Shown here in pieces: positions 1-64,000 of a stretch of DNA of 64,000 bases. This DNA comes from Psychroflexus sp. ALD_RP9 (GTDB lineage Bacteria; Bacteroidota; Bacteroidia; Flavobacteriales; Flavobacteriaceae): positions 744,001 through 808,000 of the forward strand of contig NZ_CP062973.1 of the NCBI RefSeq assembly GCF_017311165.1, read 5' to 3'. Below the pieces are notes generated by a model, which saw only the letters and a program-made list of their open reading frames with translations, was not told where the DNA came from and made no database searches. The translations under genes were made by a program, and so were the position numbers. Each line of letters opens with the position of its first letter. Positions within the stretch are counted from its first letter, which is position 1.

Positions 1-620
1 AAAGAGCTCCCTTTTGAAACAATTTCAACTGGTTTTTGATACTTTTCTTCTAAAGTATTGATAAATTGTTTTGTATCATCATTCATGTGAGAACGACTTC
101 CTACAACTTGAATAGTCGAAGCTCCAGTTTTTGGTTTTAAAACTTCAGCTTTGCTTAAAACTACATCTAAATTGAAGTTGCTTTTTGGGATTTCTACCTT
201 AATTGATTTTTGTTGTTCAGCATCACCAACATATAATTCACGTGTTGCAGGCACATAAATAACACCAAAAATTGGTTTTTGATTTTCTACTAAAGCGATA
301 TTTACGGTAAATTCACCGTTTTTCTTAACAAATTCTTTAGTACCATCAATAGGGTCAACAATCCAGCAAGAGTTCCAATTCTGGCGTGTTTTGTAATCAA
401 TGGCTTTATTCTCTTCACTAATAATTGGTATCTCAGTTTTAGAAAGGTAAGACATAATTACCCGATTTGATTCTTGATCGGCGATTGTTAAAGGTGAATC
501 ATCTGACTTGTAGGCAACCTCAAAATCAGTGGCGTAAATCTTCATGATTTCTTCTCCAGCGTCTATAGCTGCTGTTATTGCCAAGTGGTGTAGTTTATTC
601 ATTGAGCTAGTTAACTTCAT
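1..620 (-). CDS. cysQ: 3'(2'),5'-bisphosphate nucleotidase CysQ (3' end outside window)
   Basis: Reading the minus strand from the ATG at 620 gives an open frame to the window edge, about 206 residues, so the C-terminus is missing. It carries the inositol-monophosphatase-family metal/substrate motif DPIDGTKEF followed by GEFTVNIAL, which is typical of CysQ. An EEN acidic site lies upstream of it. CysQ hydrolyses 3'-phosphoadenosine-5'-phosphate to AMP in sulfate assimilation and sulfotransferase recycling, in the cytoplasm. A Bacteroidota -7 box (TACTTTTG) lies at 629-636. The gene is transcribed divergently from the DUF547 gene. Confidence 0.9.
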   Translation of the reverse strand, partial: MKLTSSMNKLHHLAITAAIDAGEEIMKIYATDFEVAYKSDDSPLTIADQESNRVIMSYLSKTEIPIISEENKAIDYKTRQNWNSCWIVDPIDGTKEFVKKNGEFTVNIALVENQKPIFGVIYVPATRELYVGDAEQQKSIKVEIPKSNFNLDVVLSKAEVLKPKTGASTIQVVGSRSHMNDDTKQFINTLEEKYQKPVEIVSKGSS

Positions 621-628
621 TTTGGAGA

Positions 629-636
629 CAAAAGTA
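629..636 (-). promoter_or_regulatory. -7 box of cysQ
   Basis: On the minus strand 636-629 reads TACTTTTG, matching the Bacteroidota -7 consensus TAnnTTTG just upstream of the cysQ ATG. I found no clear -33 TTG at the right distance. Confidence 0.4.
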
Positions 637-759
637 TATAATTTCTATTAAATTAGTAGACTAATAAAATAGATATCACTTTATGACAGTGTTAAATTTT
701 AAATCACTTGTTTTTATTTAGGTTTAAAAAACAAATAAGTGTATTTTCAACATTAAAAT

Positions 760-1482
760 ATGATTATGAAAAGTGTTTTACTCATTTCAGTTTTTTTAGT
801 AACACTAGCGATACAAAGTCAAGACATTCACAAACATAAGCCTTGGAATGATTTACTTCAAGCCTTTGTAAATGATGATGGCTTAGTTAATTATGCCGCG
901 TTTAAGTCAAAAGAAGCTGAGCTTGATCAGTACCTTTCACGACTTAACAAGCAATATCAACCAACGCAATTTACAGAAGCCCAAAAAAAAGCTTACCTTA
1001 TAAATGCTTATAATGCCTATACAGTAAAACTAATTTTAAAACATTATCCAGTAAAAAGCATTAAAGCAATCGGTGGGTTTTTAGAAAGTCCGTTTAAACT
1101 GAAGTTTGTAAAACTTGGAGGAAAAACTTATAATTTAGATCAAATTGAAAAAGAAATGCTTTTAGAAATGGGCGATGCACGTGTACATTTTGCTATTAAT
1201 TGTGCTTCATTTTCTTGTCCTGCATTAAGTAATAAAGCCTATATTGCTGATCAATTAAACCTTCAATTAGAGCTTGCTAGCCGAAAATTTATCAATTCTG
1301 ATAAAAATAGCATCAAACAAAACCAACTGAAACTTTCGAAAATTTTCAAATGGTATTCATCTGATTTTGAAGCTTATTCTGGTTCGGTTAAACAGTTTAT
1401 ACAAAACTATTATACTGGCCGAATATCATCTGATATTGACATTGAATATATGGACTATTCTTGGAAATTAAACAAACAATAA
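760..1482 (+). CDS. Secreted DUF547 domain protein
   Basis: 240 residues with a hydrophobic signal peptide (about residues 1-20, cleavage likely near AIQSQ). The DUF547 hallmarks are present: NAYNAYT at 82-88 and VHFAINCASFSCP at 142-154 with two conserved cysteines. The biochemical role of DUF547 is unknown; members are often exported. An alternative start is ATG 766. The gene lies 7 nt upstream of a TIGR04283-type glycosyltransferase and is probably co-transcribed with it. These two families are frequent neighbours in arsenosugar-type loci of Flavobacteriia (recollection, not checked). Confidence 0.85.
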   Translation: MIMKSVLLISVFLVTLAIQSQDIHKHKPWNDLLQAFVNDDGLVNYAAFKSKEAELDQYLSRLNKQYQPTQFTEAQKKAYLINAYNAYTVKLILKHYPVKSIKAIGGFLESPFKLKFVKLGGKTYNLDQIEKEMLLEMGDARVHFAINCASFSCPALSNKAYIADQLNLQLELASRKFINSDKNSIKQNQLKLSKIFKWYSSDFEAYSGSVKQFIQNYYTGRISSDIDIEYMDYSWKLNKQ

Positions 1483-1489
1483 ACTAGTT

Positions 1490-2197
1490 ATGTTAAGTCT
1501 TATCATACCGGTTTACAATGAAGCAAAAATTTTAAAAAAGACTATTGAATTTATTAAACAACAGCTTTACTTTTCTTCTACCGAAATTCTAGTAGTTGAT
1601 GGCCAAAGCAGTGATAACACTTGGACTATTATTCAAAAGCTTGAAGGCATAAAGTCAATTAAAAGTGAAAAAGGTAGAGCTAAACAAATGAATACTGGTG
1701 CTAAAGCAGCATCACAAGACTTACTTTTTTTCTTACATATTGATTCTCAACCGCCTTTGCATTTTGATAAGCAAATTATAAACACCATAAATAACAATAC
1801 ACAAGCCGGTAGTTTTCGGTTGAAATTTAACGATCGGCATTGGTGGTTAAGTTTTATTTGTTGGTTCACTCAATTCAACTTTACTGTATGTCGTGGTGGT
1901 GATCAAGGCTTGTTTATTACCAAAAATGCCTTTGAAAAAATTGGAGGCTTCAATGAAGATTATATTGTTTTTGAAGATCATGAAATTGTAAAGCAACTTA
2001 AAAAACATCGCTTTACATTTAAAGTGATGCCTGATTACATGATTACATCTTCACGCTTATTTAGACAATATGGTATTTTTAGATTACAGGTTATTTTTGC
2101 CAAGTTATATATCAAACGTTACATTTTAAAACAGCCGCCCAATCAACTATACAAAAGTTACCAAAAAGCCATCCAAAAAAACTGGACTAAAAATTAA
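1490..2197 (+). CDS. Family 2 glycosyltransferase, arsenosugar biosynthesis type (TIGR04283)
   Basis: 235 residues with a GT-A fold. The N-terminus LSLIIPVYNE is followed by VVDGQSSDNT (35-44), the family-specific GRAKQMNTGA (62-71) and FLHIDS (81-86) as the metal/nucleotide-sugar site. CRGGDQGLF and FEDHEI follow downstream. TIGR04283 enzymes are implicated in transferring sugars in arsenosugar biosynthesis. The partner radical-SAM enzyme ArsS is not in this window, so the substrate is inferred only. It follows the DUF547 gene by 7 nt, suggesting one transcript. Confidence 0.8.
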   Translation: MLSLIIPVYNEAKILKKTIEFIKQQLYFSSTEILVVDGQSSDNTWTIIQKLEGIKSIKSEKGRAKQMNTGAKAASQDLLFFLHIDSQPPLHFDKQIINTINNNTQAGSFRLKFNDRHWWLSFICWFTQFNFTVCRGGDQGLFITKNAFEKIGGFNEDYIVFEDHEIVKQLKKHRFTFKVMPDYMITSSRLFRQYGIFRLQVIFAKLYIKRYILKQPPNQLYKSYQKAIQKNWTKN

Positions 2198-2210
2198 CAA
2201 GACCACAAGT

Positions 2211-2528
2211 TTAAATTTTGACAGCAGTTCCTGAAGCTGTTACCATAAGCATGCCATTGCCACTACCTAAAGTTTCATAATCTAAATCAACCCCTAAAAC
2301 AGCATTTGCTCCAAGACTAGCCGCTTTCTGCTTCATTTCTTGAACAGCTGTTTCTTTAGCTTCACGTAATACCTTTTCATAAGAAGATGATCTACCACCA
2401 ACTAAATCGGTAATACTAGCAAAAAAGTCTTTAAAAACATTAGCTCCAATAATAGTTTCGCCAGTTACTAAATCAATATATTCCTTTACTGGTTGACCTT
2501 CTACGGTTTGAGTTGTTGTTACTATCAT
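2211..2528 (-). CDS. YbjQ/UPF0145 family protein
   Basis: 105 residues matching the YbjQ (PF01906, heavy-metal-binding/UPF0145) family. It has an N-terminal TTT-rich strand, [29 protein letters not shown], and the C-terminal [14 protein letters not shown]...MVTASGTAV pattern of these small pentameric proteins. Function is poorly defined. It is a single gene convergent with the glycosyltransferase (13-nt gap) and divergent from the GreB-like gene. Confidence 0.85.
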
Positions 2529-2661
2529 AATTTATGTTTTTTTAATTAGTCATCTTAAAATTAAATTCGTTACAAATTCGGCTTATTGATAAGTAAAGAT
2601 TTTTTGTTAAAAACCATCTCATGAAACTATTATTTAGTAATTTAAAAGTTAAAGTATAAAC

Positions 2662-3162
2662 ATGAGTAGAGGATTTGTTAAAGAAAGTGACCAAGAAGAG
2701 CCAATTATAATACCACCAAGAGCATCATTACCTGAAGGACAAACCAATTATGTTACTCCTGAAGGTAAGCGTTTATTAGAAAAGGAAAAACAACAATTAG
2801 AATTGCAGCTTGCCAATATAGATATAAAAGATGATACCGAACGCCGACGAGAAGTGGCAAAAATAGATGGCCTATTACATTTACTTTTTGAACGGTTGAA
2901 TTCGGCACATGTAATTAATCTTGAACAACAACCGAAAGACTTTGTTCGCTTTGGTGCTCAAGTTAAATTTAAAATGAATGGTAAAACTTTAAAATTTCAA
3001 ATTGTTGGTGTAGATGAAGCTAGTGTTAAAGATCAGAAAATAGCTTTTACTTCTCCATTAGCTAAAGCGCTGACTTCAAAAAAAGAAGGAGACTGTTTTA
3101 CATTTAATATAGGTGAAAAGTCACGACCTGTTGAAGTGTTAGAGATAAGTTATGATATTTAA
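2662..3162 (+). CDS. GreA/GreB-family transcription elongation factor
   Basis: 166 residues. The N-terminal segment LPEGQTNYVTPEG resembles the start of GreB, followed by a charged coiled coil (about 35-80, rich in K/E/Q/R) and a C-terminal FKBP-like domain (about 85-166) with VRFGAQVKFKMNG and SPLAKAL. Gre factors insert the coiled coil into the RNA polymerase secondary channel and stimulate cleavage of backtracked transcripts. The coiled-coil tip holds DIKDDTERRRE, so acidic residues are present. It is a single gene, convergent with the CNNM/CBS gene. Confidence 0.8.
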   Translation: MSRGFVKESDQEEPIIIPPRASLPEGQTNYVTPEGKRLLEKEKQQLELQLANIDIKDDTERRREVAKIDGLLHLLFERLNSAHVINLEQQPKDFVRFGAQVKFKMNGKTLKFQIVGVDEASVKDQKIAFTSPLAKALTSKKEGDCFTFNIGEKSRPVEVLEISYDI

Positions 3163-3197
3163 TAAAACGAATAGCTTCAACCTAAAATAATATCTAT

Positions 3198-4253
3198 TTA
3201 AGCTTTGTTTTGTTTTTGTTGTTTAATCTTAGCTTGACGGTCTTTCCATTTACTTAAAGCATATTCTTGCATGTCATGAGTTTTATCTTTTTCATCAACA
3301 ATTTCAAAACCTAAAAGTGATTCTATAATATCCTCAAGTGTAGTAATACCATCCATACCGCCATATTCATCTATTATTAGTGATAAGTGCTCTCGCTTAG
3401 ATAACATTTGGTCCCAGGCTTTAAAAAGTGTAAGGTTCTTTGGAAATGTAAGAATTTCACGTTTTAAGTCTTTCAACTTTAGGTTAAATTGATCTTCAGC
3501 AAGTTTTTCAAATACTTTTGAGCGTAAAATATAGCCTGTTATATGGTCTTTTTGATCTTTGTATATTGGGATTCTAGAGAAATGAAAAAACTCTTTATTT
3601 TTCATAAAGTCTTTCAATGTCATATCTTCGCTAGCCGTAACTACAACAACGCGCGGTGTCATAATTTTTGACACTTTAATATCTTTTAATCGTATCAAGT
3701 TTTGAATAATGGTATTTTCATTGTCATTAAAAATGCCCTCTTCCTTCCCTATTGTTGTTAAGGCTGAGACTTCTTCTCTACTAGTTGTTAATTCGTTTTT
3801 ATCACGAGCAAGCAAACGTGTCAAAAACGAAGATGCTAAGACAAATGGAAAGGTGATAAAGACCATTAAGTTGATGATTTTAGCAGAAATACTAACTAGT
3901 TCTTTACTATAATTGGCACCGATAGTTTTAGGTATAATTTCAGTAACCACTAATATCAAAATGGTAAGAATAGCAGAAACTAAACCAAAATAAGCATCTC
4001 CAAATACTATGGTAGCTTGTGCACCAACACCAGCAGCTCCAACTGTATGCGCTATTGTGTTAAGAGATAAAATGGCAGATAAAGGTTGGTCTATATCTTC
4101 TTTTTGCTTCAGCATTAATTGAGCACTTTTGTTACCATTCTCAAACTGAGATTTTAAGAATGATAGCGGTGTAGATAATAAAACTGATTCCATTACGGAA
4201 CATAAAAAAGAAATCACTAAAACTACAGAAAGGTAAACTAGTAATAATGTCAT
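3198..4253 (-). CDS. CNNM (DUF21) and CBS-domain membrane protein, HlyC/CorC-like
   Basis: 351 residues. The N-terminal half (about 1-170) has several hydrophobic helices of the CNNM/DUF21 domain, including TEIIPKTIGANYS. This is followed by a paired CBS module (about 190-315) with IMTPRVVVVTASE and DEYGGMDGITTLEDIIESLLG. Family members act in magnesium/cobalt transport or membrane homeostasis. The C-terminal transporter-associated domain usual in CorC and GldE is absent; the protein ends in a lysine/glutamine-rich tail. A -7-like box (TAAATTTG) lies at 4273-4280. Confidence 0.85.
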   Translation of the reverse strand: MTLLLVYLSVVLVISFLCSVMESVLLSTPLSFLKSQFENGNKSAQLMLKQKEDIDQPLSAILSLNTIAHTVGAAGVGAQATIVFGDAYFGLVSAILTILILVVTEIIPKTIGANYSKELVSISAKIINLMVFITFPFVLASSFLTRLLARDKNELTTSREEVSALTTIGKEEGIFNDNENTIIQNLIRLKDIKVSKIMTPRVVVVTASEDMTLKDFMKNKEFFHFSRIPIYKDQKDHITGYILRSKVFEKLAEDQFNLKLKDLKREILTFPKNLTLFKAWDQMLSKREHLSLIIDEYGGMDGITTLEDIIESLLGFEIVDEKDKTHDMQEYALSKWKDRQAKIKQQKQNKA

Positions 4254-4620
4254 ATATCTAAATCTATAGCAACAAATTTAATGAAAGTCATTTCAATAGT
4301 AAATACTTATTAACATTTGTTGATATTAGGTTGAAAACTCGAAAAAATCTAATAAATCTAGTGTGATAATTTTATGACTTACCATTCATTTACAATTAGC
4401 TATGCTAAGACCTTATGAAGCCTATAATTTGATTGATTACTACTGATTAATGACAAATAAAAGGATTCGCAACATAAAATTACTCAAAAAGTGTAAAGGT
4501 TTAAATATACATTAAATACATCAACCTAGTGATTACAAAATGCTAAAAAACCATGCTTAACCAGAAAATCTTTCAACTTTTTCACTAAAAAATCCAACAC
4601 CGATCGGCGTTGGATTTAAA
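4254..4620. other. Gene-free stretch left of the island
   Basis: 367 nt with no convincing ORF. It holds the presumed promoter of the CNNM gene (minus-strand TAAATTTG at 4273-4280) and, at its right end, the terminator hairpin that belonged to the tRNA-Val gene before island insertion. Nothing else is recognised. Confidence 0.6.
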
Positions 4621-4624
4621 TTTT
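4586..4624 (-). terminator. Stranded tRNA-Val terminator left of the island
   Basis: AATCCAAC (4591-4598) pairs with GTTGGATT (4609-4616) around a GC-rich tip, with T-tracts on both sides (minus strand ends in TTTTTT). It lies directly 3' of the partial tRNA copy. I infer it was the native terminator of tRNA-Val(GAC) before the island separated them. Confidence 0.65.
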
Positions 4625-4671
4625 TGTGGGTCATACTGGATTCGAACCAGTGACTTCTACCCTGTCAAGGT
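4621..4671. repeat. Left attachment repeat with 3' half of tRNA-Val (tRNA fragment)
   Basis: 51 bp identical to 22406-22456. It includes the acceptor 3' strand, T-arm and anticodon-loop side of tRNA-Val(GAC) on the minus strand, but the 5' half (D-arm, 5' acceptor strand) is missing. It is therefore a tRNA remnant, not a gene. Identity stops at 4671, which sets the outer limit of the crossover region within the anticodon arm. Confidence 0.85.
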
Positions 4672-4993
4672 TAATTTAATAGTCGTAAGTGTTTGATTTT
4701 ATGATATTTAAAAATATAAAGTAACGAATGAGTAACAAGTTTTTATCAACAAAACGGCAATAAAAGAAAATAATCAACTAGTAAAATTTAACATAATTCT
4801 GGTTTAAATATTCGTGATAAAAGAACAGCTCTAACCTTATACAACCATTTTAAATTTAAATCATAGTTATATAAATTCTTTTATTTAGTTATTTGTAAAA
4901 AAAGAAAATAAAGCAATTAAAAAGCTTAGTTTTTTATAATTTTAAACTCATCAATTTTATCTAATATATTTTCTTAAATTACAAATATATAAT
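4672..4993. other. Island left-end non-coding region with arm-type repeats
   Basis: 322 nt without a gene. It contains GTAACGAAT (4721-4729) and GTAACAAGT (4732-4740), spaced 11 nt start to start. Similar motifs with the same spacing occur at the right end (22304 and 22315). They are candidate integrase arm-binding sites. The remainder, very AT-rich, should contain the hsdM promoter, but no clear TAnnTTTG box was identified. Confidence 0.5.
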
Positions 4994-6520
4994 ATGCCTA
5001 ATACCATCAAAACCCAAGACATCAATTCTACCGTTTGGAATGCCTGTGATACCTTTCGTGGGGTAATTGATCCATCACAATACAAAGACTATATTTTAGT
5101 CATGTTGTTTCTTAAATATGTTTCTGATGTATATTCACACAAATACAAAACCTACTTAGATAAATACGACAATAATAAAGCAAGAGCAGAACGTGCCATG
5201 GCGCATGAACGTTTTAATGTGCCCAAAAATTCACATTTTGACCATTTATACGAAAACCGAAACGAAAGTAATCTTGGTGAATTAATCGATATTGCTTTAG
5301 CTGATCTAGAAGATGCCAATCGAGAAAAACTGACTTCGCAAGATGGTGCTGGAATTTTTAGAAATATAAGTTTTAATAGCAACAATCTGGGAGACAAAAA
5401 ACAGAAAAACAGCCGACTTAAAAACTTATTGCAAGATTTTAATGACTTAGATTTAAACCCTGCTCATCTTGAAGCAAAGGACATTATTGGTGATGCTTAC
5501 GAATATTTAATTGCCAATTTTGCTAGTGATGCAGGTAAAAAAGCTGGCGAGTTTTACACACCATCTGAAGTTTCAACTTTATTAGCCAAATTAACCAAGT
5601 ATAAATCAGGTGCGCGTATTTATGACCCAACTTGTGGCTCAGCTTCTCTATTAATAAAAGCTGCTAAAGAAGTTGGCTCGAATGATTTTTCCCTTTATGG
5701 ACAAGAAGCCAACGGAAGCACTTGGGCATTGGCAGTAATGAATATGTTTTTACATGGTTTTGATAATGCGTCTATACGTTGGGGCGATACTTTACGCAAT
5801 CCCAAACATACCGAAGGCGACCAGCTCATGAAGTTTGATACTGTGGTTGCTAACCCACCATTTTCATTAGATAAATGGGGCTCAGACGATTTAAAAGACG
5901 ACCAATATAATCGTTTTTACCGTGGTTTACCACCCAAAAGCAAAGGCGATTGGGCGTTTATTTTGCACATGATAGAAAGTGCTTACGAAGACACAGGAAA
6001 AGTTGGCGTAATTGTACCGCATGGCGTTTTGTTTCGGGGAAGTGCCGAAGGCAGAATTCGAAAACAAGTGATTGAAGACAATTTATTAGATGCCGTTGTT
6101 GGTTTACCTGCTAATTTGTTTTTTGGAACAGGTATTCCTGCTGCTATTTTAATTTTTAATAAAGGAAGAGACCAAAAAACCGATACGCTATTTATAGATG
6201 CGAGCCAAGAGTTTGAAAGCAGCAAAAACCAAAACAAACTCAAAAATGAACATATCGAAAACATTGTTGCTACCTACCAACAATTTACCAACAACGAATT
6301 AGCAACAGGCGTTGATAAAGAAAAATTTAGCTATGTAGCCACTTTTAAAGAGTTAGAAGAAAATGAATTTAATCTCAACATTCCAAGATATGTAGATACC
6401 TTTGAAGAAGAAGAGCCTGTAGATATGCCAGCGGTAAAAACTGAAATTAATAAGCTTCAAACCGAACTAGCAAGTGTTCAGGAGAAAATGAATATGTACT
6501 TAGAAAAACTAGATTTATAA
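4994..6520 (+). CDS. hsdM: Type I restriction-modification DNA methyltransferase subunit HsdM
   Basis: 508 residues. An N-terminal helical HsdM_N domain (about 8-150) precedes an N6-adenine methyltransferase domain with the SAM-binding motif DPTCGSASLL (from D211) and the catalytic NPPF (287-290). AGEFYTPSEVSTLLAKL, characteristic of HsdM, lies between them. It methylates adenine in the target set by HsdS and is also part of the restriction complex. The C-terminus ends in a coiled coil expected to contact HsdS. First gene of the defence cluster; the next ORF starts 8 nt after its stop. Confidence 0.95.
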   Translation: MPNTIKTQDINSTVWNACDTFRGVIDPSQYKDYILVMLFLKYVSDVYSHKYKTYLDKYDNNKARAERAMAHERFNVPKNSHFDHLYENRNESNLGELIDIALADLEDANREKLTSQDGAGIFRNISFNSNNLGDKKQKNSRLKNLLQDFNDLDLNPAHLEAKDIIGDAYEYLIANFASDAGKKAGEFYTPSEVSTLLAKLTKYKSGARIYDPTCGSASLLIKAAKEVGSNDFSLYGQEANGSTWALAVMNMFLHGFDNASIRWGDTLRNPKHTEGDQLMKFDTVVANPPFSLDKWGSDDLKDDQYNRFYRGLPPKSKGDWAFILHMIESAYEDTGKVGVIVPHGVLFRGSAEGRIRKQVIEDNLLDAVVGLPANLFFGTGIPAAILIFNKGRDQKTDTLFIDASQEFESSKNQNKLKNEHIENIVATYQQFTNNELATGVDKEKFSYVATFKELEENEFNLNIPRYVDTFEEEEPVDMPAVKTEINKLQTELASVQEKMNMYLEKLDL

Positions 6521-6528
6521 ATTGTCAT

Positions 6529-6879
6529 ATGTATGTAGAATTCGAACCCCAAACCATCAATCGAACGGTGGTAATGATTATACCCAAACCAAAATTTTAC
6601 GAATGGGAAAAGCAAGTTTTTCCAGATGATGCTACAACAGCAGACAGAAGTGAGTTCAGCACGTATTTAATTGAAAATGAAATTGATCCTGATGAACCCA
6701 AAAAAGCCTTAAAAAATCACTGGGAATACATTTTTGAAAATGAACTTTTTGGCATTTGTACCGATGAAAACGAATGGCCAAAAAACAGAACTTGGAAACG
6801 CTTTACTGCCTATTTTGAAGTCAAGTATAGTACCCAAGTATTTGATTTACTGGATCGACCTGTTTTAAAACAAGATTGA
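6529..6879 (+). CDS. Small unknown protein between hsdM and hsdS
   Basis: 116 residues, acidic and tryptophan/phenylalanine-rich, with no signal peptide, membrane helix or cysteine cluster. I do not recognise the family. Visible features are an N-terminal beta-like stretch (RTVVMIIPKP), a central charged helix with DEPKKALKNHWEYIF, and ENEWPKNRTWKRF near the C-terminus. It lies 8 nt after hsdM and 37 nt before hsdS, so it must be co-transcribed with them. A role as an accessory or regulatory partner of the RM complex is a guess from position only. Confidence 0.7.
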   Translation: MYVEFEPQTINRTVVMIIPKPKFYEWEKQVFPDDATTADRSEFSTYLIENEIDPDEPKKALKNHWEYIFENELFGICTDENEWPKNRTWKRFTAYFEVKYSTQVFDLLDRPVLKQD

Positions 6880-6916
6880 TAAACAAACACTTAGCTCAAT
6901 TAAAAAAGAAAAAGTA

Positions 6917-8191
6917 ATGCCCAGCCAAACAAAAGACAAGACCACCACAACGCCACCAAAACCTGACTTTAAACACACCGAATTAGGTTGGATTCCTAAG
7001 GATTGGGAAGTGAAAAAGTTAGGGGAAATATTAATAAACTCATTTTCTGGTGGCACTCCTAATACCAAAAACCCTGAATATTATAATGGTAATTTACCTT
7101 TTATAAAGTCTGGAGAATTAAATCAAATCAACATAGTAAAAACAAAAGTTATGATTAGCGATTTGGGACTAAAAAACTCATCCGCAAAAATTATAACACC
7201 CATGACTTTATTGTTAGCAATGTATGGAGCTACAGCTGGAGTATGCGCTATATCAAGAATTGAAGGAGCAATAAATCAGGCAGTATTAGCATTATCTCCA
7301 AATGAAGAAAATGACAATAAATTTTTGTTCTTTAATTTAAGAGTAAATATGCCATCACTAGTTCATCGGCTAACCCAAGGCGGACAACCAAATTTTAGTG
7401 CAGGAACTATAAAAAAAATAAAACTAAAACTCCCACCACTACCCGAGCAACAAGCCATAGCCGATTGTTTAAGCACTTGGGATGAAGCCATAGAGAAGCA
7501 AGGCCAACTCATTAAAGCCAAGCAAGAACAACATAAAGGTTTGCGCCAACTCTTACTCACCGGCAAAAAACGCCTCACCAATCCTGAAACTGGGAAAGTG
7601 TTTGATGATGAATGGGTGGAGATACGAATTGGGGAAATATCGACATCATTTTCTGGTGGAACACCATCTAGTAATGTAAAAGAATATTGGAATGGTAATA
7701 TACATTGGATTAAATCAGGTGAACTAAATCAAGGTCAGATAAATAATACAAGTGGTTTTGTAGCTGAGTTGGGTATAAAAAACTCTTCTGCAAAAATAGT
7801 AAACCTAAATACTCTTTTAGTTGCTATGTATGGAGCGACAGCTGGAGTTTGTGCTATTACAAAAATAAAAGGAGCAATAAATCAAGCTGTACTTGCGATT
7901 ATTCCTAATAAAATGACAAACAATTCATTTTTATTTTACAAACTTAAAATGATAATGCCGTCGATGGTTCATCGCCTTACACAAGGTGGTCAACCAAATT
8001 TGAGTGGTGGAATTATAAAAAACATAAAAATAGAAACACCAAACTTAAAAGAACAGACTGCTATTGCCGAAGTTTTAGAAACTTCGAGCAACGAGATAGA
8101 ATTATTACAAGAACAACGCCACCAACTCCAATTGCAAAAAAAAGGTTTAATGCAGGTGTTGCTGAGTGGGGAGAAGCGATTGGTGAGTTAA
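6917..8191 (+). CDS. hsdS: Type I restriction-modification specificity subunit HsdS
   Basis: 424 residues: TRD1 (about 30-175), central conserved helix (about 176-230), TRD2 (about 232-375) and C-terminal conserved helix. The two TRDs align without gaps over 141 residues (FSGGTP to EQxAIA) with 89 identities by hand count (63%), including MYGATAGVCAI and VHRLTQGGQPN in both. HsdS normally has unrelated TRDs that read two different half-sites; near-duplicate TRDs predict a symmetric bipartite target. The two halves of the gene differ clearly at DNA level, so this is not a recent duplication. Confidence 0.93.
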   Translation: MPSQTKDKTTTTPPKPDFKHTELGWIPKDWEVKKLGEILINSFSGGTPNTKNPEYYNGNLPFIKSGELNQINIVKTKVMISDLGLKNSSAKIITPMTLLLAMYGATAGVCAISRIEGAINQAVLALSPNEENDNKFLFFNLRVNMPSLVHRLTQGGQPNFSAGTIKKIKLKLPPLPEQQAIADCLSTWDEAIEKQGQLIKAKQEQHKGLRQLLLTGKKRLTNPETGKVFDDEWVEIRIGEISTSFSGGTPSSNVKEYWNGNIHWIKSGELNQGQINNTSGFVAELGIKNSSAKIVNLNTLLVAMYGATAGVCAITKIKGAINQAVLAIIPNKMTNNSFLFYKLKMIMPSMVHRLTQGGQPNLSGGIIKNIKIETPNLKEQTAIAEVLETSSNEIELLQEQRHQLQLQKKGLMQVLLSGEKRLVS

Positions 8192-8201
8192 AAAAATTAT
8201 T

Positions 8202-8615
8202 ATGGACAATTATCAAAAATTTAAAAACTTACTTGAGTATTTTGTTTCGCACCTTGAGTATTGTGTTAATAAAGATAAAAAAAATGATAGATATAAAAAA
8301 TACATTAAAAACATTAAACCGTTTTTAAAATCTGGACAAGGACACAAGGGACAAAAAATTCAAAAACAAATTGAAAGTTGGGACACTTATGATGATGAAA
8401 GAATATGTATTAATGTTAATCCAACTGGTTACAAAACAGTTGGATGCTATTTAAACTGGTTAGATACAGCCATAAATGTAAATGCTTTATGGGAAGATGA
8501 TTCTATTAAAAAACTAAAAATCGTAAAAGATTCATATCCACCAGCAAACGCAAAAGATATAAAAACTGAAAGTTTAGAAAGTTTAAGCTTATTTGATGGT
8601 AAACACGCAAATTAG
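8202..8615 (+). CDS. Putative N-terminal DNA-binding module of the McrB-like protein, split off by an in-frame TAG
   Basis: 137 residues, cytoplasmic, starting NYQKFKNLLEYFV with SGQGHKGQKIQKQ and a mixed alpha/beta centre (CINVNPTGYK, VGCYLNWLDT). The frame continues open past the TAG at 8613-8615 straight into the McrB-like ORF. The latter has no ATG before its Walker A motif. I infer that these are two parts of one ancestral gene of about 552 residues, since McrB proteins carry a variable N-terminal DNA-recognition domain. It could instead be a genuine separate subunit. Starts 10 nt after hsdS. Confidence 0.6.
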   Translation: MDNYQKFKNLLEYFVSHLEYCVNKDKKNDRYKKYIKNIKPFLKSGQGHKGQKIQKQIESWDTYDDERICINVNPTGYKTVGCYLNWLDTAINVNALWEDDSIKKLKIVKDSYPPANAKDIKTESLESLSLFDGKHAN

Positions 8616-8690
8616 AAACTCAAATTTTTTTTTAATGAATTTTACGGTTTAAAGATTAACTGGAACAAAAAAACTGAAAAACAAAAAAAC

Positions 8691-9857
8691 TTGGAAATAA
8701 TAAAACCATACATTGACTTGCTTGATAATTCAAAAAACATAATACTAACTGGTGCTCCAGGAACTGGCAAAACCTATCTAGCAAAGCAAATTGCTAAACA
8801 AATGATTGGAATTGAAAATGATGAAGAGCTTGAAAAAAGTAAACATTTCGATTTTGTTCAATTTCATCCTTCTTATGATTATACAGATTTTGTAGAAGGC
8901 TTACGACCTACAAAACCTGATGAAAATGGAAATATAGGTTTCGAAATTAAAAATGGAATTTTTAAGGCTTTTTGTGAAAAAGCTATCGAAACCAAAACAG
9001 AAATAAAGACAGATAATTTTGATGAGTCTTGGTTAGGTCTTCTAAATGAAGTAAGAAAAAATATATCAGAAAATAAACTTACTAAAATTGGTAATTGGGA
9101 ATATAGCTTATCAAGTGTAAACTCTTTAAAATACGTTTCTGAGACTTCACCATCAAAGTATTCCTTTACCATAAACAAACAAAATGTACTAGATACCTAT
9201 CAAGGTAAATTAGCGAGACCTTCTGGTGCATTTAAAAAAGATATGGAAGACGTTGTAGATTATATGAAAGATAAACATAATTTAATTGATTATAAAAAAA
9301 CGAAGATAAATAAGAGTAACTCAAATAATAATTATGTTTTTATAATAGATGAAATTAATAGGGGCGAAATATCAAAAATATTTGGAGAATTATTTTTTGC
9401 AATAGATCCAAGTTATCGTGGTAAGAAAGGTGCTGTAAAAACACAATACTCAAATCTTCATGAAAACGAAAATGAAGTGTTTTATATACCTGAAAACGTA
9501 TTCATTATAGGCACAATGAATGATATTGATAGAAGTGTAGAAAGTTTTGATTTTGCCATGCGAAGACGATTTACTTGGTTGGAGATTACTGCTGAGCAAA
9601 GTGCTATTAATATGAATCTTTCAGCCGAATTGAAAAACAAAATACAAAGCTTAAATAATCAAATATCAAAAACTGATGGACTCAACTCTTCATATCATAT
9701 CGGAGCAGCTTATTTTCTAAATGCTGAAGGTATCCCTAGAGAAGACTATGATAAAATTTGGGAGTTAAGAATTGAACCATTAATAAAAGAGTATTTACGT
9801 GGCATCCCTGAAAATGAAGATAAAATTGACAAGCTTAAAATAGCTTATAATTCATGA
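8691..9857 (+). CDS. mcrB: McrB-like AAA+ GTPase subunit of a type IV restriction system
   Basis: 388 residues from a TTG start at 8691; no ATG exists in frame between the upstream TAG and Walker A. Motifs: Walker A GAPGTGKT (21-28), Walker B FIIDEINRGE (D220, E221), and the McrB signature TMNDIDRS (N277-S282) followed by FAMRRRF as sensor/arginine-finger region. McrB hexamers hydrolyse GTP and drive the McrC nuclease on modified DNA. The stop overlaps the mcrC start by 4 nt (ATGA). The E. coli homologue also makes a short form lacking the DNA-binding domain, so this ORF may act as such a form. Confidence 0.85.
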   Translation: MEIIKPYIDLLDNSKNIILTGAPGTGKTYLAKQIAKQMIGIENDEELEKSKHFDFVQFHPSYDYTDFVEGLRPTKPDENGNIGFEIKNGIFKAFCEKAIETKTEIKTDNFDESWLGLLNEVRKNISENKLTKIGNWEYSLSSVNSLKYVSETSPSKYSFTINKQNVLDTYQGKLARPSGAFKKDMEDVVDYMKDKHNLIDYKKTKINKSNSNNNYVFIIDEINRGEISKIFGELFFAIDPSYRGKKGAVKTQYSNLHENENEVFYIPENVFIIGTMNDIDRSVESFDFAMRRRFTWLEITAEQSAINMNLSAELKNKIQSLNNQISKTDGLNSSYHIGAAYFLNAEGIPREDYDKIWELRIEPLIKEYLRGIPENEDKIDKLKIAYNS

Positions 9858-11176
9858 TGAGAACAACAGATAATAATGGTGGTAAGAGTTTAGTTGATTT
9901 CGATGATTATACTCTAAGTGATTTGAATGGTATTGCAAATCGAAATCTAAATGATTTACAAAAAGAAAATCCTGACTTATTGGTTTTTCCGAGTAAACTT
10001 GGAGAATATAATGATGACGTTGAAAAATCTCATATTTTTTCTCTAAATGGAGATAAGTTAACAACATTTAATTTAATGGGATTTATAGGCAGAAATTCTA
10101 CACAACTTACCATTTCTTCTCGTTTTGCAAAAGATGACCACAATGATTATTTTTTGCATTATATGTTACAAAAAGTGTTCTCGATTAACATTTTAAATTT
10201 CGACCAAACTCCTGATAATGAGAATATTTGGGACTTTTTACTCTACCTTTTTCCTTTTTATTTAAAAAAAGCTTATTCGCAAGGTATATATAAATCTTAC
10301 ATGCGAAAGAATTATAACGATGCAAACGTAAAAGGGACAATAGAAGTCAAAAGACATATCAAAAGAAATATTCCATTCATGGGTAAGGTAGCCTACTCTA
10401 ATAGAGAACACAGTTATGATAATAACATAACCCAACTTATTAGACATACAATTGAGTATATTAAAGCTCACCCCTATGGAAATGGTGTCTTAAATACAGA
10501 TAAAACTACACGCGAAATTGTCAACAAATTTATTTTTGTAACTCAAAAAAATTATAATAAAAATTATCGTCTAAAAGTAATATCATCTAATTTACAATCT
10601 ATTTCCCATCCCTATTATACAGAATATAGAATATTGCAAAAGATATGTTTAAAAATCTTAAGACATGAAAAAATAACCTTTGGAAATGAAAAAGATAAGG
10701 TATACGGTTTGCTGTTTGATGGAGCATGGCTTTGGGAAGAGTATTTAAATACTATTTTAAGCAAATATGGATTTAAGCACCCATCTAATAAAACATCTAG
10801 CGGTGCAATATATTTATTTTCAAAACCAAAACGATATAAACGTTATCCTGACTTTTGGAAAAATGATATTATTCTTGATGCTAAGTATAAAAGGATGATA
10901 GAACCTTTGGACAGAAATGATATGAATCAAATAATTTCGTATATGTACGTTAAAAAGGCTCAAATTGGTGGATTTATTCACCCAATAAAAAACATGCAAA
11001 ATTTGGAATGTACTGATATTGGAATATTAGAAGGATATGGCGGGTGTGTTAAAGTTTGGTCTCTACCAATACCACAAAAGGCTAAAAAATTTGAAAATTT
11101 TATTTCTCACATGAAAGATAATGAAAGTGAATTTGTGAAAAATTTAAATGAGTTAGAAGTCGATATTTTGAATTAG
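9854..11176 (+). CDS. mcrC: McrC-like endonuclease subunit of a type IV restriction system
   Basis: 440 residues. The N-terminal half is a McrB-interaction region (LNLMGFIGRN-like segment near 75-85). The C-terminal half has a PD-(D/E)xK nuclease core: YPDFW with D333, then ILDAKYKRM with D342 and K344. That motif set is the PF10117 McrBC 5-methylcytosine restriction pattern. McrC cuts DNA only together with the GTP-driven McrB ring. It is translationally coupled to mcrB by the ATGA overlap. The next cluster genes are on the opposite strand, so this ends the left-hand operon. Confidence 0.85.
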   Translation: MMRTTDNNGGKSLVDFDDYTLSDLNGIANRNLNDLQKENPDLLVFPSKLGEYNDDVEKSHIFSLNGDKLTTFNLMGFIGRNSTQLTISSRFAKDDHNDYFLHYMLQKVFSINILNFDQTPDNENIWDFLLYLFPFYLKKAYSQGIYKSYMRKNYNDANVKGTIEVKRHIKRNIPFMGKVAYSNREHSYDNNITQLIRHTIEYIKAHPYGNGVLNTDKTTREIVNKFIFVTQKNYNKNYRLKVISSNLQSISHPYYTEYRILQKICLKILRHEKITFGNEKDKVYGLLFDGAWLWEEYLNTILSKYGFKHPSNKTSSGAIYLFSKPKRYKRYPDFWKNDIILDAKYKRMIEPLDRNDMNQIISYMYVKKAQIGGFIHPIKNMQNLECTDIGILEGYGGCVKVWSLPIPQKAKKFENFISHMKDNESEFVKNLNELEVDILN

Positions 11177-11308
11177 AAAAACGTAATAACAGACATCAGA
11201 AAATATTCATAACTTGGGTAATGAGCAACATAAAAAACCTATCACCCATTCTATCGGACAAAAGGTAATTATTTAGCTGTAAAATGGGTTATAGAGAAAT
11301 ATAGCGAA

Positions 11309-11761
11309 TTATTCATTTTTTTGCTTCTCCAAATCAAAGCGTATATCTTCTTTTATCAGTTCTGCAACGTTAATTGTTGGTAATAAAAACTCATTAAATA
11401 CAGTATTCTCTGTTTTTGCATGCAATACGCCACGTAATGTTCCAACGGTGATCATGGCTATGTGAGCAACAAAGCCTTTTGGTATACACAGTTCTGTTTT
11501 TTCTTTAGATAAAAAATCATCCCAAGCTTTTTTTGTTATTTGAAAAATACAACTTATTTCTAAGACTAAAAATGGAGATTTAGCTTGTAAAAAGCTTGTT
11601 GAAAATGAGATAGAGATATACTTATTGTCTTGATCAACTCCAAACTTAAAGCCTACATTAACGTCCACTTCTTCATTTTTAGAAAAAGCAGATTCAATGA
11701 TTGCAAATTGGTCTGTAGTAATCTTTTTTAAAGAAAACCCTATACTTTGGTTTTTAGACAT
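11309..11761 (-). CDS. SecB-like chaperone of a toxin-antitoxin-chaperone (TAC) module
   Basis: 150 residues, no signal peptide. An N-terminal beta-rich part (about 1-75, alternating hydrophobic strands such as KYISISFSTSF and LVLEISCIF) precedes a helix with HIAMITVGTLRG (100-111) and LPTINVAELI (127-136). The latter corresponds in position to the SecB segment LAPVNFDALF. SecB-like chaperones in TAC systems (Rv1957, CmdC) fold and protect the antitoxin. The start codon overlaps the antitoxin stop by 1 nt (TAATG), implying translational coupling. The assignment rests on fold pattern and gene order; no search was possible. Confidence 0.65.
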   Translation of the reverse strand: MSKNQSIGFSLKKITTDQFAIIESAFSKNEEVDVNVGFKFGVDQDNKYISISFSTSFLQAKSPFLVLEISCIFQITKKAWDDFLSKEKTELCIPKGFVAHIAMITVGTLRGVLHAKTENTVFNEFLLPTINVAELIKEDIRFDLEKQKNE

Positions 11762-12237
11762 TACGCAACAGGTTTTAAATGATTATCGTGCTCATCAGAT
11801 TCAAAAATACTAGATATGAGTGACTCATAACTTAGTGTATTGCTTTCTTGGTAAACATCAGTTGTAGACTTCACCATTGTTTTGGTAGTTTGAGTATCTA
11901 ATTTAAAACTAGTTTCAAAATTTGGAACTTTTATTAAACTAATATTTAGTATTGCTTCTAATTTAGTGATAGTCTCTAATTGTAGATTTTCAGTTCCTTT
12001 CAATAATTTGTTTATATACTGTGGTGAACATTCCATTGCAGAAGCAAGCTCTTTTTGAGTTTTAGGAAACTTATCAGCTATCTTATTAGCTTTAACCTGT
12101 GACATTATTTTAACTGCAATAGCAAAAGAAATATCTAACCAAGCTTCGTTTTTTTCACGATTTTTAGCACTTTCAATCCAAGATTTATCTTGTATTGAAT
12201 TTGTCTTTAATCTGTTTTTTATATTCTCGATACTCAT
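11761..12237 (-). CDS. HTH (XRE/HigA-like) antitoxin with C-terminal extension
   Basis: 158 residues. A helical N-terminus (1-55) leads to a Cro/C1-type helix-turn-helix at about 58-97 (TQKELASAMECSPQYINKLLKG...LETITKLEAIL). A roughly 60-residue, Thr/Ser-rich extension follows (99-158, with LSYESLISSIF). In TAC modules such an extension is the chaperone-addiction sequence bound by the SecB-like partner. It lies 8 nt after the toxin gene and overlaps the SecB-like gene by 1 nt. It is expected to repress the module promoter; an inverted repeat sits just upstream of the toxin start. Confidence 0.75.
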   Translation of the reverse strand: MSIENIKNRLKTNSIQDKSWIESAKNREKNEAWLDISFAIAVKIMSQVKANKIADKFPKTQKELASAMECSPQYINKLLKGTENLQLETITKLEAILNISLIKVPNFETSFKLDTQTTKTMVKSTTDVYQESNTLSYESLISSIFESDEHDNHLKPVA

Positions 12238-12245
12238 AGTTTCTT

Positions 12246-12794
12246 TTAAGTTAATTCTACAAAATCTAAATTATCTTCTTCATTTTCCATCAAATAATTT
12301 CTAGTAAATTCAAGTTTTTCGAGCTCTTTAAGAAGATGTATTCTGGTGTTCATTGTTTTTGTGAGTTTTATAGCTCCACCACAAACCACAAAGAAATTTA
12401 CATCTATTCTTATAGCATAAATTCTTAACCAACTTTTTCTTGACAAACCTTTTGCTTTATCTTTTTCAAATTTTTCTATTTTCCCTACAGATAAAGGTTC
12501 AAAAAAAGTAGATAAGGTTTCATCAGGATCAACTTTTCCATATTCTGCAAGTTGCTTTATTTTCTTTTCAAGTGATTTTGCTTCTTTTCTTGTTCTAATT
12601 ATGGCTTCTTCAATGGTTATATCACTCCAAAAACCACTTTTTAAGTCCTTTTCGTGTTCTTCAAAAAACTCTCGAAGATACATTGGATTATTCCATAAGT
12701 CAAAATACTTTTCAAATTCATGCAAAGATTCATCATCATATTGTACTGAGTACAGGCTGTCTGTAATTACTGCAAATGTATCAATTATTTTCAT
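12246..12794 (-). CDS. Putative HigB/RelE-superfamily toxin of the TAC module
   Basis: 182 residues. The C-terminal half has the RelE/HigB-like pattern: KFEKDKAKG, SWLRIYAIRI (121-130), GGAIKLTKTM (139-148), then an amphipathic helix HLLKELEKLE. The N-terminal about 90 residues form an unusual extension. HigB-type toxins cleave mRNA on the ribosome. It is the first gene of a minus-strand operon toxin-antitoxin-chaperone, the same order as HigB1-HigA1-Rv1957 of Mycobacterium tuberculosis. The toxin class is inferred; the gene order and the coupled neighbours are the main support. Confidence 0.65.
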   Translation of the reverse strand: MKIIDTFAVITDSLYSVQYDDESLHEFEKYFDLWNNPMYLREFFEEHEKDLKSGFWSDITIEEAIIRTRKEAKSLEKKIKQLAEYGKVDPDETLSTFFEPLSVGKIEKFEKDKAKGLSRKSWLRIYAIRIDVNFFVVCGGAIKLTKTMNTRIHLLKELEKLEFTRNYLMENEEDNLDFVELT

Positions 12795-12798
12795 TAAA

Positions 12799-12840
12799 TC
12801 AACCTGTAGGTTTATTTTTATATTTTAATTATAATTAAAA
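12799..12840 (-). promoter_or_regulatory. Candidate operator/promoter of the TAC module
   Basis: Immediately upstream of the toxin ATG lies AACCTGTAGGTT (12801-12812), part of a 20-bp imperfect palindrome with one arm mismatch. Next to it is the perfect 18-bp palindrome TTTTAATTATAATTAAAA (12823-12840). Both are placed where an autoregulating antitoxin would bind. The same 193-nt gap must also hold the hsdR promoter. Confidence 0.5.
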
Positions 12841-12987
12841 GTCTAAAATTCACATTTAGTATTAACAACAAATTCTATCTCATGAGCCAAATATACGAAG
12901 AAGGCTCAGAAATAAATAAGAAGTTTCTTTTTACTATTTTTGAATGAAAGATAAAATCTACTTCATCAAACAGACTAATAAATAAAC

Positions 12988-15900
12988 ATGCAAAACCCAT
13001 CATTTCAAGAAGACCATAGCTCGCAAATTCCAGCTTTGCAATTGCTGATTAATATGGGCTATAACTATCTTAACCCACACCAGGCCTTAGAAGCAAGGGG
13101 AAACAAAACCGCAAACGTATTGTTGGAAGATGTGCTTAAAAAACAGCTTAAACATATTAATTCTGCAAAGCTTTCTAGCCATGAAGCTGTACCATTTACT
13201 GATGGAAATATTGAGCAAGCGGTTTTGGCTTTAAAGAATGTGGCTTTAGTGGATGGTTATCAAGCAACCGCACAAAAAATATATGAATTGCTTACATTGG
13301 GTTTTTCGGTAGAACAAAATGTTGGGGGAAACATTAAAACTTTTGACATCAATTTTATCGACTGGAAGAACATAAACAACAATGTATTTCATGTTACCGA
13401 AGAATTTTCTGTATTGCGCACAGGTTTAAATGAACACCAACGCCCAGACATTATTTTATTTGTCAATGGCATTCCTATGGTGGTCATTGAATGTAAACGT
13501 CCCGATAAAAAAGATGCGCTTAGTGAAGCTATTTCACAAAATTTACGCAATCAAAAACAAGATGGAATAAGGCAATTGTACATGTATGCGCAATTGGTCA
13601 TGGCAATTAGTGGAAATGAAGGAAGTTATGCAACAACAGGAACGCCTGAGAAATTTTGGGCAAAATGGGAAGAGAAATTTAATAGTAAGCAAAAAGAAGA
13701 AAAGCATAAAAGTGATTTATTCACCTTAAAAAATCAAAAGCTATCCGATGAAAACAAAAAAGCTTTATTCGCTGATCGCTACTACTACGTAAGAAAATTC
13801 TTTGATGAATTAGAGCTAGAAGAAGTACAACCCACAATTCAAGATGAATATCTATATAATTTATGTCGTCCTGAACGTTTGCTCAATTTGAGTTTTAATT
13901 TTGTTTTATTTGATAATGGCAGTAAAAAAATAGCTCGTTATCAGCAATTTTTCGCGATCAAAAAAGCCATAAAACAAATCTCTAAACCAACAACTTCTCA
14001 AAATCAGCAACGACTAGGCGGTGTAGTTTGGCATACACAAGGAAGTGGAAAATCCTTAACAATGGTCATGTTGGCGCAAGCCATCGCCATGCAACCAAGC
14101 ATTAAAAATCCTAGAATTGTTTTGGTAACCGATAGAACTGACTTAGATAGGCAAATTACAAGCACTTTTGAAAAATGTGGTATGCCAGTAAAGAATGCTA
14201 AATCGGGTAAAGAATTAGGTAACTTGCTCAAAAAAGAAACTGATGCAGTAATTACAACTATTATCAACAAATTTGAAACAGCAGTTAAGAAAATTAATCC
14301 ACCTTTAGAGAGCAATAATATATTTGTACTGGTAGATGAAGGTCACCGAACTCAACATGGTACGTTTAACATAGAAATGCAAAAAGCAATACCCAATGCC
14401 TGTTTCATTGCTTTTACAGGCACTCCGTTATTTAAAAAAGACAAAAACACCTTGGGGAAATTTGGTACATTAATCGACACCTACACTGTTGACCAAGCCG
14501 TAAAAGACAAAGCGGTTGTTCCATTATTATATGAAGGCAGACATGTAATGCAAGATGTCAATGCTTCACCATTAGATAACTTTTTCAACATGGTCTCTGA
14601 ATCACTTTCAGATTATGAAAAAGCAGATTTAAAAAAGAAATTTAGCAGGGCAGATCAAATCAATATTGCAGATCAAAAAATTTATGCCATTGCATGGGAC
14701 ATATCTAAGCATTATAAAGCCAATTTTCAAGGAACGGGATTTAAAGGTCAATTGGTTTGTCAAAATAAGCTATCAGCAGTTCGCTATAAAAAATATTTAG
14801 ACGAGATAGGAATTGTAAGTTCTGAATTAGTGATTTCTCCACCGGATGAAAGAGAAGGCGAAGAAACAGCTTATGGGAAAAATCAAGAAGAAGTAAAGCA
14901 ATTTTGGCATAAAATGAAAGACCAACATGGCAATGCTAAATCTTATCAAGAAAATATAGTTTCGGCTTTTAAACATAGCGAAGAACCTGAAATTATTATT
15001 GTGGTAGATAAATTACTTACAGGCTTTGATGCACCTAATAACACCGTTTTATATTTAACAAGAAAATTGGTTGGGCATACGCTTTTACAGGCAATAGCAA
15101 GAGTTAATCGAGTAGCCAAAGACAAAAACTACGGCTATATTATAGATTATTATGGCGTAATTGAAGAATTAGACAATGCATTAGAAACCTATTCGAATTT
15201 TGAAGAGTTTGATGAAGAAGATTTATCGGGTACATTGACCAACATCAATAAAGAAATTGAAAAGTTACCCCAAGCCCACAGCGATTTAAAGCAGATTTTT
15301 AAAAGCATTAAAAACAAAAAAGACTTAGAAGCTTATCAATCATATTTACGAGATGAAGCTATCCGTGTTAAGTTTTATGAAGCCTTATCATCTTATGCTA
15401 GATTATTGAAATTAGCCTTATCATCCATAGATTTTCATAAAAAAACAGAAGATCAACTCGTACAGAAGTATAAAAGTGATTTGAAGTTTTTTGTAAAGTT
15501 GAAAAATGCAGTTTCAGGTCGTTATTCAGATAAAATCGATTATCGAAAATATGAAGGCCAAATTCAAAAGTTAATAGACACCCATATTCCAGCTGATGAA
15601 ATTATTCAAATGAATGAGCTAGTAAATATTTTTGACAAAGAAGCCTTTGAAGCCGAAGTTGAAAAAACAACTGGAGAAGTTGCTAAAGCCGATAAGATTG
15701 CTTCACGAACAGAAAAACACATCACCGAGAAAATGGACGAAGATCCTGCCTTTTATAAGCGTTTTTCACAACTCATAAAAGAAACGATAGACGACTATCT
15801 ACAAAAAAGGATAAACGATAAAGAATACCTTGAAAGAATGAAAACCTACATGCAAAAGGTATTATCGCATGAAGATTCTGAATTACCTGAAAAATTGAAA

Positions 15901-16203
15901 TCTAAACCAGTTGCAGCAGCTTTTTATGGCGTAGCTAAAGAAGAATTTAAGGAGCTAATTAATGATGAAGTCACGCTGACTTCTATTTCAGAAGATTTAG
16001 CATTACAGTCTGATGAAATTATATTGCAATTGAAAAAAGTAGATTGGGAAAAAAGCGTGGATATTCCTAAGAAAATGGTTTTTCAAATTGGCGACTATAT
16101 CATCGATGAAGTTCGAGATAAGTATGACTTAAAATTAGGCTTTGAACAAATTGATTCAATAGCAGAACGAATAGTAGAAATTGCTAAAAGAAGATACACC
16201 TAA
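12988..16203 (+). CDS. hsdR: Type I restriction endonuclease subunit HsdR
   Basis: 1071 residues. The N-terminal PD-(D/E)xK nuclease is RPDIILF (D154) with IECKRP (E168, K170). The superfamily 2 translocase motor has Walker A GSGKS (352-356), DEGH box (450-453), AFTGTP, and a C-terminal helicase lobe with LTGFDAPNN and QAIARVNR. A long helical C-terminal region for complex assembly follows. HsdR translocates and cuts DNA lacking HsdM/HsdS methylation. It is separated from hsdM-hsdS by mcrBC and the TAC module, so it needs its own promoter at 12795-12987. Its stop overlaps the next start by 1 nt. Confidence 0.95.
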   Translation: MQNPSFQEDHSSQIPALQLLINMGYNYLNPHQALEARGNKTANVLLEDVLKKQLKHINSAKLSSHEAVPFTDGNIEQAVLALKNVALVDGYQATAQKIYELLTLGFSVEQNVGGNIKTFDINFIDWKNINNNVFHVTEEFSVLRTGLNEHQRPDIILFVNGIPMVVIECKRPDKKDALSEAISQNLRNQKQDGIRQLYMYAQLVMAISGNEGSYATTGTPEKFWAKWEEKFNSKQKEEKHKSDLFTLKNQKLSDENKKALFADRYYYVRKFFDELELEEVQPTIQDEYLYNLCRPERLLNLSFNFVLFDNGSKKIARYQQFFAIKKAIKQISKPTTSQNQQRLGGVVWHTQGSGKSLTMVMLAQAIAMQPSIKNPRIVLVTDRTDLDRQITSTFEKCGMPVKNAKSGKELGNLLKKETDAVITTIINKFETAVKKINPPLESNNIFVLVDEGHRTQHGTFNIEMQKAIPNACFIAFTGTPLFKKDKNTLGKFGTLIDTYTVDQAVKDKAVVPLLYEGRHVMQDVNASPLDNFFNMVSESLSDYEKADLKKKFSRADQINIADQKIYAIAWDISKHYKANFQGTGFKGQLVCQNKLSAVRYKKYLDEIGIVSSELVISPPDEREGEETAYGKNQEEVKQFWHKMKDQHGNAKSYQENIVSAFKHSEEPEIIIVVDKLLTGFDAPNNTVLYLTRKLVGHTLLQAIARVNRVAKDKNYGYIIDYYGVIEELDNALETYSNFEEFDEEDLSGTLTNINKEIEKLPQAHSDLKQIFKSIKNKKDLEAYQSYLRDEAIRVKFYEALSSYARLLKLALSSIDFHKKTEDQLVQKYKSDLKFFVKLKNAVSGRYSDKIDYRKYEGQIQKLIDTHIPADEIIQMNELVNIFDKEAFEAEVEKTTGEVAKADKIASRTEKHITEKMDEDPAFYKRFSQLIKETIDDYLQKRINDKEYLERMKTYMQKVLSHEDSELPEKLKSKPVAAAFYGVAKEEFKELINDEVTLTSISEDLALQSDEIILQLKKVDWEKSVDIPKKMVFQIGDYIIDEVRDKYDLKLGFEQIDSIAERIVEIAKRRYT

Positions 16204-16904
16204 TGAGAAAAGAAATTCAATTTGGTTCAGTAACCATCAATTATGAATTGGTATATGCTAAACGAAAAACACTTGGTATAACCGTGAAGCCTGATAAATC
16301 TGTTTTAGTAAAAGCCCCAGAAGATGCAGCTTTTGATAAAATTGAACATAAAATCAGGAAAAAAGCTCCCTGGATTTTACGTCAAAAACAATACTTTTTG
16401 TCTTTTGAACCCAGAATTACCAAACGAAAATATGTTACTGGTGAAAGTATATTATATTTAGGAAGACAATATCAATTAAGATTGATCAAGGCTGACTATA
16501 AAAAAGTAAAATACGAAGGACGATTTATTGAAGTTTACTCACCAGACCAAAGTCGTGAAGAAGTAAAATTACTTGTTTATCAATGGTATAGAAATAAGGC
16601 TGATAAATGGTTTTTTGAAATTGCATCTCCATGGATTGAAAAGTTTAAAAAATTTAATGTACAGCCTAATAAACTTGAGATCAAACAAATGAAATATCGT
16701 TGGGGTTCGTGTTCTGCAAAAGGAAGGATTTTACTAAACCCCGAACTGATTAAAGCCCCGAAAGCTTGCATTGAATATGTTATTGTTCATGAACTTTGTC
16801 ACCTAATTCATCATGATCATACCAAAGCCTTTTTTGAGCTTCAAACCAAAATGATGCCCGACTGGGAAAAATGGAAAAACAAGCTTGAAAATTTGTTAGC
16901 TTAA
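16203..16904 (+). CDS. YgjP/WLM-type zinc metallopeptidase (DUF45)
   Basis: 233 residues. HELCH at 196-200 (HExxH zinc motif) is followed by HHDHTKAFF, giving the third ligand region, and preceded by YRWGSCSAKGRI; together these define the YgjP/DUF45 family. The physiological substrate is unknown. The family very often follows hsdR in type I RM operons, and here the ATG overlaps the hsdR stop (TAATG), so coupled translation is likely. A function in turnover or regulation of the RM complex is inference. Confidence 0.88.
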   Translation: MRKEIQFGSVTINYELVYAKRKTLGITVKPDKSVLVKAPEDAAFDKIEHKIRKKAPWILRQKQYFLSFEPRITKRKYVTGESILYLGRQYQLRLIKADYKKVKYEGRFIEVYSPDQSREEVKLLVYQWYRNKADKWFFEIASPWIEKFKKFNVQPNKLEIKQMKYRWGSCSAKGRILLNPELIKAPKACIEYVIVHELCHLIHHDHTKAFFELQTKMMPDWEKWKNKLENLLA

Positions 16905-16941
16905 AATTCATATAACAGATTATTTAAATAATAAGAAGTTA

Positions 16942-17949
16942 CTAAGGTGAGACAATTAAATCTGAAATATCTTTATTGTAAATTTCTTTTTCTTGAAGTT
17001 CTTCATCTGTTTTTCCATTCGTTAGATCATAAATTTGAAAATCAATATTTAAACGTTTAAAATCTTCAGATTTTTTTCTCATAACATTTACAGCTTTTTG
17101 ACTTATATCTGGGATGATAAGAATTTCCCTATTCTTTAAAACGTGCATTTTGTCTAAAGTTAAACCATTTATACCCGAATAGGCAAGCCAATTATATTGA
17201 GGTAATTTAATGCTACAGATAACAGCAGTTTTCTCACTTTCTACAAGAATAATAGGTTTGCTTTGATTTTTTAGTAAGTGTTCTCCATATAAGCAAAAAT
17301 AATAGCCTTGTTCATTTTTAAAATTAACTCTAATTTGGTTTGTTCGATTGCCATTGTTTTGATACAAGATGGCTTTTGATTTTTGTGCGTTTCCTAATAA
17401 ATTGATAAACCAAAAAATAGTAAATCCATTTGCAGTTGTACCAATGCGATAATCTTTAATAACTTGCTCTACTCTTTTTGCTTTAAAATTAGAATATAAG
17501 TACTTACAAAAATTATTAGATGCTGGCTGCTTTAATGACTTTTGTATGACAGTTTTATCAATTATTTTACTTGATTTTGGGCTACTTAAGTAATGGTTTT
17601 CACTAAATACTCCGTAATTTGTATCAAATCCGTGTACTTTTGTAGTTAAATCGTGTTTTTTTATGTCTGTCATACAGTTTGTATGACTTTCTGTATGACA
17701 ATTTTGTATGACTGTTTTTTCAAGCTTATTAAGTGTTTTATTCCATTTAAATAGCTCTCCTTTTTCATTTTCATATAGTGATTGAGGTAATGTACTCTCA
17801 CCGCAAGCATGACAATAACCATAATTATTGGGTAATCCTACAAAGTTGACAAACTTTAAATCTTTATTTGATTTTTGACAACAAGGCGTTATAATCTTAC
17901 TATTTCTTTTATTAGAAAACTTTAATTCATAATTTATTTTTGAAAGCAT
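16942..17949 (-). CDS. DUF6371-type protein with zinc-finger and TOPRIM-like domain (primase-like)
   Basis: 335 residues. The N-terminal Cys cluster (CC near 20-25 and CHAC near 42-45) resembles a primase zinc ribbon. The C-terminal half resembles a TOPRIM fold: ILVESEKTAVI (conserved glutamate), then ILIIPDIS (aspartate). This layout matches DUF6371 proteins of Bacteroidota mobile elements, probably for element replication or excision. It is convergent with the YgjP-like gene and downstream of DUF3987; together they may form a split primase/helicase pair similar in place to prmN1 of NBU1. Confidence 0.65.
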   Translation of the reverse strand: MLSKINYELKFSNKRNSKIITPCCQKSNKDLKFVNFVGLPNNYGYCHACGESTLPQSLYENEKGELFKWNKTLNKLEKTVIQNCHTESHTNCMTDIKKHDLTTKVHGFDTNYGVFSENHYLSSPKSSKIIDKTVIQKSLKQPASNNFCKYLYSNFKAKRVEQVIKDYRIGTTANGFTIFWFINLLGNAQKSKAILYQNNGNRTNQIRVNFKNEQGYYFCLYGEHLLKNQSKPIILVESEKTAVICSIKLPQYNWLAYSGINGLTLDKMHVLKNREILIIPDISQKAVNVMRKKSEDFKRLNIDFQIYDLTNGKTDEELQEKEIYNKDISDLIVSP

Positions 17950-17967
17950 AAGTTGTTTTTATGAAAA

Positions 17968-18062
17968 AAACAGGAAACTAGAAACTTTTAAAAAAAATCT
18001 CCTATTGTATTAAATATCAGCATTTTAAAATCAAAAAGCTTAAGAATTCAAGTTTCCTGTTT
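17968..18062. repeat. 12-bp perfect inverted repeat between DUF3987 and DUF6371 genes
   Basis: AAACAGGAAACT (17968-17979) and its exact reverse complement AGTTTCCTGTTT (18051-18062) flank 71 bp of AT-rich DNA. The right arm ends 4 nt from the DUF3987 stop. It could be an mRNA stem, a protein-binding pair or an origin-like element; function is unknown. Confidence 0.6.
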
Positions 18063-18066
18063 CGAG

Positions 18067-19329
18067 TTATTTAATTTTACTCCAGACTTTTGACACTTGG
18101 GATTTAGAATAACCTGAAATTTCTACAACTGATTTTTGAGTAGCGTTGTTTTTCTTAGCATAGCTAATTAACTTCTTTAAATCTATTTCGGAATAAGCAT
18201 TGGACTTTACGCAAGACTTAAAGCAATTAATGTAAAAACTAAGTAGCTTTTTTGCCAATTGAAAATCTTCAACTGTAATATGTTGTTCATATGTCCTTAT
18301 TGACGAACTTTTAAGTAGATAACATAATAATGCTAACTTATGCAAGTATATCATCATTTTTGCATAATACTCAGAAAGTGGTGAAGTCGATTGATATTTA
18401 AGGTCTAATAACTTTTGACTATATTCAAAGAATAAATCGTCAGCATCATCACTATAATACACTCTTGTCGCATCAACTTCTTGATTGTTATCCTCAAAAT
18501 CAGATCTATAATTTAATAAGCTATTAATGGTTTTATTAAATCTATCTATAACTTGATGATCAATCAACTCTCTTGAAATATGTTTATTAGAGGTGATGTT
18601 AGGAGTTAAAAGAAACCTATCAGTTAAGCCAGAATTTATTAAGCTCCTATCAAAAAAAGAGTTTAAAAGTTGATTTTGTATTCCACCAAAAAAAGTAACA
18701 TAACTATTCTTTATTCTGTAAACACCACTTGTCTTAGTCGTGTAACTTAAAGTATCATTACTAAAAGCACTTAAAAGTACTCTCTCCCATTCAAGACCAT
18801 CTCTACTATTTGGGTTTTTTATCTTCTCAAATGTACTTCTTACTTCATCTAATCGAATACCAATTCCTGAAGAGTTATAATCCATAATAGTGTAGGCTTT
18901 TTCGATGGAGGCCTTTTGAAGTAAGACCTGCTTCTGCTTAACATCTTGATTTTGTTGCAAATCATTTTGAAAAGTATCAAAAGACTTATTATCAAAATCC
19001 ATTATTGGCTTTGTTGCTAATTTTAAGGCTTCACTTTTTGCATCACCTCGTGAACCTACTACTAAAAAATAAGCATTAGCATAATTTTCATAATTATTTT
19101 GATAGGTATAAAAAGTACATCCTGCTGCTGAACTAACTGAAAATAGTATTGCGCTTAGCATATACTCCTTTGGTACACGCTTCTTATCAAAAGCCTCATT
19201 AATAAGATTAGAGTAAGTATCAGGTAATGAATCAATGATACTTTCTAATTGGCTTGTTAGAGCTTCTTTAGTATGACCCGTTTTTTCGCTTAAATCTTCA
19301 GTCAAGCGTTTAATTTTTAAATGCTCCAT
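18067..19329 (-). CDS. DUF3987 (YfjI-like) mobile-element protein
   Basis: 420 residues. The N-terminus is helical, followed by FLVVGSRGDAKSEALKLA, a P-loop-like GxxGxxKS segment typical of DUF3987 proteins. The middle has MDYNSSGIGIRLDEVRS and an FFGGIQ segment, with a helical winged-helix-like C-terminus (KNNATQKSVVEISGYSKSQVSKVW). DUF3987 proteins sit next to primase/TOPRIM genes in Bacteroidota mobile elements and phages and are thought to act in replication. The start codon lies 2 nt after the RHH gene stop. Exact activity is unknown. Confidence 0.75.
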   Translation of the reverse strand: MEHLKIKRLTEDLSEKTGHTKEALTSQLESIIDSLPDTYSNLINEAFDKKRVPKEYMLSAILFSVSSAAGCTFYTYQNNYENYANAYFLVVGSRGDAKSEALKLATKPIMDFDNKSFDTFQNDLQQNQDVKQKQVLLQKASIEKAYTIMDYNSSGIGIRLDEVRSTFEKIKNPNSRDGLEWERVLLSAFSNDTLSYTTKTSGVYRIKNSYVTFFGGIQNQLLNSFFDRSLINSGLTDRFLLTPNITSNKHISRELIDHQVIDRFNKTINSLLNYRSDFEDNNQEVDATRVYYSDDADDLFFEYSQKLLDLKYQSTSPLSEYYAKMMIYLHKLALLCYLLKSSSIRTYEQHITVEDFQLAKKLLSFYINCFKSCVKSNAYSEIDLKKLISYAKKNNATQKSVVEISGYSKSQVSKVWSKIK

Positions 19330-19331
19330 GA

Positions 19332-19850
19332 CTAAAAAATATTAAGTTGATCATTGCCGTTAACATCATACCTGATATTATCCATAAAATCATTTAATAA
19401 ATTATAATCGAACCCATCATAATTCTTAGGAAATGAGAATGTATATAATTTAAAGTCTATGCAATAAATCAACTCTTTCTTAACTTTATGAAGATCATCA
19501 ACTATAGTTTGTGGAAACAAGTTTGTACAGCATATATCGTCTATTGTTTTAGAAAATTGAATGTAGTATTGGTTGTGACGATTTTTATCTGGACTATACC
19601 TTACTTGCTGAAGCCAAAACATAAATTCCGCAAATCGAAAACTTGTTAATAGCTCTTCAATGGAATTATCCGAATATTCTCCTATAACTTCTACATCAAA
19701 GCTATGCTCTGGTTGAAATGTTGTATTAAACTCATGTTCCAATATATCTCTAGCAACCTTAGAAATAGATCTATTCTCTAAGTCACTTTGCTCTTCAAGT
19801 TTCTGCCTGAGGTCACTACTAATCCGAACTGATAGCAAGGTGCTTTTCAT
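19332..19850 (-). CDS. Ribbon-helix-helix protein of the mobile element
   Basis: 172 residues. Residues 3-50 (LSVRISSDLRQKLEEQS...SISKVARDILE) match an Arc/CopG/MetJ-type ribbon-helix-helix DNA-binding domain. The rest (about 55-172) is an unrecognised acidic, aromatic-rich domain. It overlaps the HTH gene by 4 nt and is followed after 2 nt by the DUF3987 gene, forming an HTH-RHH-DUF3987 operon. It could be an accessory DNA-binding factor for excision or an auxiliary mobilisation protein; no relaxase is nearby. Confidence 0.6.
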   Translation of the reverse strand: MKSTLLSVRISSDLRQKLEEQSDLENRSISKVARDILEHEFNTTFQPEHSFDVEVIGEYSDNSIEELLTSFRFAEFMFWLQQVRYSPDKNRHNQYYIQFSKTIDDICCTNLFPQTIVDDLHKVKKELIYCIDFKLYTFSFPKNYDGFDYNLLNDFMDNIRYDVNGNDQLNIF

Positions 19851-20152
19851 AACTTTAATTTTTTAGAGTTAAACCTTGTTCTCCAGTCTGCTTTTAAGTT
19901 TTTAGAAACTGCTTCTGTTTCTAATTCAGCAACAGTTGAATGCCTATTTTGCAACATCCAATTTTCGAGTTCACTTCGCTTAAAATAAATTAATTTCCCG
20001 TTTGGCTTGTAAAAAGGCACTGTTCTATTATGCGTATGTTTATACATACTGCTTTCAGAAATACCACTATACAAGCAAGCTTCTTTAAAAGTCAATACCT
20101 TTTTTGAGAAACACAACTTTCTCTCTCTTTTTTGTTTATTTGATAAATTCAT
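19847..20152 (-). CDS. Excisionase-like helix-turn-helix protein
   Basis: 101 residues. Residues about 19-68 form a MerR-like HTH_17 domain: LTFKEACLYSGISESSMYK, then the wing FYKPNGKLIYFKRSELENWM. Such small proteins act as recombination directionality factors or regulators in Bacteroidota integrative elements. The basic N-terminus (KQKRERK) fits DNA binding. It is transcribed ahead of the RHH gene with an ATGA overlap. The upstream non-coding region (20153-20283) contains repeated GTCACA-type motifs. Confidence 0.75.
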   Translation of the reverse strand: MNLSNKQKRERKLCFSKKVLTFKEACLYSGISESSMYKHTHNRTVPFYKPNGKLIYFKRSELENWMLQNRHSTVAELETEAVSKNLKADWRTRFNSKKLKL

Positions 20153-20283
20153 TTTAAAAATGATTAATAATTAATAAAATGAACATGGCCATATTCGCTA
20201 TTGCTAGCTGTCACAAAGTAACCATTAGTAAGAAAAAGAAAATTAAAATGTGTGACATTAAGAGCCAATAACTGCGTCACAGT
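20153..20283. promoter_or_regulatory. Regulatory gap with TGTCACA-type inverted repeats
   Basis: TGTCACA at 20209-20215, its reverse complement TGTGACA at 20251-20257, and GTCACAG at 20276-20282 occur in a 131-nt gap upstream of the excisionase-like gene. They are candidate operator or recombination-factor binding sites; no function can be read directly. Confidence 0.35.
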
Positions 20284-21201
20284 CTATAAAATAAAAGATT
20301 TAAGTTCTAAAAATTTGTCCTTTTTATCTTGTTTACTCCTATCCAAACGATGAAGGTTAGAGCGAACTGTACCACTTTTTACAACTGTTTTGTTTGAAGT
20401 TCTAAATATGCCAGACTTTGATATTTCTTCGTAAGTTAAATTATCATAAAAATATTCTTTTAAGATTTCAAAAAAATAAGCCAGTTCAAAAGTTTGGCAC
20501 TTAAAATTAACTAATTTAGAAACATGCTCGGAATAAACGAAAAATCTAATAAATTCATGCTGAGTAAGTGTTGATTGGTCAATAAATTCCTCAGTAATAA
20601 AATAATAAAACTTATCAGTTAAAAATAAATCAATATATTTCCTTTTTAAATTAAAGTTATAAACCTCAGTTTCAGGGTATGAAATTTTTCTAACCTCACT
20701 GGCAATTTTATTGTCTGTTGGATATATGAATTTTAACAAATTAAATACAGGCATATTATCGTAACCATCTAATCTACCTATCTTAAACATATTTTGAATT
20801 ATAATATAATGATTCCTTAGTTTAACCTTACAGAAGTTTAAAGCTTCTATTACTGCTAAGAACTCTAAAAAATGCATATAATCCTTATAAGGGTTTGGAA
20901 TGCCACTAACTTTAAGTTTATCAAACTCTTCAAGAAGTATTATATTAAATATTAACCCTTCCGTTTGATCATCATACTTATCCCTATTGTCGTAAACTTT
21001 ACAGAGCTTCTGGGTCATATCATCCTTACTCTTTAGGCTATTGACCTCTTTATAGTATTGATTTGTTAGCTGATTAAATTTTGAATTTAGACCTAAATTT
21101 TTAGACTTTTGAGTTAAGATTTCATCTTTAAAATTTGTTGAATGTTCTTTGACCTGAGTTTCAAAGCTATTTTGAAAGTATTCTGAATATTTAGATTTCA
21201 T
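20284..21201 (-). CDS. Unknown protein downstream of the integrase
   Basis: 305 residues, charged and largely helical, with no signal peptide or recognisable enzyme motif. The C-terminus has NLTYEEISKSGIFRTSNKT, which resembles a helix-turn-helix-like segment, then a basic tail. It overlaps the integrase 3' end by 11 nt, so the two are translationally linked. In NBU1-type elements an ORF of unknown function occupies the same place after the integrase; a role in excision or integration control is inferred from position only. Confidence 0.65.
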   Translation of the reverse strand: MKSKYSEYFQNSFETQVKEHSTNFKDEILTQKSKNLGLNSKFNQLTNQYYKEVNSLKSKDDMTQKLCKVYDNRDKYDDQTEGLIFNIILLEEFDKLKVSGIPNPYKDYMHFLEFLAVIEALNFCKVKLRNHYIIIQNMFKIGRLDGYDNMPVFNLLKFIYPTDNKIASEVRKISYPETEVYNFNLKRKYIDLFLTDKFYYFITEEFIDQSTLTQHEFIRFFVYSEHVSKLVNFKCQTFELAYFFEILKEYFYDNLTYEEISKSGIFRTSNKTVVKSGTVRSNLHRLDRSKQDKKDKFLELKSFIL

Positions 21202-22276
21202 ATTTTATGTTTGGTAGTTTATCTATGGCTTTATTTTTTAACTCACCTATAAAATTAAGATATTTTGTAGTACTTCTTAAATCAGAATGGCCTAACAAAT
21301 CAGATACTGTTTTTAAATCAACATTATTTAGTAAGAGTTGTGTAGCAAATGTATGTCTTGCACAATAAAAAGTAATGTCTTTATCAATATTTGTTGATCT
21401 CAACCATACTTTAAGTCTGAAGTTAGCGCCGTTATTAGTTAAGGGTTTTTGTTTATCATTTAATAAGTTAAACACAGATTGATTTTTTTCTTTTGGCTCA
21501 CCTACAAGACTTAAAATTGACTCATTCATTCTAAATTGAATAAGATTTCCTGTTTTTTCTCTTTTAGTATTGAGACTACCATTTTTTAAGTTTTCCCATT
21601 TGAGCTTATGAATTTCAGCTAAACCAAGACCAGTATTACATGCAAACAAAAAAGCACGTTTAAGTTCTGGATATTCACAGGGTGTATTATAAAGAATTTT
21701 AAGTTCTTTCTCATTTAACACATTCTTTTTTATAGAATGCGAAGTGTTTGATTTACTAAATTTAATTCCAACTGTTGGATTTTTAACTATAAAACCATGC
21801 TCATGGGCATCTTTGAAAATCTTCTTTAACCTAGCAAAATAATTTTGTGGTGTTTCTCCTTTTAAACCGCAATCATTTGCAAGATAATTAGTGAACTTTA
21901 ATAAATCATTCTTCTGAATACTAGATAACTTCACATTATTATTAGAAACAAAATCTTTAAAACGCTTAATAGCAGCATCAATCATAGCCACGTCTTTTTT
22001 AGTATAGTTATCTAGATAAGCTTCAGCGTAATCAAAGAATTTAATTTTTTTATTGTGGCTAGGCATATATTCATAGCCTGAGGAAATTAATTGCACTTCT
22101 CTTTCACTTCTAGCAATCTTAGCAATATTCCTTTTATCATGCTGTGAAGATTTGGGCTCTTTTGGATCAATAACAATATCTAAATTTTCATAATATCTTT
22201 TACCTTTATGATAAATATCTAAATAAAAGCTTTCCCTATTATTAGAGAGTTTTCTCTTTCTTAGTTTTACACTCAT
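21191..22276 (-). CDS. int: Tyrosine recombinase/integrase of the island
   Basis: 361 residues: arm-binding N-terminus (1-70), SAM-like core-binding domain (about 75-175) and catalytic domain (185-361). R307 and H308 (CARHTFATQLL), H330 (LLGHSDL) and the nucleophile Y339 (STTKYLNF) are present. Two canonical positions deviate: Arg I is Gly218 (TGLGLAEI) and the HxxR histidine is Tyr304. Bacteroidota IntDOT-type integrases are known to lack Arg I, so activity is still plausible. It sits 135 nt from the intact tRNA-Val, its presumed attachment site. Confidence 0.9.
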   Translation of the reverse strand: MSVKLRKRKLSNNRESFYLDIYHKGKRYYENLDIVIDPKEPKSSQHDKRNIAKIARSEREVQLISSGYEYMPSHNKKIKFFDYAEAYLDNYTKKDVAMIDAAIKRFKDFVSNNNVKLSSIQKNDLLKFTNYLANDCGLKGETPQNYFARLKKIFKDAHEHGFIVKNPTVGIKFSKSNTSHSIKKNVLNEKELKILYNTPCEYPELKRAFLFACNTGLGLAEIHKLKWENLKNGSLNTKREKTGNLIQFRMNESILSLVGEPKEKNQSVFNLLNDKQKPLTNNGANFRLKVWLRSTNIDKDITFYCARHTFATQLLLNNVDLKTVSDLLGHSDLRSTTKYLNFIGELKNKAIDKLPNIKYEI

Positions 22277-22303
22277 AAGTAAGTTTTAAACAGGCTTTTT
22301 TGC

Positions 22304-22342
22304 GTAACAAATAAGTAACAAAAAAACATATATGTAACAAAT
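22304..22342. repeat. Candidate integrase arm-type sites, right end
   Basis: Three direct copies of GTAACAAA(T/A): 22304-22312, 22315-22323 and 22334-22342. The first two are spaced 11 nt, exactly like GTAACGAAT/GTAACAAGT at the left end (4721, 4732). Position between integrase gene and attachment core fits arm-binding sites. Confidence 0.5.
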
Positions 22343-22383
22343 CTACAGAAAAGAAATGAAAACAACGGAAAGTTAAGGCATTA

Positions 22384-22410
22384 AAAAACAGGCATTTGAG
22401 CCTGTTTTTT
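22384..22410 (-). terminator. Terminator after tRNA-Val(GAC), supplied by the island
   Basis: ACAGGC and GCCTGT form a stem with A6/T6 flanks around ATTTGA. It is directly 3' of tRNA-Val(GAC) but, apart from the T-run shared with the repeat, inside the island, so it replaces the stranded native terminator at 4586-4624. Confidence 0.75.
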
Positions 22411-22456
22411 GTGGGTCATACTGGATTCGAACCAGTGACTTCTACCCTGTCAAGGT
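22406..22456. repeat. Right attachment repeat within tRNA-Val(GAC)
   Basis: 51 bp identical to 4621-4671. It covers the 3' half of the intact tRNA gene, so integration restored a complete tRNA on this side. Confidence 0.85.
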
Positions 22457-22486
22457 AACACTCTGAACCAACTGAGTTAATGACCC
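22412..22486 (-). tRNA. tRNA-Val(GAC)
   Basis: 75-nt cloverleaf on the minus strand: acceptor GGGTCAT/ATGACCC, D-stem ACTC/GAGT, anticodon stem TTACC/GGTAG with loop TTGACAG (anticodon GAC), T-arm ACTGG-TTCGAAT-CCAGT, discriminator A, CCA not encoded. It is the insertion target of the island. Confidence 0.93.
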
Positions 22487-22493
22487 AATAAGA

Positions 22494-22525
22494 ATAAAAA
22501 AGCTCAAACCGAAGCTTGAGCTTTG
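22494..22525 (-). terminator. Terminator-like hairpin between the two tRNA-Val genes
   Basis: AAGCTCAA and TTGAGCTT form a stem around an 8-nt loop and are followed on the minus strand by a T-run. It lies between tRNA-Val(TAC) and tRNA-Val(GAC), only 10 nt before the latter. Confidence 0.6.
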
Positions 22526-22600
22526 TGGGTGCGAAGGGATTCGAACCCCTGACCTTCTGGGTGTAAACCAGATGCTCTGAACCAACTGAGCTACGCACCC
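22526..22600 (-). tRNA. tRNA-Val(TAC)
   Basis: 75-nt cloverleaf: acceptor GGGTGCG/CGCACCC, D-stem GCTC/GAGC, anticodon stem TCTGG/CCAGA with loop TTTACAC (anticodon TAC), T-arm AGGGG-TTCGAAT-CCCTT, discriminator A, no encoded CCA. Confidence 0.95.
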
Positions 22601-22615
22601 TTGCTATTGCGGATG

Positions 22616-22646
22616 CAAATATAAATCTATTTTTAATATCTCAAAA
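22616..22646 (-). promoter_or_regulatory. Promoter of the tRNA-Val pair
   Basis: On the minus strand TTTTG (22646-22642) and TATATTTG (22623-22616) are separated by 18 nt, matching the Bacteroidota TTG-N(18-19)-TAnnTTTG promoter 16 nt ahead of the tRNA 5' end. Confidence 0.7.
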
Positions 22647-22685
22647 TATAAACTCAAGTTTTTTCTGATTTAATTAGCCTAATCC

Positions 22686-23906
22686 TTAAACAACTTCTGC
22701 TACTGTAAAAGTACTGCCACCAATATAAATAACATCACTTGAAGAAGCGTTTAATTGAGCGGCTAAAAACCCAGATTGAACACTTGAGTAGGTCTTCCCA
22801 AGCAATTTATACGCCTTAGCCTTTAATTGAAGTTGCCGAGCTACTAAAGCACGTTGAATTTTTGGACTAACAAAGTAATATTCTGCATCACGTGGAAATA
22901 AAGGCAAAATACGAGACAAATCTTTATCATTAACAACTCCAATAACTATATGTAGCCGTTTTGCATTTAGCTTTTGCAATTGTGGAATAACATAACTTAA
23001 ACCCTCAAAATTATGTGCGGTGTCTGCTATAATTTTAGGACTTTCACCTAAAATTTGCCAACGTCCTAATAAACCAGTGTTTTTAATGACATTTAAAAAG
23101 CCATGCGTTATGTTCTCTTTTGAAATTTTATAACCTAAAAGTTCTTGCAATACCTTTAGGGCACAAACCGCTGTTTTTGCATTATGATATTGATAAGAAC
23201 CACGTAAATCTGTTGTTGGAACTTTTAACTTCAACCGGTTGGCAAGATATATTGGTGCGTCTTCGGCTTTGGCTTTGGCTTTAAAAATAGTTTCAGTTTC
23301 AAGTTGAGTTTCTCCAATAACAATTGGTGTTTTTGGTTTAATAATTCCTGCTTTTTCTGATGCAATCTGAGCATGTGTATCGCCTAAAAACTGCGTATGA
23401 TCTAAACCAATGTTAGTTATTATCGATAAAACAGGAGAAATAATGTTTGTAGAATCTAAACGACCTCCTAAACCGACTTCAATAATTGCAATATCAACCT
23501 TTTGTTGATTAAAATAAGTGAAAGCTAGGCCAACTGTCATCTCAAAAAAAGAAAGCGATTGTTTTTCAAAGTAAGCTTGATGCTGCTTTACAAACTCAAC
23601 AACAGCTTTTTTTGAGATACATTTACCATTAACCTTGATCCGTTCTCTAAAATCTTTTAAATGGGGTGATGTGTAAAGTCCTACTTTATAACCTTGAGTT
23701 TGTAAAACTGAAGCTAGCATATGACTTACAGAACCCTTACCATTAGTACCACCAACGTGAATTGATTTAAAAGAACGATGTGGATTATTCAGATAGTTAT
23801 CCAGTTTTAGACTATTATTCAGATCAGCTTTATAGGCTGAAGCACCTTTAGATTGATACATTGGTAATTGTTGAAATAGCCAATCTATACAGGATTGATA
23901 AGTCAT
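22686..23906 (-). CDS. folC: Bifunctional dihydrofolate/folylpolyglutamate synthase FolC
   Basis: 406 residues of the Mur-ligase-like folylpolyglutamate synthase family. P-loop GGTNGKGS is at 52-59, SHMLASVLQTQGYKVGLYTSPHL follows, then VGLGGRLDSTNI and ITNIGLDHTQFLG. ADTAHNFEGL lies in the C-terminal ligase domain. It adds glutamate to dihydropteroate/tetrahydrofolate. It is the last gene of exbB-exbD-tonB-folC, with 5 nt between tonB and folC, so co-transcription with the TonB energy module is likely. Confidence 0.95.
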   Translation of the reverse strand: MTYQSCIDWLFQQLPMYQSKGASAYKADLNNSLKLDNYLNNPHRSFKSIHVGGTNGKGSVSHMLASVLQTQGYKVGLYTSPHLKDFRERIKVNGKCISKKAVVEFVKQHQAYFEKQSLSFFEMTVGLAFTYFNQQKVDIAIIEVGLGGRLDSTNIISPVLSIITNIGLDHTQFLGDTHAQIASEKAGIIKPKTPIVIGETQLETETIFKAKAKAEDAPIYLANRLKLKVPTTDLRGSYQYHNAKTAVCALKVLQELLGYKISKENITHGFLNVIKNTGLLGRWQILGESPKIIADTAHNFEGLSYVIPQLQKLNAKRLHIVIGVVNDKDLSRILPLFPRDAEYYFVSPKIQRALVARQLQLKAKAYKLLGKTYSSVQSGFLAAQLNASSSDVIYIGGSTFTVAEVV

Positions 23907-23911
23907 AACAA

Positions 23912-24790
23912 TTATTCAGAAAGTTTGAAGACGTAAGTTATAAAACCAACTTGCTTATTTGGTGCATTAGAATCACTATTAAATTTAGTATCTAATGCAG
24001 CACGCTTTGCTGGCTCTAGTAAACATGGACTAGCATTTGTAGTTCCTTTTTGCCCTGGAATAGCCCGGATTACGTTACCATTGCGATCAACTTCAATTCT
24101 AACTACAACCTCGCCAGATTCATTACAATCTTGAATGTATTTTTCTTTATTTAAGGCTTTACGACCGCCAAGTCTGTAATTACCATCGCCATCTAAACCT
24201 TTACCAGTACCATAGTAGTTTTTAGCCTTAGGATCTCCATTAGGATTACCTTTATCTCCGCCAGAAGTATCATTTCCTTCACCATTGGTTTCTTGACCAT
24301 TATTTTCAGGACCATTCATCAAACTTTCCATAGCATCTGTTACCGATTTATCAGGTTTTGGTTCTGGTTTTGGTTCGGGCTTTTTGGGTTCTTCTTGCTC
24401 TTTAGGTTTTTTTTGGGGTTGTACCTCTTCTGGTTGCTTTTCAGGTTTTTCTTTTTGAACTTCCTTAGGTTTTTCCTTTTTGTCGTCCTTAATAACAGGA
24501 GCATCTTCAGTAGTTTGATTAATCACATCTTCCTCTTCTACAGCTGATGCTGCCTCTTCAACAGGTGTTGCTTCAGGAGTAACTTGTTTTGGTGCTGTTT
24601 TAATAGGTTCGTTAGGCTGAACTTCTCCAGCTCCGAAATCGGTTGTCCCAAAGTTAACTGCAATTCCTTTTTCTTTTGGCGGGTCGAAATATTTGAAACC
24701 AAACATAAACATTAGAACCAAAATAATAGCATATATTACACTGGTAATAATAAAAGATTTGCGCTCGTATTTTGTTTTAAGAAACTTCAA
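23912..24790 (-). CDS. tonB: Energy transducer TonB
   Basis: 292 residues. A cytoplasmic N-terminus and one membrane helix (about 15-37) are followed by a long periplasmic linker rich in Lys/Glu/Pro (KPEPKPEPK repeats, about 80-150). A Gly/Asn/Asp-rich stretch (about 160-205) precedes the C-terminal TonB domain (VVVRIEVDRNGNVIRA...VGFITYVFKL). TonB couples the ExbB-ExbD proton motor to outer-membrane TonB-dependent transporters. It follows exbD by 1 nt and precedes folC by 5 nt. Confidence 0.9.
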   Translation of the reverse strand: MKFLKTKYERKSFIITSVIYAIILVLMFMFGFKYFDPPKEKGIAVNFGTTDFGAGEVQPNEPIKTAPKQVTPEATPVEEAASAVEEEDVINQTTEDAPVIKDDKKEKPKEVQKEKPEKQPEEVQPQKKPKEQEEPKKPEPKPEPKPDKSVTDAMESLMNGPENNGQETNGEGNDTSGGDKGNPNGDPKAKNYYGTGKGLDGDGNYRLGGRKALNKEKYIQDCNESGEVVVRIEVDRNGNVIRAIPGQKGTTNASPCLLEPAKRAALDTKFNSDSNAPNKQVGFITYVFKLSE

Positions 24791-24791
24791 C

Positions 24792-25184
24792 TTAATTTGG
24801 TTTTACGGCTAAAACGAGTTTGTACTTATTATCATTAGCAATAGACATTACGTCGACTGCTTTTTGTAGAATTACATCTTTTTCAGCTCTTAGAATAACT
24901 GTAGGTTGTTCTACACTACTTAATTTAGATTGTAAAGCTGTTTCTAAATTTTTGAGCGGTACTTGTTCTCCGTCTACGTAATATTTTAAATCTTTAGTAA
25001 TACTCACAGATACATTTTGCTTATTGGTAGTTTTACCTTTAGCTTTCGGTAAAATTAAATCAAGAGCTTCTGGTGTAATTACTGGCGAAGTAAGCATAAA
25101 AAATATCAGTAATAAAAACACGATATCTGTCATAGACGACATGCTAAATTCTGGGCTAACTTTATTTCTTCCGCGTAAATTCAT
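24792..25184 (-). CDS. exbD: ExbD/TolR-type biopolymer transport protein
   Basis: 130 residues. A short cytoplasmic N-terminus and a single membrane helix starting SMTDIVFLLLIFFML carry the conserved proton-carrying Asp (D20). A periplasmic domain (about 40-130) follows with ILRAEKDV. Together with ExbB it forms the inner-membrane motor that energises TonB. It is between exbB (9 nt) and tonB (1 nt) in one operon. Confidence 0.93.
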   Translation of the reverse strand: MNLRGRNKVSPEFSMSSMTDIVFLLLIFFMLTSPVITPEALDLILPKAKGKTTNKQNVSVSITKDLKYYVDGEQVPLKNLETALQSKLSSVEQPTVILRAEKDVILQKAVDVMSIANDNKYKLVLAVKPN

Positions 25185-25193
25185 AATTTAGAA

Positions 25194-25886
25194 TTAAGTT
25201 GGCTCATTAAGTAGGTCTAAGAAATCGACTGCAGTAGCTTCCATTTGGTGCACAACTTTATCAGTTTTAACCACTAAGTGATTATAAGCAATATAAGCAA
25301 TAATACCGACAATTAAACCCGCAACTGTTGTTGTCATGGCTGTGTATATTCCTTCTGCTAGTGAGCCCATCTCAGCTTGCCCGCTACTTGTGGCTAATTC
25401 GTAAAAGGCTAGAACCATACCGATAACAGTTCCTAAAAAACCTATCATTGGTGCTGCACCAGCAATAGTTGCAAGAACACTTACGTTTTTTTCTAATTTG
25501 TACACTTCTAAACGACCGGCATTTTCTATAGCTGTATTAATATCTTCTAGCGGTGTGCCAATACGGGAAATACCTTTAGCTGTTAATCTAGCTACAGGTG
25601 AATTTTCTTGAGCACAATACATTTTAGCCGCTTCAATATTCCCGTTAGAAACGTTATCTTTAATTTTATTCATAAAATCTTTATCTGTTTTTGAAGCTGC
25701 TTTGATAGCAAACAATCTTTCAAAATAGATATAAAGCGCTACAAAAAGTAACACTGCAAGTATGGCTATGATGATTGTACCACCGGCACCACCACTAAAG
25801 ATTAAATCAATAACTGAAAGGGTTTTCTCTTCGGAAACACCTTCAGTTTGTTCTGGAGAAACTTCTTGTAATATTGTATAAACCAT
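25194..25886 (-). CDS. exbB: ExbB/TolQ-type proton channel protein
   Basis: 230 residues of the MotA/TolQ/ExbB family. Hydrophobic helices are at about 36-56, 130-160 and 180-205. The family core is seen as LATIAGAAPMIGFLGTVIGM and AMTTTVAGLIVGIIAYIAY. It forms the pentameric channel around ExbD. It is the first gene of exbB-exbD-tonB-folC. A -7-like box lies upstream at 25913-25920. Confidence 0.93.
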   Translation of the reverse strand: MVYTILQEVSPEQTEGVSEEKTLSVIDLIFSGGAGGTIIIAILAVLLFVALYIYFERLFAIKAASKTDKDFMNKIKDNVSNGNIEAAKMYCAQENSPVARLTAKGISRIGTPLEDINTAIENAGRLEVYKLEKNVSVLATIAGAAPMIGFLGTVIGMVLAFYELATSSGQAEMGSLAEGIYTAMTTTVAGLIVGIIAYIAYNHLVVKTDKVVHQMEATAVDFLDLLNEPT

Positions 25887-25912
25887 AAGTAATAGCTTCT
25901 GTGTAATAACGT

Positions 25913-25920
25913 CAAATTTA
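25913..25920 (-). promoter_or_regulatory. -7 box of the exbB-exbD-tonB-folC operon
   Basis: Minus strand TAAATTTG matches TAnnTTTG about 27 nt upstream of the exbB ATG; no convincing -33 TTG was seen. Confidence 0.4.
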
Positions 25921-25951
25921 AAATTTAATTGTTAACTTTTAGATTTTTATC

Positions 25952-27331
25952 TTAGTTGTAGAAAAAATATTCAATAAAAACAAAAATACCTGCACCTGCT
26001 AAAAAACCAACCAAAGCTAACCAAGTGATTTTTTTTAGGTACCAAATAAAGTCAATTTTTTCTATTCCCATGGCAGCCACACCTGCAGCTGAACCAATTA
26101 CAAGCAAGCTTCCGCCTGTGCCTGCTGAGTAAGCGATAAAATGCCATACAGGGCTATCTACCTCGAAGGTATACATACCCATTGTTGCTGCAACCATTGG
26201 TACATTGTCAATCAAAGCTGAAAGCATACCTAGCAAAATTACTACAACATCCATATTAGGAATTGCATTTGAAATACTTTCAGCTGCATAGCGAAGCGTA
26301 CCAACCTCAACACCACTTATACTTCCAAAGACTAAGCTTTCAAGCGCTGCAACTGCCAATAAAATTCCTAGAAAAAATAAAATACTTGAAAACTCAATTT
26401 TAGACAATGCCTTATGAGTTGAGTAGCGGTATTTCTGATTTGAAGGTAAATTTTTAACTGGTTTAACATATTCAGAAACAAGCCAAACTAAACCAAGACT
26501 GAACATCATCCCTATATAAGGTGGCAGACCTGTTACCATTTTAAAAACAGGTACAAATACAATTGCGCCTAAACCCACATAAAGCATAGTTTTACTACTC
26601 AATAAACGTTCTGTGTCTTCATCAATAATAAGTTCTTTTCTGATAGCTCTTCCTCGAAATGGCTTTAACTTAGTCGCTATAAAAAACGGAACTACAAAAC
26701 ATGCTAAAGAAGGAATTATTAAGTATTCAGATAGGCCTACGGCTGTGACCTTACCTCCAATCCAAAGCATAGTCGTAGTTACATCACCGATTGGAGACCA
26801 AGCGCCACCAGCATTTGCGGCAATAATTATCATTGCAGCATACCAAACGCGATATTGATGTTTTGCTAATATTTTTCGTAATAAAGTAATTAGAATTATA
26901 GTGGCTGTAAGGTTATCTATAATCGCTGAGAGAACAAAGGCTAAAATTCCGAGAACCCATAGTAAGCGCTGTTTACTTTTAGGTTTAATAACTTTTTTTA
27001 TAATGCCAAATCCACGGTGTAAATCAACTATTTCAACGATAGTCATAGCGCCGATTAAAAAAAAGAGAATTTCACCAATTTTACTAAAATGGTGCATGAG
27101 GTTTTTCTTAAAACCGTAAGCTTCAGTTTCGCTATAACCTTCAGCTAGACTAAAAACTTCACCTTTATAGTTTATTACATCAAACCAGGATTGGTTAAAA
27201 CCAATCGATAGAAGCGCCCACATTAAAGTTCCCATTAGTAAAGCTGGAACTGCTTTATCAAGTTTGAGTGGATGCTCAAGAGTAATGGCTAAATAGCCAA
27301 TCACGAAAATTAAAATAATAAATGTTGTCAT
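25952..27331 (-). CDS. nhaD: Sodium:proton antiporter NhaD
   Basis: 459 residues, about 11-13 hydrophobic helices, ion-transporter superfamily. Conserved segments include SAIIDNLTATIILITLL, ANAGGAWSPIGDVTTTMLW and the second inverted-repeat half ALIDNVPMVAA with GTGGSLLVIGSAAGVAAMG. NhaD exports sodium in exchange for protons across the inner membrane, fitting a marine or saline habitat. It is downstream of the amino-acid dehydrogenase gene by 8 nt and probably co-transcribed with it. Confidence 0.93.
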   Translation of the reverse strand: MTTFIILIFVIGYLAITLEHPLKLDKAVPALLMGTLMWALLSIGFNQSWFDVINYKGEVFSLAEGYSETEAYGFKKNLMHHFSKIGEILFFLIGAMTIVEIVDLHRGFGIIKKVIKPKSKQRLLWVLGILAFVLSAIIDNLTATIILITLLRKILAKHQYRVWYAAMIIIAANAGGAWSPIGDVTTTMLWIGGKVTAVGLSEYLIIPSLACFVVPFFIATKLKPFRGRAIRKELIIDEDTERLLSSKTMLYVGLGAIVFVPVFKMVTGLPPYIGMMFSLGLVWLVSEYVKPVKNLPSNQKYRYSTHKALSKIEFSSILFFLGILLAVAALESLVFGSISGVEVGTLRYAAESISNAIPNMDVVVILLGMLSALIDNVPMVAATMGMYTFEVDSPVWHFIAYSAGTGGSLLVIGSAAGVAAMGIEKIDFIWYLKKITWLALVGFLAGAGIFVFIEYFFYN

Positions 27332-27339
27332 TTAATAAG

Positions 27340-28566
27340 TCATAAAAGTTGATTAAGTGCAATTTCAAAAGCAGTGCGACTAATGTTTAATTTATCGCTA
27401 TTATTATCATAAGTATTTTGAATTGCATTTTTAATAGTAATTGAAGTGTCGTTAAAAATTGCTTCATCGGTCATTTGCACTTTACGCTCCATAAAGTAAG
27501 CAAAAACACGAGCCATTCCACAATTGGAAATAAAATCAGGAATTAAGCTTGTTTTAGCATCAGTATACTCCATTATTGGACCGAAGAATATTTCTTTATC
27601 TGCAAATGGTACATTAGCACCACATGAAATCACTTCAAGTCCAGAATCTATCATTGCGTCAACTTGTTGTTTAGTAATTAAGCGTGAGGCAGCACATGGT
27701 GCAAAAACCTCAGCACCGAGACGCCAAATTTTAGTATTAACATCATCAAACGGAATTAAATTTTCAGCATGTAAAGTATTTCCATTTTTGTTTAAAAAGA
27801 GTTCTTTAATTTCTTCAAAGCTAAAACCATCTTCATTAATTAAACCACCTACACGATCTAAAATTCCGACAACTTTTGCGCCCATTGATGCTAAGTAATA
27901 AGCTGCCGCTGAACCTACATTACCAAAGCCTTGAACAATGGCGCGTTTTCCTTTAACATCACCACCATAAATTGAGTAGTAATGCTTGACAGCTTCGGAC
28001 ACACCAAAGCCTGTAATCATATCAGCAACTGTATATTTACGAAGTAAATCTGGTGTGTAATCTGGGTTTTCAAGAACTTTAATCACACCATGACGTAATT
28101 GACCAATTCGATTGATTTTATCGGCCTCAGTGGGTTGAAAATGACCATTAAACACACCTTCTTGTGGATGCCAAACACCGCAACTTTCGGTGATAGGGAT
28201 TACCTCATGAATTTCATCAACATTCAAGTCGCCACCTGTACCATAATAACTTTTCAGTAATGGTGATACGGCTTTATACCAGCGTTCAAGCACCCCTTTT
28301 TTTCTAGGATCGCTTGGATCGAAATTTATTCCTGATTTAGCACCGCCAATAGCAGGGCCAGAAACCGTAAATTTAATTTCCATGGTTTTTGCGAGTGATA
28401 AAACTTCATTTTTATCTAATCCCTCACGCATACGAGTTCCACCGCCTGCAGCGCCACCACGAAGTGAGTTAATAACCGTCCAACCTTCAGCTTCGGTTTC
28501 TGAGTCTTTCCAGTGAAAAACAATTTCTGGAAGTTTACTTTCATATTGTTCTAGTAATTCTTTCAT
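27340..28566 (-). CDS. Glu/Leu/Phe/Val dehydrogenase family protein
   Basis: 408 residues. The N-terminal dimerisation/catalytic domain has RGGAAGGGTRMREGL and GPAIGGAKSGINFDP (catalytic Lys region near K77). The C-terminal Rossmann domain has VQGFGNVGSAAAYYLAS. It catalyses reversible NAD(P)-dependent oxidative deamination of an amino acid; whether Glu or a branched-chain amino acid cannot be told by eye. It precedes nhaD by 8 nt. Confidence 0.9.
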   Translation of the reverse strand: MKELLEQYESKLPEIVFHWKDSETEAEGWTVINSLRGGAAGGGTRMREGLDKNEVLSLAKTMEIKFTVSGPAIGGAKSGINFDPSDPRKKGVLERWYKAVSPLLKSYYGTGGDLNVDEIHEVIPITESCGVWHPQEGVFNGHFQPTEADKINRIGQLRHGVIKVLENPDYTPDLLRKYTVADMITGFGVSEAVKHYYSIYGGDVKGKRAIVQGFGNVGSAAAYYLASMGAKVVGILDRVGGLINEDGFSFEEIKELFLNKNGNTLHAENLIPFDDVNTKIWRLGAEVFAPCAASRLITKQQVDAMIDSGLEVISCGANVPFADKEIFFGPIMEYTDAKTSLIPDFISNCGMARVFAYFMERKVQMTDEAIFNDTSITIKNAIQNTYDNNSDKLNISRTAFEIALNQLL

Positions 28567-28638
28567 GTAAATATTTTTGTTGAGTTAAGCATGCCAAACC
28601 TTATTTATTGACATTGGTTAATTTAAACTACAGTAGTT

Positions 28639-29703
28639 TTAAGGGTAAAATAAAACACCACTTGAATGGTCTTGTTTGGCTCCTGTTACATCCGCCAAGA
28701 CATTAATTTCATTTCTATGTCTTAAAACTCCTAAAAACGCAAAAATTAAAGCTTCTTTAAAAGCGATTAAATTATGCGATGGTAAAATTAATTTATCTTT
28801 TAGGAATTGTTCAAGTAATTTGAATAAATATTTATTATGTGCACCACCGCCTGTTATTAATACATTGTCAAAATCTTTTGTGTTTAAAGCGATTTGATGA
28901 GCAATATGATGTGTAAAAGTGGCTAAAATATGTTCTGGTGGAAGCCCAAACGAATTAATTAAAGGAAAAACCTCTGACTCTATCCATTCTAGACCTAAAG
29001 ATTTTGGTGGCGATTGGTTGAAATAACTCAGCTGATTGAGTTGCTCTAATAAGTTTAAATTAACAGGAGATGATTCGGCTATTTTCCCATCAACATCATA
29101 ATCTAAATTGAGTTGTTGTGCATAAAAATTTGTAACTTTATTGGCAGCACAAATATCATAAGCAATGCGCCTTCCAGCATTTTGAAAAGAAATATTTGCA
29201 AAGCCTCCAATATTTAGGCAAGCACCATAGTTTTGAAACAGTAATTGATCACCAATTGGCACTAGTGGTGCACCTTGGCCTCCTAATTGCACATCTTGAA
29301 CTCTAAAATCACAAATCACTGGCAATTGTGTTAATTGAGCCAACAAAGCTTCATTACCAATTTGTAATGTAATACCCTTATCAGGTTGATGGAAAACCGT
29401 GTGACCATGAGCTGATATAAAATCAATTTTATCGCATTTAAATTCATTTATAAAATCAACACAATATTTGGCTGAAAGTTCTGCGAAATCTTTAGATAAT
29501 TGAAGTCGTTTTTTGGGTTGTATTCTATGAGCTTCAGCTAATCGCCTTTGCCAAAACAAATTATATGAATATGTTTTAGCGTTTAAAATTTCAAAATTCC
29601 ACTTTGTTGCCTTTGTAAACTTAGCTTCAACGATGTCTAAACCATCAAGTGAAGTTCCTGACATCAAGCCTAGAACATGATAATTATTTTGAGGTATTTC
29701 CAA
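28639..29703 (-). CDS. anmK: Anhydro-N-acetylmuramic acid kinase AnmK
   Basis: 354 residues. The ATP/phosphate motif GLMSGTSLDGLD (12-23) is characteristic. AHGHTVFHQP, RVQDVQLGGQGAPLVPIGD and CLNIGGFANIS follow, with ITGGGAHNKYL near the C-terminus. The enzyme phosphorylates and opens 1,6-anhydroMurNAc to MurNAc-6-P in peptidoglycan recycling. The start is TTG at 29703: an in-frame TAA lies a few codons upstream, and the next ATG falls inside the GLMSGTS motif. It is divergent from the acyl-CoA dehydrogenase gene. Confidence 0.93.
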   Translation of the reverse strand: MEIPQNNYHVLGLMSGTSLDGLDIVEAKFTKATKWNFEILNAKTYSYNLFWQRRLAEAHRIQPKKRLQLSKDFAELSAKYCVDFINEFKCDKIDFISAHGHTVFHQPDKGITLQIGNEALLAQLTQLPVICDFRVQDVQLGGQGAPLVPIGDQLLFQNYGACLNIGGFANISFQNAGRRIAYDICAANKVTNFYAQQLNLDYDVDGKIAESSPVNLNLLEQLNQLSYFNQSPPKSLGLEWIESEVFPLINSFGLPPEHILATFTHHIAHQIALNTKDFDNVLITGGGAHNKYLFKLLEQFLKDKLILPSHNLIAFKEALIFAFLGVLRHRNEINVLADVTGAKQDHSSGVLFYP

Positions 29704-29781
29704 AATCTTTGATTAAAAATCAATTTCATTTAACAATTCGTAAAAATAATGAATAAACACTGAAAATTCGGTAGTTCTCAT

Positions 29782-29789
29782 TATATTTG
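29782..29789 (+). promoter_or_regulatory. -7 box of the acyl-CoA dehydrogenase gene at 29818
   Basis: TATATTTG matches TAnnTTTG, 28 nt before the ATG; no clear -33 element. Confidence 0.45.
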
Positions 29790-29817
29790 TGCTATTAACA
29801 AAACGAGATTAATACAG

Positions 29818-30960
29818 ATGGATTTTAAATTAACAGAAGAACATGAAATGATACGTCAAGCGGCGCGTGATTTTGCTAAAAACGAATTACTACCTGGCGT
29901 TATTGAACGTGACGAGAAACAAGAATTTCCAAAAGCGCAGATTAAACAATTAGGCGAATTAGGTTTTATGGGAATGATGGCATCACCTGAATATGGCGGT
30001 GGCGGAATGGACACAATTTCGTATGTAATTGCTATGGAAGAATTGTCTAAAGTAGATGCTTCTGCCTCTGTTGTTGTCTCTGTTAACAATTCACTAGTAT
30101 GCTGGGGACTTGACACTTATGGCACACCTGAGCAAAAAGAAAAATATTTATCGCAACTTACCACTGGCGAAAAAATTGGTGCATTTTGTTTAAGTGAGCC
30201 TGAAGCTGGAAGTGACGCAACATCTCAAAAAACAACTGCTATTGATAAAGGTGATCATTATGTAATTAATGGCACCAAAAACTGGATTACTAACGGTAAT
30301 TCTGCTGATATTTATTTAGTGATTGCACAAACCGACCGTGAAAAAAAACATAAAGGTATTAATGCTTTTATCGTTGAAAAAGGCATGGAAGGATTTGAAG
30401 TCGGTCCCAAAGAACAAAAAATGGGAATTCGCGGTAGTGATACACATTCTTTAAACTTCAACGACGTAAAAGTTCCAAAAGAAAACCGAATTGGTGAAGA
30501 TGGTTTTGGTTTTAAATTTGCAATGAAAACACTTTCTGGTGGACGAATAGGTATTGCGGCTCAAGCTTTAGGTATTGCTTCTGGCGCTTATGAATTAGCA
30601 AAAGAATATGCTAAGACACGTAAAGCATTTGGTACTGAAATCATGAATCATCAGGCCATCGCTTTTAAAATTGCCGATATGCATACTCAAATTGAAGCAG
30701 CGAGACACTTGGTTATGAAAGCCGCTTGGGATAAAGATCAAGGCAATAATTACGACTTATCTGGTGCAATGGCAAAGCTATATGCTTCTCAAGTAGCTAT
30801 GGAAGTAGCTACTGAAGCCGTTCAAGTTCATGGCGGAAATGGCTATGTTAAAGAATATCATGTAGAACGTTTGATGAGAGATGCTAAGATTACTCAAATT
30901 TATGAAGGTACTTCTGAAATACAGAAAATAGTTATTTCAAGAAGCGTTTTTAAAGACTAG
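29818..30960 (+). CDS. Acyl-CoA dehydrogenase (short-chain type)
   Basis: 380 residues of the flavin acyl-CoA dehydrogenase family. FAD/substrate motifs are AFCLSEPEAGSDATSQ and YVINGTKNWITNG, then GSDTHSLNF and GGRIGIAAQALGIA. The catalytic glutamate in IYEGTSEIQ is E363. It resembles butyryl/short-chain acyl-CoA dehydrogenases that introduce the alpha-beta double bond in fatty or branched-chain acyl-CoA oxidation. It is a single gene followed by a bidirectional terminator. Confidence 0.92.
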   Translation: MDFKLTEEHEMIRQAARDFAKNELLPGVIERDEKQEFPKAQIKQLGELGFMGMMASPEYGGGGMDTISYVIAMEELSKVDASASVVVSVNNSLVCWGLDTYGTPEQKEKYLSQLTTGEKIGAFCLSEPEAGSDATSQKTTAIDKGDHYVINGTKNWITNGNSADIYLVIAQTDREKKHKGINAFIVEKGMEGFEVGPKEQKMGIRGSDTHSLNFNDVKVPKENRIGEDGFGFKFAMKTLSGGRIGIAAQALGIASGAYELAKEYAKTRKAFGTEIMNHQAIAFKIADMHTQIEAARHLVMKAAWDKDQGNNYDLSGAMAKLYASQVAMEVATEAVQVHGGNGYVKEYHVERLMRDAKITQIYEGTSEIQKIVISRSVFKD

Positions 30961-30987
30961 TTAAATTTTTACAATATTTACAAATAA

Positions 30988-31017
30988 AAAACCGCCTTAG
31001 ATTAAGGCGGTTTTTTT
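30988..31017. terminator. Bidirectional terminator
   Basis: AACCGCCTTA and TAAGGCGGTT form a strong stem around a short loop with A- and T-runs on both sides. It serves the acyl-CoA dehydrogenase (plus) and the pseudouridine synthase-like gene (minus). Confidence 0.85.
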
Positions 31018-31048
31018 ATTTATTATACATCAGGATGCTTGTAAAAAA

Positions 31049-31852
31049 CTACAACATTCCTAAATTAATTACTTCTTGTTTTTTCAATTCGCGCATACGA
31101 CCTCTAGGTAAGTCACGTTTAGTTAAATTACCATACATCACACGATCCAGCTTTAAAATTTCATAACCTAATTTCTTGAAAATTTTCTGAACAATTTTAG
31201 GACGCTGACTTTTTAATTCTAACCCAATATTATGTTTAGATTTATTTTCAACATAGCTAATATCATCTACATAAACTTTATGACCTTCTATAATAATACC
31301 ATCTTTTATTTGATTGAGATGAACATAATCTAAAGGCTTTTTAAGCTCAACATCATAGAGTTGATGTATACCACTTTTTAAATTAGAAAGCTTTTTAGCT
31401 AAAGTACCATCATTAGTTAGTAAAATTAAACCAAGCGCAGAACTCTCTAATGTACCAACAGGTTTTACAGCAGCTTTAGTTACTCTTGCAGCCATATCTA
31501 AAACTGTGGTGTTGTTGTTTTTATAACTTCCTGTGCAATAGACGCCTTTAGGTTTGTTGAGTAAATAATAAACTTTAGGTTCTGGATTTATTCTACGACC
31601 ATCGAACTTTACTTCATCTTGGAGTTTTACTTTATGCCCCATTTCAGTAACAACCTCACCATTTACTGTAACGTTTCCAGATTTAATATATATATCGGCA
31701 TCTCGTCTTGAACATACACCTGAATTAGCTATGTATTTGTTCAATCGCATACCAGCATTAGGATCTTTTATTTGCTGATCTACTTTCGCTTGTTTCAAAT
31801 TCTTCTTATTCCCTTTTGGCTTTTGCTTCGAATTTGATGATTTTTTTTGCAT
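31049..31852 (-). CDS. RsuA/RluB-family pseudouridine synthase-like protein with altered catalytic motif
   Basis: 267 residues. A lysine-rich N-terminus (1-35) precedes an S4 RNA-binding domain (about 36-85, MRLNKYIANSGVCSRRDAD) and a pseudouridine synthase domain with YYLLNKPKGVYC and GLILLTNDG. The canonical catalytic GRLD is GTLE (133-136), read directly from DNA at 31456-31445, so both the Arg and the catalytic Asp are replaced. Either it is catalytically inactive and acts as an RNA-binding protein, or Glu substitutes. Downstream of ubiA on the same strand (53-nt gap). Confidence 0.85.
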   Translation of the reverse strand: MQKKSSNSKQKPKGNKKNLKQAKVDQQIKDPNAGMRLNKYIANSGVCSRRDADIYIKSGNVTVNGEVVTEMGHKVKLQDEVKFDGRRINPEPKVYYLLNKPKGVYCTGSYKNNNTTVLDMAARVTKAAVKPVGTLESSALGLILLTNDGTLAKKLSNLKSGIHQLYDVELKKPLDYVHLNQIKDGIIIEGHKVYVDDISYVENKSKHNIGLELKSQRPKIVQKIFKKLGYEILKLDRVMYGNLTKRDLPRGRMRELKKQEVINLGML

Positions 31853-31905
31853 TTTTAATTTTTTGCAAAGATATGTTTAAATATTTGAGATTAAAACCTT
31901 TCACT

Positions 31906-32808
31906 TTAGAATATTCGATCAACAACTTGCTGTAAATCAATTAATACAATACTGAAGATTCCTATTACAATCACAAGTTTAAGCAAATTATGAAGTAACA
32001 CATAGTGTTTTTTTGAACGTGACTGCCAAAGTTTCAAAATAAAAAAAATAAAAAATAATACACTCGATCCAAAATAGTAAGTCATATAACCTATATCGAA
32101 TAAGCTTATAAGCACCAAAGCTGGTACAATTAAGGAAACACACAATACACTAATTATTTTTTTAGTCAATCGCATACCGTAAACTACAGGTAATGTTTTA
32201 TATTCTTGAACAAAATCGCCTCGTAGATTTTCTAAATCTTTAATCAACTCTCTAATGCTAACAAGTAAGAATAAATATAACGCATGTACGAAAATGACTA
32301 AATCAAGATTTTTATAATAGACAAATACTATAAAAAATGGTAAAACAGCTAGCATACTTGCCATTAGTGTAGCAATGCCAACTTTACGTTTTAATTTATG
32401 AGAGTAAATCCACAGTAAAAATATATAACCTGAAAAAAATAAAACTGCTTTAAAAGAAACGTAACTAGCAACGATAACGCTTAAAAAATTTAAGCCAAAG
32501 TAAACACCTAACTTGGTATTTTGACTTACATAGTTATCTAATAATGTTTTAGCTGGCCTGTTTATTAAGTCTTTTTCAGAATCGTAAAAATTATTAATGA
32601 TGTATCCTGAAGCAATTGCAAGCAAACTTGACAGAACAAGCAGATGAAGGTTTAAATCAAGTAAAACATCTTTAACAGCTATATCGTGAGCCATAATAAA
32701 AATAGACGCAAAATATATTGCTAAAGCAAGTACTAATAAGTTGTAACCACGAACTACCGAAAATAAACTGAATAACTTTAAAAAAAACTTATTAGTCTCG
32801 GTTGGCAT
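31906..32808 (-). CDS. UbiA-family prenyltransferase (geranylgeranylglycerol-phosphate geranylgeranyltransferase-like)
   Basis: 300 residues, about 8-9 membrane helices. First Asp motif is NNFYDSEKD (N73, D76, D80) and the second is DLENLRGD (D191, D198), the magnesium-prenyl-diphosphate sites of the UbiA superfamily. Flavobacterial homologues are commonly named digeranylgeranylglyceryl-phosphate synthase-like; the acceptor substrate here is not established. It follows the mevalonate kinase gene by 8 nt, tying it to isoprenoid supply. Confidence 0.82.
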   Translation of the reverse strand: MPTETNKFFLKLFSLFSVVRGYNLLVLALAIYFASIFIMAHDIAVKDVLLDLNLHLLVLSSLLAIASGYIINNFYDSEKDLINRPAKTLLDNYVSQNTKLGVYFGLNFLSVIVASYVSFKAVLFFSGYIFLLWIYSHKLKRKVGIATLMASMLAVLPFFIVFVYYKNLDLVIFVHALYLFLLVSIRELIKDLENLRGDFVQEYKTLPVVYGMRLTKKIISVLCVSLIVPALVLISLFDIGYMTYYFGSSVLFFIFFILKLWQSRSKKHYVLLHNLLKLVIVIGIFSIVLIDLQQVVDRIF

Positions 32809-32816
32809 AAAAGTGT

Positions 32817-33755
32817 TTAAAAGGTGTAAACCACTTCAAGCTTGTGGCCCGATAATGCCTTTTTGGCTTTTTGAAAATCTTCGGTGAAGCCTAAAATATA
32901 TCCACCGCCGCCAGAACCGCAAAGCTTTAAATAATAATCATTTGTTTCAATACCTTTTTTCCATAAATCATGAAATTTAGCTGGAATCATAGGTTTAAAA
33001 TTATCTAAAACTGTATTTGATAGGCTTTTAATATTTTTAAATAAAGATTTGAAATCTCCTGTTAAAAAATTTTCTACGCAAGCATCAGTATGTTTAACAA
33101 ATTTGGTTTTTATCATATTCTTAAAACCTTCTTGCTTCATATTTTCCATAAAGATATTTACCATTGGTGCCGTTTCTCCTACAATACCACTATCTAATAA
33201 GAACACTGCTCCTTTACCACTCGATGTTTGAGAAGGTATCCCGGCTGGCTCTAAATCTTCTTTAGAGTTAATAAGGATTGGTAAACTTAAATAACTATTC
33301 AGTGGGTCGAGTCCAGAAGATTTACCATGAAAAAAAGATTCCATTTTAGCAAAAATTGATTTTAAAGTCAGTAGTTTTTCTCGACCTAAATTTTCAAGAA
33401 CTGTAATTTTATCGATAGCATACTTATCATAAATTGCTGCCACCAAAGCACCACTACTTCCAACACCATAACCTTGAGGTATACTACTGTCAAAATATAA
33501 ACCCTGAGCAATATCATGCTGAAGAGAGTCAACATCAAATTGAACTTCGATATCTTGATTTTGATTTAGCGTTTTTAAATAATCAGAAAAGCGCTTTAAC
33601 TCTAAATTTGATGCTTTAGCAGTTTCACTAAGTTCATCATCAATTTTTAAAGCGCCATTGTAAAAATTGTATGGTATTGATAGACCTTTAGAATCTTTAA
33701 TGATTCCATACTCACCAAACAATAAAATTTTAGAATAAAATAATGGTCCTTTCAT
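32817..33755 (-). CDS. Mevalonate kinase (GHMP kinase family)
   Basis: 312 residues. The GHMP ATP-binding motif is QGYGVGSSGALVAA (from about 94), the N-terminal strand-turn is SKILLFGEYGIIK, and the C-terminal motif is LCGSGGGGYILGF. Together with the neighbouring diphosphomevalonate decarboxylase this fits mevalonate kinase, which phosphorylates mevalonate in the isopentenyl-diphosphate pathway. Phosphomevalonate kinase is not in the window, so a role as that enzyme cannot be excluded. It lies 86 nt downstream of the decarboxylase and 8 nt before ubiA. Confidence 0.85.
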   Translation of the reverse strand: MKGPLFYSKILLFGEYGIIKDSKGLSIPYNFYNGALKIDDELSETAKASNLELKRFSDYLKTLNQNQDIEVQFDVDSLQHDIAQGLYFDSSIPQGYGVGSSGALVAAIYDKYAIDKITVLENLGREKLLTLKSIFAKMESFFHGKSSGLDPLNSYLSLPILINSKEDLEPAGIPSQTSSGKGAVFLLDSGIVGETAPMVNIFMENMKQEGFKNMIKTKFVKHTDACVENFLTGDFKSLFKNIKSLSNTVLDNFKPMIPAKFHDLWKKGIETNDYYLKLCGSGGGGYILGFTEDFQKAKKALSGHKLEVVYTF

Positions 33756-33841
33756 TTTTTAAATGTTTCTGTGGTTAGGCATTACGAAATTAGACAAAAA
33801 ATAAGATACAACAAACATTTAAGCGACTTGTTAACAGTGTT

Positions 33842-34909
33842 TTAATCTATTGTAACTTGGTCGTGAATATATTCTTTATTCTCGCAATAACTTGCTAAGC
33901 TATTTTTAATGAAAGATTTGACTTCATTTTCGACTGATTTAGGGTATAACAAATGTACATTAGCACCTGCGTCTAAAGTAAACCCAAGCGGTATTTGAGT
34001 TGAATTTCTAAAGTCCCAAATCGCTTCTATAATTTGCAAAGTATTTGGACGCATTAAAATGAAATAAGGCGAGCTTGTCATCATCATCGCATGTAAACTT
34101 AAAGCTTCAGTTTCTACGAGCGAAAAAAAGTCTTCGTAAGTTCCATTTTGCAAAATTGAAGTTAACTGGGTTAAATTATCATTAGCTTGCTTAAATCGTT
34201 GTTCTGCAAAAGGATGTTGATGCATTAATTGATGACCAACTGTACTACTGACTTGTTTTTGGCCTTTATCTACTAATAATATACTGTCACAGAAGTTTTT
34301 AAATTTTTCATGAACTTCAAATGGAAACTCAATCCCGTATAGGTTTGAGCTTTCTGGTATTGATGAATGTTTTCCCCAAACTACTAAATCACCATGTGTA
34401 CTCCTACAAGCACTGCCTGATCCTAAACGTGCCAGGAATGAAGTTTTTAGCTTATAATAGTCAACTGATTGTGATTGATTTGCAGATTGTTCTAAATCGA
34501 CAATACACTTTGCTAAAGCTGCTAAACCACTAGCTGAAGAAGCTATGCCGCTACTGTGTGGAAAGGTATTTTTAGTATGTATTGAGAATTGATAGTGTTT
34601 TAAAAAAGGACTGTAAACGTCAATTTTTTTTAGAAAACTTTCAATTTTAGGTTTAAATTCTGGTCTTAATTTTCCATCTAAATACACTTGAAAATTGAAG
34701 TCTTTAGTTGTGTTAGTTTCTTCTAGATGAATTTCAGTTATTGTTTTACAATTGTTCAACGTAAAACTTATGGAGGCATTGGTAGGTAATTGTTGATCAT
34801 ATTTTCCCCAATATTTAACCAAAGCAATATTACTTGGTGCAGTTGATGTGACTTTTTTACCTACAAATTGATGCGTAAAGTTTGGTGCGATAAAATCTTT
34901 GGCCTGCAT
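33842..34909 (-). CDS. mvaD: Diphosphomevalonate decarboxylase
   Basis: 355 residues from ATG 34909 (an upstream in-frame TTG at 34924 is less likely). Hallmarks are APSNIALVKYWGKYD near the N-terminus, FPHSSGIASSASGLAALA as the GHMP motif, RLGSGSACRSTHGDLV, and TLDAGANVHLLYP near the end. It converts mevalonate-5-diphosphate to isopentenyl diphosphate. It leads the minus-strand cluster mvaD, mevalonate kinase, ubiA. A -7-like box lies at 34922-34929, which would give a very short leader. Confidence 0.94.
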   Translation of the reverse strand: MQAKDFIAPNFTHQFVGKKVTSTAPSNIALVKYWGKYDQQLPTNASISFTLNNCKTITEIHLEETNTTKDFNFQVYLDGKLRPEFKPKIESFLKKIDVYSPFLKHYQFSIHTKNTFPHSSGIASSASGLAALAKCIVDLEQSANQSQSVDYYKLKTSFLARLGSGSACRSTHGDLVVWGKHSSIPESSNLYGIEFPFEVHEKFKNFCDSILLVDKGQKQVSSTVGHQLMHQHPFAEQRFKQANDNLTQLTSILQNGTYEDFFSLVETEALSLHAMMMTSSPYFILMRPNTLQIIEAIWDFRNSTQIPLGFTLDAGANVHLLYPKSVENEVKSFIKNSLASYCENKEYIHDQVTID

Positions 34910-34921
34910 AAATTTTTTTAA

Positions 34922-34929
34922 CAAAGATA
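34922..34929 (-). promoter_or_regulatory. -7 box upstream of the mvaD cluster
   Basis: Minus strand TATCTTTG matches TAnnTTTG; transcription would begin only a few nucleotides before the ATG at 34909. Confidence 0.4.
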
Positions 34930-35039
34930 ATTTAAAATATGTAAGTAAATTATAATTTAAAAAGCAGTTAAATTAAGAATATACGCAAGTTGCAGTTCAT
35001 ATATAAATTGTCTATTTTAGATTGCGAAATTCGGAACTC

Positions 35040-35516
35040 ATGAAGTTAAAGTTTATCTATAAATTAATAATTGCGGTATTTGTTTGTTTAGCAATTGGTT
35101 TTATTGGCTCTATTGCTACTCAAACTAGTGTTAATACTTGGTATTTAACACTAAATAAACCTGTATTTAATCCACCAAATTGGTTATTTGCACCGGTATG
35201 GACAGCCTTGTATATTTTAATGGGAATTTCTGCCGCATTGGTTTGGCACAGAGGTTTTCATCATGTTTGGGTTAAAACAGCTTTGTACCATTTTGGTTTT
35301 CAATTATTACTGAATGCTCTGTGGTCTATCGTATTTTTTGGTTTACAAAAACCCTTACTTGCACTGTTTGTTATTGTAGCCCTTTTTATTTTAATTCTAC
35401 TTACATTTAAATGGTTTAAAGTGGTTTCTAGCAAAGCCTCCTATTTAATTATTCCTTATTTAGTTTGGGTTGCGTTTGCTATGTTACTTAATTTTGAGAT
35501 TTGGAGGCTTAATTAG
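35040..35516 (+). CDS. tspO: TspO/MBR family membrane protein
   Basis: 158 residues from ATG 35040 (an upstream in-frame TTG at 35022 would add six residues). There are five membrane helices and the Trp-rich TspO motifs: WYLTLNKPVFNPPNWLFAPV, LYILMGISAALVW, FQLLLNALWSIVFFG, and a final helix with VWVAFAMLLNFEIWRLN. TspO proteins bind porphyrins and related ligands and modulate stress responses. The 3' end overlaps the convergent YhiN-type gene by 8 nt. Confidence 0.93.
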   Translation: MKLKFIYKLIIAVFVCLAIGFIGSIATQTSVNTWYLTLNKPVFNPPNWLFAPVWTALYILMGISAALVWHRGFHHVWVKTALYHFGFQLLLNALWSIVFFGLQKPLLALFVIVALFILILLTFKWFKVVSSKASYLIIPYLVWVAFAMLLNFEIWRLN

Positions 35517-36735
35517 TCGTTGCAGCAATGTAAGCACTTGTCCAAGTATTTTGAAAATTAAATCCACCTGTAATGGCATCAATATTTAATGCCTCGCCAA
35601 TTATTTTTAGTTGTGGTAGTTGTTTACTTCTAAAAGTCTTAAAATCAATTTCTTTTAAATGAACACCGCCAGCTGTTACAAACTCATCTTTAAATGTACT
35701 TTTCCCGTTAACTTCAACTGTAAATGCCCGTAATACTGTTGAAATTCTATTTAATTCTAATTTAGAAAGATCACCCCAATTTTTAGTGCTATTTACTTCA
35801 GCTTCTTCTAATATAAAAAGCCAAAAACGTTTAGGTACATTAAATTCTATTTGTTTATTTAATTGTTTTTTTGATTGTTCAAATTTCATTCTTTTAAGCT
35901 GTTCGTTAACTTCATCTTCGCTTAAATCTGGTAACCAATTAACGCTAATTACAAAGTGATAATTCATCTTATTAAGCAATTGAGCTCCCCAAGCCGAAAG
36001 TTTTAAAATGCAAGGACCGCTTAAACCCCAATGTGTAATTAGTGTGGCGCCTGTAGACTCTAATAATGGCGCCTTAGTTGAAGTTGTTTCGAATAACTTA
36101 ATGTGCGTTGGTAAACTTAAGCCTTGTAACTGTGTGAGTTTTGTATGATGAATATTAAACGTAAATAATGATGGTATTGGAGTTACAATTTCATGCCCTA
36201 ATTGCTCTAATTTTTTCCAAATTTTTAAACTGCTTCCAGTTGAAATTACTAGTTGTTGTGCTTCTAAATTATGGGTTTTGGTTGTTACCTGCCAGTGGTT
36301 ATTGATATAATTAAAATCGGTAACTACTTGAGATGTTTTAACGGAGACTCGCAATCTATTCGCCTCTTTTACAAAGCAATCAATAATACTTTGAGATGAA
36401 TCTGACTTTGGAAAAATACGACCATCATCTTCAATTTTAAGTGCTACACCGCGTTGTTCAAGCCATGCCATCATATCGCCTGTCATAAACCGATGAAATG
36501 GCCCGATTAATTCGCGTTCACCACGTGGGTAATGCTTCGATAAATCTTTAGGAATAAACTCCGCGTGGGTAACATTACATCGGCCACCACCAGAAATTTT
36601 TACCTTTTGTAGCACTTGTTTTGACTTTTCTAAAATCATCACCGATTGATCTGGATGCCTCTCAGCATAATTAATGGCGAAAAAAAAGCCACTCGCACCA
36701 CCACCAATTACAATACAATCAATTATTTCAGACAT
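35509..36735 (-). CDS. YhiN/HI0933-family NAD(P)/FAD-dependent oxidoreductase
   Basis: 408 residues. The N-terminal dinucleotide fold is IVIGGGASGFFFAINYA, followed by the family-specific KISGGGRCNVTH. TGGFNFQNTWTSAYIAA lies at the C-terminus. The HI0933 family is flavin-dependent with no firmly assigned reaction. It is a single gene, convergent and overlapping with tspO by 8 nt. Confidence 0.9.
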   Translation of the reverse strand: MSEIIDCIVIGGGASGFFFAINYAERHPDQSVMILEKSKQVLQKVKISGGGRCNVTHAEFIPKDLSKHYPRGERELIGPFHRFMTGDMMAWLEQRGVALKIEDDGRIFPKSDSSQSIIDCFVKEANRLRVSVKTSQVVTDFNYINNHWQVTTKTHNLEAQQLVISTGSSLKIWKKLEQLGHEIVTPIPSLFTFNIHHTKLTQLQGLSLPTHIKLFETTSTKAPLLESTGATLITHWGLSGPCILKLSAWGAQLLNKMNYHFVISVNWLPDLSEDEVNEQLKRMKFEQSKKQLNKQIEFNVPKRFWLFILEEAEVNSTKNWGDLSKLELNRISTVLRAFTVEVNGKSTFKDEFVTAGGVHLKEIDFKTFRSKQLPQLKIIGEALNIDAITGGFNFQNTWTSAYIAATTN

Positions 36736-36919
36736 TTACTTTTATTTAATACAAAATTAGACTATTGCAAAGAATTTAACTACACATGAGATCGAAAGTC
36801 GACTATCAAAAATTTGTAAAATTTAAAATTTTATTTTACTAATTGTAAAATGAAGAAACTTGCATAAAATTGGTAACATATATTACATAGAACTATTCTA
36901 AATTAAGTAATTTTGTAAT

Positions 36920-38188
36920 ATGAATTTTATAAACAATTATTTTTCGGCGCTTTGGGATTTAACCATTGAAATGGCACCATATCTATTGCTAGGTTTTTTA
37001 ATAGCAGGTCTTTTAAATGGCGTATTTACAAAAAATTGGCTACAGCGTAAATTAGGTAAACCAGGTTTTGCCTCTTCTATAAAAGCTGCTTTATTTGGAA
37101 TTCCATTACCGCTTTGTTCTTGTGGCGTTATCCCTACAGGTGTATCATTTCACAAAAATGGAGCTTCAAAAGGCGCAACAACATCATTTTTAATTTCTAC
37201 ACCACAAACCGGTGTTGATAGCATTTTAATTACTTACGCTTTAATGGGTTGGGCTTACGCAATTATTCGACCAGTCATTGCATTTGTTACTGGTGTTTTT
37301 GGCGGATTTATAGCTGATAATTATGTCTTGAGCGAACAAATTAATGCACCTAAGTGTGATGATAATTCATGTAGCTCATGCGAGGTTGAAGATTCAGCCT
37401 CAAAAAAACAAACTTGGTTTAACCGTATTTTCAGATATGCCTTCGTTACATTTTTACAAGATATTTCACGCTATTTGGTATTAGGCTTAGCTTTAGCCGC
37501 ACTGATAACCGTAGCTGTACCCGATAGTTTATTTACCGAGTATGTTGATCAAGCCTGGTTAAACATGCTTATTGTTTTAATAGCAAGTGTTCCGCTTTAT
37601 GTCTGTGCTACAGCAAGTGTCCCGATTGCGGCTGCATTATTATTAAAAGGCATTTCACCAGGAGCTGCGATTGTTTTTTTAATGGCTGGACCAGCAACAA
37701 ATATTGCCACCTTTACCGTATTGTGGAATACTATCGGAAAAAAAACAACCTTAGTCTATTTAAGCTCTATTATTGGTGGTGCTTTATTCTTTGGTTTCTT
37801 AATAGACTACACCTTGCCAGAGACACTTTACAATTATTTTTTGCCCATCACAACGATCACAGAACAGCATCAACATATCCTGCCACATTGGTTAATGATT
37901 GGTAGCGGGATTATACTTATTTACTTGATTATCCAAGCCGAAGTTATTCGGTATATACCACAAAAACAAAACTCAAAAACAACAGATATGACGACTTATA
38001 AAATTAAAGGGATGACTTGTAACCACTGTGTTGCAAATGTCGAAAAAAATTTAGGTAGCTTAGAGCAAGTCACTGAAGTAAATGTTAATTTAGATAAGGG
38101 TACAGCCCAAGTTGAAGGTCAAGCAACTGAAGATCAAATAAAATCTACTATTGAAAGCATTGGCTACCAATTTGAAGGTAAGTTATAG
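36920..38188 (+). CDS. SO_0444-type Cu/Zn efflux permease with C-terminal HMA domain
   Basis: 422 residues. The permease part (about 1-350) has 8 or more hydrophobic helices and the conserved LPLCSCGVIPTG and MAGPATNIATF. A cytoplasmic Cys cluster (DDNSCSSCEVED, near 140-150) splits it, and a fused C-terminal heavy-metal-associated domain has MTCNHC (C367, C370). This family (PF03773-like permease) is implicated in copper/zinc export. The fused HMA domain would hand metal to the pore. A GTAA-N6-TTAC inverted repeat upstream (36873-36886) could be a metalloregulator site. Confidence 0.87.
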   Translation: MNFINNYFSALWDLTIEMAPYLLLGFLIAGLLNGVFTKNWLQRKLGKPGFASSIKAALFGIPLPLCSCGVIPTGVSFHKNGASKGATTSFLISTPQTGVDSILITYALMGWAYAIIRPVIAFVTGVFGGFIADNYVLSEQINAPKCDDNSCSSCEVEDSASKKQTWFNRIFRYAFVTFLQDISRYLVLGLALAALITVAVPDSLFTEYVDQAWLNMLIVLIASVPLYVCATASVPIAAALLLKGISPGAAIVFLMAGPATNIATFTVLWNTIGKKTTLVYLSSIIGGALFFGFLIDYTLPETLYNYFLPITTITEQHQHILPHWLMIGSGIILIYLIIQAEVIRYIPQKQNSKTTDMTTYKIKGMTCNHCVANVEKNLGSLEQVTEVNVNLDKGTAQVEGQATEDQIKSTIESIGYQFEGKL

Positions 38189-38415
38189 GTTTTTTTAATA
38201 GTATATCACCAAAAAAATCTATATCAATCTTTACAGTTTCTAATAACTAGGCACAAATTATAATTTTAGGATATTGAATAACATATTATACTAAAATATT
38301 TAATGAGTTAAAAACCTTTGTTTAATCACACCTTTGCATAAATAATTGATTTAAAGATATAGTAAACAAAAAAGCTAAACAATTAATTAACAACTGTTTA
38401 GCTTTTTTTTTAAAG
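38189..38415. other. Non-coding gap downstream of the efflux permease
   Basis: AT-rich, no ORF. Its right part contains the tRNA-Leu terminator (38370-38411); nothing else recognised. Confidence 0.6.
38370..38411 (-). terminator. Terminator of tRNA-Leu
   Basis: AAAGCTAAACA and TGTTTAGCTTT form an 11-bp stem around an AT-rich loop, with A- and T-runs on either side, directly 3' of tRNA-Leu. Confidence 0.8.
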
Positions 38416-38497
38416 TGCGGATGAAAGGAGTCGAACCTTCACGCCTCGCGGCACTAGATCCTAAGTCTAGCGTGTCTACCAATTCCACCACATCCGC
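38416..38497 (-). tRNA. tRNA-Leu(TAG)
   Basis: 82 nt on the minus strand, type II tRNA with a variable arm. The acceptor is GCGGATG with the ATCCGC partner, and the anticodon stem CTAGA/TCTAG encloses CTTAGGA (anticodon TAG). The T-arm has GGTTCGACTCC, discriminator A, no encoded CCA. Confidence 0.93.
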
Positions 38498-38516
38498 GGA
38501 CATTTAAATTGGAGTG

Positions 38517-38546
38517 CAAATATAAACAATAATCTAAATTTTCAAA
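38517..38546 (-). promoter_or_regulatory. Promoter of tRNA-Leu
   Basis: Minus strand TTTG (38546-38543), 18-nt spacer, TATATTTG (38524-38517): a full Bacteroidota housekeeping promoter upstream of the tRNA. Confidence 0.75.
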
Positions 38547-38599
38547 CATTAGTTCCTTAATTATTTTTAAATTGTAACTCTTAAAAAATAATCATTGTT

Positions 38600-39994
38600 A
38601 TGGATCCGAAATCATACATTAACTCACATAAAGATCGTTTTATAAATGAACTGGTTGAACTATTAAAACTACCTTCAATCAGTGCAGATTCTAATTATAA
38701 AAAAGATACCATAAAGACTGCTAAAGCTGTTGAAACAGCCTTGAGTCAAGCTGGCTGTGATTCTGTCGAAATCTGTGAAACACCAGGATTACCTATTGTT
38801 TATGGTGAAAAAATAATCGACAAAAATTTACCAACCGTTTTAGTTTATGGTCATTATGATGTGCAACCGCCAGACCCTTTAGATTTATGGGACAGCCCAC
38901 CATTTAAACCTGTTATAAAACCAACGAAAATTCATCCTGAAGGCGCTATTTTCGCTCGTGGTGCTTGTGACGATAAAGGCCAAATGTTTATGCATGTTAA
39001 AGCCTTAGAATATATGACTAAAACCGAGAACTTACCTTGTAATATAAAGTTTATGATTGAAGGTGAAGAAGAAGTTGGCAGCGTCAGTTTAGAGTGGTTT
39101 TTAGAGCGCAATCAAGAAAAACTTAAAAATGATGTCATCCTTATTTCAGACACGGGCATGATTAGCAAAGAAGCACCATCAATCACAACAGGCTTAAGAG
39201 GTTTAAGTTACCTTGAAGTTGAAGTCACCAGCCCAAATAGAGATTTACATTCTGGCTTGTATGGCGGGACAGTAGCTAACCCAATTAACATCTTAAGTCA
39301 AATGATTGCTTCTCTTCAAGATGAAAATAATCACATCACTATACCCGGATTTTACGATAAAGTTGAAAATTTATCCCAATCCGAACGTCAAAAAATGAGC
39401 GAAGCGCCATTTGACTTAGAAGAATACAAAGCGCATATTGATATTAAAGATATACACGGAGAAAAAGGCTACTCAACACTAGAACGTGGTTCAATTAGAC
39501 CAACTCTTGATGTCAATGGCATTTGGGGAGGATACATTGGCGAGGGTGCAAAAACAGTAATTCCTAGTAAAGCATTTGCTAAAATTTCAATGCGATTAGT
39601 TCCAAATCAAGATTGGGAAGAAATCACACAACTTTTTAAAACTCATTTTGAAAAGATAGCGCCAAAAAGTGTAACTGTGAAAGTAAAACCGCATCATGGT
39701 GGTCAAGCCTATGTCACTCCAATAGATGGCATCGAATATCAAGCTGCAGACCAGGCTATCCAAGACGTTTTTGGCAAACCGGCTATACCTCAACGTAGTG
39801 GTGGCAGCATCCCAATTGTTTCTTTGTTTGAAGGTTATCTTAAATCTAAAACAATTTTACTAGGCTTTGGGCTAAATTCTGATGCAATCCATTCGCCTAA
39901 TGAGCATTTTGGAGTTTGGAATTTTTTAAAAGGAATTGAAACCATTCCATTTTTTTATAATCATTTCACCCAATTGAAACAAGCCGAAAAATAA
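38600..39994 (+). CDS. M20-family dipeptidase
   Basis: 464 residues. Zinc-binding and catalytic motifs are VYGHYDVQP (H85, D87), ARGACDDKGQ and MIEGEEEVGS, with an inserted dimerisation domain containing NRDLHSGLYGG. GGSIPIV and the late Zn histidine region IHSPNEHFG lie in the C-terminal part. It resembles cytosolic metallodipeptidases (CNDP/PepV-like). No signal peptide is seen. It is a single gene downstream of the divergent tRNA-Leu. Confidence 0.92.
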   Translation: MDPKSYINSHKDRFINELVELLKLPSISADSNYKKDTIKTAKAVETALSQAGCDSVEICETPGLPIVYGEKIIDKNLPTVLVYGHYDVQPPDPLDLWDSPPFKPVIKPTKIHPEGAIFARGACDDKGQMFMHVKALEYMTKTENLPCNIKFMIEGEEEVGSVSLEWFLERNQEKLKNDVILISDTGMISKEAPSITTGLRGLSYLEVEVTSPNRDLHSGLYGGTVANPINILSQMIASLQDENNHITIPGFYDKVENLSQSERQKMSEAPFDLEEYKAHIDIKDIHGEKGYSTLERGSIRPTLDVNGIWGGYIGEGAKTVIPSKAFAKISMRLVPNQDWEEITQLFKTHFEKIAPKSVTVKVKPHHGGQAYVTPIDGIEYQAADQAIQDVFGKPAIPQRSGGSIPIVSLFEGYLKSKTILLGFGLNSDAIHSPNEHFGVWNFLKGIETIPFFYNHFTQLKQAEK

Positions 39995-40125
39995 TTTATA
40001 TGCGTTTAAAGAGGTATTTCCTCTAAATAATAAAAAAACTTATCAAAAAACTCTATAAAACATGTTGTCTGTAATATAAATGATAAAATTAATAATTTTA
40101 AATCCATAATCTTAAAATAACACTT

Positions 40126-40467
40126 ATGAAAAATATCATTTTAATGCTGTTTTTGTTGATCAACTTTGTAAGTCTTGCACAAAATGAAATTGAAGAAACA
40201 ACTCTTGTTGAACCGAATTTCTCATCAGAATCTGTTACAATTAATGACAGTTCTGATATTATGATTTTTAAAGGTAAGGTTAGTTTTAAATCTGATTTAA
40301 TGAATTTAACTAGAGCTGAGAAAATAGTGTATAATAAAAAAACAAATAGACTTGTAGCCTACGGTGTGAATGAGTTTACTTTTGATGGTAAAGTTCAAAT
40401 CTCAAGAAATAATAAAAATAAAATTCTGAAATATACGATTGGCGAAAGAACTGCATACGTGGAATAA
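40126..40467 (+). CDS. Secreted OstA/LptA-like single-domain protein
   Basis: 113 residues with a signal peptide (about 1-18, ending SLAQ). The mature part has beta-strand repeats reminiscent of the OstA/LptA fold: DIMIFKGKVSFKSDLMNLTRAEKIVYNKK, then NRLVAYGVNEFTFDGKVQIS. LptA-type proteins carry lipopolysaccharide across the periplasm, but this is shorter than LptA and stands alone. The assignment is from pattern only. Confidence 0.55.
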   Translation: MKNIILMLFLLINFVSLAQNEIEETTLVEPNFSSESVTINDSSDIMIFKGKVSFKSDLMNLTRAEKIVYNKKTNRLVAYGVNEFTFDGKVQISRNNKNKILKYTIGERTAYVE

Positions 40468-40603
40468 AACACTACGCACAGCACCGGATAAATGCAATTA
40501 CTGGTGATTCGACTACAAGCGAATCAACCCCTATTTGCTCACTTAGGTTTTATAATTGAAATTCACTACTTTTAATACGTAATAACCGTGGTTATATAAA
40601 TAC

Positions 40604-40626
40604 GGTCAGGATGAAGTTTCCTGACC
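40604..40626. terminator. Hairpin downstream of dnaE
   Basis: GGTCAGG and CCTGACC form a 7-bp stem with a 9-nt loop just beyond the dnaE stop. Flanking T-runs are weak, so termination is plausible but not certain. Confidence 0.4.
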
Positions 40627-40644
40627 ATGTTTTAATTGATATAT

Positions 40645-43600
40645 TTAGTTGAGTTTGTAACTTAAATTAAAATCTTGAAGTGACAGGAGTAATTCTTTAG
40701 AAATTTCTACTTTTTTAGTTTTGCTTGGCATTTGTAATTCAATTTTATCTTGATGATCTCTAATTTTAAATTTCACATGCTTCGAGCCTTTGTGCTGGCT
40801 AATTACTTGTTCTAGCTGTTTTACGAAATCATCATTTAATTCTTTTATATCTAAAGTTAGCGTAAGTTTAGTTGCAAACTCTTTAACGACATCTTGTAGC
40901 TGTTTAAATGCTTTAAAGGTAATACGTGTTCGACCTGGCTCACCAGTCTCTTTGTTGATAAATTGTCTTGCCGTTGTTTTAACATGAACAAAATTATCTA
41001 ACACTAAAAAATGTCTAAACTTTAAATAGTCTTCACCAAAAATCCAAAACTCATGGCTTTCATAATAGTCTTCTAAAATAAAAGTTGCAAAACCTTTACC
41101 ATTTTTACTCACACGATGTTGAACATCTGTGACTACACCAGCAAAGAGTAATTCCTTATTAAGGTAGTTTTCAATAGAATTAAAACATCTAATATCCGTA
41201 TTACAAAAATGTTTTATTTCAAGTTTAAAATCATCAAGCGGATGACCAGACAAAAATAAACCAATAACTTCTTTTTCAGCTTTAAGCGTTTTCATAGTGT
41301 GCCAAGGATCACAAGGCGGCACTTCAGGTTCAGGAATTTGAACTTCACTAGCCTCTCCAAATAAACTTACTTGAGCAGAATTTTGATTTTCTTGAAATTT
41401 AGAAGCATACTTGAGCACTTTCTCCAAAAAGTTAAGATCGCTTTCTGTTTGATGAAAATACTGTGCCCTATGAACTTCACCCAAGCTATCGAAAGCACCG
41501 GCTAAAGCTAAACTCTCAAAAGCCTTTTTATTAGCAGCGCGTAAATCTATGCGTTTAGCAAGATCAAAAATAGATTTGTAATTACCATCTTTTTTTCTAT
41601 GTTTTACAATTGTATCAACAGCTCCACCACCAACACCTTTTACAGCACCCATTCCAAATCGAATGGCATTATTTTTATTAACTGAAAACTTGTAATAAGA
41701 TTCGTTTACATCCGGACCTAATACATCTAGTCCCATTCGCCGACATTCTTCCATAAAAAAGGTAACTTTTTTAATATCATTCATGTTGTTAGATAAAACA
41801 GCAGCCATATATTCGGCTGGATAATGTGCTTTAAGGTAAGCCGTTTGATAAGCTACAAATGCGTAACAAGTTGAGTGCGATTTATTGAAAGCGTAACTTG
41901 CAAATGCTTCCCAATCTTTCCATATTTTCTCTAACTTTTCTTCAGGATGGCCATTATCTTTAGCTTGGTTAATAAATTTTGGTTTCAATTTAGCTAGTAC
42001 ATCCTTTAACTTTTTACCCATAGCTTTACGCAAAACATCAGCTTCACCTTTAGTAAAGTTAGCTAGCTTTTGAGAAAGTAACATCACTTGCTCTTGATAA
42101 ACAGTAATTCCGTAGGTTTCTTCAAGATATTCTTGCATGTCAGGTAAATCATACGAAATCTCTTCACCACCATGTTTACGCTTAATAAAACTAGGAATAT
42201 ATTCCATCGGTCCAGGTCTGTACAAGGCATTCATAGCGATTAGATCTTCAAAAACTGTTGGCTTAAGATCTTTCATATGTTTTTGCATGCCAGGTGATTC
42301 ATACTGAAAAATCCCTACAGTTTCTCCTCGTTGAAAAAGTTCGTAAGTTTTTTGATCATCTAATGGAAAAGATTCAGGATCGAGTTCTACACCATGACGT
42401 GCTTTTACAATTTCAACTGTATCTTTAATTAAAGTCAAGGTTTTGAGACCTAAGAAGTCCATTTTAAGTAAACCAGCATCTTCAACAACTGAATTATCGA
42501 ATTGCGTCACGTATAAGTCTGAATCTTTTGCTAAAGAAACAGGAACAAACTTTGTGATATCATCAGGTGTAATAATTACGCCACATGCATGAATACCTGT
42601 ATTTCTAACTGAGCCCTCTAATATTCTTGCTTGATTCACGGTATCGGCTTCTGGCGAATCTTGCTCTGATATACCTAAAAGTTCTTGCACTTTTACAAGG
42701 TCTTCAGCTCTAAATTTTTCTTTAAGTTCTTTATCAGTTTTACCAAAAATTTTACTCAACTTAGACATGTCGGGTACTAACTTCGCTATGCGATCGGCTT
42801 CGTATAGTGGTAAATCTAGTGCTCGAGCTGTATCGCGAATAGCAGATTTAGCTGCCATTGTACCATAAGTTATAATTTGTGCCACCTGATTTTCGCCATA
42901 TTTATCAATCACATACTGCATAACTTTGCTTCGACCTTCATCATCAAAATCAATATCAATATCAGGCATACTTACACGTTCAGGATTCAAAAAACGCTCA
43001 AACAGTAAATCATATTTAATTGGATCTATGTTGGTGATTTTTAAGCAGTAGGCTACTGCACTACCTGCTGCTGAACCTCGTCCTGGCCCAACTGAAACTC
43101 CCATTTTTCTTGCTTCACGAATAAAATCTTCAACAATTAAAAAGTATCCTGGATATCCTGTATTAGCGATTACCGAAAGTTCAAAATCTAAACGCTCTTT
43201 AATAGATTCTGATAATTCTCCGTAACGTTCTTTAGCACCTTCATAGGTTAAATGCTTAAGGTAAGCGTTTTCGCCACGTTTACCATTATCAGATAGATCT
43301 TTAGCATCTTGAAACTCTTCTGGTATAGTAAATGCTGGTAGCAAAACGTCTCTAGCAAGATCATAAGCTTCAACTTTATCGGCTATTTCTTCTGTATTAG
43401 TAATGGCTTCTGGCAAATCCTTAAATAAAGATTTCATTTCATCAGCCGACTTAAAATAGTATTCATTATTAGGTAACCCATAACGGTAACCTCGACCACG
43501 ACCGATAGGTGTAGATTGCTTTTCTCCATCTTTTACACAAAGTAAAATATCGTGTGCGTTGGCGTCTTGCTGATTGATATAATAAGTATTATTAGTCGCC

Positions 43601-44994
43601 AACAACTTTACATTATGCTTATTAGCCATTGCAATTAAAGTGTTATTGGCACGATCTTCATCTTCTTGTTGATGACGCATCAGCTCGATATAAAAATCAT
43701 CTTTAAAAGTCTCTTTCCACCATATTAAGGCTTCTTCAGCTTGTTTTTCACCAAGATTTAAAATTTTACTTGGTACTTCACCATACATATTTCCTGTTAG
43801 GGCGATAATGTCTTCCTTATATTGCTCAATTAAAGTCTTATCTATTCTTGGCACATAATAAAAGCCTTTTGTAAAACCAATAGAAGATAATTTTGCAAGA
43901 TTATGATAACCGTTTTTATTTTTTGCTAGTAAGACAATTTGATAGCCATTATCTTTTCGAGATTTATCGGTGTGATCTTCACAAACAAAAAATTCGCATC
44001 CGATAATAGGTTTAAGCGGTACAAGGTCACTATCTTCAGTGATAGATTTATTATGCTTTTTAATGGCATTTACAAAATGAAATGCACCCATCATATTGGC
44101 ATGATCTGTTAAGGCAACAGCTGGCATGCGATGTTTTGCAGCAGCAGCAACTAAATCTGCTACAGAACTGGTAGATTGTAACACTGAAAATTGGCTGTGA
44201 TTATGAAGATGAACAAAATGATTAGCTTCTAGTTCTGCTAAGTTTTGTTGAATTTCTTCTTTTGTAGGTTGTGTTTCAGTTGAAGTTTCTCTAGCTTTTA
44301 ATTTATCAGAAGCTTGTTTTAAATTAACATGCTTTAAACCTATTGGTTGAATTGGAGAAGAATGTTTTGCCTTAAATTCGTCTAAATAACCAGGCTGAAC
44401 TTTTAACTCTTCTTCAGTGTAGTTATGAATTCTAATTAACTCTAAAAAACACCGAGTTGTTGCTTCTACATCGGCGGTAGCGTTGTGAGCTTCTTCAAAT
44501 GGTTGATTAAATAGATGTTCGTGTAATTCTGTTAAAGTTGGTAGCTTATATTTTCCTCCACGACCTCCAGGAATTTGACATAATTTTGCTGTTTTTTCAG
44601 TACAAGTGTCCAAAACGGACATATTGAGCAATGGTGTTTCAAGTTGAGCTCTAAAAAACTCAGCTCCCATGATATTTACATCAAAACCGACATTTTGCCC
44701 GACTACAAATTTTGCCTTTGCAAGGGCTTCATTAAAACGCTCTAATACTAAATTAAGTTCTTCTCCTTCAGTTTTTGCTAGTGCTGTAGAAATACCATGA
44801 ATACGCTCTGCATCATAAGGAATATCAAAACCTTCAGGTTGAATTAAATAATCTTCTGCTTCAATTAATTCACCCCATTGATCATGAACTTGCCAGGCAA
44901 TTTGTATGGCTCTTGGCCAATTTTCAACATCGCTAATAGGTGCATCCCAACGCTTTGGAAGACCTGTAGTTTCGGTATCAAAAATGATGTACAT
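40645..44994 (-). CDS. dnaE: DNA polymerase III alpha subunit with N-terminal exonuclease domain
   Basis: 1449 residues. The N-terminal DEDDh exonuclease (about 1-190) has FDTETTGLP, GQNVGFDVNIM and HNATADVEAT. A PHP domain (from about 255) has HLHNHSQFS and ALTDHANMMG. The polymerase core has GPGRGSAAGSAVAYC and MPDIDIDFDD (catalytic aspartates), and the tail has an OB-fold region. It is the replicative polymerase; the fused exonuclease gives in-cis proofreading, a layout usual in Bacteroidota. The gene stands alone between the OstA-like gene and pirin. Confidence 0.96.
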   Translation of the reverse strand: MYIIFDTETTGLPKRWDAPISDVENWPRAIQIAWQVHDQWGELIEAEDYLIQPEGFDIPYDAERIHGISTALAKTEGEELNLVLERFNEALAKAKFVVGQNVGFDVNIMGAEFFRAQLETPLLNMSVLDTCTEKTAKLCQIPGGRGGKYKLPTLTELHEHLFNQPFEEAHNATADVEATTRCFLELIRIHNYTEEELKVQPGYLDEFKAKHSSPIQPIGLKHVNLKQASDKLKARETSTETQPTKEEIQQNLAELEANHFVHLHNHSQFSVLQSTSSVADLVAAAAKHRMPAVALTDHANMMGAFHFVNAIKKHNKSITEDSDLVPLKPIIGCEFFVCEDHTDKSRKDNGYQIVLLAKNKNGYHNLAKLSSIGFTKGFYYVPRIDKTLIEQYKEDIIALTGNMYGEVPSKILNLGEKQAEEALIWWKETFKDDFYIELMRHQQEDEDRANNTLIAMANKHNVKLLATNNTYYINQQDANAHDILLCVKDGEKQSTPIGRGRGYRYGLPNNEYYFKSADEMKSLFKDLPEAITNTEEIADKVEAYDLARDVLLPAFTIPEEFQDAKDLSDNGKRGENAYLKHLTYEGAKERYGELSESIKERLDFELSVIANTGYPGYFLIVEDFIREARKMGVSVGPGRGSAAGSAVAYCLKITNIDPIKYDLLFERFLNPERVSMPDIDIDFDDEGRSKVMQYVIDKYGENQVAQIITYGTMAAKSAIRDTARALDLPLYEADRIAKLVPDMSKLSKIFGKTDKELKEKFRAEDLVKVQELLGISEQDSPEADTVNQARILEGSVRNTGIHACGVIITPDDITKFVPVSLAKDSDLYVTQFDNSVVEDAGLLKMDFLGLKTLTLIKDTVEIVKARHGVELDPESFPLDDQKTYELFQRGETVGIFQYESPGMQKHMKDLKPTVFEDLIAMNALYRPGPMEYIPSFIKRKHGGEEISYDLPDMQEYLEETYGITVYQEQVMLLSQKLANFTKGEADVLRKAMGKKLKDVLAKLKPKFINQAKDNGHPEEKLEKIWKDWEAFASYAFNKSHSTCYAFVAYQTAYLKAHYPAEYMAAVLSNNMNDIKKVTFFMEECRRMGLDVLGPDVNESYYKFSVNKNNAIRFGMGAVKGVGGGAVDTIVKHRKKDGNYKSIFDLAKRIDLRAANKKAFESLALAGAFDSLGEVHRAQYFHQTESDLNFLEKVLKYASKFQENQNSAQVSLFGEASEVQIPEPEVPPCDPWHTMKTLKAEKEVIGLFLSGHPLDDFKLEIKHFCNTDIRCFNSIENYLNKELLFAGVVTDVQHRVSKNGKGFATFILEDYYESHEFWIFGEDYLKFRHFLVLDNFVHVKTTARQFINKETGEPGRTRITFKAFKQLQDVVKEFATKLTLTLDIKELNDDFVKQLEQVISQHKGSKHVKFKIRDHQDKIELQMPSKTKKVEISKELLLSLQDFNLSYKLN

Positions 44995-45048
44995 AGTAAA
45001 AGTATTAAAATGGGTTTAGCAAAGAAACTAAAAGCTTAGCCTTCAAAT

Positions 45049-46068
45049 TTATGATTTTTCTTCGGTTGAGCCATCAGGATATTTAGCAAATCGCCTCGGA
45101 TTAAGACCATGAGTAAATTCGGCTTCTGGCCAAGGCCATCCACCAAATTGTGTTTGTTGATAATTATTGATGATTGTATTGATTTCTTGTGGTGAATTTG
45201 CTACAAATGGTCCACGTTGAACAACAGGCTCATTAATCGGTTTGGCTTGTAGAAACAAAAATTCTGCTGTTTTAGAATTAACTGTAATCTTAGGGCTTTT
45301 AAGTGGTGAGAGCTCTAATGAATGACCTGATGAAATCGACTTATTTTCAATGCTAATAGAGTCGCCTTTGTAAAAAAACAATTGTCTATTAAGCTTTGAT
45401 GTGTTTGCTTTTGGTATTACAAATTCTGCTCCGGCTTGTAATGTTATTCGCCAAATTTGAACCTCGTTTTCAGGGTTTGCTGCCCATGAATTCGGTGTAG
45501 GTGATAAAGCTTTGGTGTTATTATATTGTCCAGCAATTATTTTTAGCTGACCAACTGTTTGCTGGTTTTGTTGTATAGAAATCACGGGGATTTCTTCATT
45601 CCATAGCATTTTGTAATGTGGATTAACCTGTTTTGAAGCTTTTGGTAGATTGAGCCAAAGTTGAAATAGCACTAATGGATTAGGCTTGTTTTGATGTATT
45701 AATGGAAACATTTCAGAATGCAAAACACCTTTACCTGCAGTCATCCATTGCACATCACCATGACCAAAACGTCCGCAGGAACCCAATGAATCTGTATGGT
45801 CGGCAAAACCTTCTTCAACCAAAGTAATGGTTTCAAAACCAGCATGTGGATGGTAGGGAAATCCTGGTGCTTTTTGGCCATGATACATCCTAAAACCATC
45901 TTTCTTAGTAAAATCGTTACCTAATATTCTGTTTTTTAAATATTTATGATCTGGTCCTAAATTAGCGTTTCCTTGCGGAAAATCATCTTGATGGTAAGCG
46001 CAAAAAATAAAAGGGTTTATCGTTTCCCAATGAAAACCGAGTGGTTTTATAGCTTTAACTGTTTCCAT
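45049..46068 (-). CDS. Pirin family protein
   Basis: 339 residues, bicupin. N-terminal cupin metal motifs are PYHPHAGFETIT and HGDVQWMTAGKGVLHSEM; a second, weaker cupin domain (about 215-290) and FVANSPQEINTII follow. Pirins bind iron and have variously been linked to quercetinase activity or redox regulation. Length is somewhat above the common 230-300. It is a single gene 54 nt upstream of dnaE on the same strand. Confidence 0.88.
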   Translation of the reverse strand: METVKAIKPLGFHWETINPFIFCAYHQDDFPQGNANLGPDHKYLKNRILGNDFTKKDGFRMYHGQKAPGFPYHPHAGFETITLVEEGFADHTDSLGSCGRFGHGDVQWMTAGKGVLHSEMFPLIHQNKPNPLVLFQLWLNLPKASKQVNPHYKMLWNEEIPVISIQQNQQTVGQLKIIAGQYNNTKALSPTPNSWAANPENEVQIWRITLQAGAEFVIPKANTSKLNRQLFFYKGDSISIENKSISSGHSLELSPLKSPKITVNSKTAEFLFLQAKPINEPVVQRGPFVANSPQEINTIINNYQQTQFGGWPWPEAEFTHGLNPRRFAKYPDGSTEEKS

Positions 46069-46148
46069 AGCTTTAGTAATTAAATTGAATCTAAAATACA
46101 GTTATTATCGCTATTCGGTAAAACAATTAAGCAGTTGTTATGATTTAG

Positions 46149-46610
46149 TTATAGACTAGATGATGAGCAATTTGCTTTAAGTTGATGTTTTAACTGATTA
46201 ATTTGACTAACCGATAAATTTGAAAGGTATAATTTTAATTGATGGTTTTTGTAGAACAGATACGAAAATAGCCGATGAAAAGTTTTAAAATGTAGTTGAG
46301 CAGTTGATTTCAACTGTAATGATAAATTTCGTTCATCAATCTTAAAGTCTATTATATCGCTTAAATTAATTGATGATTTTAGAACTCTGTAGTCGATAAA
46401 TTCATTTTCAGTAAGCGAAATTATCTTAAACCTTAATGCAATAAGCCTTAATAAAGTTAATCCTAATAAGACATTTATTACTAAGATAAGTACTCCTATT
46501 ATTTGAAAAAATAAAAATTCGCTATTTAGATTGACTAACGCCACTATTAACAGACCTAAAAAAGACAGAATCAGTCCTATAAAACGCTTCTTCTGATAAT
46601 AAATCTGCAT
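46149..46610 (-). CDS. Unknown small membrane protein
   Basis: 153 residues. Two adjacent hydrophobic helices (about 10-28 and 32-55, IGLILSFLGLLIVALVNL and FFQIIGVLILVINVLLGL) are followed by a soluble C-terminal part (75-153) of beta-strand character and a basic tail. It resembles the layout of small PH-like (bPH) membrane proteins, but I cannot name a family. It lies 6 nt downstream of the lipoprotein gene and is probably co-transcribed with it. Confidence 0.65.
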   Translation of the reverse strand: MQIYYQKKRFIGLILSFLGLLIVALVNLNSEFLFFQIIGVLILVINVLLGLTLLRLIALRFKIISLTENEFIDYRVLKSSINLSDIIDFKIDERNLSLQLKSTAQLHFKTFHRLFSYLFYKNHQLKLYLSNLSVSQINQLKHQLKANCSSSSL

Positions 46611-46616
46611 TTTTTC

Positions 46617-47417
46617 CTACAAATTCACTGAAAACTCACCTGAAGAAACTTCAATTCCTGTAGTTGTTGTAAACTCAAATGAACCTGAGATCGATGTATC
46701 TGTAATCTCTGTAATCGTTAAGCTTCCAGACTGAGCAAACTCGACAGTCTCACTTTCAGAATAACCTAATTGAATGTTGTCTTCTATTGAAACATCATAA
46801 TTACCTGCCTCAAGTGTATTTGGAAAGACAATGGTAATAACAGCATTATCAACCGAGCCAAAAACTGTAAATACACCACTATTTTCTTCAATATTAACTA
46901 CAGTAGACTGAAAAGCAGTTGCATTAACATTTGCATTTAAAAATTCATCAGGGTTTGTAGGATCAGTAGGGTCATCAATTTCTGCATCTAGAAGAGGTAC
47001 ATTAAAAAAAGAGCCGCTTCTAATAAAAACTTCGTCGCCTTCAGCATTTTTTAAGTTAAAGAAAAACGTACCATCAAAGCCATTTTCATCAACTTGAGTA
47101 ATGGTAATTTCACCAACAACATCGTCGTGATTACTAGTGTAAACAACACCATTTACATTCTCATAACTAGCCGTGTTTAAACCGTTTGGTGTTACAGTAT
47201 AAGTACCAAGATTCATAGATTCTGTTCTAAAACTAATCACTTCAGTCGATGAACTTCTTATAGAAAATAATCCATTTTCATCTACTGAAGCTGTTGCTGA
47301 AACTGCCTTATAAAAATCGTTATTAACTAAGCCTTGAACAGTTGCCTCATCTTTAATAATATCATCTGAACAACTGCCAAGAATCAATGCTAAAAAAGCT
47401 AGAAAGTAAATCCTCAT
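46617..47417 (-). CDS. DUF6252-type lipoprotein with two repeat domains
   Basis: 266 residues. The lipoprotein signal has lipobox LGSC (Cys16). Two similar beta-rich units of about 100 residues follow: about 25-145 and about 160-266. Each starts with a strand containing A(T/S)A or TAF, contains a G(T/N)Y(T/D)V strand and ends with an SGxF strand. They are joined by an Asp/Pro/Thr linker (DDPTDPTNPD). This matches DUF6252 lipoproteins of Flavobacteriia, function unknown. A -7-like TACATTTG lies upstream (47437-47444). Confidence 0.7.
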   Translation of the reverse strand: MRIYFLAFLALILGSCSDDIIKDEATVQGLVNNDFYKAVSATASVDENGLFSIRSSSTEVISFRTESMNLGTYTVTPNGLNTASYENVNGVVYTSNHDDVVGEITITQVDENGFDGTFFFNLKNAEGDEVFIRSGSFFNVPLLDAEIDDPTDPTNPDEFLNANVNATAFQSTVVNIEENSGVFTVFGSVDNAVITIVFPNTLEAGNYDVSIEDNIQLGYSESETVEFAQSGSLTITEITDTSISGSFEFTTTTGIEVSSGEFSVNL

Positions 47418-47471
47418 TATCTTAAAATTTTGTAAACAAATGTAAAATAAAAATTCTAAAAATATAATTGA

Positions 47472-47500
47472 TTGTGTATCAAAAATAAAACTTATCTTTG
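47472..47500 (+). promoter_or_regulatory. Promoter of rpsP-rimM-trmN6
   Basis: TTG (47472-47474), 18-nt spacer, TATCTTTG (47493-47500). It gives a leader of about 40 nt ahead of the rpsP ATG at 47547. Confidence 0.7.
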
Positions 47501-47546
47501 CGCCTTATTAATAACTAAGGTCGAGAACCTTAAAATTTAATCTTAT

Positions 47547-48110
47547 ATGCCAACTAAAATTAGATTACAGAGACACGGTAGAAAAGGAAAGCCATTTTAT
47601 TGGATTGTTGCTACTGATAGTCGTGAGAAAAGAGATGGTAAATTTTTAGAAAAACTAGGAATTTACAATCCAACTACTCAACCAGCTATTATCGAACTTG
47701 ATGTTGATAATGCTGTTAAATGGCTGCGTAATGGTGCACAACCAACTGACACAGCAAAACGTATTTTATCTTACAAAGGTGCATTACTAAAAAAACATTT
47801 GCTTGCAGGTGTTGACAAAGGTGCTTTAACTGAAGAAGAAGCCAACAAAAAATTTGAGGCTTGGTTAGAAGAGAAAAACGCATCTATTGAAAGCGCTTCT
47901 GAGAAAACTCAGAAAGCAAAAGAAGAAGCTAAGCAAAAAGCATTAGACGCCGAAAGAGAAGTAAATGCTAAGCGTGAAGCTGAAGCAAAAGCCGCTGAAG
48001 ATGAAGCTAAAGCTGCAGAAGAGGCTGCCAAAGCAGAAGCCGATGATGCAACTGAAGAAACTAATGAAGCAGAATCTGCTGAAGAAGAATCTAAGGAAGA
48101 AAAAGCTTAA
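47547..48110 (+). CDS. rpsP: 30S ribosomal protein S16 with long charged C-terminal tail
   Basis: 187 residues. The S16 core (1-80) has RLQRHGRKGKPFYWIVATDSR and KFLEKLGIYNP. A C-terminal extension of about 100 residues is very rich in Ala, Glu and Lys and predicted to be coiled coil. S16 is needed for 30S assembly. Such tails occur in Bacteroidota S16; no separate function is known to me. It is followed by rimM after 14 nt, a ribosome-assembly operon. Confidence 0.95.
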   Translation: MPTKIRLQRHGRKGKPFYWIVATDSREKRDGKFLEKLGIYNPTTQPAIIELDVDNAVKWLRNGAQPTDTAKRILSYKGALLKKHLLAGVDKGALTEEEANKKFEAWLEEKNASIESASEKTQKAKEEAKQKALDAEREVNAKREAEAKAAEDEAKAAEEAAKAEADDATEETNEAESAEEESKEEKA

Positions 48111-48124
48111 AAAGCACTTTAACG

Positions 48125-48652
48125 ATGACAAAAGATGAATGTTTTTATCTTGGTACTATCGTTAGTAAATTTAGTTTTAAAGGCGAAGTCCAAATCAAAT
48201 TAGATACAGACGAGCCTGAAACTTACAAAAATTTGGAATCAGTTTTGGTTGAAATCAACCAAAAACTGGTTCCTTTTTTTATTTTACAATCTAACTTACA
48301 ACGCAGCAATTTACTTCGCGTTAAGTTTGAAGATGTTGATGATGAAGCTGATGCGCTCGAATTATTAAAAAAAGATGTTTACCTGCCACTCACAGAATTA
48401 CCGGAACTTGATGACGATCAATTTTATTATCACGAAGTCACAAATTATAAAGTGTTTGACAAACACTATGGCGAGTTTGGTAAAATAAAATCTGTAGACA
48501 GTACATCGCCCCAAGCTTTATTTATCATCTATAAAGACAACACCGAAATTTTGGTCCCAGTAAACGATGTATTTATTGAAAAAATTGATAAAGCTAATCA
48601 AGAAATTCATTTTAACTTACCTGACGGTCTACTTGATCTCTACTTAAAGTAA
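48125..48652 (+). CDS. rimM: Ribosome maturation factor RimM
   Basis: 175 residues. The N-terminal RimM domain (LGTIVSKFSFKGEVQIKLDTD) is followed by a C-terminal PRC barrel (YYHEVTNYKVFD...LVPVNDVFIEKID). RimM binds S19 and assists 30S maturation. It lies between rpsP and the TrmN6-like gene, which starts 1 nt after its stop. trmD, the usual neighbour, is not here. Confidence 0.94.
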   Translation: MTKDECFYLGTIVSKFSFKGEVQIKLDTDEPETYKNLESVLVEINQKLVPFFILQSNLQRSNLLRVKFEDVDDEADALELLKKDVYLPLTELPELDDDQFYYHEVTNYKVFDKHYGEFGKIKSVDSTSPQALFIIYKDNTEILVPVNDVFIEKIDKANQEIHFNLPDGLLDLYLK

Positions 48653-48653
48653 C

Positions 48654-49370
48654 GTGTCAAAACCATTTCATTTTAAGCAATTTAGCATCACGCAAGCCAA
48701 TACCGCCATGAAAATTGGCACAGACGGTGTTTTATTAGGTGCTTGGGCAAGCATTAAGCATCAGCCCAACAGCATTTTAGACATTGGCGCCGGCACCGGA
48801 ATAATTAGCCTTCAACTCGCACAACGCAGCTCTGCACAACTCATAGATGCTATAGAAATTGATCATAACGCCTATGAAGATTGCGTTACTAATTTCGAAA
48901 ATAGTATTTGGAATGACCGACTATTTTGTTACCACGCTAGCTTACAAGAATTTGTTGATGAAATAGATGAATCTTACGATTTAATTATTTCTAATCCTCC
49001 ATTTTTTGAACCACAAAACAGCATAAAGTCTAGTGCAAGAACAAATGCAAGATTTACAAACAGTTTAAATTATAAAGAATTACTTCAAAGCGTTAGACAA
49101 TTACTCAACCAAAACGGAAAGTTTTGCGTGATTATTCCATATCAAAATGAAGCAAAATTCTTAGACATTGCCCAAAGTGTTGAATTATTTCCTACTGAAA
49201 TTTTGCACGTTAAAGGCCACAAAGAAGCTCCAATTAAAAGAAGTTTGATTTGCCTAGAACACAAATTAAGAACATCAGTTGAAGTTACCGAACTCACAAT
49301 TGAAATTGAGCGGCATCAATACACTAATGAGTATTTCAACTTAGTTAAAGACTTTTATCTTAAACTTTAA
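48654..49370 (+). CDS. tRNA1(Val) (adenine(37)-N6)-methyltransferase TrmN6-like
   Basis: 238 residues from a GTG start, chosen because the conserved FKQFSITQANTAMKIGTDGVLLGAW lies upstream of the first internal ATG domain boundary. SAM motif is ILDIGAGTGIISL and the amino-methyltransferase motif is NPPFFEP. It would methylate A37 of a valine tRNA, which fits a genome with tRNA-Val(TAC). It is the last gene of the rpsP operon. Confidence 0.85.
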   Translation: MSKPFHFKQFSITQANTAMKIGTDGVLLGAWASIKHQPNSILDIGAGTGIISLQLAQRSSAQLIDAIEIDHNAYEDCVTNFENSIWNDRLFCYHASLQEFVDEIDESYDLIISNPPFFEPQNSIKSSARTNARFTNSLNYKELLQSVRQLLNQNGKFCVIIPYQNEAKFLDIAQSVELFPTEILHVKGHKEAPIKRSLICLEHKLRTSVEVTELTIEIERHQYTNEYFNLVKDFYLKL

Positions 49371-49526
49371 AACTTCTATAATTACAATTTTGAGCACCTT
49401 AATATTGGTATTGCTTAATTGTTTTTCAATTTCATAGCCTAAAATTTACAAATTCAATAAAAATATAACACTTGTACCTTGACCAATGCTGTAAGATTAG
49501 TTAATTTTGAATTTCAATATAAAATT

Positions 49527-50705
49527 ATGAAACAAGATACTTTTCAAGCACCAGATTACTACAATATAGACGATTTATTAACTGAAGAGCATAAACTTAT
49601 TCGTGAAGCCGCTCGTGATTGGGTTAAGCGTGATGTAAGCCCAATTATTGAAGATGCGGCTCAAAAAGCTGAATTTCCTAAATCGATTATTAAAGGCTTA
49701 TCAGACATAGGAGCTTTTGGTCCTTATATACCTGAAGAATATGGTGGCGCTGGTTTAGATCAAATTTCTTATGGTTTAATTATGCAAGAGATTGAACGTG
49801 GCGATAGCGGAGTACGCTCTACAGCATCAGTACAATCTTCACTTGTTATGTTTCCGATTTACGCATATGGTACTGAAGCGCAAAAGAAAAAGTATTTACC
49901 AAAATTAGCTTCAGGCGAATTTATGGGTTCATTTGGACTTACCGAACCAAATCATGGTTCAAATCCTGGTGGCATGACCACTAATTTTAAAGACAAAGGC
50001 GACCACTATTTACTTAACGGTGCCAAAATGTGGATTTCAAATGCACCTTTTTGCGATATTGCCGTTGTTTGGGCAAAGAATGAAGAAGGCCGAATTCACG
50101 GACTCATTGTTGAACGCGGCATGGAAGGTTTTACAACGCCAGAAACCCACAATAAGTGGTCTTTAAGAGCTTCAGCAACTGGTGAACTTATTTTTGATGA
50201 TGTTAAAGTTCCTAAAGAAAATTTACTCACTGGCAAAAGCGGACTTGGTGCGCCATTATCTTGTTTAGACTCTGCTCGTTATGGTATTGCTTGGGGCGCT
50301 ATTGGTGCAGCAATGGATTGCTACGATACAGCTTTAAGATACGCGAAAGAACGTATTCAATTTGATAAGCCAATCGCTAGCTATCAATTACAGCAAAAAA
50401 AATTAGCCGAAATGATTACCGAAATCACTAAAGCACAATTGATGGCATTAAGATTAGGACAACTTAAAAATGACGGAAAGGCTACAACAGCTCAAATTTC
50501 TATGGCTAAACGTAATAATGTTGAAATGGCTATTAACATTGCTCGTGAAGCAAGACAAATTTTAGGCGGCATGGGAATTACAGGCGATTACAGTATCATG
50601 CGCCATATGATGAATTTAGAAAGTGTCATAACTTACGAAGGCACACACGATATTCACCTACTTATAACAGGAATGGATATTACTGGAATTCCAGCTTTTA
50701 AATAA
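49527..50705 (+). CDS. Acyl-CoA dehydrogenase, glutaryl-CoA dehydrogenase-like
   Basis: 392 residues from ATG 49527 (an in-frame TTG at 49479 would add 16 non-conserved residues). Motifs: GSFGLTEPNHGSNPGGM, YLLNGAKMWISN, RYGIAWGAIGAAMDCY, and the catalytic E371 in VITYEGTHDIH. The MRHMMNLESV-YEGTHDIH tail is typical of glutaryl-CoA dehydrogenases, which act in lysine/tryptophan breakdown. The conserved substrate-Arg region should be checked before fixing the substrate. Followed by a terminator. Confidence 0.88.
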   Translation: MKQDTFQAPDYYNIDDLLTEEHKLIREAARDWVKRDVSPIIEDAAQKAEFPKSIIKGLSDIGAFGPYIPEEYGGAGLDQISYGLIMQEIERGDSGVRSTASVQSSLVMFPIYAYGTEAQKKKYLPKLASGEFMGSFGLTEPNHGSNPGGMTTNFKDKGDHYLLNGAKMWISNAPFCDIAVVWAKNEEGRIHGLIVERGMEGFTTPETHNKWSLRASATGELIFDDVKVPKENLLTGKSGLGAPLSCLDSARYGIAWGAIGAAMDCYDTALRYAKERIQFDKPIASYQLQQKKLAEMITEITKAQLMALRLGQLKNDGKATTAQISMAKRNNVEMAINIAREARQILGGMGITGDYSIMRHMMNLESVITYEGTHDIHLLITGMDITGIPAFK

Positions 50706-50735
50706 ACCTATAATTTTTTCCTAATTATTTAACTC

Positions 50736-50766
50736 AAAAAAGCAGCTTTAGTTAGCTGCTTTTTAT
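50736..50766 (+). terminator. Terminator after the glutaryl-CoA dehydrogenase-like gene
   Basis: AAAGCAGCT and AGCTGCTTT form a stem around TTAGTT, followed by a T-run. Confidence 0.8.
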
Positions 50767-50785
50767 TTTTAACCAAAAATTTGCT

Positions 50786-51568
50786 ATGTCAATTTCACGA
50801 CTTAAAAACCATACAAAATCATATAGAGAAAATCTATTAAAACATGAATTATACAAGCATATTGAATCGCCACAAGATTTACAAATTTTCATGCAACATC
50901 ATGTTTTTGCCGTCTGGGATTTCATGTCTTTATTGAAAGCCCTGCAACAACAACTTACATGCGTAAATACACCATGGAAACCCATTGGAAACCCAGAACA
51001 TCGCTATTTGATTAATGAAATTGTATTAGCTGAAGAAACCGATCTAAACAAAGAAGGTAAGCGTCAAAGTCATTTTGAAATGTATTTAGACGCGATGGAG
51101 AAAGCTAAGGCCAATACTAATGAAGTTAGAAGTTTTATTGAATCACTTTCTACTTCAGCTTCGGTTAGTAAACAAATTGAAGACAGTAAACTTTCTACAA
51201 ACGTCAAGCAATTTTTGAATTTTACATTTCAACTAATCAGCGAAGGAAAAGCGCATAAAATAGCGGCAGCCTTCACATTTGGTCGTGAAGAACTAATCCC
51301 TGACATGTTTACATCGATTATTGGAGAAATTCAACAAAAGTTTCCTGAAGAAGACTTAAGTTTATTCAAATACTATTTTGATCGCCATATTGAATTAGAT
51401 GAAGATGAACACGGACCAATGGCATTAGAATTAATTTCTGAATTATGCGGCAACAACACCCAATATTGGGAAGAAGCCGAGCATTGCGCTATTGAGGCCT
51501 TGAAACTTCGTCATATCCTGTGGGATGGCATTCAAAAAGAAATTATGGTTAAAAAGGCAATTGCTTAA
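50786..51568 (+). CDS. DUF3050 protein (heme oxygenase-like fold)
   Basis: 260 residues, all-helical. Begins LKNHTKSYRENLLKHELYKHIES with FMQHHVFAVWDFMSLLKALQ and a C-terminal DRHIELDEDEHGPMALELI. The His/Glu pattern matches DUF3050, which is predicted to share the heme-oxygenase/diiron-like helical fold. Biochemical function is unknown. It starts 20 nt after a terminator and is convergent with purE. Confidence 0.85.
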   Translation: MSISRLKNHTKSYRENLLKHELYKHIESPQDLQIFMQHHVFAVWDFMSLLKALQQQLTCVNTPWKPIGNPEHRYLINEIVLAEETDLNKEGKRQSHFEMYLDAMEKAKANTNEVRSFIESLSTSASVSKQIEDSKLSTNVKQFLNFTFQLISEGKAHKIAAAFTFGREELIPDMFTSIIGEIQQKFPEEDLSLFKYYFDRHIELDEDEHGPMALELISELCGNNTQYWEEAEHCAIEALKLRHILWDGIQKEIMVKKAIA

Positions 51569-51576
51569 CAGCTGAG

Positions 51577-52071
51577 TTAATTGTTTTTTAATGAAGATGA
51601 CATTTTAGAAACTTTTTCTGCTAGTTCAAGTTTGTAGGCATTTAATTTCTCTTGTAAAACTTTATCATTACTCGCTGCTATTTGAGTCGCTAAAATTCCA
51701 GCATTTTTAGCAGCATTTAAGGCTACAGTAGCCACAGGTACACCATTAGGCATTTGCAAAATTGATAAAACTGAGTCCCAGCCATCAATCGAATTACTCG
51801 ATTTTACTGGAACTCCAATTACTGGCAAAGGTGTTAATGATGCTAACATTCCAGGTAAATGTGCCGCACCACCAGCACCAGCAATAATAACTTTAAAATC
51901 ATTTTGATGTGCACTTTTCCCAAAATCAAACATTTTTTCAGGCGTACGATGTGCAGAAACCACATCAACAACAACTTCTATTCCGAAGTGTTTTAAAATA
52001 TCAATTGCATCTTGCATGACGGGAAGATCGCTTGTGCTTCCCATTACAACAGCTACTTTATGCGTTTTCAT
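51577..52071 (-). CDS. purE: 5-(carboxyamino)imidazole ribonucleotide mutase PurE
   Basis: 164 residues from ATG 52071 (an in-frame TTG at 52077 is less likely). GSTSDLP, VVSAHRTPEKMFDF, GAGGAAHLPGMLAS and PNGVPVATVALN are the PurE signature regions. It converts N5-CAIR to CAIR in purine synthesis. It overlaps purK by 14 nt, so the pair is translationally coupled. Confidence 0.96.
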   Translation of the reverse strand: MKTHKVAVVMGSTSDLPVMQDAIDILKHFGIEVVVDVVSAHRTPEKMFDFGKSAHQNDFKVIIAGAGGAAHLPGMLASLTPLPVIGVPVKSSNSIDGWDSVLSILQMPNGVPVATVALNAAKNAGILATQIAASNDKVLQEKLNAYKLELAEKVSKMSSSLKNN

Positions 52072-53224
52072 GAGCAATAACTTTTAATTGAGATTTAACT
52101 TGAGCAGCGATTTCTCGTGCTTTTGCTATAGATTGATTAATAATTGTAACATGACCCATTTTACGAAATGGTCGTGTAATTTTTTTTCCATAAATATGAG
52201 GCGTTACACCTTTAAGCGACATTATCTGTTCTATATTTTTATAGAGTACATTCCCTTCATAAGCTTCATCACCAACTAAATTTACCATTACCGCTGCTTG
52301 CTTTGTAGATGTATCTCCTAATGGTAAATCTAATACAGCACGCAAATGCTGTTCAAATTGATTGGTATAGCTTCCTTCTATAGAAAAATGTCCAGAGTTA
52401 TGCGGTCTAGGCGCAACTTCATTGACCAAAACATCATCTGAATGTGTCAGAAATAATTCGACAGCTAACAAGCCGACATGCTTAATTTTAGATGAAACTT
52501 CTTCCGCTAAATTTCTCGCCTTTTGAGCTATTTCATCCGAAATTCGTGCAGGACATAATACATATTCAACTTGGTTAGCCTCTGGATGAAATTCCATTTC
52601 AACAACTGGATAAGACTTAACTTCGCCAGAAGCATTTCGTGCAACAATAACAGCTAATTCTGTTTTAAAATCAACAAGATTTTCAATTAAGCAAGCAACA
52701 TCAGGCAACTGTTTTGCAGCGTCTAAATTTTTAATTATTTGAACACCTTTACCATCATAACCGCCAGTGGCAGCCTTCCAAACTTGGGGAAATAAATTTG
52801 GATGAGCGCTAAGATGATTAACCAATTCTATTTTTGAAGCTAAGTTGAAATGCCTTGATGTTGCAATTTGATTGGCTTTATAAAAATCTTTTTGTGTTTG
52901 CTTGTTTTGAATAACTGCTAAAGTTTCAGCTGAAGGATACACCTTTATACCTTTTTGAGCAAGATCTCGTAAAGCATCAATATTGACGGCTTCAATTTCA
53001 ATAGTTAGCACATCTACATCTTCAGCAAACTTCATCACTGTAGCGTAATCTAGTAAGCTTCCACAAACAAACTCATTACACGCGATAGCACTTGGCGCTT
53101 CTGGGTTTGGATCTAAAACCTTAGTTTTAATATCATATTTACGGGTCTCATAAAGCAACATTTTTCCTAACTGACCACCACCTAAAATTCCAAGTGTAAA
53201 GTTTGAAGAGAAGTAATTATACAT
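52058..53224 (-). CDS. purK: 5-(carboxyamino)imidazole ribonucleotide synthase PurK
   Basis: 388 residues of the ATP-grasp family. LGILGGGQLGKML lies near the N-terminus, then KAATGGYDGKGVQI and VNEVAPRPHNSGHF. It makes N5-CAIR from AIR, ATP and bicarbonate. It is upstream of and overlapping purE. Confidence 0.96.
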   Translation of the reverse strand: MYNYFSSNFTLGILGGGQLGKMLLYETRKYDIKTKVLDPNPEAPSAIACNEFVCGSLLDYATVMKFAEDVDVLTIEIEAVNIDALRDLAQKGIKVYPSAETLAVIQNKQTQKDFYKANQIATSRHFNLASKIELVNHLSAHPNLFPQVWKAATGGYDGKGVQIIKNLDAAKQLPDVACLIENLVDFKTELAVIVARNASGEVKSYPVVEMEFHPEANQVEYVLCPARISDEIAQKARNLAEEVSSKIKHVGLLAVELFLTHSDDVLVNEVAPRPHNSGHFSIEGSYTNQFEQHLRAVLDLPLGDTSTKQAAVMVNLVGDEAYEGNVLYKNIEQIMSLKGVTPHIYGKKITRPFRKMGHVTIINQSIAKAREIAAQVKSQLKVIAHENA

Positions 53225-53317
53225 AGCCTTAAATATTACAGCGTAAAAATAGGTGTTCTTGATTAAATATAATCAGCATTTTATCGTTCTATTTTTGTAA
53301 TATTGAAAAAAGCACCA

Positions 53318-54472
53318 ATGCGAATTTTTAAAAATAAAGATTTTGCGCGATGGTTTATTATTTTTTCATCGCTAAGTATTGTCATCCTAGTTTCATGGAA
53401 TGTGGCCTTGTTTTACGAACGAATTAAAAAAGATGAGCGTCAAAAAATGGCCATTTGGTCTGAAGCTCAAAAATCCTTTAACAATGCCTCTACTAAAGAT
53501 GTAGATTTAGGCTTAGAGTTATATATATTAAGTACAGACCTTGAAATACCTATTATTAATACAGATGCACAAGGAACGATTTTTCGATATAACAATATTC
53601 CTCCTAAAGTTGAAGAAGATTCATTAAAGTTATATCAGTTTCTTGAAGAACTAAAAAGCACAAACAAGCCAATTAAAGTTGACTTAGGAAATGAAAACTA
53701 TCAATACATTTATTATGGAAATTCTCAAATCCTTGAAAAAATCAAGTATTATCCTATCATTTTACTACTCATTTTCGCCCTTTTTACGGGCTTGATTTTT
53801 TTATTTTTTCGCACTTCAAAATACAGCGAAAAAAACAAACTGTGGGCTGGAATGGCAAAAGAAACAGCACATCAAATTGGTACACCTTTATCATCTTTGG
53901 TCGGTTGGATAGAAATTTTAAAAACAAATCCTTCAGTCGATCAAAGCTATATTGATGAAATGACAAAAGATGTTAATCGGTTACAGACCATCACAAATAG
54001 ATTTTCAAAAATTGGTTCTGAAATTGTATTGGCAAAAACAGACTTAATTAAAGAAACTAAATCTGCTGTCGACTATTTACGAAATAAACACAGCAAGTTA
54101 ATCGAGTTTGATGTTCAATTAGGTGAACAGTCTATCGACGTTAAGTTGAATACTGTTTTGTACAGTTGGACAATAGAAAATATCATAAAAAATGCTGTTG
54201 ATGCTATGAAAGGCAAAGGCAAAATTAAAATTACCAGCGAAATTACTAAAAACTGGGTCTCAATATTGATTAGTGATCAAGGAAAAGGTATTCCTAAACA
54301 CCGCCATAAACAAATTTTTGAAGCTGGTTACACCTCAAAAAAGCGTGGTTGGGGACTAGGCTTATCTTTATCTAAAAGAATTATTGAAGATTATCATAAA
54401 GGCAAAATACGTGTAAAACAAAGTGATATTAATCAGGGCGCTTGTTTTGAAATTAGATTACAAATTGTATAA
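53318..54472 (+). CDS. Membrane sensor histidine kinase
   Basis: 384 residues from ATG 53318 (TTG 53303 possible). Two membrane helices (about 11-30 and about 145-165) flank a short sensory domain. The DHp helix has TAHQIGTPLSSLVGW with phospho-acceptor H185. The ATPase domain has N-box IKNAVDAM, DQGKGIP and GLGLSLSKRII. No response regulator lies next to it, so it is an orphan kinase. A -7-like TATTTTTG at 53290-53297 is close upstream. The signal sensed is unknown. Confidence 0.9.
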   Translation: MRIFKNKDFARWFIIFSSLSIVILVSWNVALFYERIKKDERQKMAIWSEAQKSFNNASTKDVDLGLELYILSTDLEIPIINTDAQGTIFRYNNIPPKVEEDSLKLYQFLEELKSTNKPIKVDLGNENYQYIYYGNSQILEKIKYYPIILLLIFALFTGLIFLFFRTSKYSEKNKLWAGMAKETAHQIGTPLSSLVGWIEILKTNPSVDQSYIDEMTKDVNRLQTITNRFSKIGSEIVLAKTDLIKETKSAVDYLRNKHSKLIEFDVQLGEQSIDVKLNTVLYSWTIENIIKNAVDAMKGKGKIKITSEITKNWVSILISDQGKGIPKHRHKQIFEAGYTSKKRGWGLGLSLSKRIIEDYHKGKIRVKQSDINQGACFEIRLQIV

Positions 54473-54499
54473 ACACTTGAAAATTTAAAATAGATGTCG

Positions 54500-55519
54500 C
54501 TAATTCACTTTGGCCTTGTCTGCAGTTACAGATTCCCAAAGTTTATCTTTTAATTCTTGTAGACCTTCTTGAGCTACAGATGAAATAAATAAATAAGGTG
54601 TGTTTTCAAATCCTGTTTGTAACTCCTTATTTAACTCGGTTTTGAGTTCATCATCTAACATATCTGACTTTGAGATTGCTATTAGACGAGACTTGTCTAA
54701 TAATTCAGGGTTGTAGCGTTTGAGTTCGTCGAGTAAAATCTTATAAGATTTAACAACATCATCGGCATCTGCAGGAATTAAAAACAACAAAGTTGAATTA
54801 CGTTCGATATGCCTTAAAAACCGATAACCTAAACCTTTGCCTTCTGCAGCACCTTCAATTATACCTGGAATGTCGGCCACCACAAATGATTTAAAATCAC
54901 GGTATTTTACGATACCTAAATTAGGCTTTAAAGTTGTAAATTCATAATCGGCAATTTTAGGTTTAGCTGCTGTAATAACAGAAAGTAAAGTAGATTTTCC
55001 TGCATTAGGAAAACCTACTAAACCAACATCTGCCAATACTTTTAACTCTAAAGTAATTTGTTTTTCTTCACTATCAATTCCTGGCTGAGCATATCGTGGC
55101 GTTTGGTTAGTAGATGTCTTAAAATGTGCGTTACCTTTTCCTCCTTGCCCACCTTTTGCAGCTATGTACTCTTGTTGATCTTCGGTAATTTCTTTTAGAA
55201 TCTCGTTAGTTTCAGTATCGCGAATAATTGTACCCAAAGGCACTTCAATAATCGCATCTTCACCATCATGACCAGTACTAGTTTGCTTTCCTCCGTCACC
55301 GCCATGAGACGCACGAACGTGCTGTTTAAATTTTAAATGAAATAGTGTCCAGTAATTTTTATTGCCTCTAACAATAACATGTCCACCTCGACCGCCATCA
55401 CCACCATCTGGGCCACCTTTTGCTACAGCTTTTTCACGTCTTAAATGCGTAGAACCTTTACCACCTTTTCCAGATTTAATAAAGATTTTAATGTAGTCAA
55501 CAAAATTACCTTCGGTCAT
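54500..55519 (-). CDS. obg: GTPase ObgE/CgtA
   Basis: 339 residues. A glycine-rich Obg domain (1-160, e.g. [10 protein letters not shown]) precedes a G domain with P-loop GFPNAGKST (169-177), DIPGIIEGA and SKSD. It is an essential ribosome-assembly/stress GTPase. It is last of hpt-adk-obg, 3 nt after adk. It ends near residue 339 without the longer C-terminal OCT domain seen in some relatives. Confidence 0.95.
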
Positions 55520-55522
55520 TTT

Positions 55523-56095
55523 TTATAATGTCTTTACAATGTCAGCTAAACGTTTAGCAATTTCTTCGATACTGCCAACTCCATTTACAGTATGTAGCTT
55601 TTCTTTTGATTTGTAGTAATCTTTTAAAACAGAAGTTTCTTTATAATAAACGCTAACACGATTTTTAATAATATCTTCATTTGCATCATCAGCTCTACCT
55701 GAAGTTTTGCCACGTTCTAGAAGTCGATCTACAAGAACTTGGTCTGGAACTTCAAGTGCTAACATTCCATGAACTTCAGTATCTAAATCTGCCAACAATT
55801 TATCTAAAGCTTCAGCTTGAGCAACTGTTCGAGGAAAACCATCGAAGATAAAACCCTTACCATATTTATCTTCTTCAACTGCTGCCTTTAACATACCAAT
55901 GGTCACTTCATCTGGCACAAGCTCACCTTTATCAATGTAAGTTTTTGCTTCGGTGCCAAGTTGTGTTTGGTTTTTAATATTTTTTCTAAATATGTCTCCT
56001 GTTGAAATGTGTTTCAACTTAAAATTTTCTTTTAAACGTTCGGCTTGTGTGCCTTTTCCTGCGCCTGGTGGGCCAAATAAAACAATATTAGTCAT
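55523..56095 (-). CDS. adk: Adenylate kinase
   Basis: 190 residues, short (no zinc-lid insertion) form. P-loop is GPPGAGKGTQ (8-17), then HISTGDIFR, FDGFPRTVAQAE and GRADD in the lid. It interconverts ATP+AMP and 2 ADP. It sits 2 nt after hpt and 3 nt before obg. Confidence 0.96.
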   Translation of the reverse strand: MTNIVLFGPPGAGKGTQAERLKENFKLKHISTGDIFRKNIKNQTQLGTEAKTYIDKGELVPDEVTIGMLKAAVEEDKYGKGFIFDGFPRTVAQAEALDKLLADLDTEVHGMLALEVPDQVLVDRLLERGKTSGRADDANEDIIKNRVSVYYKETSVLKDYYKSKEKLHTVNGVGSIEEIAKRLADIVKTL

Positions 56096-56097
56096 TG

Positions 56098-56622
56098 TTA
56101 TGATTTTAGTTGATATATTTCTGGTAAATTTCGACCTAAACCGTCATAATCTAAGCCGTATCCTACAATAAATTTTGGTGGAATTTCAAGTCCAATATAA
56201 TCGATTTTAAAGTCATATTCATAAGCTTTTGGCTTGTAAAATAAACTTGCAATTTTGTATGTATTAACCTTAGCTTCAGATAACAAATCGATAATTTTTG
56301 CAAGCGTATGACCGGTATCGACAATGTCTTCTACAATAATAACATCCCGATCTTCAAGCGAATTTAAGCCGATTAAGGTTTGTACATTTCCGGTTGAGTT
56401 AGTACCTTGATAAGATGCTAATTTAGTAAAGTTAATTTCGCAAGGTTGCTGATAATACTTCATTAAATCGCCTAAAAACATAAATGCACCATTTAAAACG
56501 CCTATAAAAATGGGAGTTTTTGTAGTGTAATCTTTTTCTATTGCGGCTGCTAAAGATTTAACAACGTTTTGAATTTTTTCAGCTGAAATATAAGGTTCAA
56601 ATGTTAAGTCGTGAAGTTTCAT
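56098..56622 (-). CDS. hpt: Hypoxanthine phosphoribosyltransferase
   Basis: 174 residues. The PRPP-binding motif is VIIVEDIVDTGHTL, with VLNGAFMFLGDL upstream and FIVGYGLDYDGLGRNLPEIY at the end, the type-I PRTase HPRT pattern. It salvages hypoxanthine/guanine. It is the first gene of hpt-adk-obg. A -7-like box TATATTTG lies at 56638-56645. Confidence 0.95.
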   Translation of the reverse strand: MKLHDLTFEPYISAEKIQNVVKSLAAAIEKDYTTKTPIFIGVLNGAFMFLGDLMKYYQQPCEINFTKLASYQGTNSTGNVQTLIGLNSLEDRDVIIVEDIVDTGHTLAKIIDLLSEAKVNTYKIASLFYKPKAYEYDFKIDYIGLEIPPKFIVGYGLDYDGLGRNLPEIYQLKS

Positions 56623-56637
56623 ACTTTATAAAAGCAA

Positions 56638-56645
56638 CAAATATA
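56638..56645 (-). promoter_or_regulatory. -7 box of hpt-adk-obg
   Basis: Minus strand TATATTTG matches TAnnTTTG, 16 nt ahead of the hpt ATG; -33 element unclear. Confidence 0.45.
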
Positions 56646-56789
56646 AGCGATGCAATTTGAATACTGAATATCAGCCTCAAGTTATTTACTCATGTTTAAA
56701 ATTTTGAAGTAGAAATTGAAGTTTCTATTGTATTTATTAGACCTTAATCGCTTTATTATTACATTTACATTTCATTTAATCTTACTGTT

Positions 56790-59606
56790 ATGGGAGCCAA
56801 AAAACGTTTGTTTTTAATCGATGCTTATGCCTTAATTTTTAGAGGTTATTACGCTTTGATTAAAAATCCAAGAATTAACTCTAAAGGTCAAGATACCTCA
56901 GCAATTATGGGGTTTATGAATTCATTATTTGATGTTATTAAGCGTGAAAAGCCTGACCACCTTGCGGTTTGTTTTGATAAAGACGGTAGTACCGAACGAA
57001 CTGAAATGTATAGTGAGTATAAAGCTAATCGTGATGAAACACCTCAAGTCATTCGTGAATCGATTCCTGTGATTAAGCAAATTATCAAAGCGATGCATAT
57101 TCCTATTGAAGAAATTTCAGGAATGGAAGCTGATGATATTATCGGCACGCTAGCCAAACAAGCAGAGCAGCAAGATTATGAAGTTTACATGGTGACTCCT
57201 GATAAAGATTTTGCTCAACTTGTCTCAGAACATATTTTTATGTATCGCCCAGCGCGAATGGGTAATGGAATTGAAAAATGGGGTATTCCTGAAGTTCAAA
57301 AGCGCTTTGGGGTAGAACGTCCTGAGCAAGTGATCGACTATCTTGGTATGATGGGTGATTCGGCTGACAACATTCCTGGCTTACCTGGTGTTGGTGATAA
57401 AACAGCCAAGAAATTTATTGCCAAATATGGTAGTATGGAAGGTTTGTTTGAAAATATTGACGACCTTAAAGGTAAAACCAAGGAAAAAATTGAAGCCAAT
57501 CAAGAGTTAGGGCTAATGTCTAAAAAATTAGCCACCATATTTACCGAATGTGAAGTTACTTTTGACGAAAAAAGTTATGAACTCTCACCGCCAGATGTCG
57601 AAAAAGTAGTTTCAATCTTCAAAGAATTGGAGTTTAGACGTTTAACCGAGCAATTTATGAAAATGTATAACCAATCGGCAGACGCACCAACTTCAACTGA
57701 AGAAGACACCCAAACAGCTGGAGCTGGTCAGTTTTCGCTTTTTGGCAATGACACTTCTTCTAAAGATGCTAACGCAGCTGACTTCCAAGGCTATAAATCG
57801 CTTGAAAACACACCACACTTTTACCAGCTCATCAATAGTAAAACAGCCTATAAATTATTTCTTAAAAAATTAATGCAGCAAAACTCTGTTTGCTTTGATA
57901 CCGAAACCACTAGTTTAAAAACACTTGACGCAAAATTAGTAGGCATTGCCTTTTCGTGGGAAAAACAAAAAGGCTATTATTTAAGTATTCCCGAGAATGA
58001 TGCTGAAGCTCAAGAAATTTTAGAGCATCTTAAACCTTTTTTTGAAGCTGAAACAATAGAAAAAATAGGACAAAATCTAAAATACGATATCAAAGTTTTA
58101 GCCAATTACAACATCTCGGTTAAAGGACCGCTATTTGACACAATGCTCGCACACTACATCATTAACCCAGATATGCGCCATAACATGGATGTCCTAGCCG
58201 AAACTTACTTAATGTATTCACCAAAACCCATTAAAGATTTAATAGGTAAAAAAGGTAAACACCAAAAAAGTTTTAGAGAAGTTGAGCTTGATGCTCAAAC
58301 ACAATATGCCGTTGAAGATGCAGATATTACCTTTCAACTCAAAAATTATTTTGAAAAAGAGCTAGATGATGCTCACAATAAACCACTTTACAGCGATATT
58401 GAAATTCCATTATTACGTGTTTTAGCGGCAATGGAAATTGAAGGAATTAAGCTTGATAAAACAGCGCTTGAAAACCTATCTACAGAACTGGATAGTGACC
58501 TAAAGCGCTTAGAATCTAACATATTTGAAGCCGCCGATGAAGAATTTAACATTGGCTCACCTAAGCAACTTGGAGATATTTTATTTGGAAAACTTCAAAT
58601 TGCAGATAAGCCCAAAAAAACAAAATCAGGACAATATTCAACTGCCGAAGATGTTTTGTCTTATCATGCAAACGACCATCAAATTGTAAAAGATGTCTTA
58701 GAGTGGCGTCAGCTTTCAAAACTAAAAAGCACTTATGTAGATGCTTTACCAAAACAAATTCATTCAAAAACAAAACGTGTTCATACTGAATTTATGCAAA
58801 CCGTTGCTGCAACAGGCAGGTTAAGCTCTAACAACCCAAACCTCCAAAACATTCCGATCAGGACAGAACGTGGACGAGAAGTTAGAAAAGCTTTTGTCCC
58901 AAGAGATGAAAATTACGTTTTGCTAGCGGCCGATTATTCACAAATTGAACTACGCATCATAGCGGCATTAAGTCAAGAAGAAACCATGTTAAATGCCTTC
59001 AAAAATGGTGAAGATATACACGCCTCAACAGCTGCTAAGGTATTTAACGTCCCAATTGAAGAGGTGACGCGACAACAACGCAGCAATGCTAAAACAGTAA
59101 ATTTCGGTATTATTTATGGTGTTTCAGCTTTTGGATTAAGCAACCAAACAGAACTCAGCCGGAACGAATCTAAAGAACTTATTGAAACATACTACAAAAC
59201 CTACCCTAAGTTACGTGATTACATTGATGACCAAGTTGATTTTGCACGTGAACATGGCTATGTAAAAACAGTTATGGGTCGCCGACGCTACTTAAAAGAT
59301 ATTAATGCGCGAAACCATGTTGTAAAAAATGCGGCTGAGAGAAACGCAGTCAACGCACCTGTACAAGGTAGCGCTGCTGACATCATTAAAGTCGCCATGA
59401 TTAATATACATAAAGCACTAACAGAAGGCAATTATAAGTCTAAAATGTTGCTACAAGTCCATGACGAATTAGTATTTGATGCACATAAAGATGAGCTGGA
59501 GAAACTTAAACCTCTCATCAAAAACCATATGGAAAATGCTTTTAAGCTTGATGTTCCATTAGATGTTGAAATCGGAATTGGTCAAAACTGGTTAGAAGCA
59601 CATTAA
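56790..59606 (+). CDS. polA: DNA polymerase I
   Basis: 938 residues with all three domains. The 5'-3' exonuclease (about 1-290) has DAYALIFRGYYAL, EADDIIGTLA and DNIPGLPGVGDKTA. The 3'-5' exonuclease retains catalytic residues (DTETTSL with D370/E372, GQNLKYDIKVL, YAVEDADIT). The polymerase domain has TGRLSSNNPNLQNIP, ADYSQIELR and LQVHDELVF. Proofreading therefore appears intact. It is followed after 1 nt by the UpxY-like gene. Confidence 0.97.
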   Translation: MGAKKRLFLIDAYALIFRGYYALIKNPRINSKGQDTSAIMGFMNSLFDVIKREKPDHLAVCFDKDGSTERTEMYSEYKANRDETPQVIRESIPVIKQIIKAMHIPIEEISGMEADDIIGTLAKQAEQQDYEVYMVTPDKDFAQLVSEHIFMYRPARMGNGIEKWGIPEVQKRFGVERPEQVIDYLGMMGDSADNIPGLPGVGDKTAKKFIAKYGSMEGLFENIDDLKGKTKEKIEANQELGLMSKKLATIFTECEVTFDEKSYELSPPDVEKVVSIFKELEFRRLTEQFMKMYNQSADAPTSTEEDTQTAGAGQFSLFGNDTSSKDANAADFQGYKSLENTPHFYQLINSKTAYKLFLKKLMQQNSVCFDTETTSLKTLDAKLVGIAFSWEKQKGYYLSIPENDAEAQEILEHLKPFFEAETIEKIGQNLKYDIKVLANYNISVKGPLFDTMLAHYIINPDMRHNMDVLAETYLMYSPKPIKDLIGKKGKHQKSFREVELDAQTQYAVEDADITFQLKNYFEKELDDAHNKPLYSDIEIPLLRVLAAMEIEGIKLDKTALENLSTELDSDLKRLESNIFEAADEEFNIGSPKQLGDILFGKLQIADKPKKTKSGQYSTAEDVLSYHANDHQIVKDVLEWRQLSKLKSTYVDALPKQIHSKTKRVHTEFMQTVAATGRLSSNNPNLQNIPIRTERGREVRKAFVPRDENYVLLAADYSQIELRIIAALSQEETMLNAFKNGEDIHASTAAKVFNVPIEEVTRQQRSNAKTVNFGIIYGVSAFGLSNQTELSRNESKELIETYYKTYPKLRDYIDDQVDFAREHGYVKTVMGRRRYLKDINARNHVVKNAAERNAVNAPVQGSAADIIKVAMINIHKALTEGNYKSKMLLQVHDELVFDAHKDELEKLKPLIKNHMENAFKLDVPLDVEIGIGQNWLEAH

Positions 59607-59607
59607 C

Positions 59608-60087
59608 ATGACTACAACTCTAAAAAATTGGTTTGTCATTTACACAAAACCAAATGCAGAAAAGAAAACAGCTCAACAGCTTGAAAAAATAGGCATTCAA
59701 GTATACTGTCCTACTATTAAAATTATAAAGCAATGGACTGATAGAAAAAAGAAAGTTGACACGCCTGTATTACCTTCTATGCTATTTGTTTACATTGAAA
59801 ATCATTTACGTGACCGAGTTTTTGAAGTACCTAATGTTGTAAGGTATTTGTTTTGGGAAAAGCAACCTGCTGTAATTAGTGACAATGAGGTTGAAATTTT
59901 AAAGCAATCTATCAACTTCAAAAGTGGCTTTAAATCTCATGACATAAAGGATTTAAAGCCTGGTTATAAAGTTGATTTAACCGAGAAAGGCTTCAAAAAC
60001 ATTAAAGGAACCGTCAAGTACGTTAAAGACAATAAATGCTGGGTAATAATTGAGCCTTTAGGATACCTCTTAAAACTTCAAACTTAA
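59608..60087 (+). CDS. UpxY/NusG-N-type transcription antiterminator
   Basis: 159 residues. A NusG N-terminal domain (WFVIYTKPNAEKKTAQQLEKIGIQVYCPTIK, then PVLPSMLFVYIE and VRYLFWEKQPAVI) precedes a C-terminal KOW-like segment (GYKVDLTEKGFKNIKGTVKYV). UpxY proteins normally lead capsule or polysaccharide operons and promote their elongation. Here the gene is 1 nt downstream of polA and convergent with hemB (3-nt gap), with no polysaccharide genes in view. It may act in trans. Confidence 0.87.
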   Translation: MTTTLKNWFVIYTKPNAEKKTAQQLEKIGIQVYCPTIKIIKQWTDRKKKVDTPVLPSMLFVYIENHLRDRVFEVPNVVRYLFWEKQPAVISDNEVEILKQSINFKSGFKSHDIKDLKPGYKVDLTEKGFKNIKGTVKYVKDNKCWVIIEPLGYLLKLQT

Positions 60088-60090
60088 AAT

Positions 60091-61086
60091 TTACATTGAG
60101 TTTAAGAGTCGCGCAGCATCTTTTGCAAAATAAGTAGCAATTAATTTTGCTCCTGCACGTTTAATCGCTATTAGCTGTTCTAGCATAACCTCATCATGAT
60201 TTAACCAACCTTTTTCTGCAGCAGCTTTTAACATAGCGTATTCTCCACTAACTTGGTAAACTGCAATCGGAACATCTACATGATTGGCAAGATCTCTTAC
60301 AATATCTAAGTAACATAAACCTGGTTTTACCATAACAATATCTGCACCTTCATCGATATCAGCCAATGTTTCGGCCACTGCTTCTTGTCGGTTAGCCGGA
60401 TTCATTTGATAAGTCTTTTTATCTTTAGGAACATTTTTAACATCAACTGGTGCTGAATCTAGCGCATCTCGAAATGGCCCATAAAATGCTGATGCATATT
60501 TCGCAGAATAACTCATGATTCCTGTATGATGAAAACCTGCATCTTCTAATTTCGAACGCATTGCTAAAATTCGGCCATCCATCATATCGCTTGGAGCTAC
60601 AAAATCGGCTCCTGCTTGAGCATGGCTTAATGCCATTTCAGCGAGTTTTTCGACCGTCTTATCATTAACAATTTCACCGTCTTCAACAATCCCATCATGA
60701 CCTAAACTTGAAAATGGATCAAGCGCCACGTCTGTCATTACAAGCATTTCAGGTCTTGTTTTTTTAATTAGCTTAATGGCTTTTTGCATTAAACCTTTAG
60801 GATTAGTTGCTGCTTTTCCTGTATTGTCTTTTTGGGATTCGCTAACCTTTACAAACAAGAGTACAGCTTTTAAACCGAGTTCCCATAAGGTATTAACTTC
60901 AGCGGGAATATGGTCTAAACTTTGCCTGAAGTAATTTGGCATAGATGGAATTTCTTCCCTAATATTATAACCTTCAACTATAAAAAGAGGTACAATAAAA
61001 TCATTTATACTAAGCTGATTTTCTTGTACTAGTTGACGAATACTATCATTCTGACGTAATCTTCTGAAACGATTAAGTGGGTACAT
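60091..61086 (-). CDS. hemB: Delta-aminolevulinic acid dehydratase (porphobilinogen synthase)
   Basis: 331 residues. Active-site lysine regions are SYSAKYASAFYGPFRD and MVKPGLCYLDIVRD; TDVALDPFSSLGHDGIVEDG and VAPSDMMDGRI are also present. It condenses two 5-aminolevulinate molecules in heme synthesis. The TDVALDPFSSLGHDG segment lacks the Cys-rich zinc site of yeast/human enzymes, suggesting magnesium dependence. It follows glnS by 3 nt. Confidence 0.95.
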   Translation of the reverse strand: MYPLNRFRRLRQNDSIRQLVQENQLSINDFIVPLFIVEGYNIREEIPSMPNYFRQSLDHIPAEVNTLWELGLKAVLLFVKVSESQKDNTGKAATNPKGLMQKAIKLIKKTRPEMLVMTDVALDPFSSLGHDGIVEDGEIVNDKTVEKLAEMALSHAQAGADFVAPSDMMDGRILAMRSKLEDAGFHHTGIMSYSAKYASAFYGPFRDALDSAPVDVKNVPKDKKTYQMNPANRQEAVAETLADIDEGADIVMVKPGLCYLDIVRDLANHVDVPIAVYQVSGEYAMLKAAAEKGWLNHDEVMLEQLIAIKRAGAKLIATYFAKDAARLLNSM

Positions 61087-61089
61087 ATG

Positions 61090-62763
61090 CTATTTATTTT
61101 TCCAGGAATCCCTGAGCGTAACTGTTCTATTAAAAACTAAATTAGATTCGCTTGAATCTTGATCAACACAAAAATAGCCGATACGTTGAAATTGAAATTT
61201 GTCTAGTGCTTTAGCTGATTTTAAACTCGGTTCAACTTGTGCTGTAATAACTTCGAGACTTTTTGGATTTACAAAGTCAAGAAAATCTTTTTCTTTGTGA
61301 GCTGTTGGGTCTTCTACAGTAAACAAACGGTCGTAAAGCCTTACTTCAGCAGGGATAGCATGCGAAACAGAAACCCAATGTAAAGTTCCTTTCACTTTAC
61401 GTTTTGAAGCTTCGGTACCACTACCACTTCTGCTATCTTCGTCATAAGTGCAATGAACTTCTATAATGTTACCGTTATCATCTTTAATCGCTTTCTCAGC
61501 TTTAATGATATAAGCATTTTTTAGTCGAACTTCCTTACCTAATTTTAATCTAAAAAACTTTCTATTGGCTTCTTCTCTAAAATCTTCTTTTTCAATATAA
61601 ATTTCACGAGAAAAAGGTACTTGACGACTACCCGATTCCGGGTCTTCTGGATTATTTTCAGCAGTAAGTTGCTCTGTTTTATCTTCAGGATAATTGGTAA
61701 TAATCAGTTTTAGAGGATTTAAAACTGCCATTACACGTGATGTCTTTTTATTAAGGTCTTCCCTAGCTGAAAATTCAAGACGAGAAACATCAATCATATT
61801 TTCACGTTTACCAATACCAATATCGTTGGCAAAATTACGAATTGATGCAGCCGTAAAACCACGACGTCTAAGACCTGAAATAGTTGGCATTCGCGGATCA
61901 TCCCAAGAATTTACTATGTTTTCTTCTACTAATCGAAGTAATTTTCGTTTACTAACTACGGTATGGCTTAGATTACGTCTAGCAAATTCACGCTGTTTTG
62001 GGAGTAATTCTCCTTCGTGACTAACTTTTTCAACAAACCAATTGTATAACTCACGATGTGGTTGAAATTCGAGCGTACAAAATGAATGCGACACTTGTTC
62101 TATAAAATCAGATTCGCCATGTGCCCAATCGTACATTGGGTAAATGTGCCAATCGTTTCCTGTACGATGATGTGATTCGTGTAAACAACGGTACATGACA
62201 GGATCCCGCATTAACATATTTGGCGAAGACATATCTATTTTAGCTCTTAAAACGTGGGCTCTTGGTGGTGTTTCACCATTTTTCATGGCTTCAAACAGCT
62301 CTAAATTTTCAGATATAGGTCGCTCACGATAAGGACTTGCTTGTCCAGGTTCAGTTGGTGTTCCTTTTTGAGCTGCAATAGCTTCAGAAGATTGGCTATC
62401 GACATATGCACTACCTTGTTTAATTAATTCTACAGCCCAATCATAAAGCTGTTGAAAATAATCTGAAGCATAGCATTCTTTAGCCCATTTAAAACCAAGC
62501 CATTCGACGTCTTTTTTAATAGCATTAACGTAAGCTTTTTCTTCTTTAATTGGGTTAGTGTCGTCGAACCTTAAATTGACAGGTGCATTATATTTTAATC
62601 CTAAACCAAAATTTAAACAAATAGATGATGCATGACCAATATGTAAAAAACCATTTGGTTCTGGTGGAAAACGAAATTTGAGTTGCTCTTTATTATAGCC
62701 GTTACTCAAATCGTCTTCTATAATTTGCTCAATAAAATTTAATGACTTTTTTTCTTCAGACAT
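61090..62763 (-). CDS. glnS: Glutamine--tRNA ligase
   Basis: 557 residues, class I synthetase. HIGH motif is PPEPNGFLHIGHASS (HIGH 41-44), with YDWAHGESDFIE in the middle and VVSKRKLLRLV as the KMSKS-type loop. A C-terminal anticodon-binding beta-barrel (about 335-557) completes the GlnRS rather than GluRS architecture. It is followed after 3 nt by hemB and is divergent from folB. Confidence 0.96.
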   Translation of the reverse strand: MSEEKKSLNFIEQIIEDDLSNGYNKEQLKFRFPPEPNGFLHIGHASSICLNFGLGLKYNAPVNLRFDDTNPIKEEKAYVNAIKKDVEWLGFKWAKECYASDYFQQLYDWAVELIKQGSAYVDSQSSEAIAAQKGTPTEPGQASPYRERPISENLELFEAMKNGETPPRAHVLRAKIDMSSPNMLMRDPVMYRCLHESHHRTGNDWHIYPMYDWAHGESDFIEQVSHSFCTLEFQPHRELYNWFVEKVSHEGELLPKQREFARRNLSHTVVSKRKLLRLVEENIVNSWDDPRMPTISGLRRRGFTAASIRNFANDIGIGKRENMIDVSRLEFSAREDLNKKTSRVMAVLNPLKLIITNYPEDKTEQLTAENNPEDPESGSRQVPFSREIYIEKEDFREEANRKFFRLKLGKEVRLKNAYIIKAEKAIKDDNGNIIEVHCTYDEDSRSGSGTEASKRKVKGTLHWVSVSHAIPAEVRLYDRLFTVEDPTAHKEKDFLDFVNPKSLEVITAQVEPSLKSAKALDKFQFQRIGYFCVDQDSSESNLVFNRTVTLRDSWKNK

Positions 62764-62848
62764 AGTAATTAATTAAGTCTACAAATTTACTGAATTTTTA
62801 TGTAGTGAATTGATGAGTTACAAACATATTTACCGCCTTAAATAAGTT

Positions 62849-62856
62849 TATATTTG
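62849..62856 (+). promoter_or_regulatory. -7 box of folB
   Basis: TATATTTG matches TAnnTTTG, 13 nt before the folB ATG; a proper -33 TTG is not evident. Confidence 0.45.
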
Positions 62857-62869
62857 CATTAAAAAATCT

Positions 62870-63226
62870 ATGGATGCTATAATTTTAGAAAATATTAGAA
62901 TATATACTAACCACGGTTGCTTGACTGAAGAGTCTAAGATTGGCAGCAACTATCGTGTAGATTTAAAGGTTGAAGCAGACCTATCAACTTCAGCTGAAAG
63001 TGATCAATTGGAAGATACGGTAGATTATGTTCATCTAAACGCCATTATAAAACAAGAAATGGCAATACGCTCTAAACTTCTTGAGCATGTTGGTAAACGT
63101 ATTTTAGATCGAATTTTTAACGAACTTGACATGGTTAATTTTGCTGAAGTGAAAGTTTGCAAGCTTAACCCACCAATTGGTGGTGATGTTGAAGGTGTAA
63201 CAATTTTAATGACAAAACACAGATAA
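62870..63226 (+). CDS. folB: Dihydroneopterin aldolase
   Basis: 118 residues. IILENIRIYTNHGCLTEES at the N-terminus, VDYVHLNAII in the middle and VKVCKLNPPIGGDVEGVTI at the end are the FolB pattern (T-fold). It cleaves dihydroneopterin in folate synthesis, functionally linked to folC at 22686. It is a single gene between glnS (divergent) and tRNA-Cys. Confidence 0.93.
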   Translation: MDAIILENIRIYTNHGCLTEESKIGSNYRVDLKVEADLSTSAESDQLEDTVDYVHLNAIIKQEMAIRSKLLEHVGKRILDRIFNELDMVNFAEVKVCKLNPPIGGDVEGVTILMTKHR

Positions 63227-63252
63227 TTTGCTTTAGTTTTAAAGAGTTTTAT

Positions 63253-63260
63253 TAAATTTG
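63253..63260 (+). promoter_or_regulatory. -7 box of tRNA-Cys
   Basis: TAAATTTG matches TAnnTTTG, 16 nt before the tRNA 5' end; a TTTG lies at 63227-63230 with a 22-nt spacer, longer than usual. Confidence 0.45.
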
Positions 63261-63276
63261 CAATCCTATTAATAAT

Positions 63277-63347
63277 GGTGTCGTGGCCGAGTGGCTAGGC
63301 AGTGGTCTGCAAAACCATCTACAGCGGTTCGAATCCGCTCGACACCT
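63277..63347 (+). tRNA. tRNA-Cys(GCA)
   Basis: 71-nt cloverleaf: acceptor GGTGTCG/CGACACC, anticodon stem GTGGT/ACCAT with loop CTGCAAA (anticodon GCA), T-loop TTCGAAT, discriminator T (U73), as expected for tRNA-Cys. Confidence 0.95.
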
Positions 63348-63350
63348 CAA

Positions 63351-63390
63351 AAAAAACCTCTAATATTTAGCCTATTAGAGGTTTTTTGTT
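63351..63390 (+). terminator. Terminator of tRNA-Cys
   Basis: AACCTCTAATA and TATTAGAGGTT form an 11-bp stem around TTTAGCC, flanked by A- and T-runs. Confidence 0.85.
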
Positions 63391-63462
63391 TTAAGCTTAA
63401 AATGTTATAATCACTATTTAGTAGTTAGGCTTTAATGTGTTAAGCTTAACTTCAGCCTAAAG

Positions 63463-64000
63463 CTATAGTTTAGCCTTGTTATATTCATAATTCATCCTCG
63501 CGATGTTAAGTACAGAAATTTCTTGAGGACATTCAACCTCACAGGCTTCGGTATTAGTACAATGACCAAAATCTAGATCTTCCATACGATCTACCATTTT
63601 AAGGGTTCGCTGTTCGCTTTCTTTTTGTCCTTGAGGAAGTTTTGCTAGATGAGAAATTTTGGCTGAAGTAAATAATGCAGCGCTTGCATTTTTACAGGTT
63701 GCCACACAAGCTCCACAACCTATACAAGCTGCAGAGTCGAAGGCTGACTCAGCTTCATCATGAGTAACCATAATACTATTGGCTTCGGGTGCTTGACCTG
63801 TATTTACAGAGACATAGCCGCCAGCTGCTATTATCGCATCAAAAGCTGAACGGTCTACTTTTAAATCACGAATTATAGGAAATGCCTTGGCTTTAAAGGG
63901 TTCAATATAAATGGTATCGCCGTTTTTAAAAGATCGCATATGTAATTGGCAAGTAGTTGTATTCTTTAAAGGTCCATGGGCGATCCCATTAATCATCACA
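63463..64000 (-). CDS. sdhB: Succinate dehydrogenase/fumarate reductase iron-sulfur subunit (5' end outside window)
   Basis: 178 residues readable; the family is about 240-250, so about 70 N-terminal residues with the [2Fe-2S] cysteines lie beyond the window edge. The cluster motif CIGCGACVATC is followed by HCTNTEACEVECP, the remaining [4Fe-4S]/[3Fe-4S] ligands. SdhB passes electrons from the flavoprotein to the quinone site of complex II. The Met at 63999 is internal, not the real start. Confidence 0.93.
   Translation of the reverse strand, partial: VMINGIAHGPLKNTTTCQLHMRSFKNGDTIYIEPFKAKAFPIIRDLKVDRSAFDAIIAAGGYVSVNTGQAPEANSIMVTHDEAESAFDSAACIGCGACVATCKNASAALFTSAKISHLAKLPQGQKESEQRTLKMVDRMEDLDFGHCTNTEACEVECPQEISVLNIARMNYEYNKAKL

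Follow-up and report, generated by a model that had tools for sequence, protein, structure and literature searches.

A probable HigBAC-like toxin-antitoxin-chaperone module carried as cargo in a type I restriction operon of Psychroflexus

The window, by which we mean the whole stretch of 64,000 nucleotides that was analysed, contains a type I restriction operon with further genes between hsdS and hsdR. The series of genes is hsdM (4994..6520, plus strand; PF02384, 6.4e-109), a gene of 116 aa (6529-6879), hsdS (6917..8191, plus strand; PF01420, 3.1e-52), a gene of 137 aa (8202-8615), a gene for a McrB-like AAA ATPase (8691..9857, plus strand; AAA_5, PF07728, 2.8e-13), an mcrC-like gene with a McrBC domain (9854..11176, plus strand; PF10117, 5.5e-44), a three-gene module on the opposite strand, hsdR (12988..16203, plus strand; PF04313, 8.6e-41, and PF18766, 2.2e-79) and a gene for a YgjP-like metallopeptidase. 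The 116-aa and 137-aa genes are small members of the restriction operon with no Pfam or PADLOC match, the McrB-like and mcrC-like genes are co-cargo of the module, and hsdR is divergent from it. Mapping of the ORFs placed the module on the minus strand from 12794 to 11309. It consists of a toxin gene (12246..12794, 182 aa), an antitoxin gene (11761..12237, 158 aa) and the gene of a SecB-like chaperone (11309..11761, 150 aa), with a gap of 8 nt between the first two and a stop/start overlap of 1 nt between the last two. A previous reading of the sequence alone (hereafter the sequence-only reading) had described exactly this arrangement and had placed it between mcrC and hsdR, which agrees with the McrBC domain on one side and HsdR on the other.

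At E<=1e-3, we found 550 homologues of the toxin, 154 of the antitoxin and 200 of the SecB-like protein (for each, the listing covers the best 120). The three ORFs are thus conserved families and not chance reading frames. The toxin and SecB-like profiles have one match each within the genome, which is a single contig of 2.56 Mb, and the toxin profile has matches, some of them weak or partial, in 18 of the 299 genomes of the window's bacterial family. Among the matches listed, the nearest named toxin homologue belongs to a Psychroflexus MAG (82%). The toxin profile yielded 374 confirmed genome loci, of which we analysed the best 80. An antitoxin ORF adjoins the toxin in 78 of these 80 loci, and in 55 a SecB-like ORF comes next after the antitoxin; 23 have an antitoxin without an adjacent chaperone, and two (L018 and L045) have no adjacent antitoxin. 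The absence of a chaperone is uncertain for one of the 23, L025, where the contig stops 239 nt past the antitoxin. In L018, from Gelidibacter algens (toxin at 9038-9523), there is no antitoxin match in the locus and the module looks interrupted. The order toxin, antitoxin, chaperone, which the sequence-only reading had likened to HigB1-HigA1-Rv1957, is thus the order found in 55 of the best 80 loci.

Structure comparison assigned the toxin a predicted fold of a divergent RelE/HigB protein and thus the BECR fold. The match is moderate, with no Foldseek match at E<=0.001, and residues 11-171 of the model align with just 110-114 residues of the targets. A RelE/HigB-like toxin had been proposed before, and this part of the proposal stands; the large N-terminal extension that came with it does not, since the RelE-like domain begins at about residue 11 and the additional residues lie inside the domain. 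The region that is longer than in HigB and RelE covers approximately 12480..12686 on the minus strand (residues about 37-105, limits inferred) and comprises helices at 37-46 and 61-85 and a long loop. No relevant Pfam or NCBIfam family and no solved structure matched the toxin by sequence. A curated RelE, HigB or ParE family was matched neither by the toxin nor among the 16 Pfam families that any of 50 relatives matched, and because such a match is absent, we label the toxin as RelE-fold and not as a member of a named Pfam family. The alignment of relatives has the invariant residues K113, R124, Y126, K143 and E157, which are candidates only for residues involved in mRNA cleavage.

The antitoxin matches HTH_3 (PF01381, E 2.8e-8) at residues 60-101 of 158, as well as the PADLOC models PDC-M64C (1e-13) and PDC-M64B (2.8e-11). 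Thus, it is an XRE-type antitoxin, and the long tail that had been read from the sequence is real. The tail (11764..11931, minus strand; residues about 103-158) is a candidate chaperone-addiction region: it is variable in the alignment apart from its end, and antitoxin length tracks the presence of the chaperone. The C-terminus LKPVA (11764..11778, minus strand; family consensus LKLVA) is, judging from the endings of homologues, a candidate ClpXP/ssrA-like degron. A terminal Ala is present in 94 of the best 120 of the 154 antitoxin homologues, and LVA is the commonest ending, found in 57 of the 107 among these 120 that have at least 140 aa. The tmRNA tag of the host is GENNYAMAA, and some antitoxin ends closely resemble tmRNA tags, for instance NYALAA (L016) and RYAVAA (L031). 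Passages on known TACs describe a C-terminal ChAD on the antitoxin and, for CmdA, an LAA end that is recognised by ClpXP (PMC5105189, PMC6377645, PMC11618068). In four Flavobacterium loci (L029, L057, L059 and L063), the chaperones are more divergent and the antitoxins have a terminal Cys in place of Ala.

For the third protein, the sequence-only reading had suggested a SecB-like chaperone and marked the fold for checking. Structure comparison indeed recovered the SecB fold as the predicted fold, and the nearest solved chains are SecB and the TAC chaperone Rv1957 (Foldseek TM-scores 0.36-0.58, best row 5mtw). The fold searches also returned beta-lactamase and thioesterase rows, which we passed over as weak. 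By sequence, the chaperone matched no Pfam family at E<=10, no relevant NCBIfam family and no solved structure.

The operon thus combines a toxin, an antitoxin and a SecB-like chaperone, which is the composition of a TAC. TACs are a known kind of system with anti-phage members, as described in passages of several publications (PMC11618068, PMC9519451, PMC5105189, PMC6377645, PMC11980606). The closest likeness in build is to HigBAC (HigB1-HigA1-Rv1957), which, according to passages of PMC5105189 and PMC6377645, shares the gene order, the RelE-fold toxin, the C-terminal extension of the antitoxin and the SecB-like chaperone. However, the window's toxin exceeds the closest solved HigB chains by about 60-70 residues, with no detectable sequence similarity to them, and the window's chaperone is 10-14% identical to the 5mtw chains in structural alignments. 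CmdTAC (PD-T4-9) and MqsRAC are alike in their three-gene layout with a SecB-like chaperone, and the PD-T4-9_C model has a weak match in the window's module (1.4e-3). CmdT, in contrast, is an ADP-ribosyltransferase and CmdA is another kind of antitoxin, and MqsR/MqsA are in turn unrelated to CmdTAC (passages of PMC11618068 and PMC9519451, respectively). The toxin chain of the Streptococcus pneumoniae TA module 6af3/6af4 differs in its length of 113-119 aa. We take this module to be HigBA, a two-gene system. MqsR/MqsA are likewise not known to be related to the toxin family of the window.

The group of modules has already been flagged, since all three window proteins match models of the PADLOC candidate PDC-M64. 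Of the proteins in the alignments, 48 of 50 toxins and all antitoxins (40 of 40) and chaperones (52 of 52) have a match to a PDC-M64B or PDC-M64C model. However, no model named M64A matched, and PDC-M64 is a candidate label. According to passages of PMC12988326, PDC candidates derive from a guilt-by-embedding approach, which fits the position of the module inside a restriction operon. A description of PDC-M64 as a TAC was not found in the literature that we searched, which excluded preprints and most subscription papers, and neither was the name 'PDC-M64'; a word search of PMC4257090 returned no Bacteroidota terms. Our analysis thus suggests how a defence candidate predicted by bioinformatics may work. 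Switches of this type are already known, but the relatives reveal how the chaperone helper is acquired and lost.

When comparing loci with and without a chaperone, we find that their antitoxins differ at the C-terminus. In counts over loci, which ignore kinship, the antitoxins have a median length of 156 aa (142-188) in the 55 chaperone loci and 124 aa (96-348) in the 23 others, and they end in Ala in 32/55 versus 1/23 and in A, G, S or C in 51/55 versus 6/23. As a background, ORFs of at least 200 aa end in Ala in 34/687 and in A/G/S/C in 119/687 cases, and a terminal Ala is rare in toxins (1/80) and chaperones (3/55). The C-terminal extension is thus absent from the chaperone-free relatives, with the exception of six of the 23 that reach at least 140 aa; these six run against the trend, as does the additional locus L117. 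The same holds for four of the 55 chaperone-bearing loci whose antitoxins have other endings (L021, L046, L055 and L074) and for extra loci with a chaperone where the antitoxin ends in Ile (L113-L115) or Glu (L119). In the extra loci L120-L122, the antitoxins end in Ala.

To compare independent pairs, we used a careful tree of 82 toxins. It includes 9 of the 14 extra loci (all but L114 and L119-L122) and omits eight of the 80 loci: L068 with a broken toxin ORF, L025 at a contig end, L018 and L045 with no antitoxin, and L046, L064, L067 and L077, which are long or doubtful. On this tree, the state of the chaperone needs 18 changes, at least 10 of them on well-supported branches. We observed an association of the chaperone with a terminal A/G/S/C (on average 7.5 of 10 independent pairs for and 0.1 against, median p 0.016), with an antitoxin of at least 145 aa (7.4 of 10 for, 0.0 against, median p 0.016) and with one of at least 140 aa (5.9 of 10 for, 0.0 against, median p 0.031), where the residue group and the length cut-offs were picked after inspection of the data. 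Terminal Ala alone was not significant on this tree (median p 0.0625), and in an earlier quick tree with six supported pairs no comparison was significant (median p 0.25 for at least 140 aa, 0.0625 for A/G/S/C and 0.25 for Ala). Antitoxin length and terminal residue thus tend to follow the state of the chaperone among relatives.

Chaperone dependence of a two-gene TA pair has been studied by laboratory grafting (passages of PMC5105189). The relatives found here offer natural matched pairs with and without a chaperone, so the step from a TA to chaperone dependence is directly testable. One pair is L112 and L116, which lie in related restriction operons (HsdM 67% and HsdR 62% identical). In L112, from the genus of the window, the toxin shares 65% identity with the L116 toxin, the antitoxin is 113 residues long and a chaperone is lacking. 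The other case is L117, whose toxin and antitoxin (first 114 residues) are 62% and 68% identical to those of the window and whose antitoxin is fused to a SecB end: 15 of the 18 residues before the last match residues 134-151 of the SecB homologue P0143 in frame, with a score of 74 versus a best of 48 in 300 shuffled tails. A search of its genome (G123) returned no SecB-like match. The simplest reading of these sequences is that a single deletion took the end of the tail and nearly the whole chaperone gene. The L117 toxin starts with GTG, which may indicate weakened expression or decay. In another chaperone-free locus (L043:7619-8973), the antitoxin has a long C-terminal part that looks TPR-like by eye (348 aa in total), and the ORF after it resembles, also by eye, a Panacea/SocA-domain protein. 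It is possible that the stabilising partner has been swapped there.

Modules with and without the chaperone share a palindrome, AACCTNNAGGTT, upstream of the toxin gene. In the window, it is part of the leader AATAAACCTACAGGTTGATTTA (12795..12816, minus strand), a candidate operator that abuts the toxin start and contains the exact core AACCTACAGGTT at 12801-12812. Of 79 relatives, 63 carry the palindrome with 9-10 of its 10 positions matching and 72 with 8 or more, whereas the corresponding counts for 870 upstream regions of control ORFs are 4 and 42. Among the 58 loci unseen at motif discovery, 46 have at least 9 and 52 at least 8 of the 10 positions. From the start of the palindrome to the mechanical start codon, the distance is 18 nt in 38 of these 72 loci and 10 nt in 17. 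Both half-sites are altered mirror-wise in L021 and L056, as would be expected for a DNA site bound by a dimer. Only the location before the toxin gene carries weight, since the core is itself commoner in the window than in shuffled sequence (10 occurrences with at most one mismatch versus a mean of 2.35) and a longer pattern matches the genome as often as its control does (two real and two reversed-control matches). A perfect 18-nt AT-only palindrome in the toxin-hsdR interval (12823-12840; p about 0.004, single-base shuffles) was rejected as the operator, as the near relatives compared lack it.

Many different cargoes occupy the slot between hsdS and hsdR, and the module is one of them. We examined 43 places whose HsdR shares at least 55% identity with the L116 protein and left out one with a cut HsdR. 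In the 42 remaining homologous operons, the slot contains other ORFs in 35, nothing of at least 70 aa in five, a TAC in one and a TA in one, where contents were taken from mechanical ORFs, a few of which may be spurious. Ten cargo proteins, hand-picked from 56 unlabelled ones, were scanned: three matched Abi_2, one Fic, two pentapeptide repeats, one DUF4268 and two, weakly, an IS200-like family, and one had no match. Whole modules differ even between close operons. L116 and L042 have HsdM and HsdR proteins that are 95% and 93% identical, but their toxins are 28% and their chaperones 39% identical. At the DNA level, a 100% identical stretch of 54 nt covers the leader and the beginning of the toxin gene, followed by no blastn similarity until the start of HsdR. 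The position of the module thus favours embedding and cassette exchange and not a specific tie to this restriction enzyme.

Taken as a whole, the gene order, predicted folds, association of tail and chaperone, conserved palindrome and embedding computed here are best explained by a HigBAC-like TAC module, carried as cargo between hsdS and hsdR, that works by the following cycle; we consider this reading likely. The RelE-fold toxin of 182 aa would cleave mRNA, with the ribosome as the probable site. It would be bound by the XRE antitoxin, which would also repress the operon at the palindrome preceding the toxin start. The unstable tail of the antitoxin would end in an ssrA-like degron (PVA here), and the antitoxin would thus persist only as long as its tail is held by the SecB-like protein. 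A phage protein or another client that removes the chaperone would expose the antitoxin to degradation by ClpXP, and the freed toxin would stop the growth of the infected cell. By analogy to anti-phage TACs, the module probably halts growth on virus attack.

It is possible, with a clearly lower probability, that the module has the TAC mechanism but is a selfish addiction element, which stabilises the restriction cassette or itself, does not sense phages and spreads as exchangeable cargo. The divergent modules of L116 and L042 beside near-identical Hsd proteins, their shared stretch at the leader and toxin start, and the predominance of other cargo in the 42 slots speak for such an element. However, the Abi_2 and Fic proteins in the same slot argue against it, as does the action against phage of known TACs of such build (passages of PMC9519451 and PMC11618068).

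Location had led the sequence-only reading to suggest a stand-alone or guard role linked to restriction. As a guard, the module would release the toxin when HsdR or HsdS is blocked or lost and would stop the cell after failed restriction. We give the guard role little weight and consider it quite unlikely, as the slot is hypervariable and no module was found around 13 of the 14 other hsdR genes homologous to that of the window (in 12 of these 13, the stretch extends as far as hsdS, and the cargo is not the same). In its favour, modules sit between hsdM/hsdS on one side and hsdR on the other in L036, L042, L054, L055, L112 and L116, and HsdM or HsdR occurs in the flanks of 9 of the 43 modules for which each flank covers at least 8 kb. 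This is above the approximately 2% of random 20-kb stretches that would carry a type I gene, a rough estimate from genome counts of the PF02384 methylase (present in 259 of 299 family genomes, at 1-8 matches per genome among those listed). In the other 34 of the 43 modules, however, the profiles found no type I gene, and the window's module, with a leader of its own, runs divergently from hsdR.

It is very improbable that the SecB-like protein serves general export and is encoded here by chance. In favour of such a role, the genome has no match to SecB (PF02556), TAC chaperones can stand in for Escherichia coli SecB (passages of PMC5105189) and L044 has a second short SecB-like ORF (6451-6702, 83 aa) about 3.5 kb upstream of the module with no listed antitoxin adjoining. 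Against it, the antitoxin that precedes the chaperone gene has 142 aa or more in all 55 loci (partly by construction, as loci were fetched via the toxin), and the genomes of three relatives, G174, G123 and G121, have no SecB-like match, so the gene is not housekeeping in the bacterial family.

Within the preferred reading of a TAC module carried as cargo, we tentatively propose that chaperone addiction is a plug-in unit, consisting of the degron tail end and the SecB-like gene, that may have been gained and lost repeatedly on a single RelE-fold TA core of Bacteroidota and related bacteria. Entire modules would be swapped as hsdS-hsdR cassettes with the conserved leader as the left crossover, which would provide each restriction operon with an exchangeable backup defence that responds to a phage trigger of its own. 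New here are the gain and loss of the chaperone together with the antitoxin end, the leader palindrome and the hypervariable cargo slot.

A phage or plasmid as the home of the module was rejected, as relatives occur in just three plasmid records, one phage record and three viral contigs at the limits used. No chaperone was found beside the relatives in the three viral contigs, where L093 covers just 489 nt past the antitoxin. Lastly, the cargo slot in the type I operons of the window's bacterial family is worth mining for defence genes. In L112-L162, the hypervariable hsdS-hsdR slot holds many unknown genes, and the window's genome has a second such type I operon (L158) with a Fic protein among its cargo.
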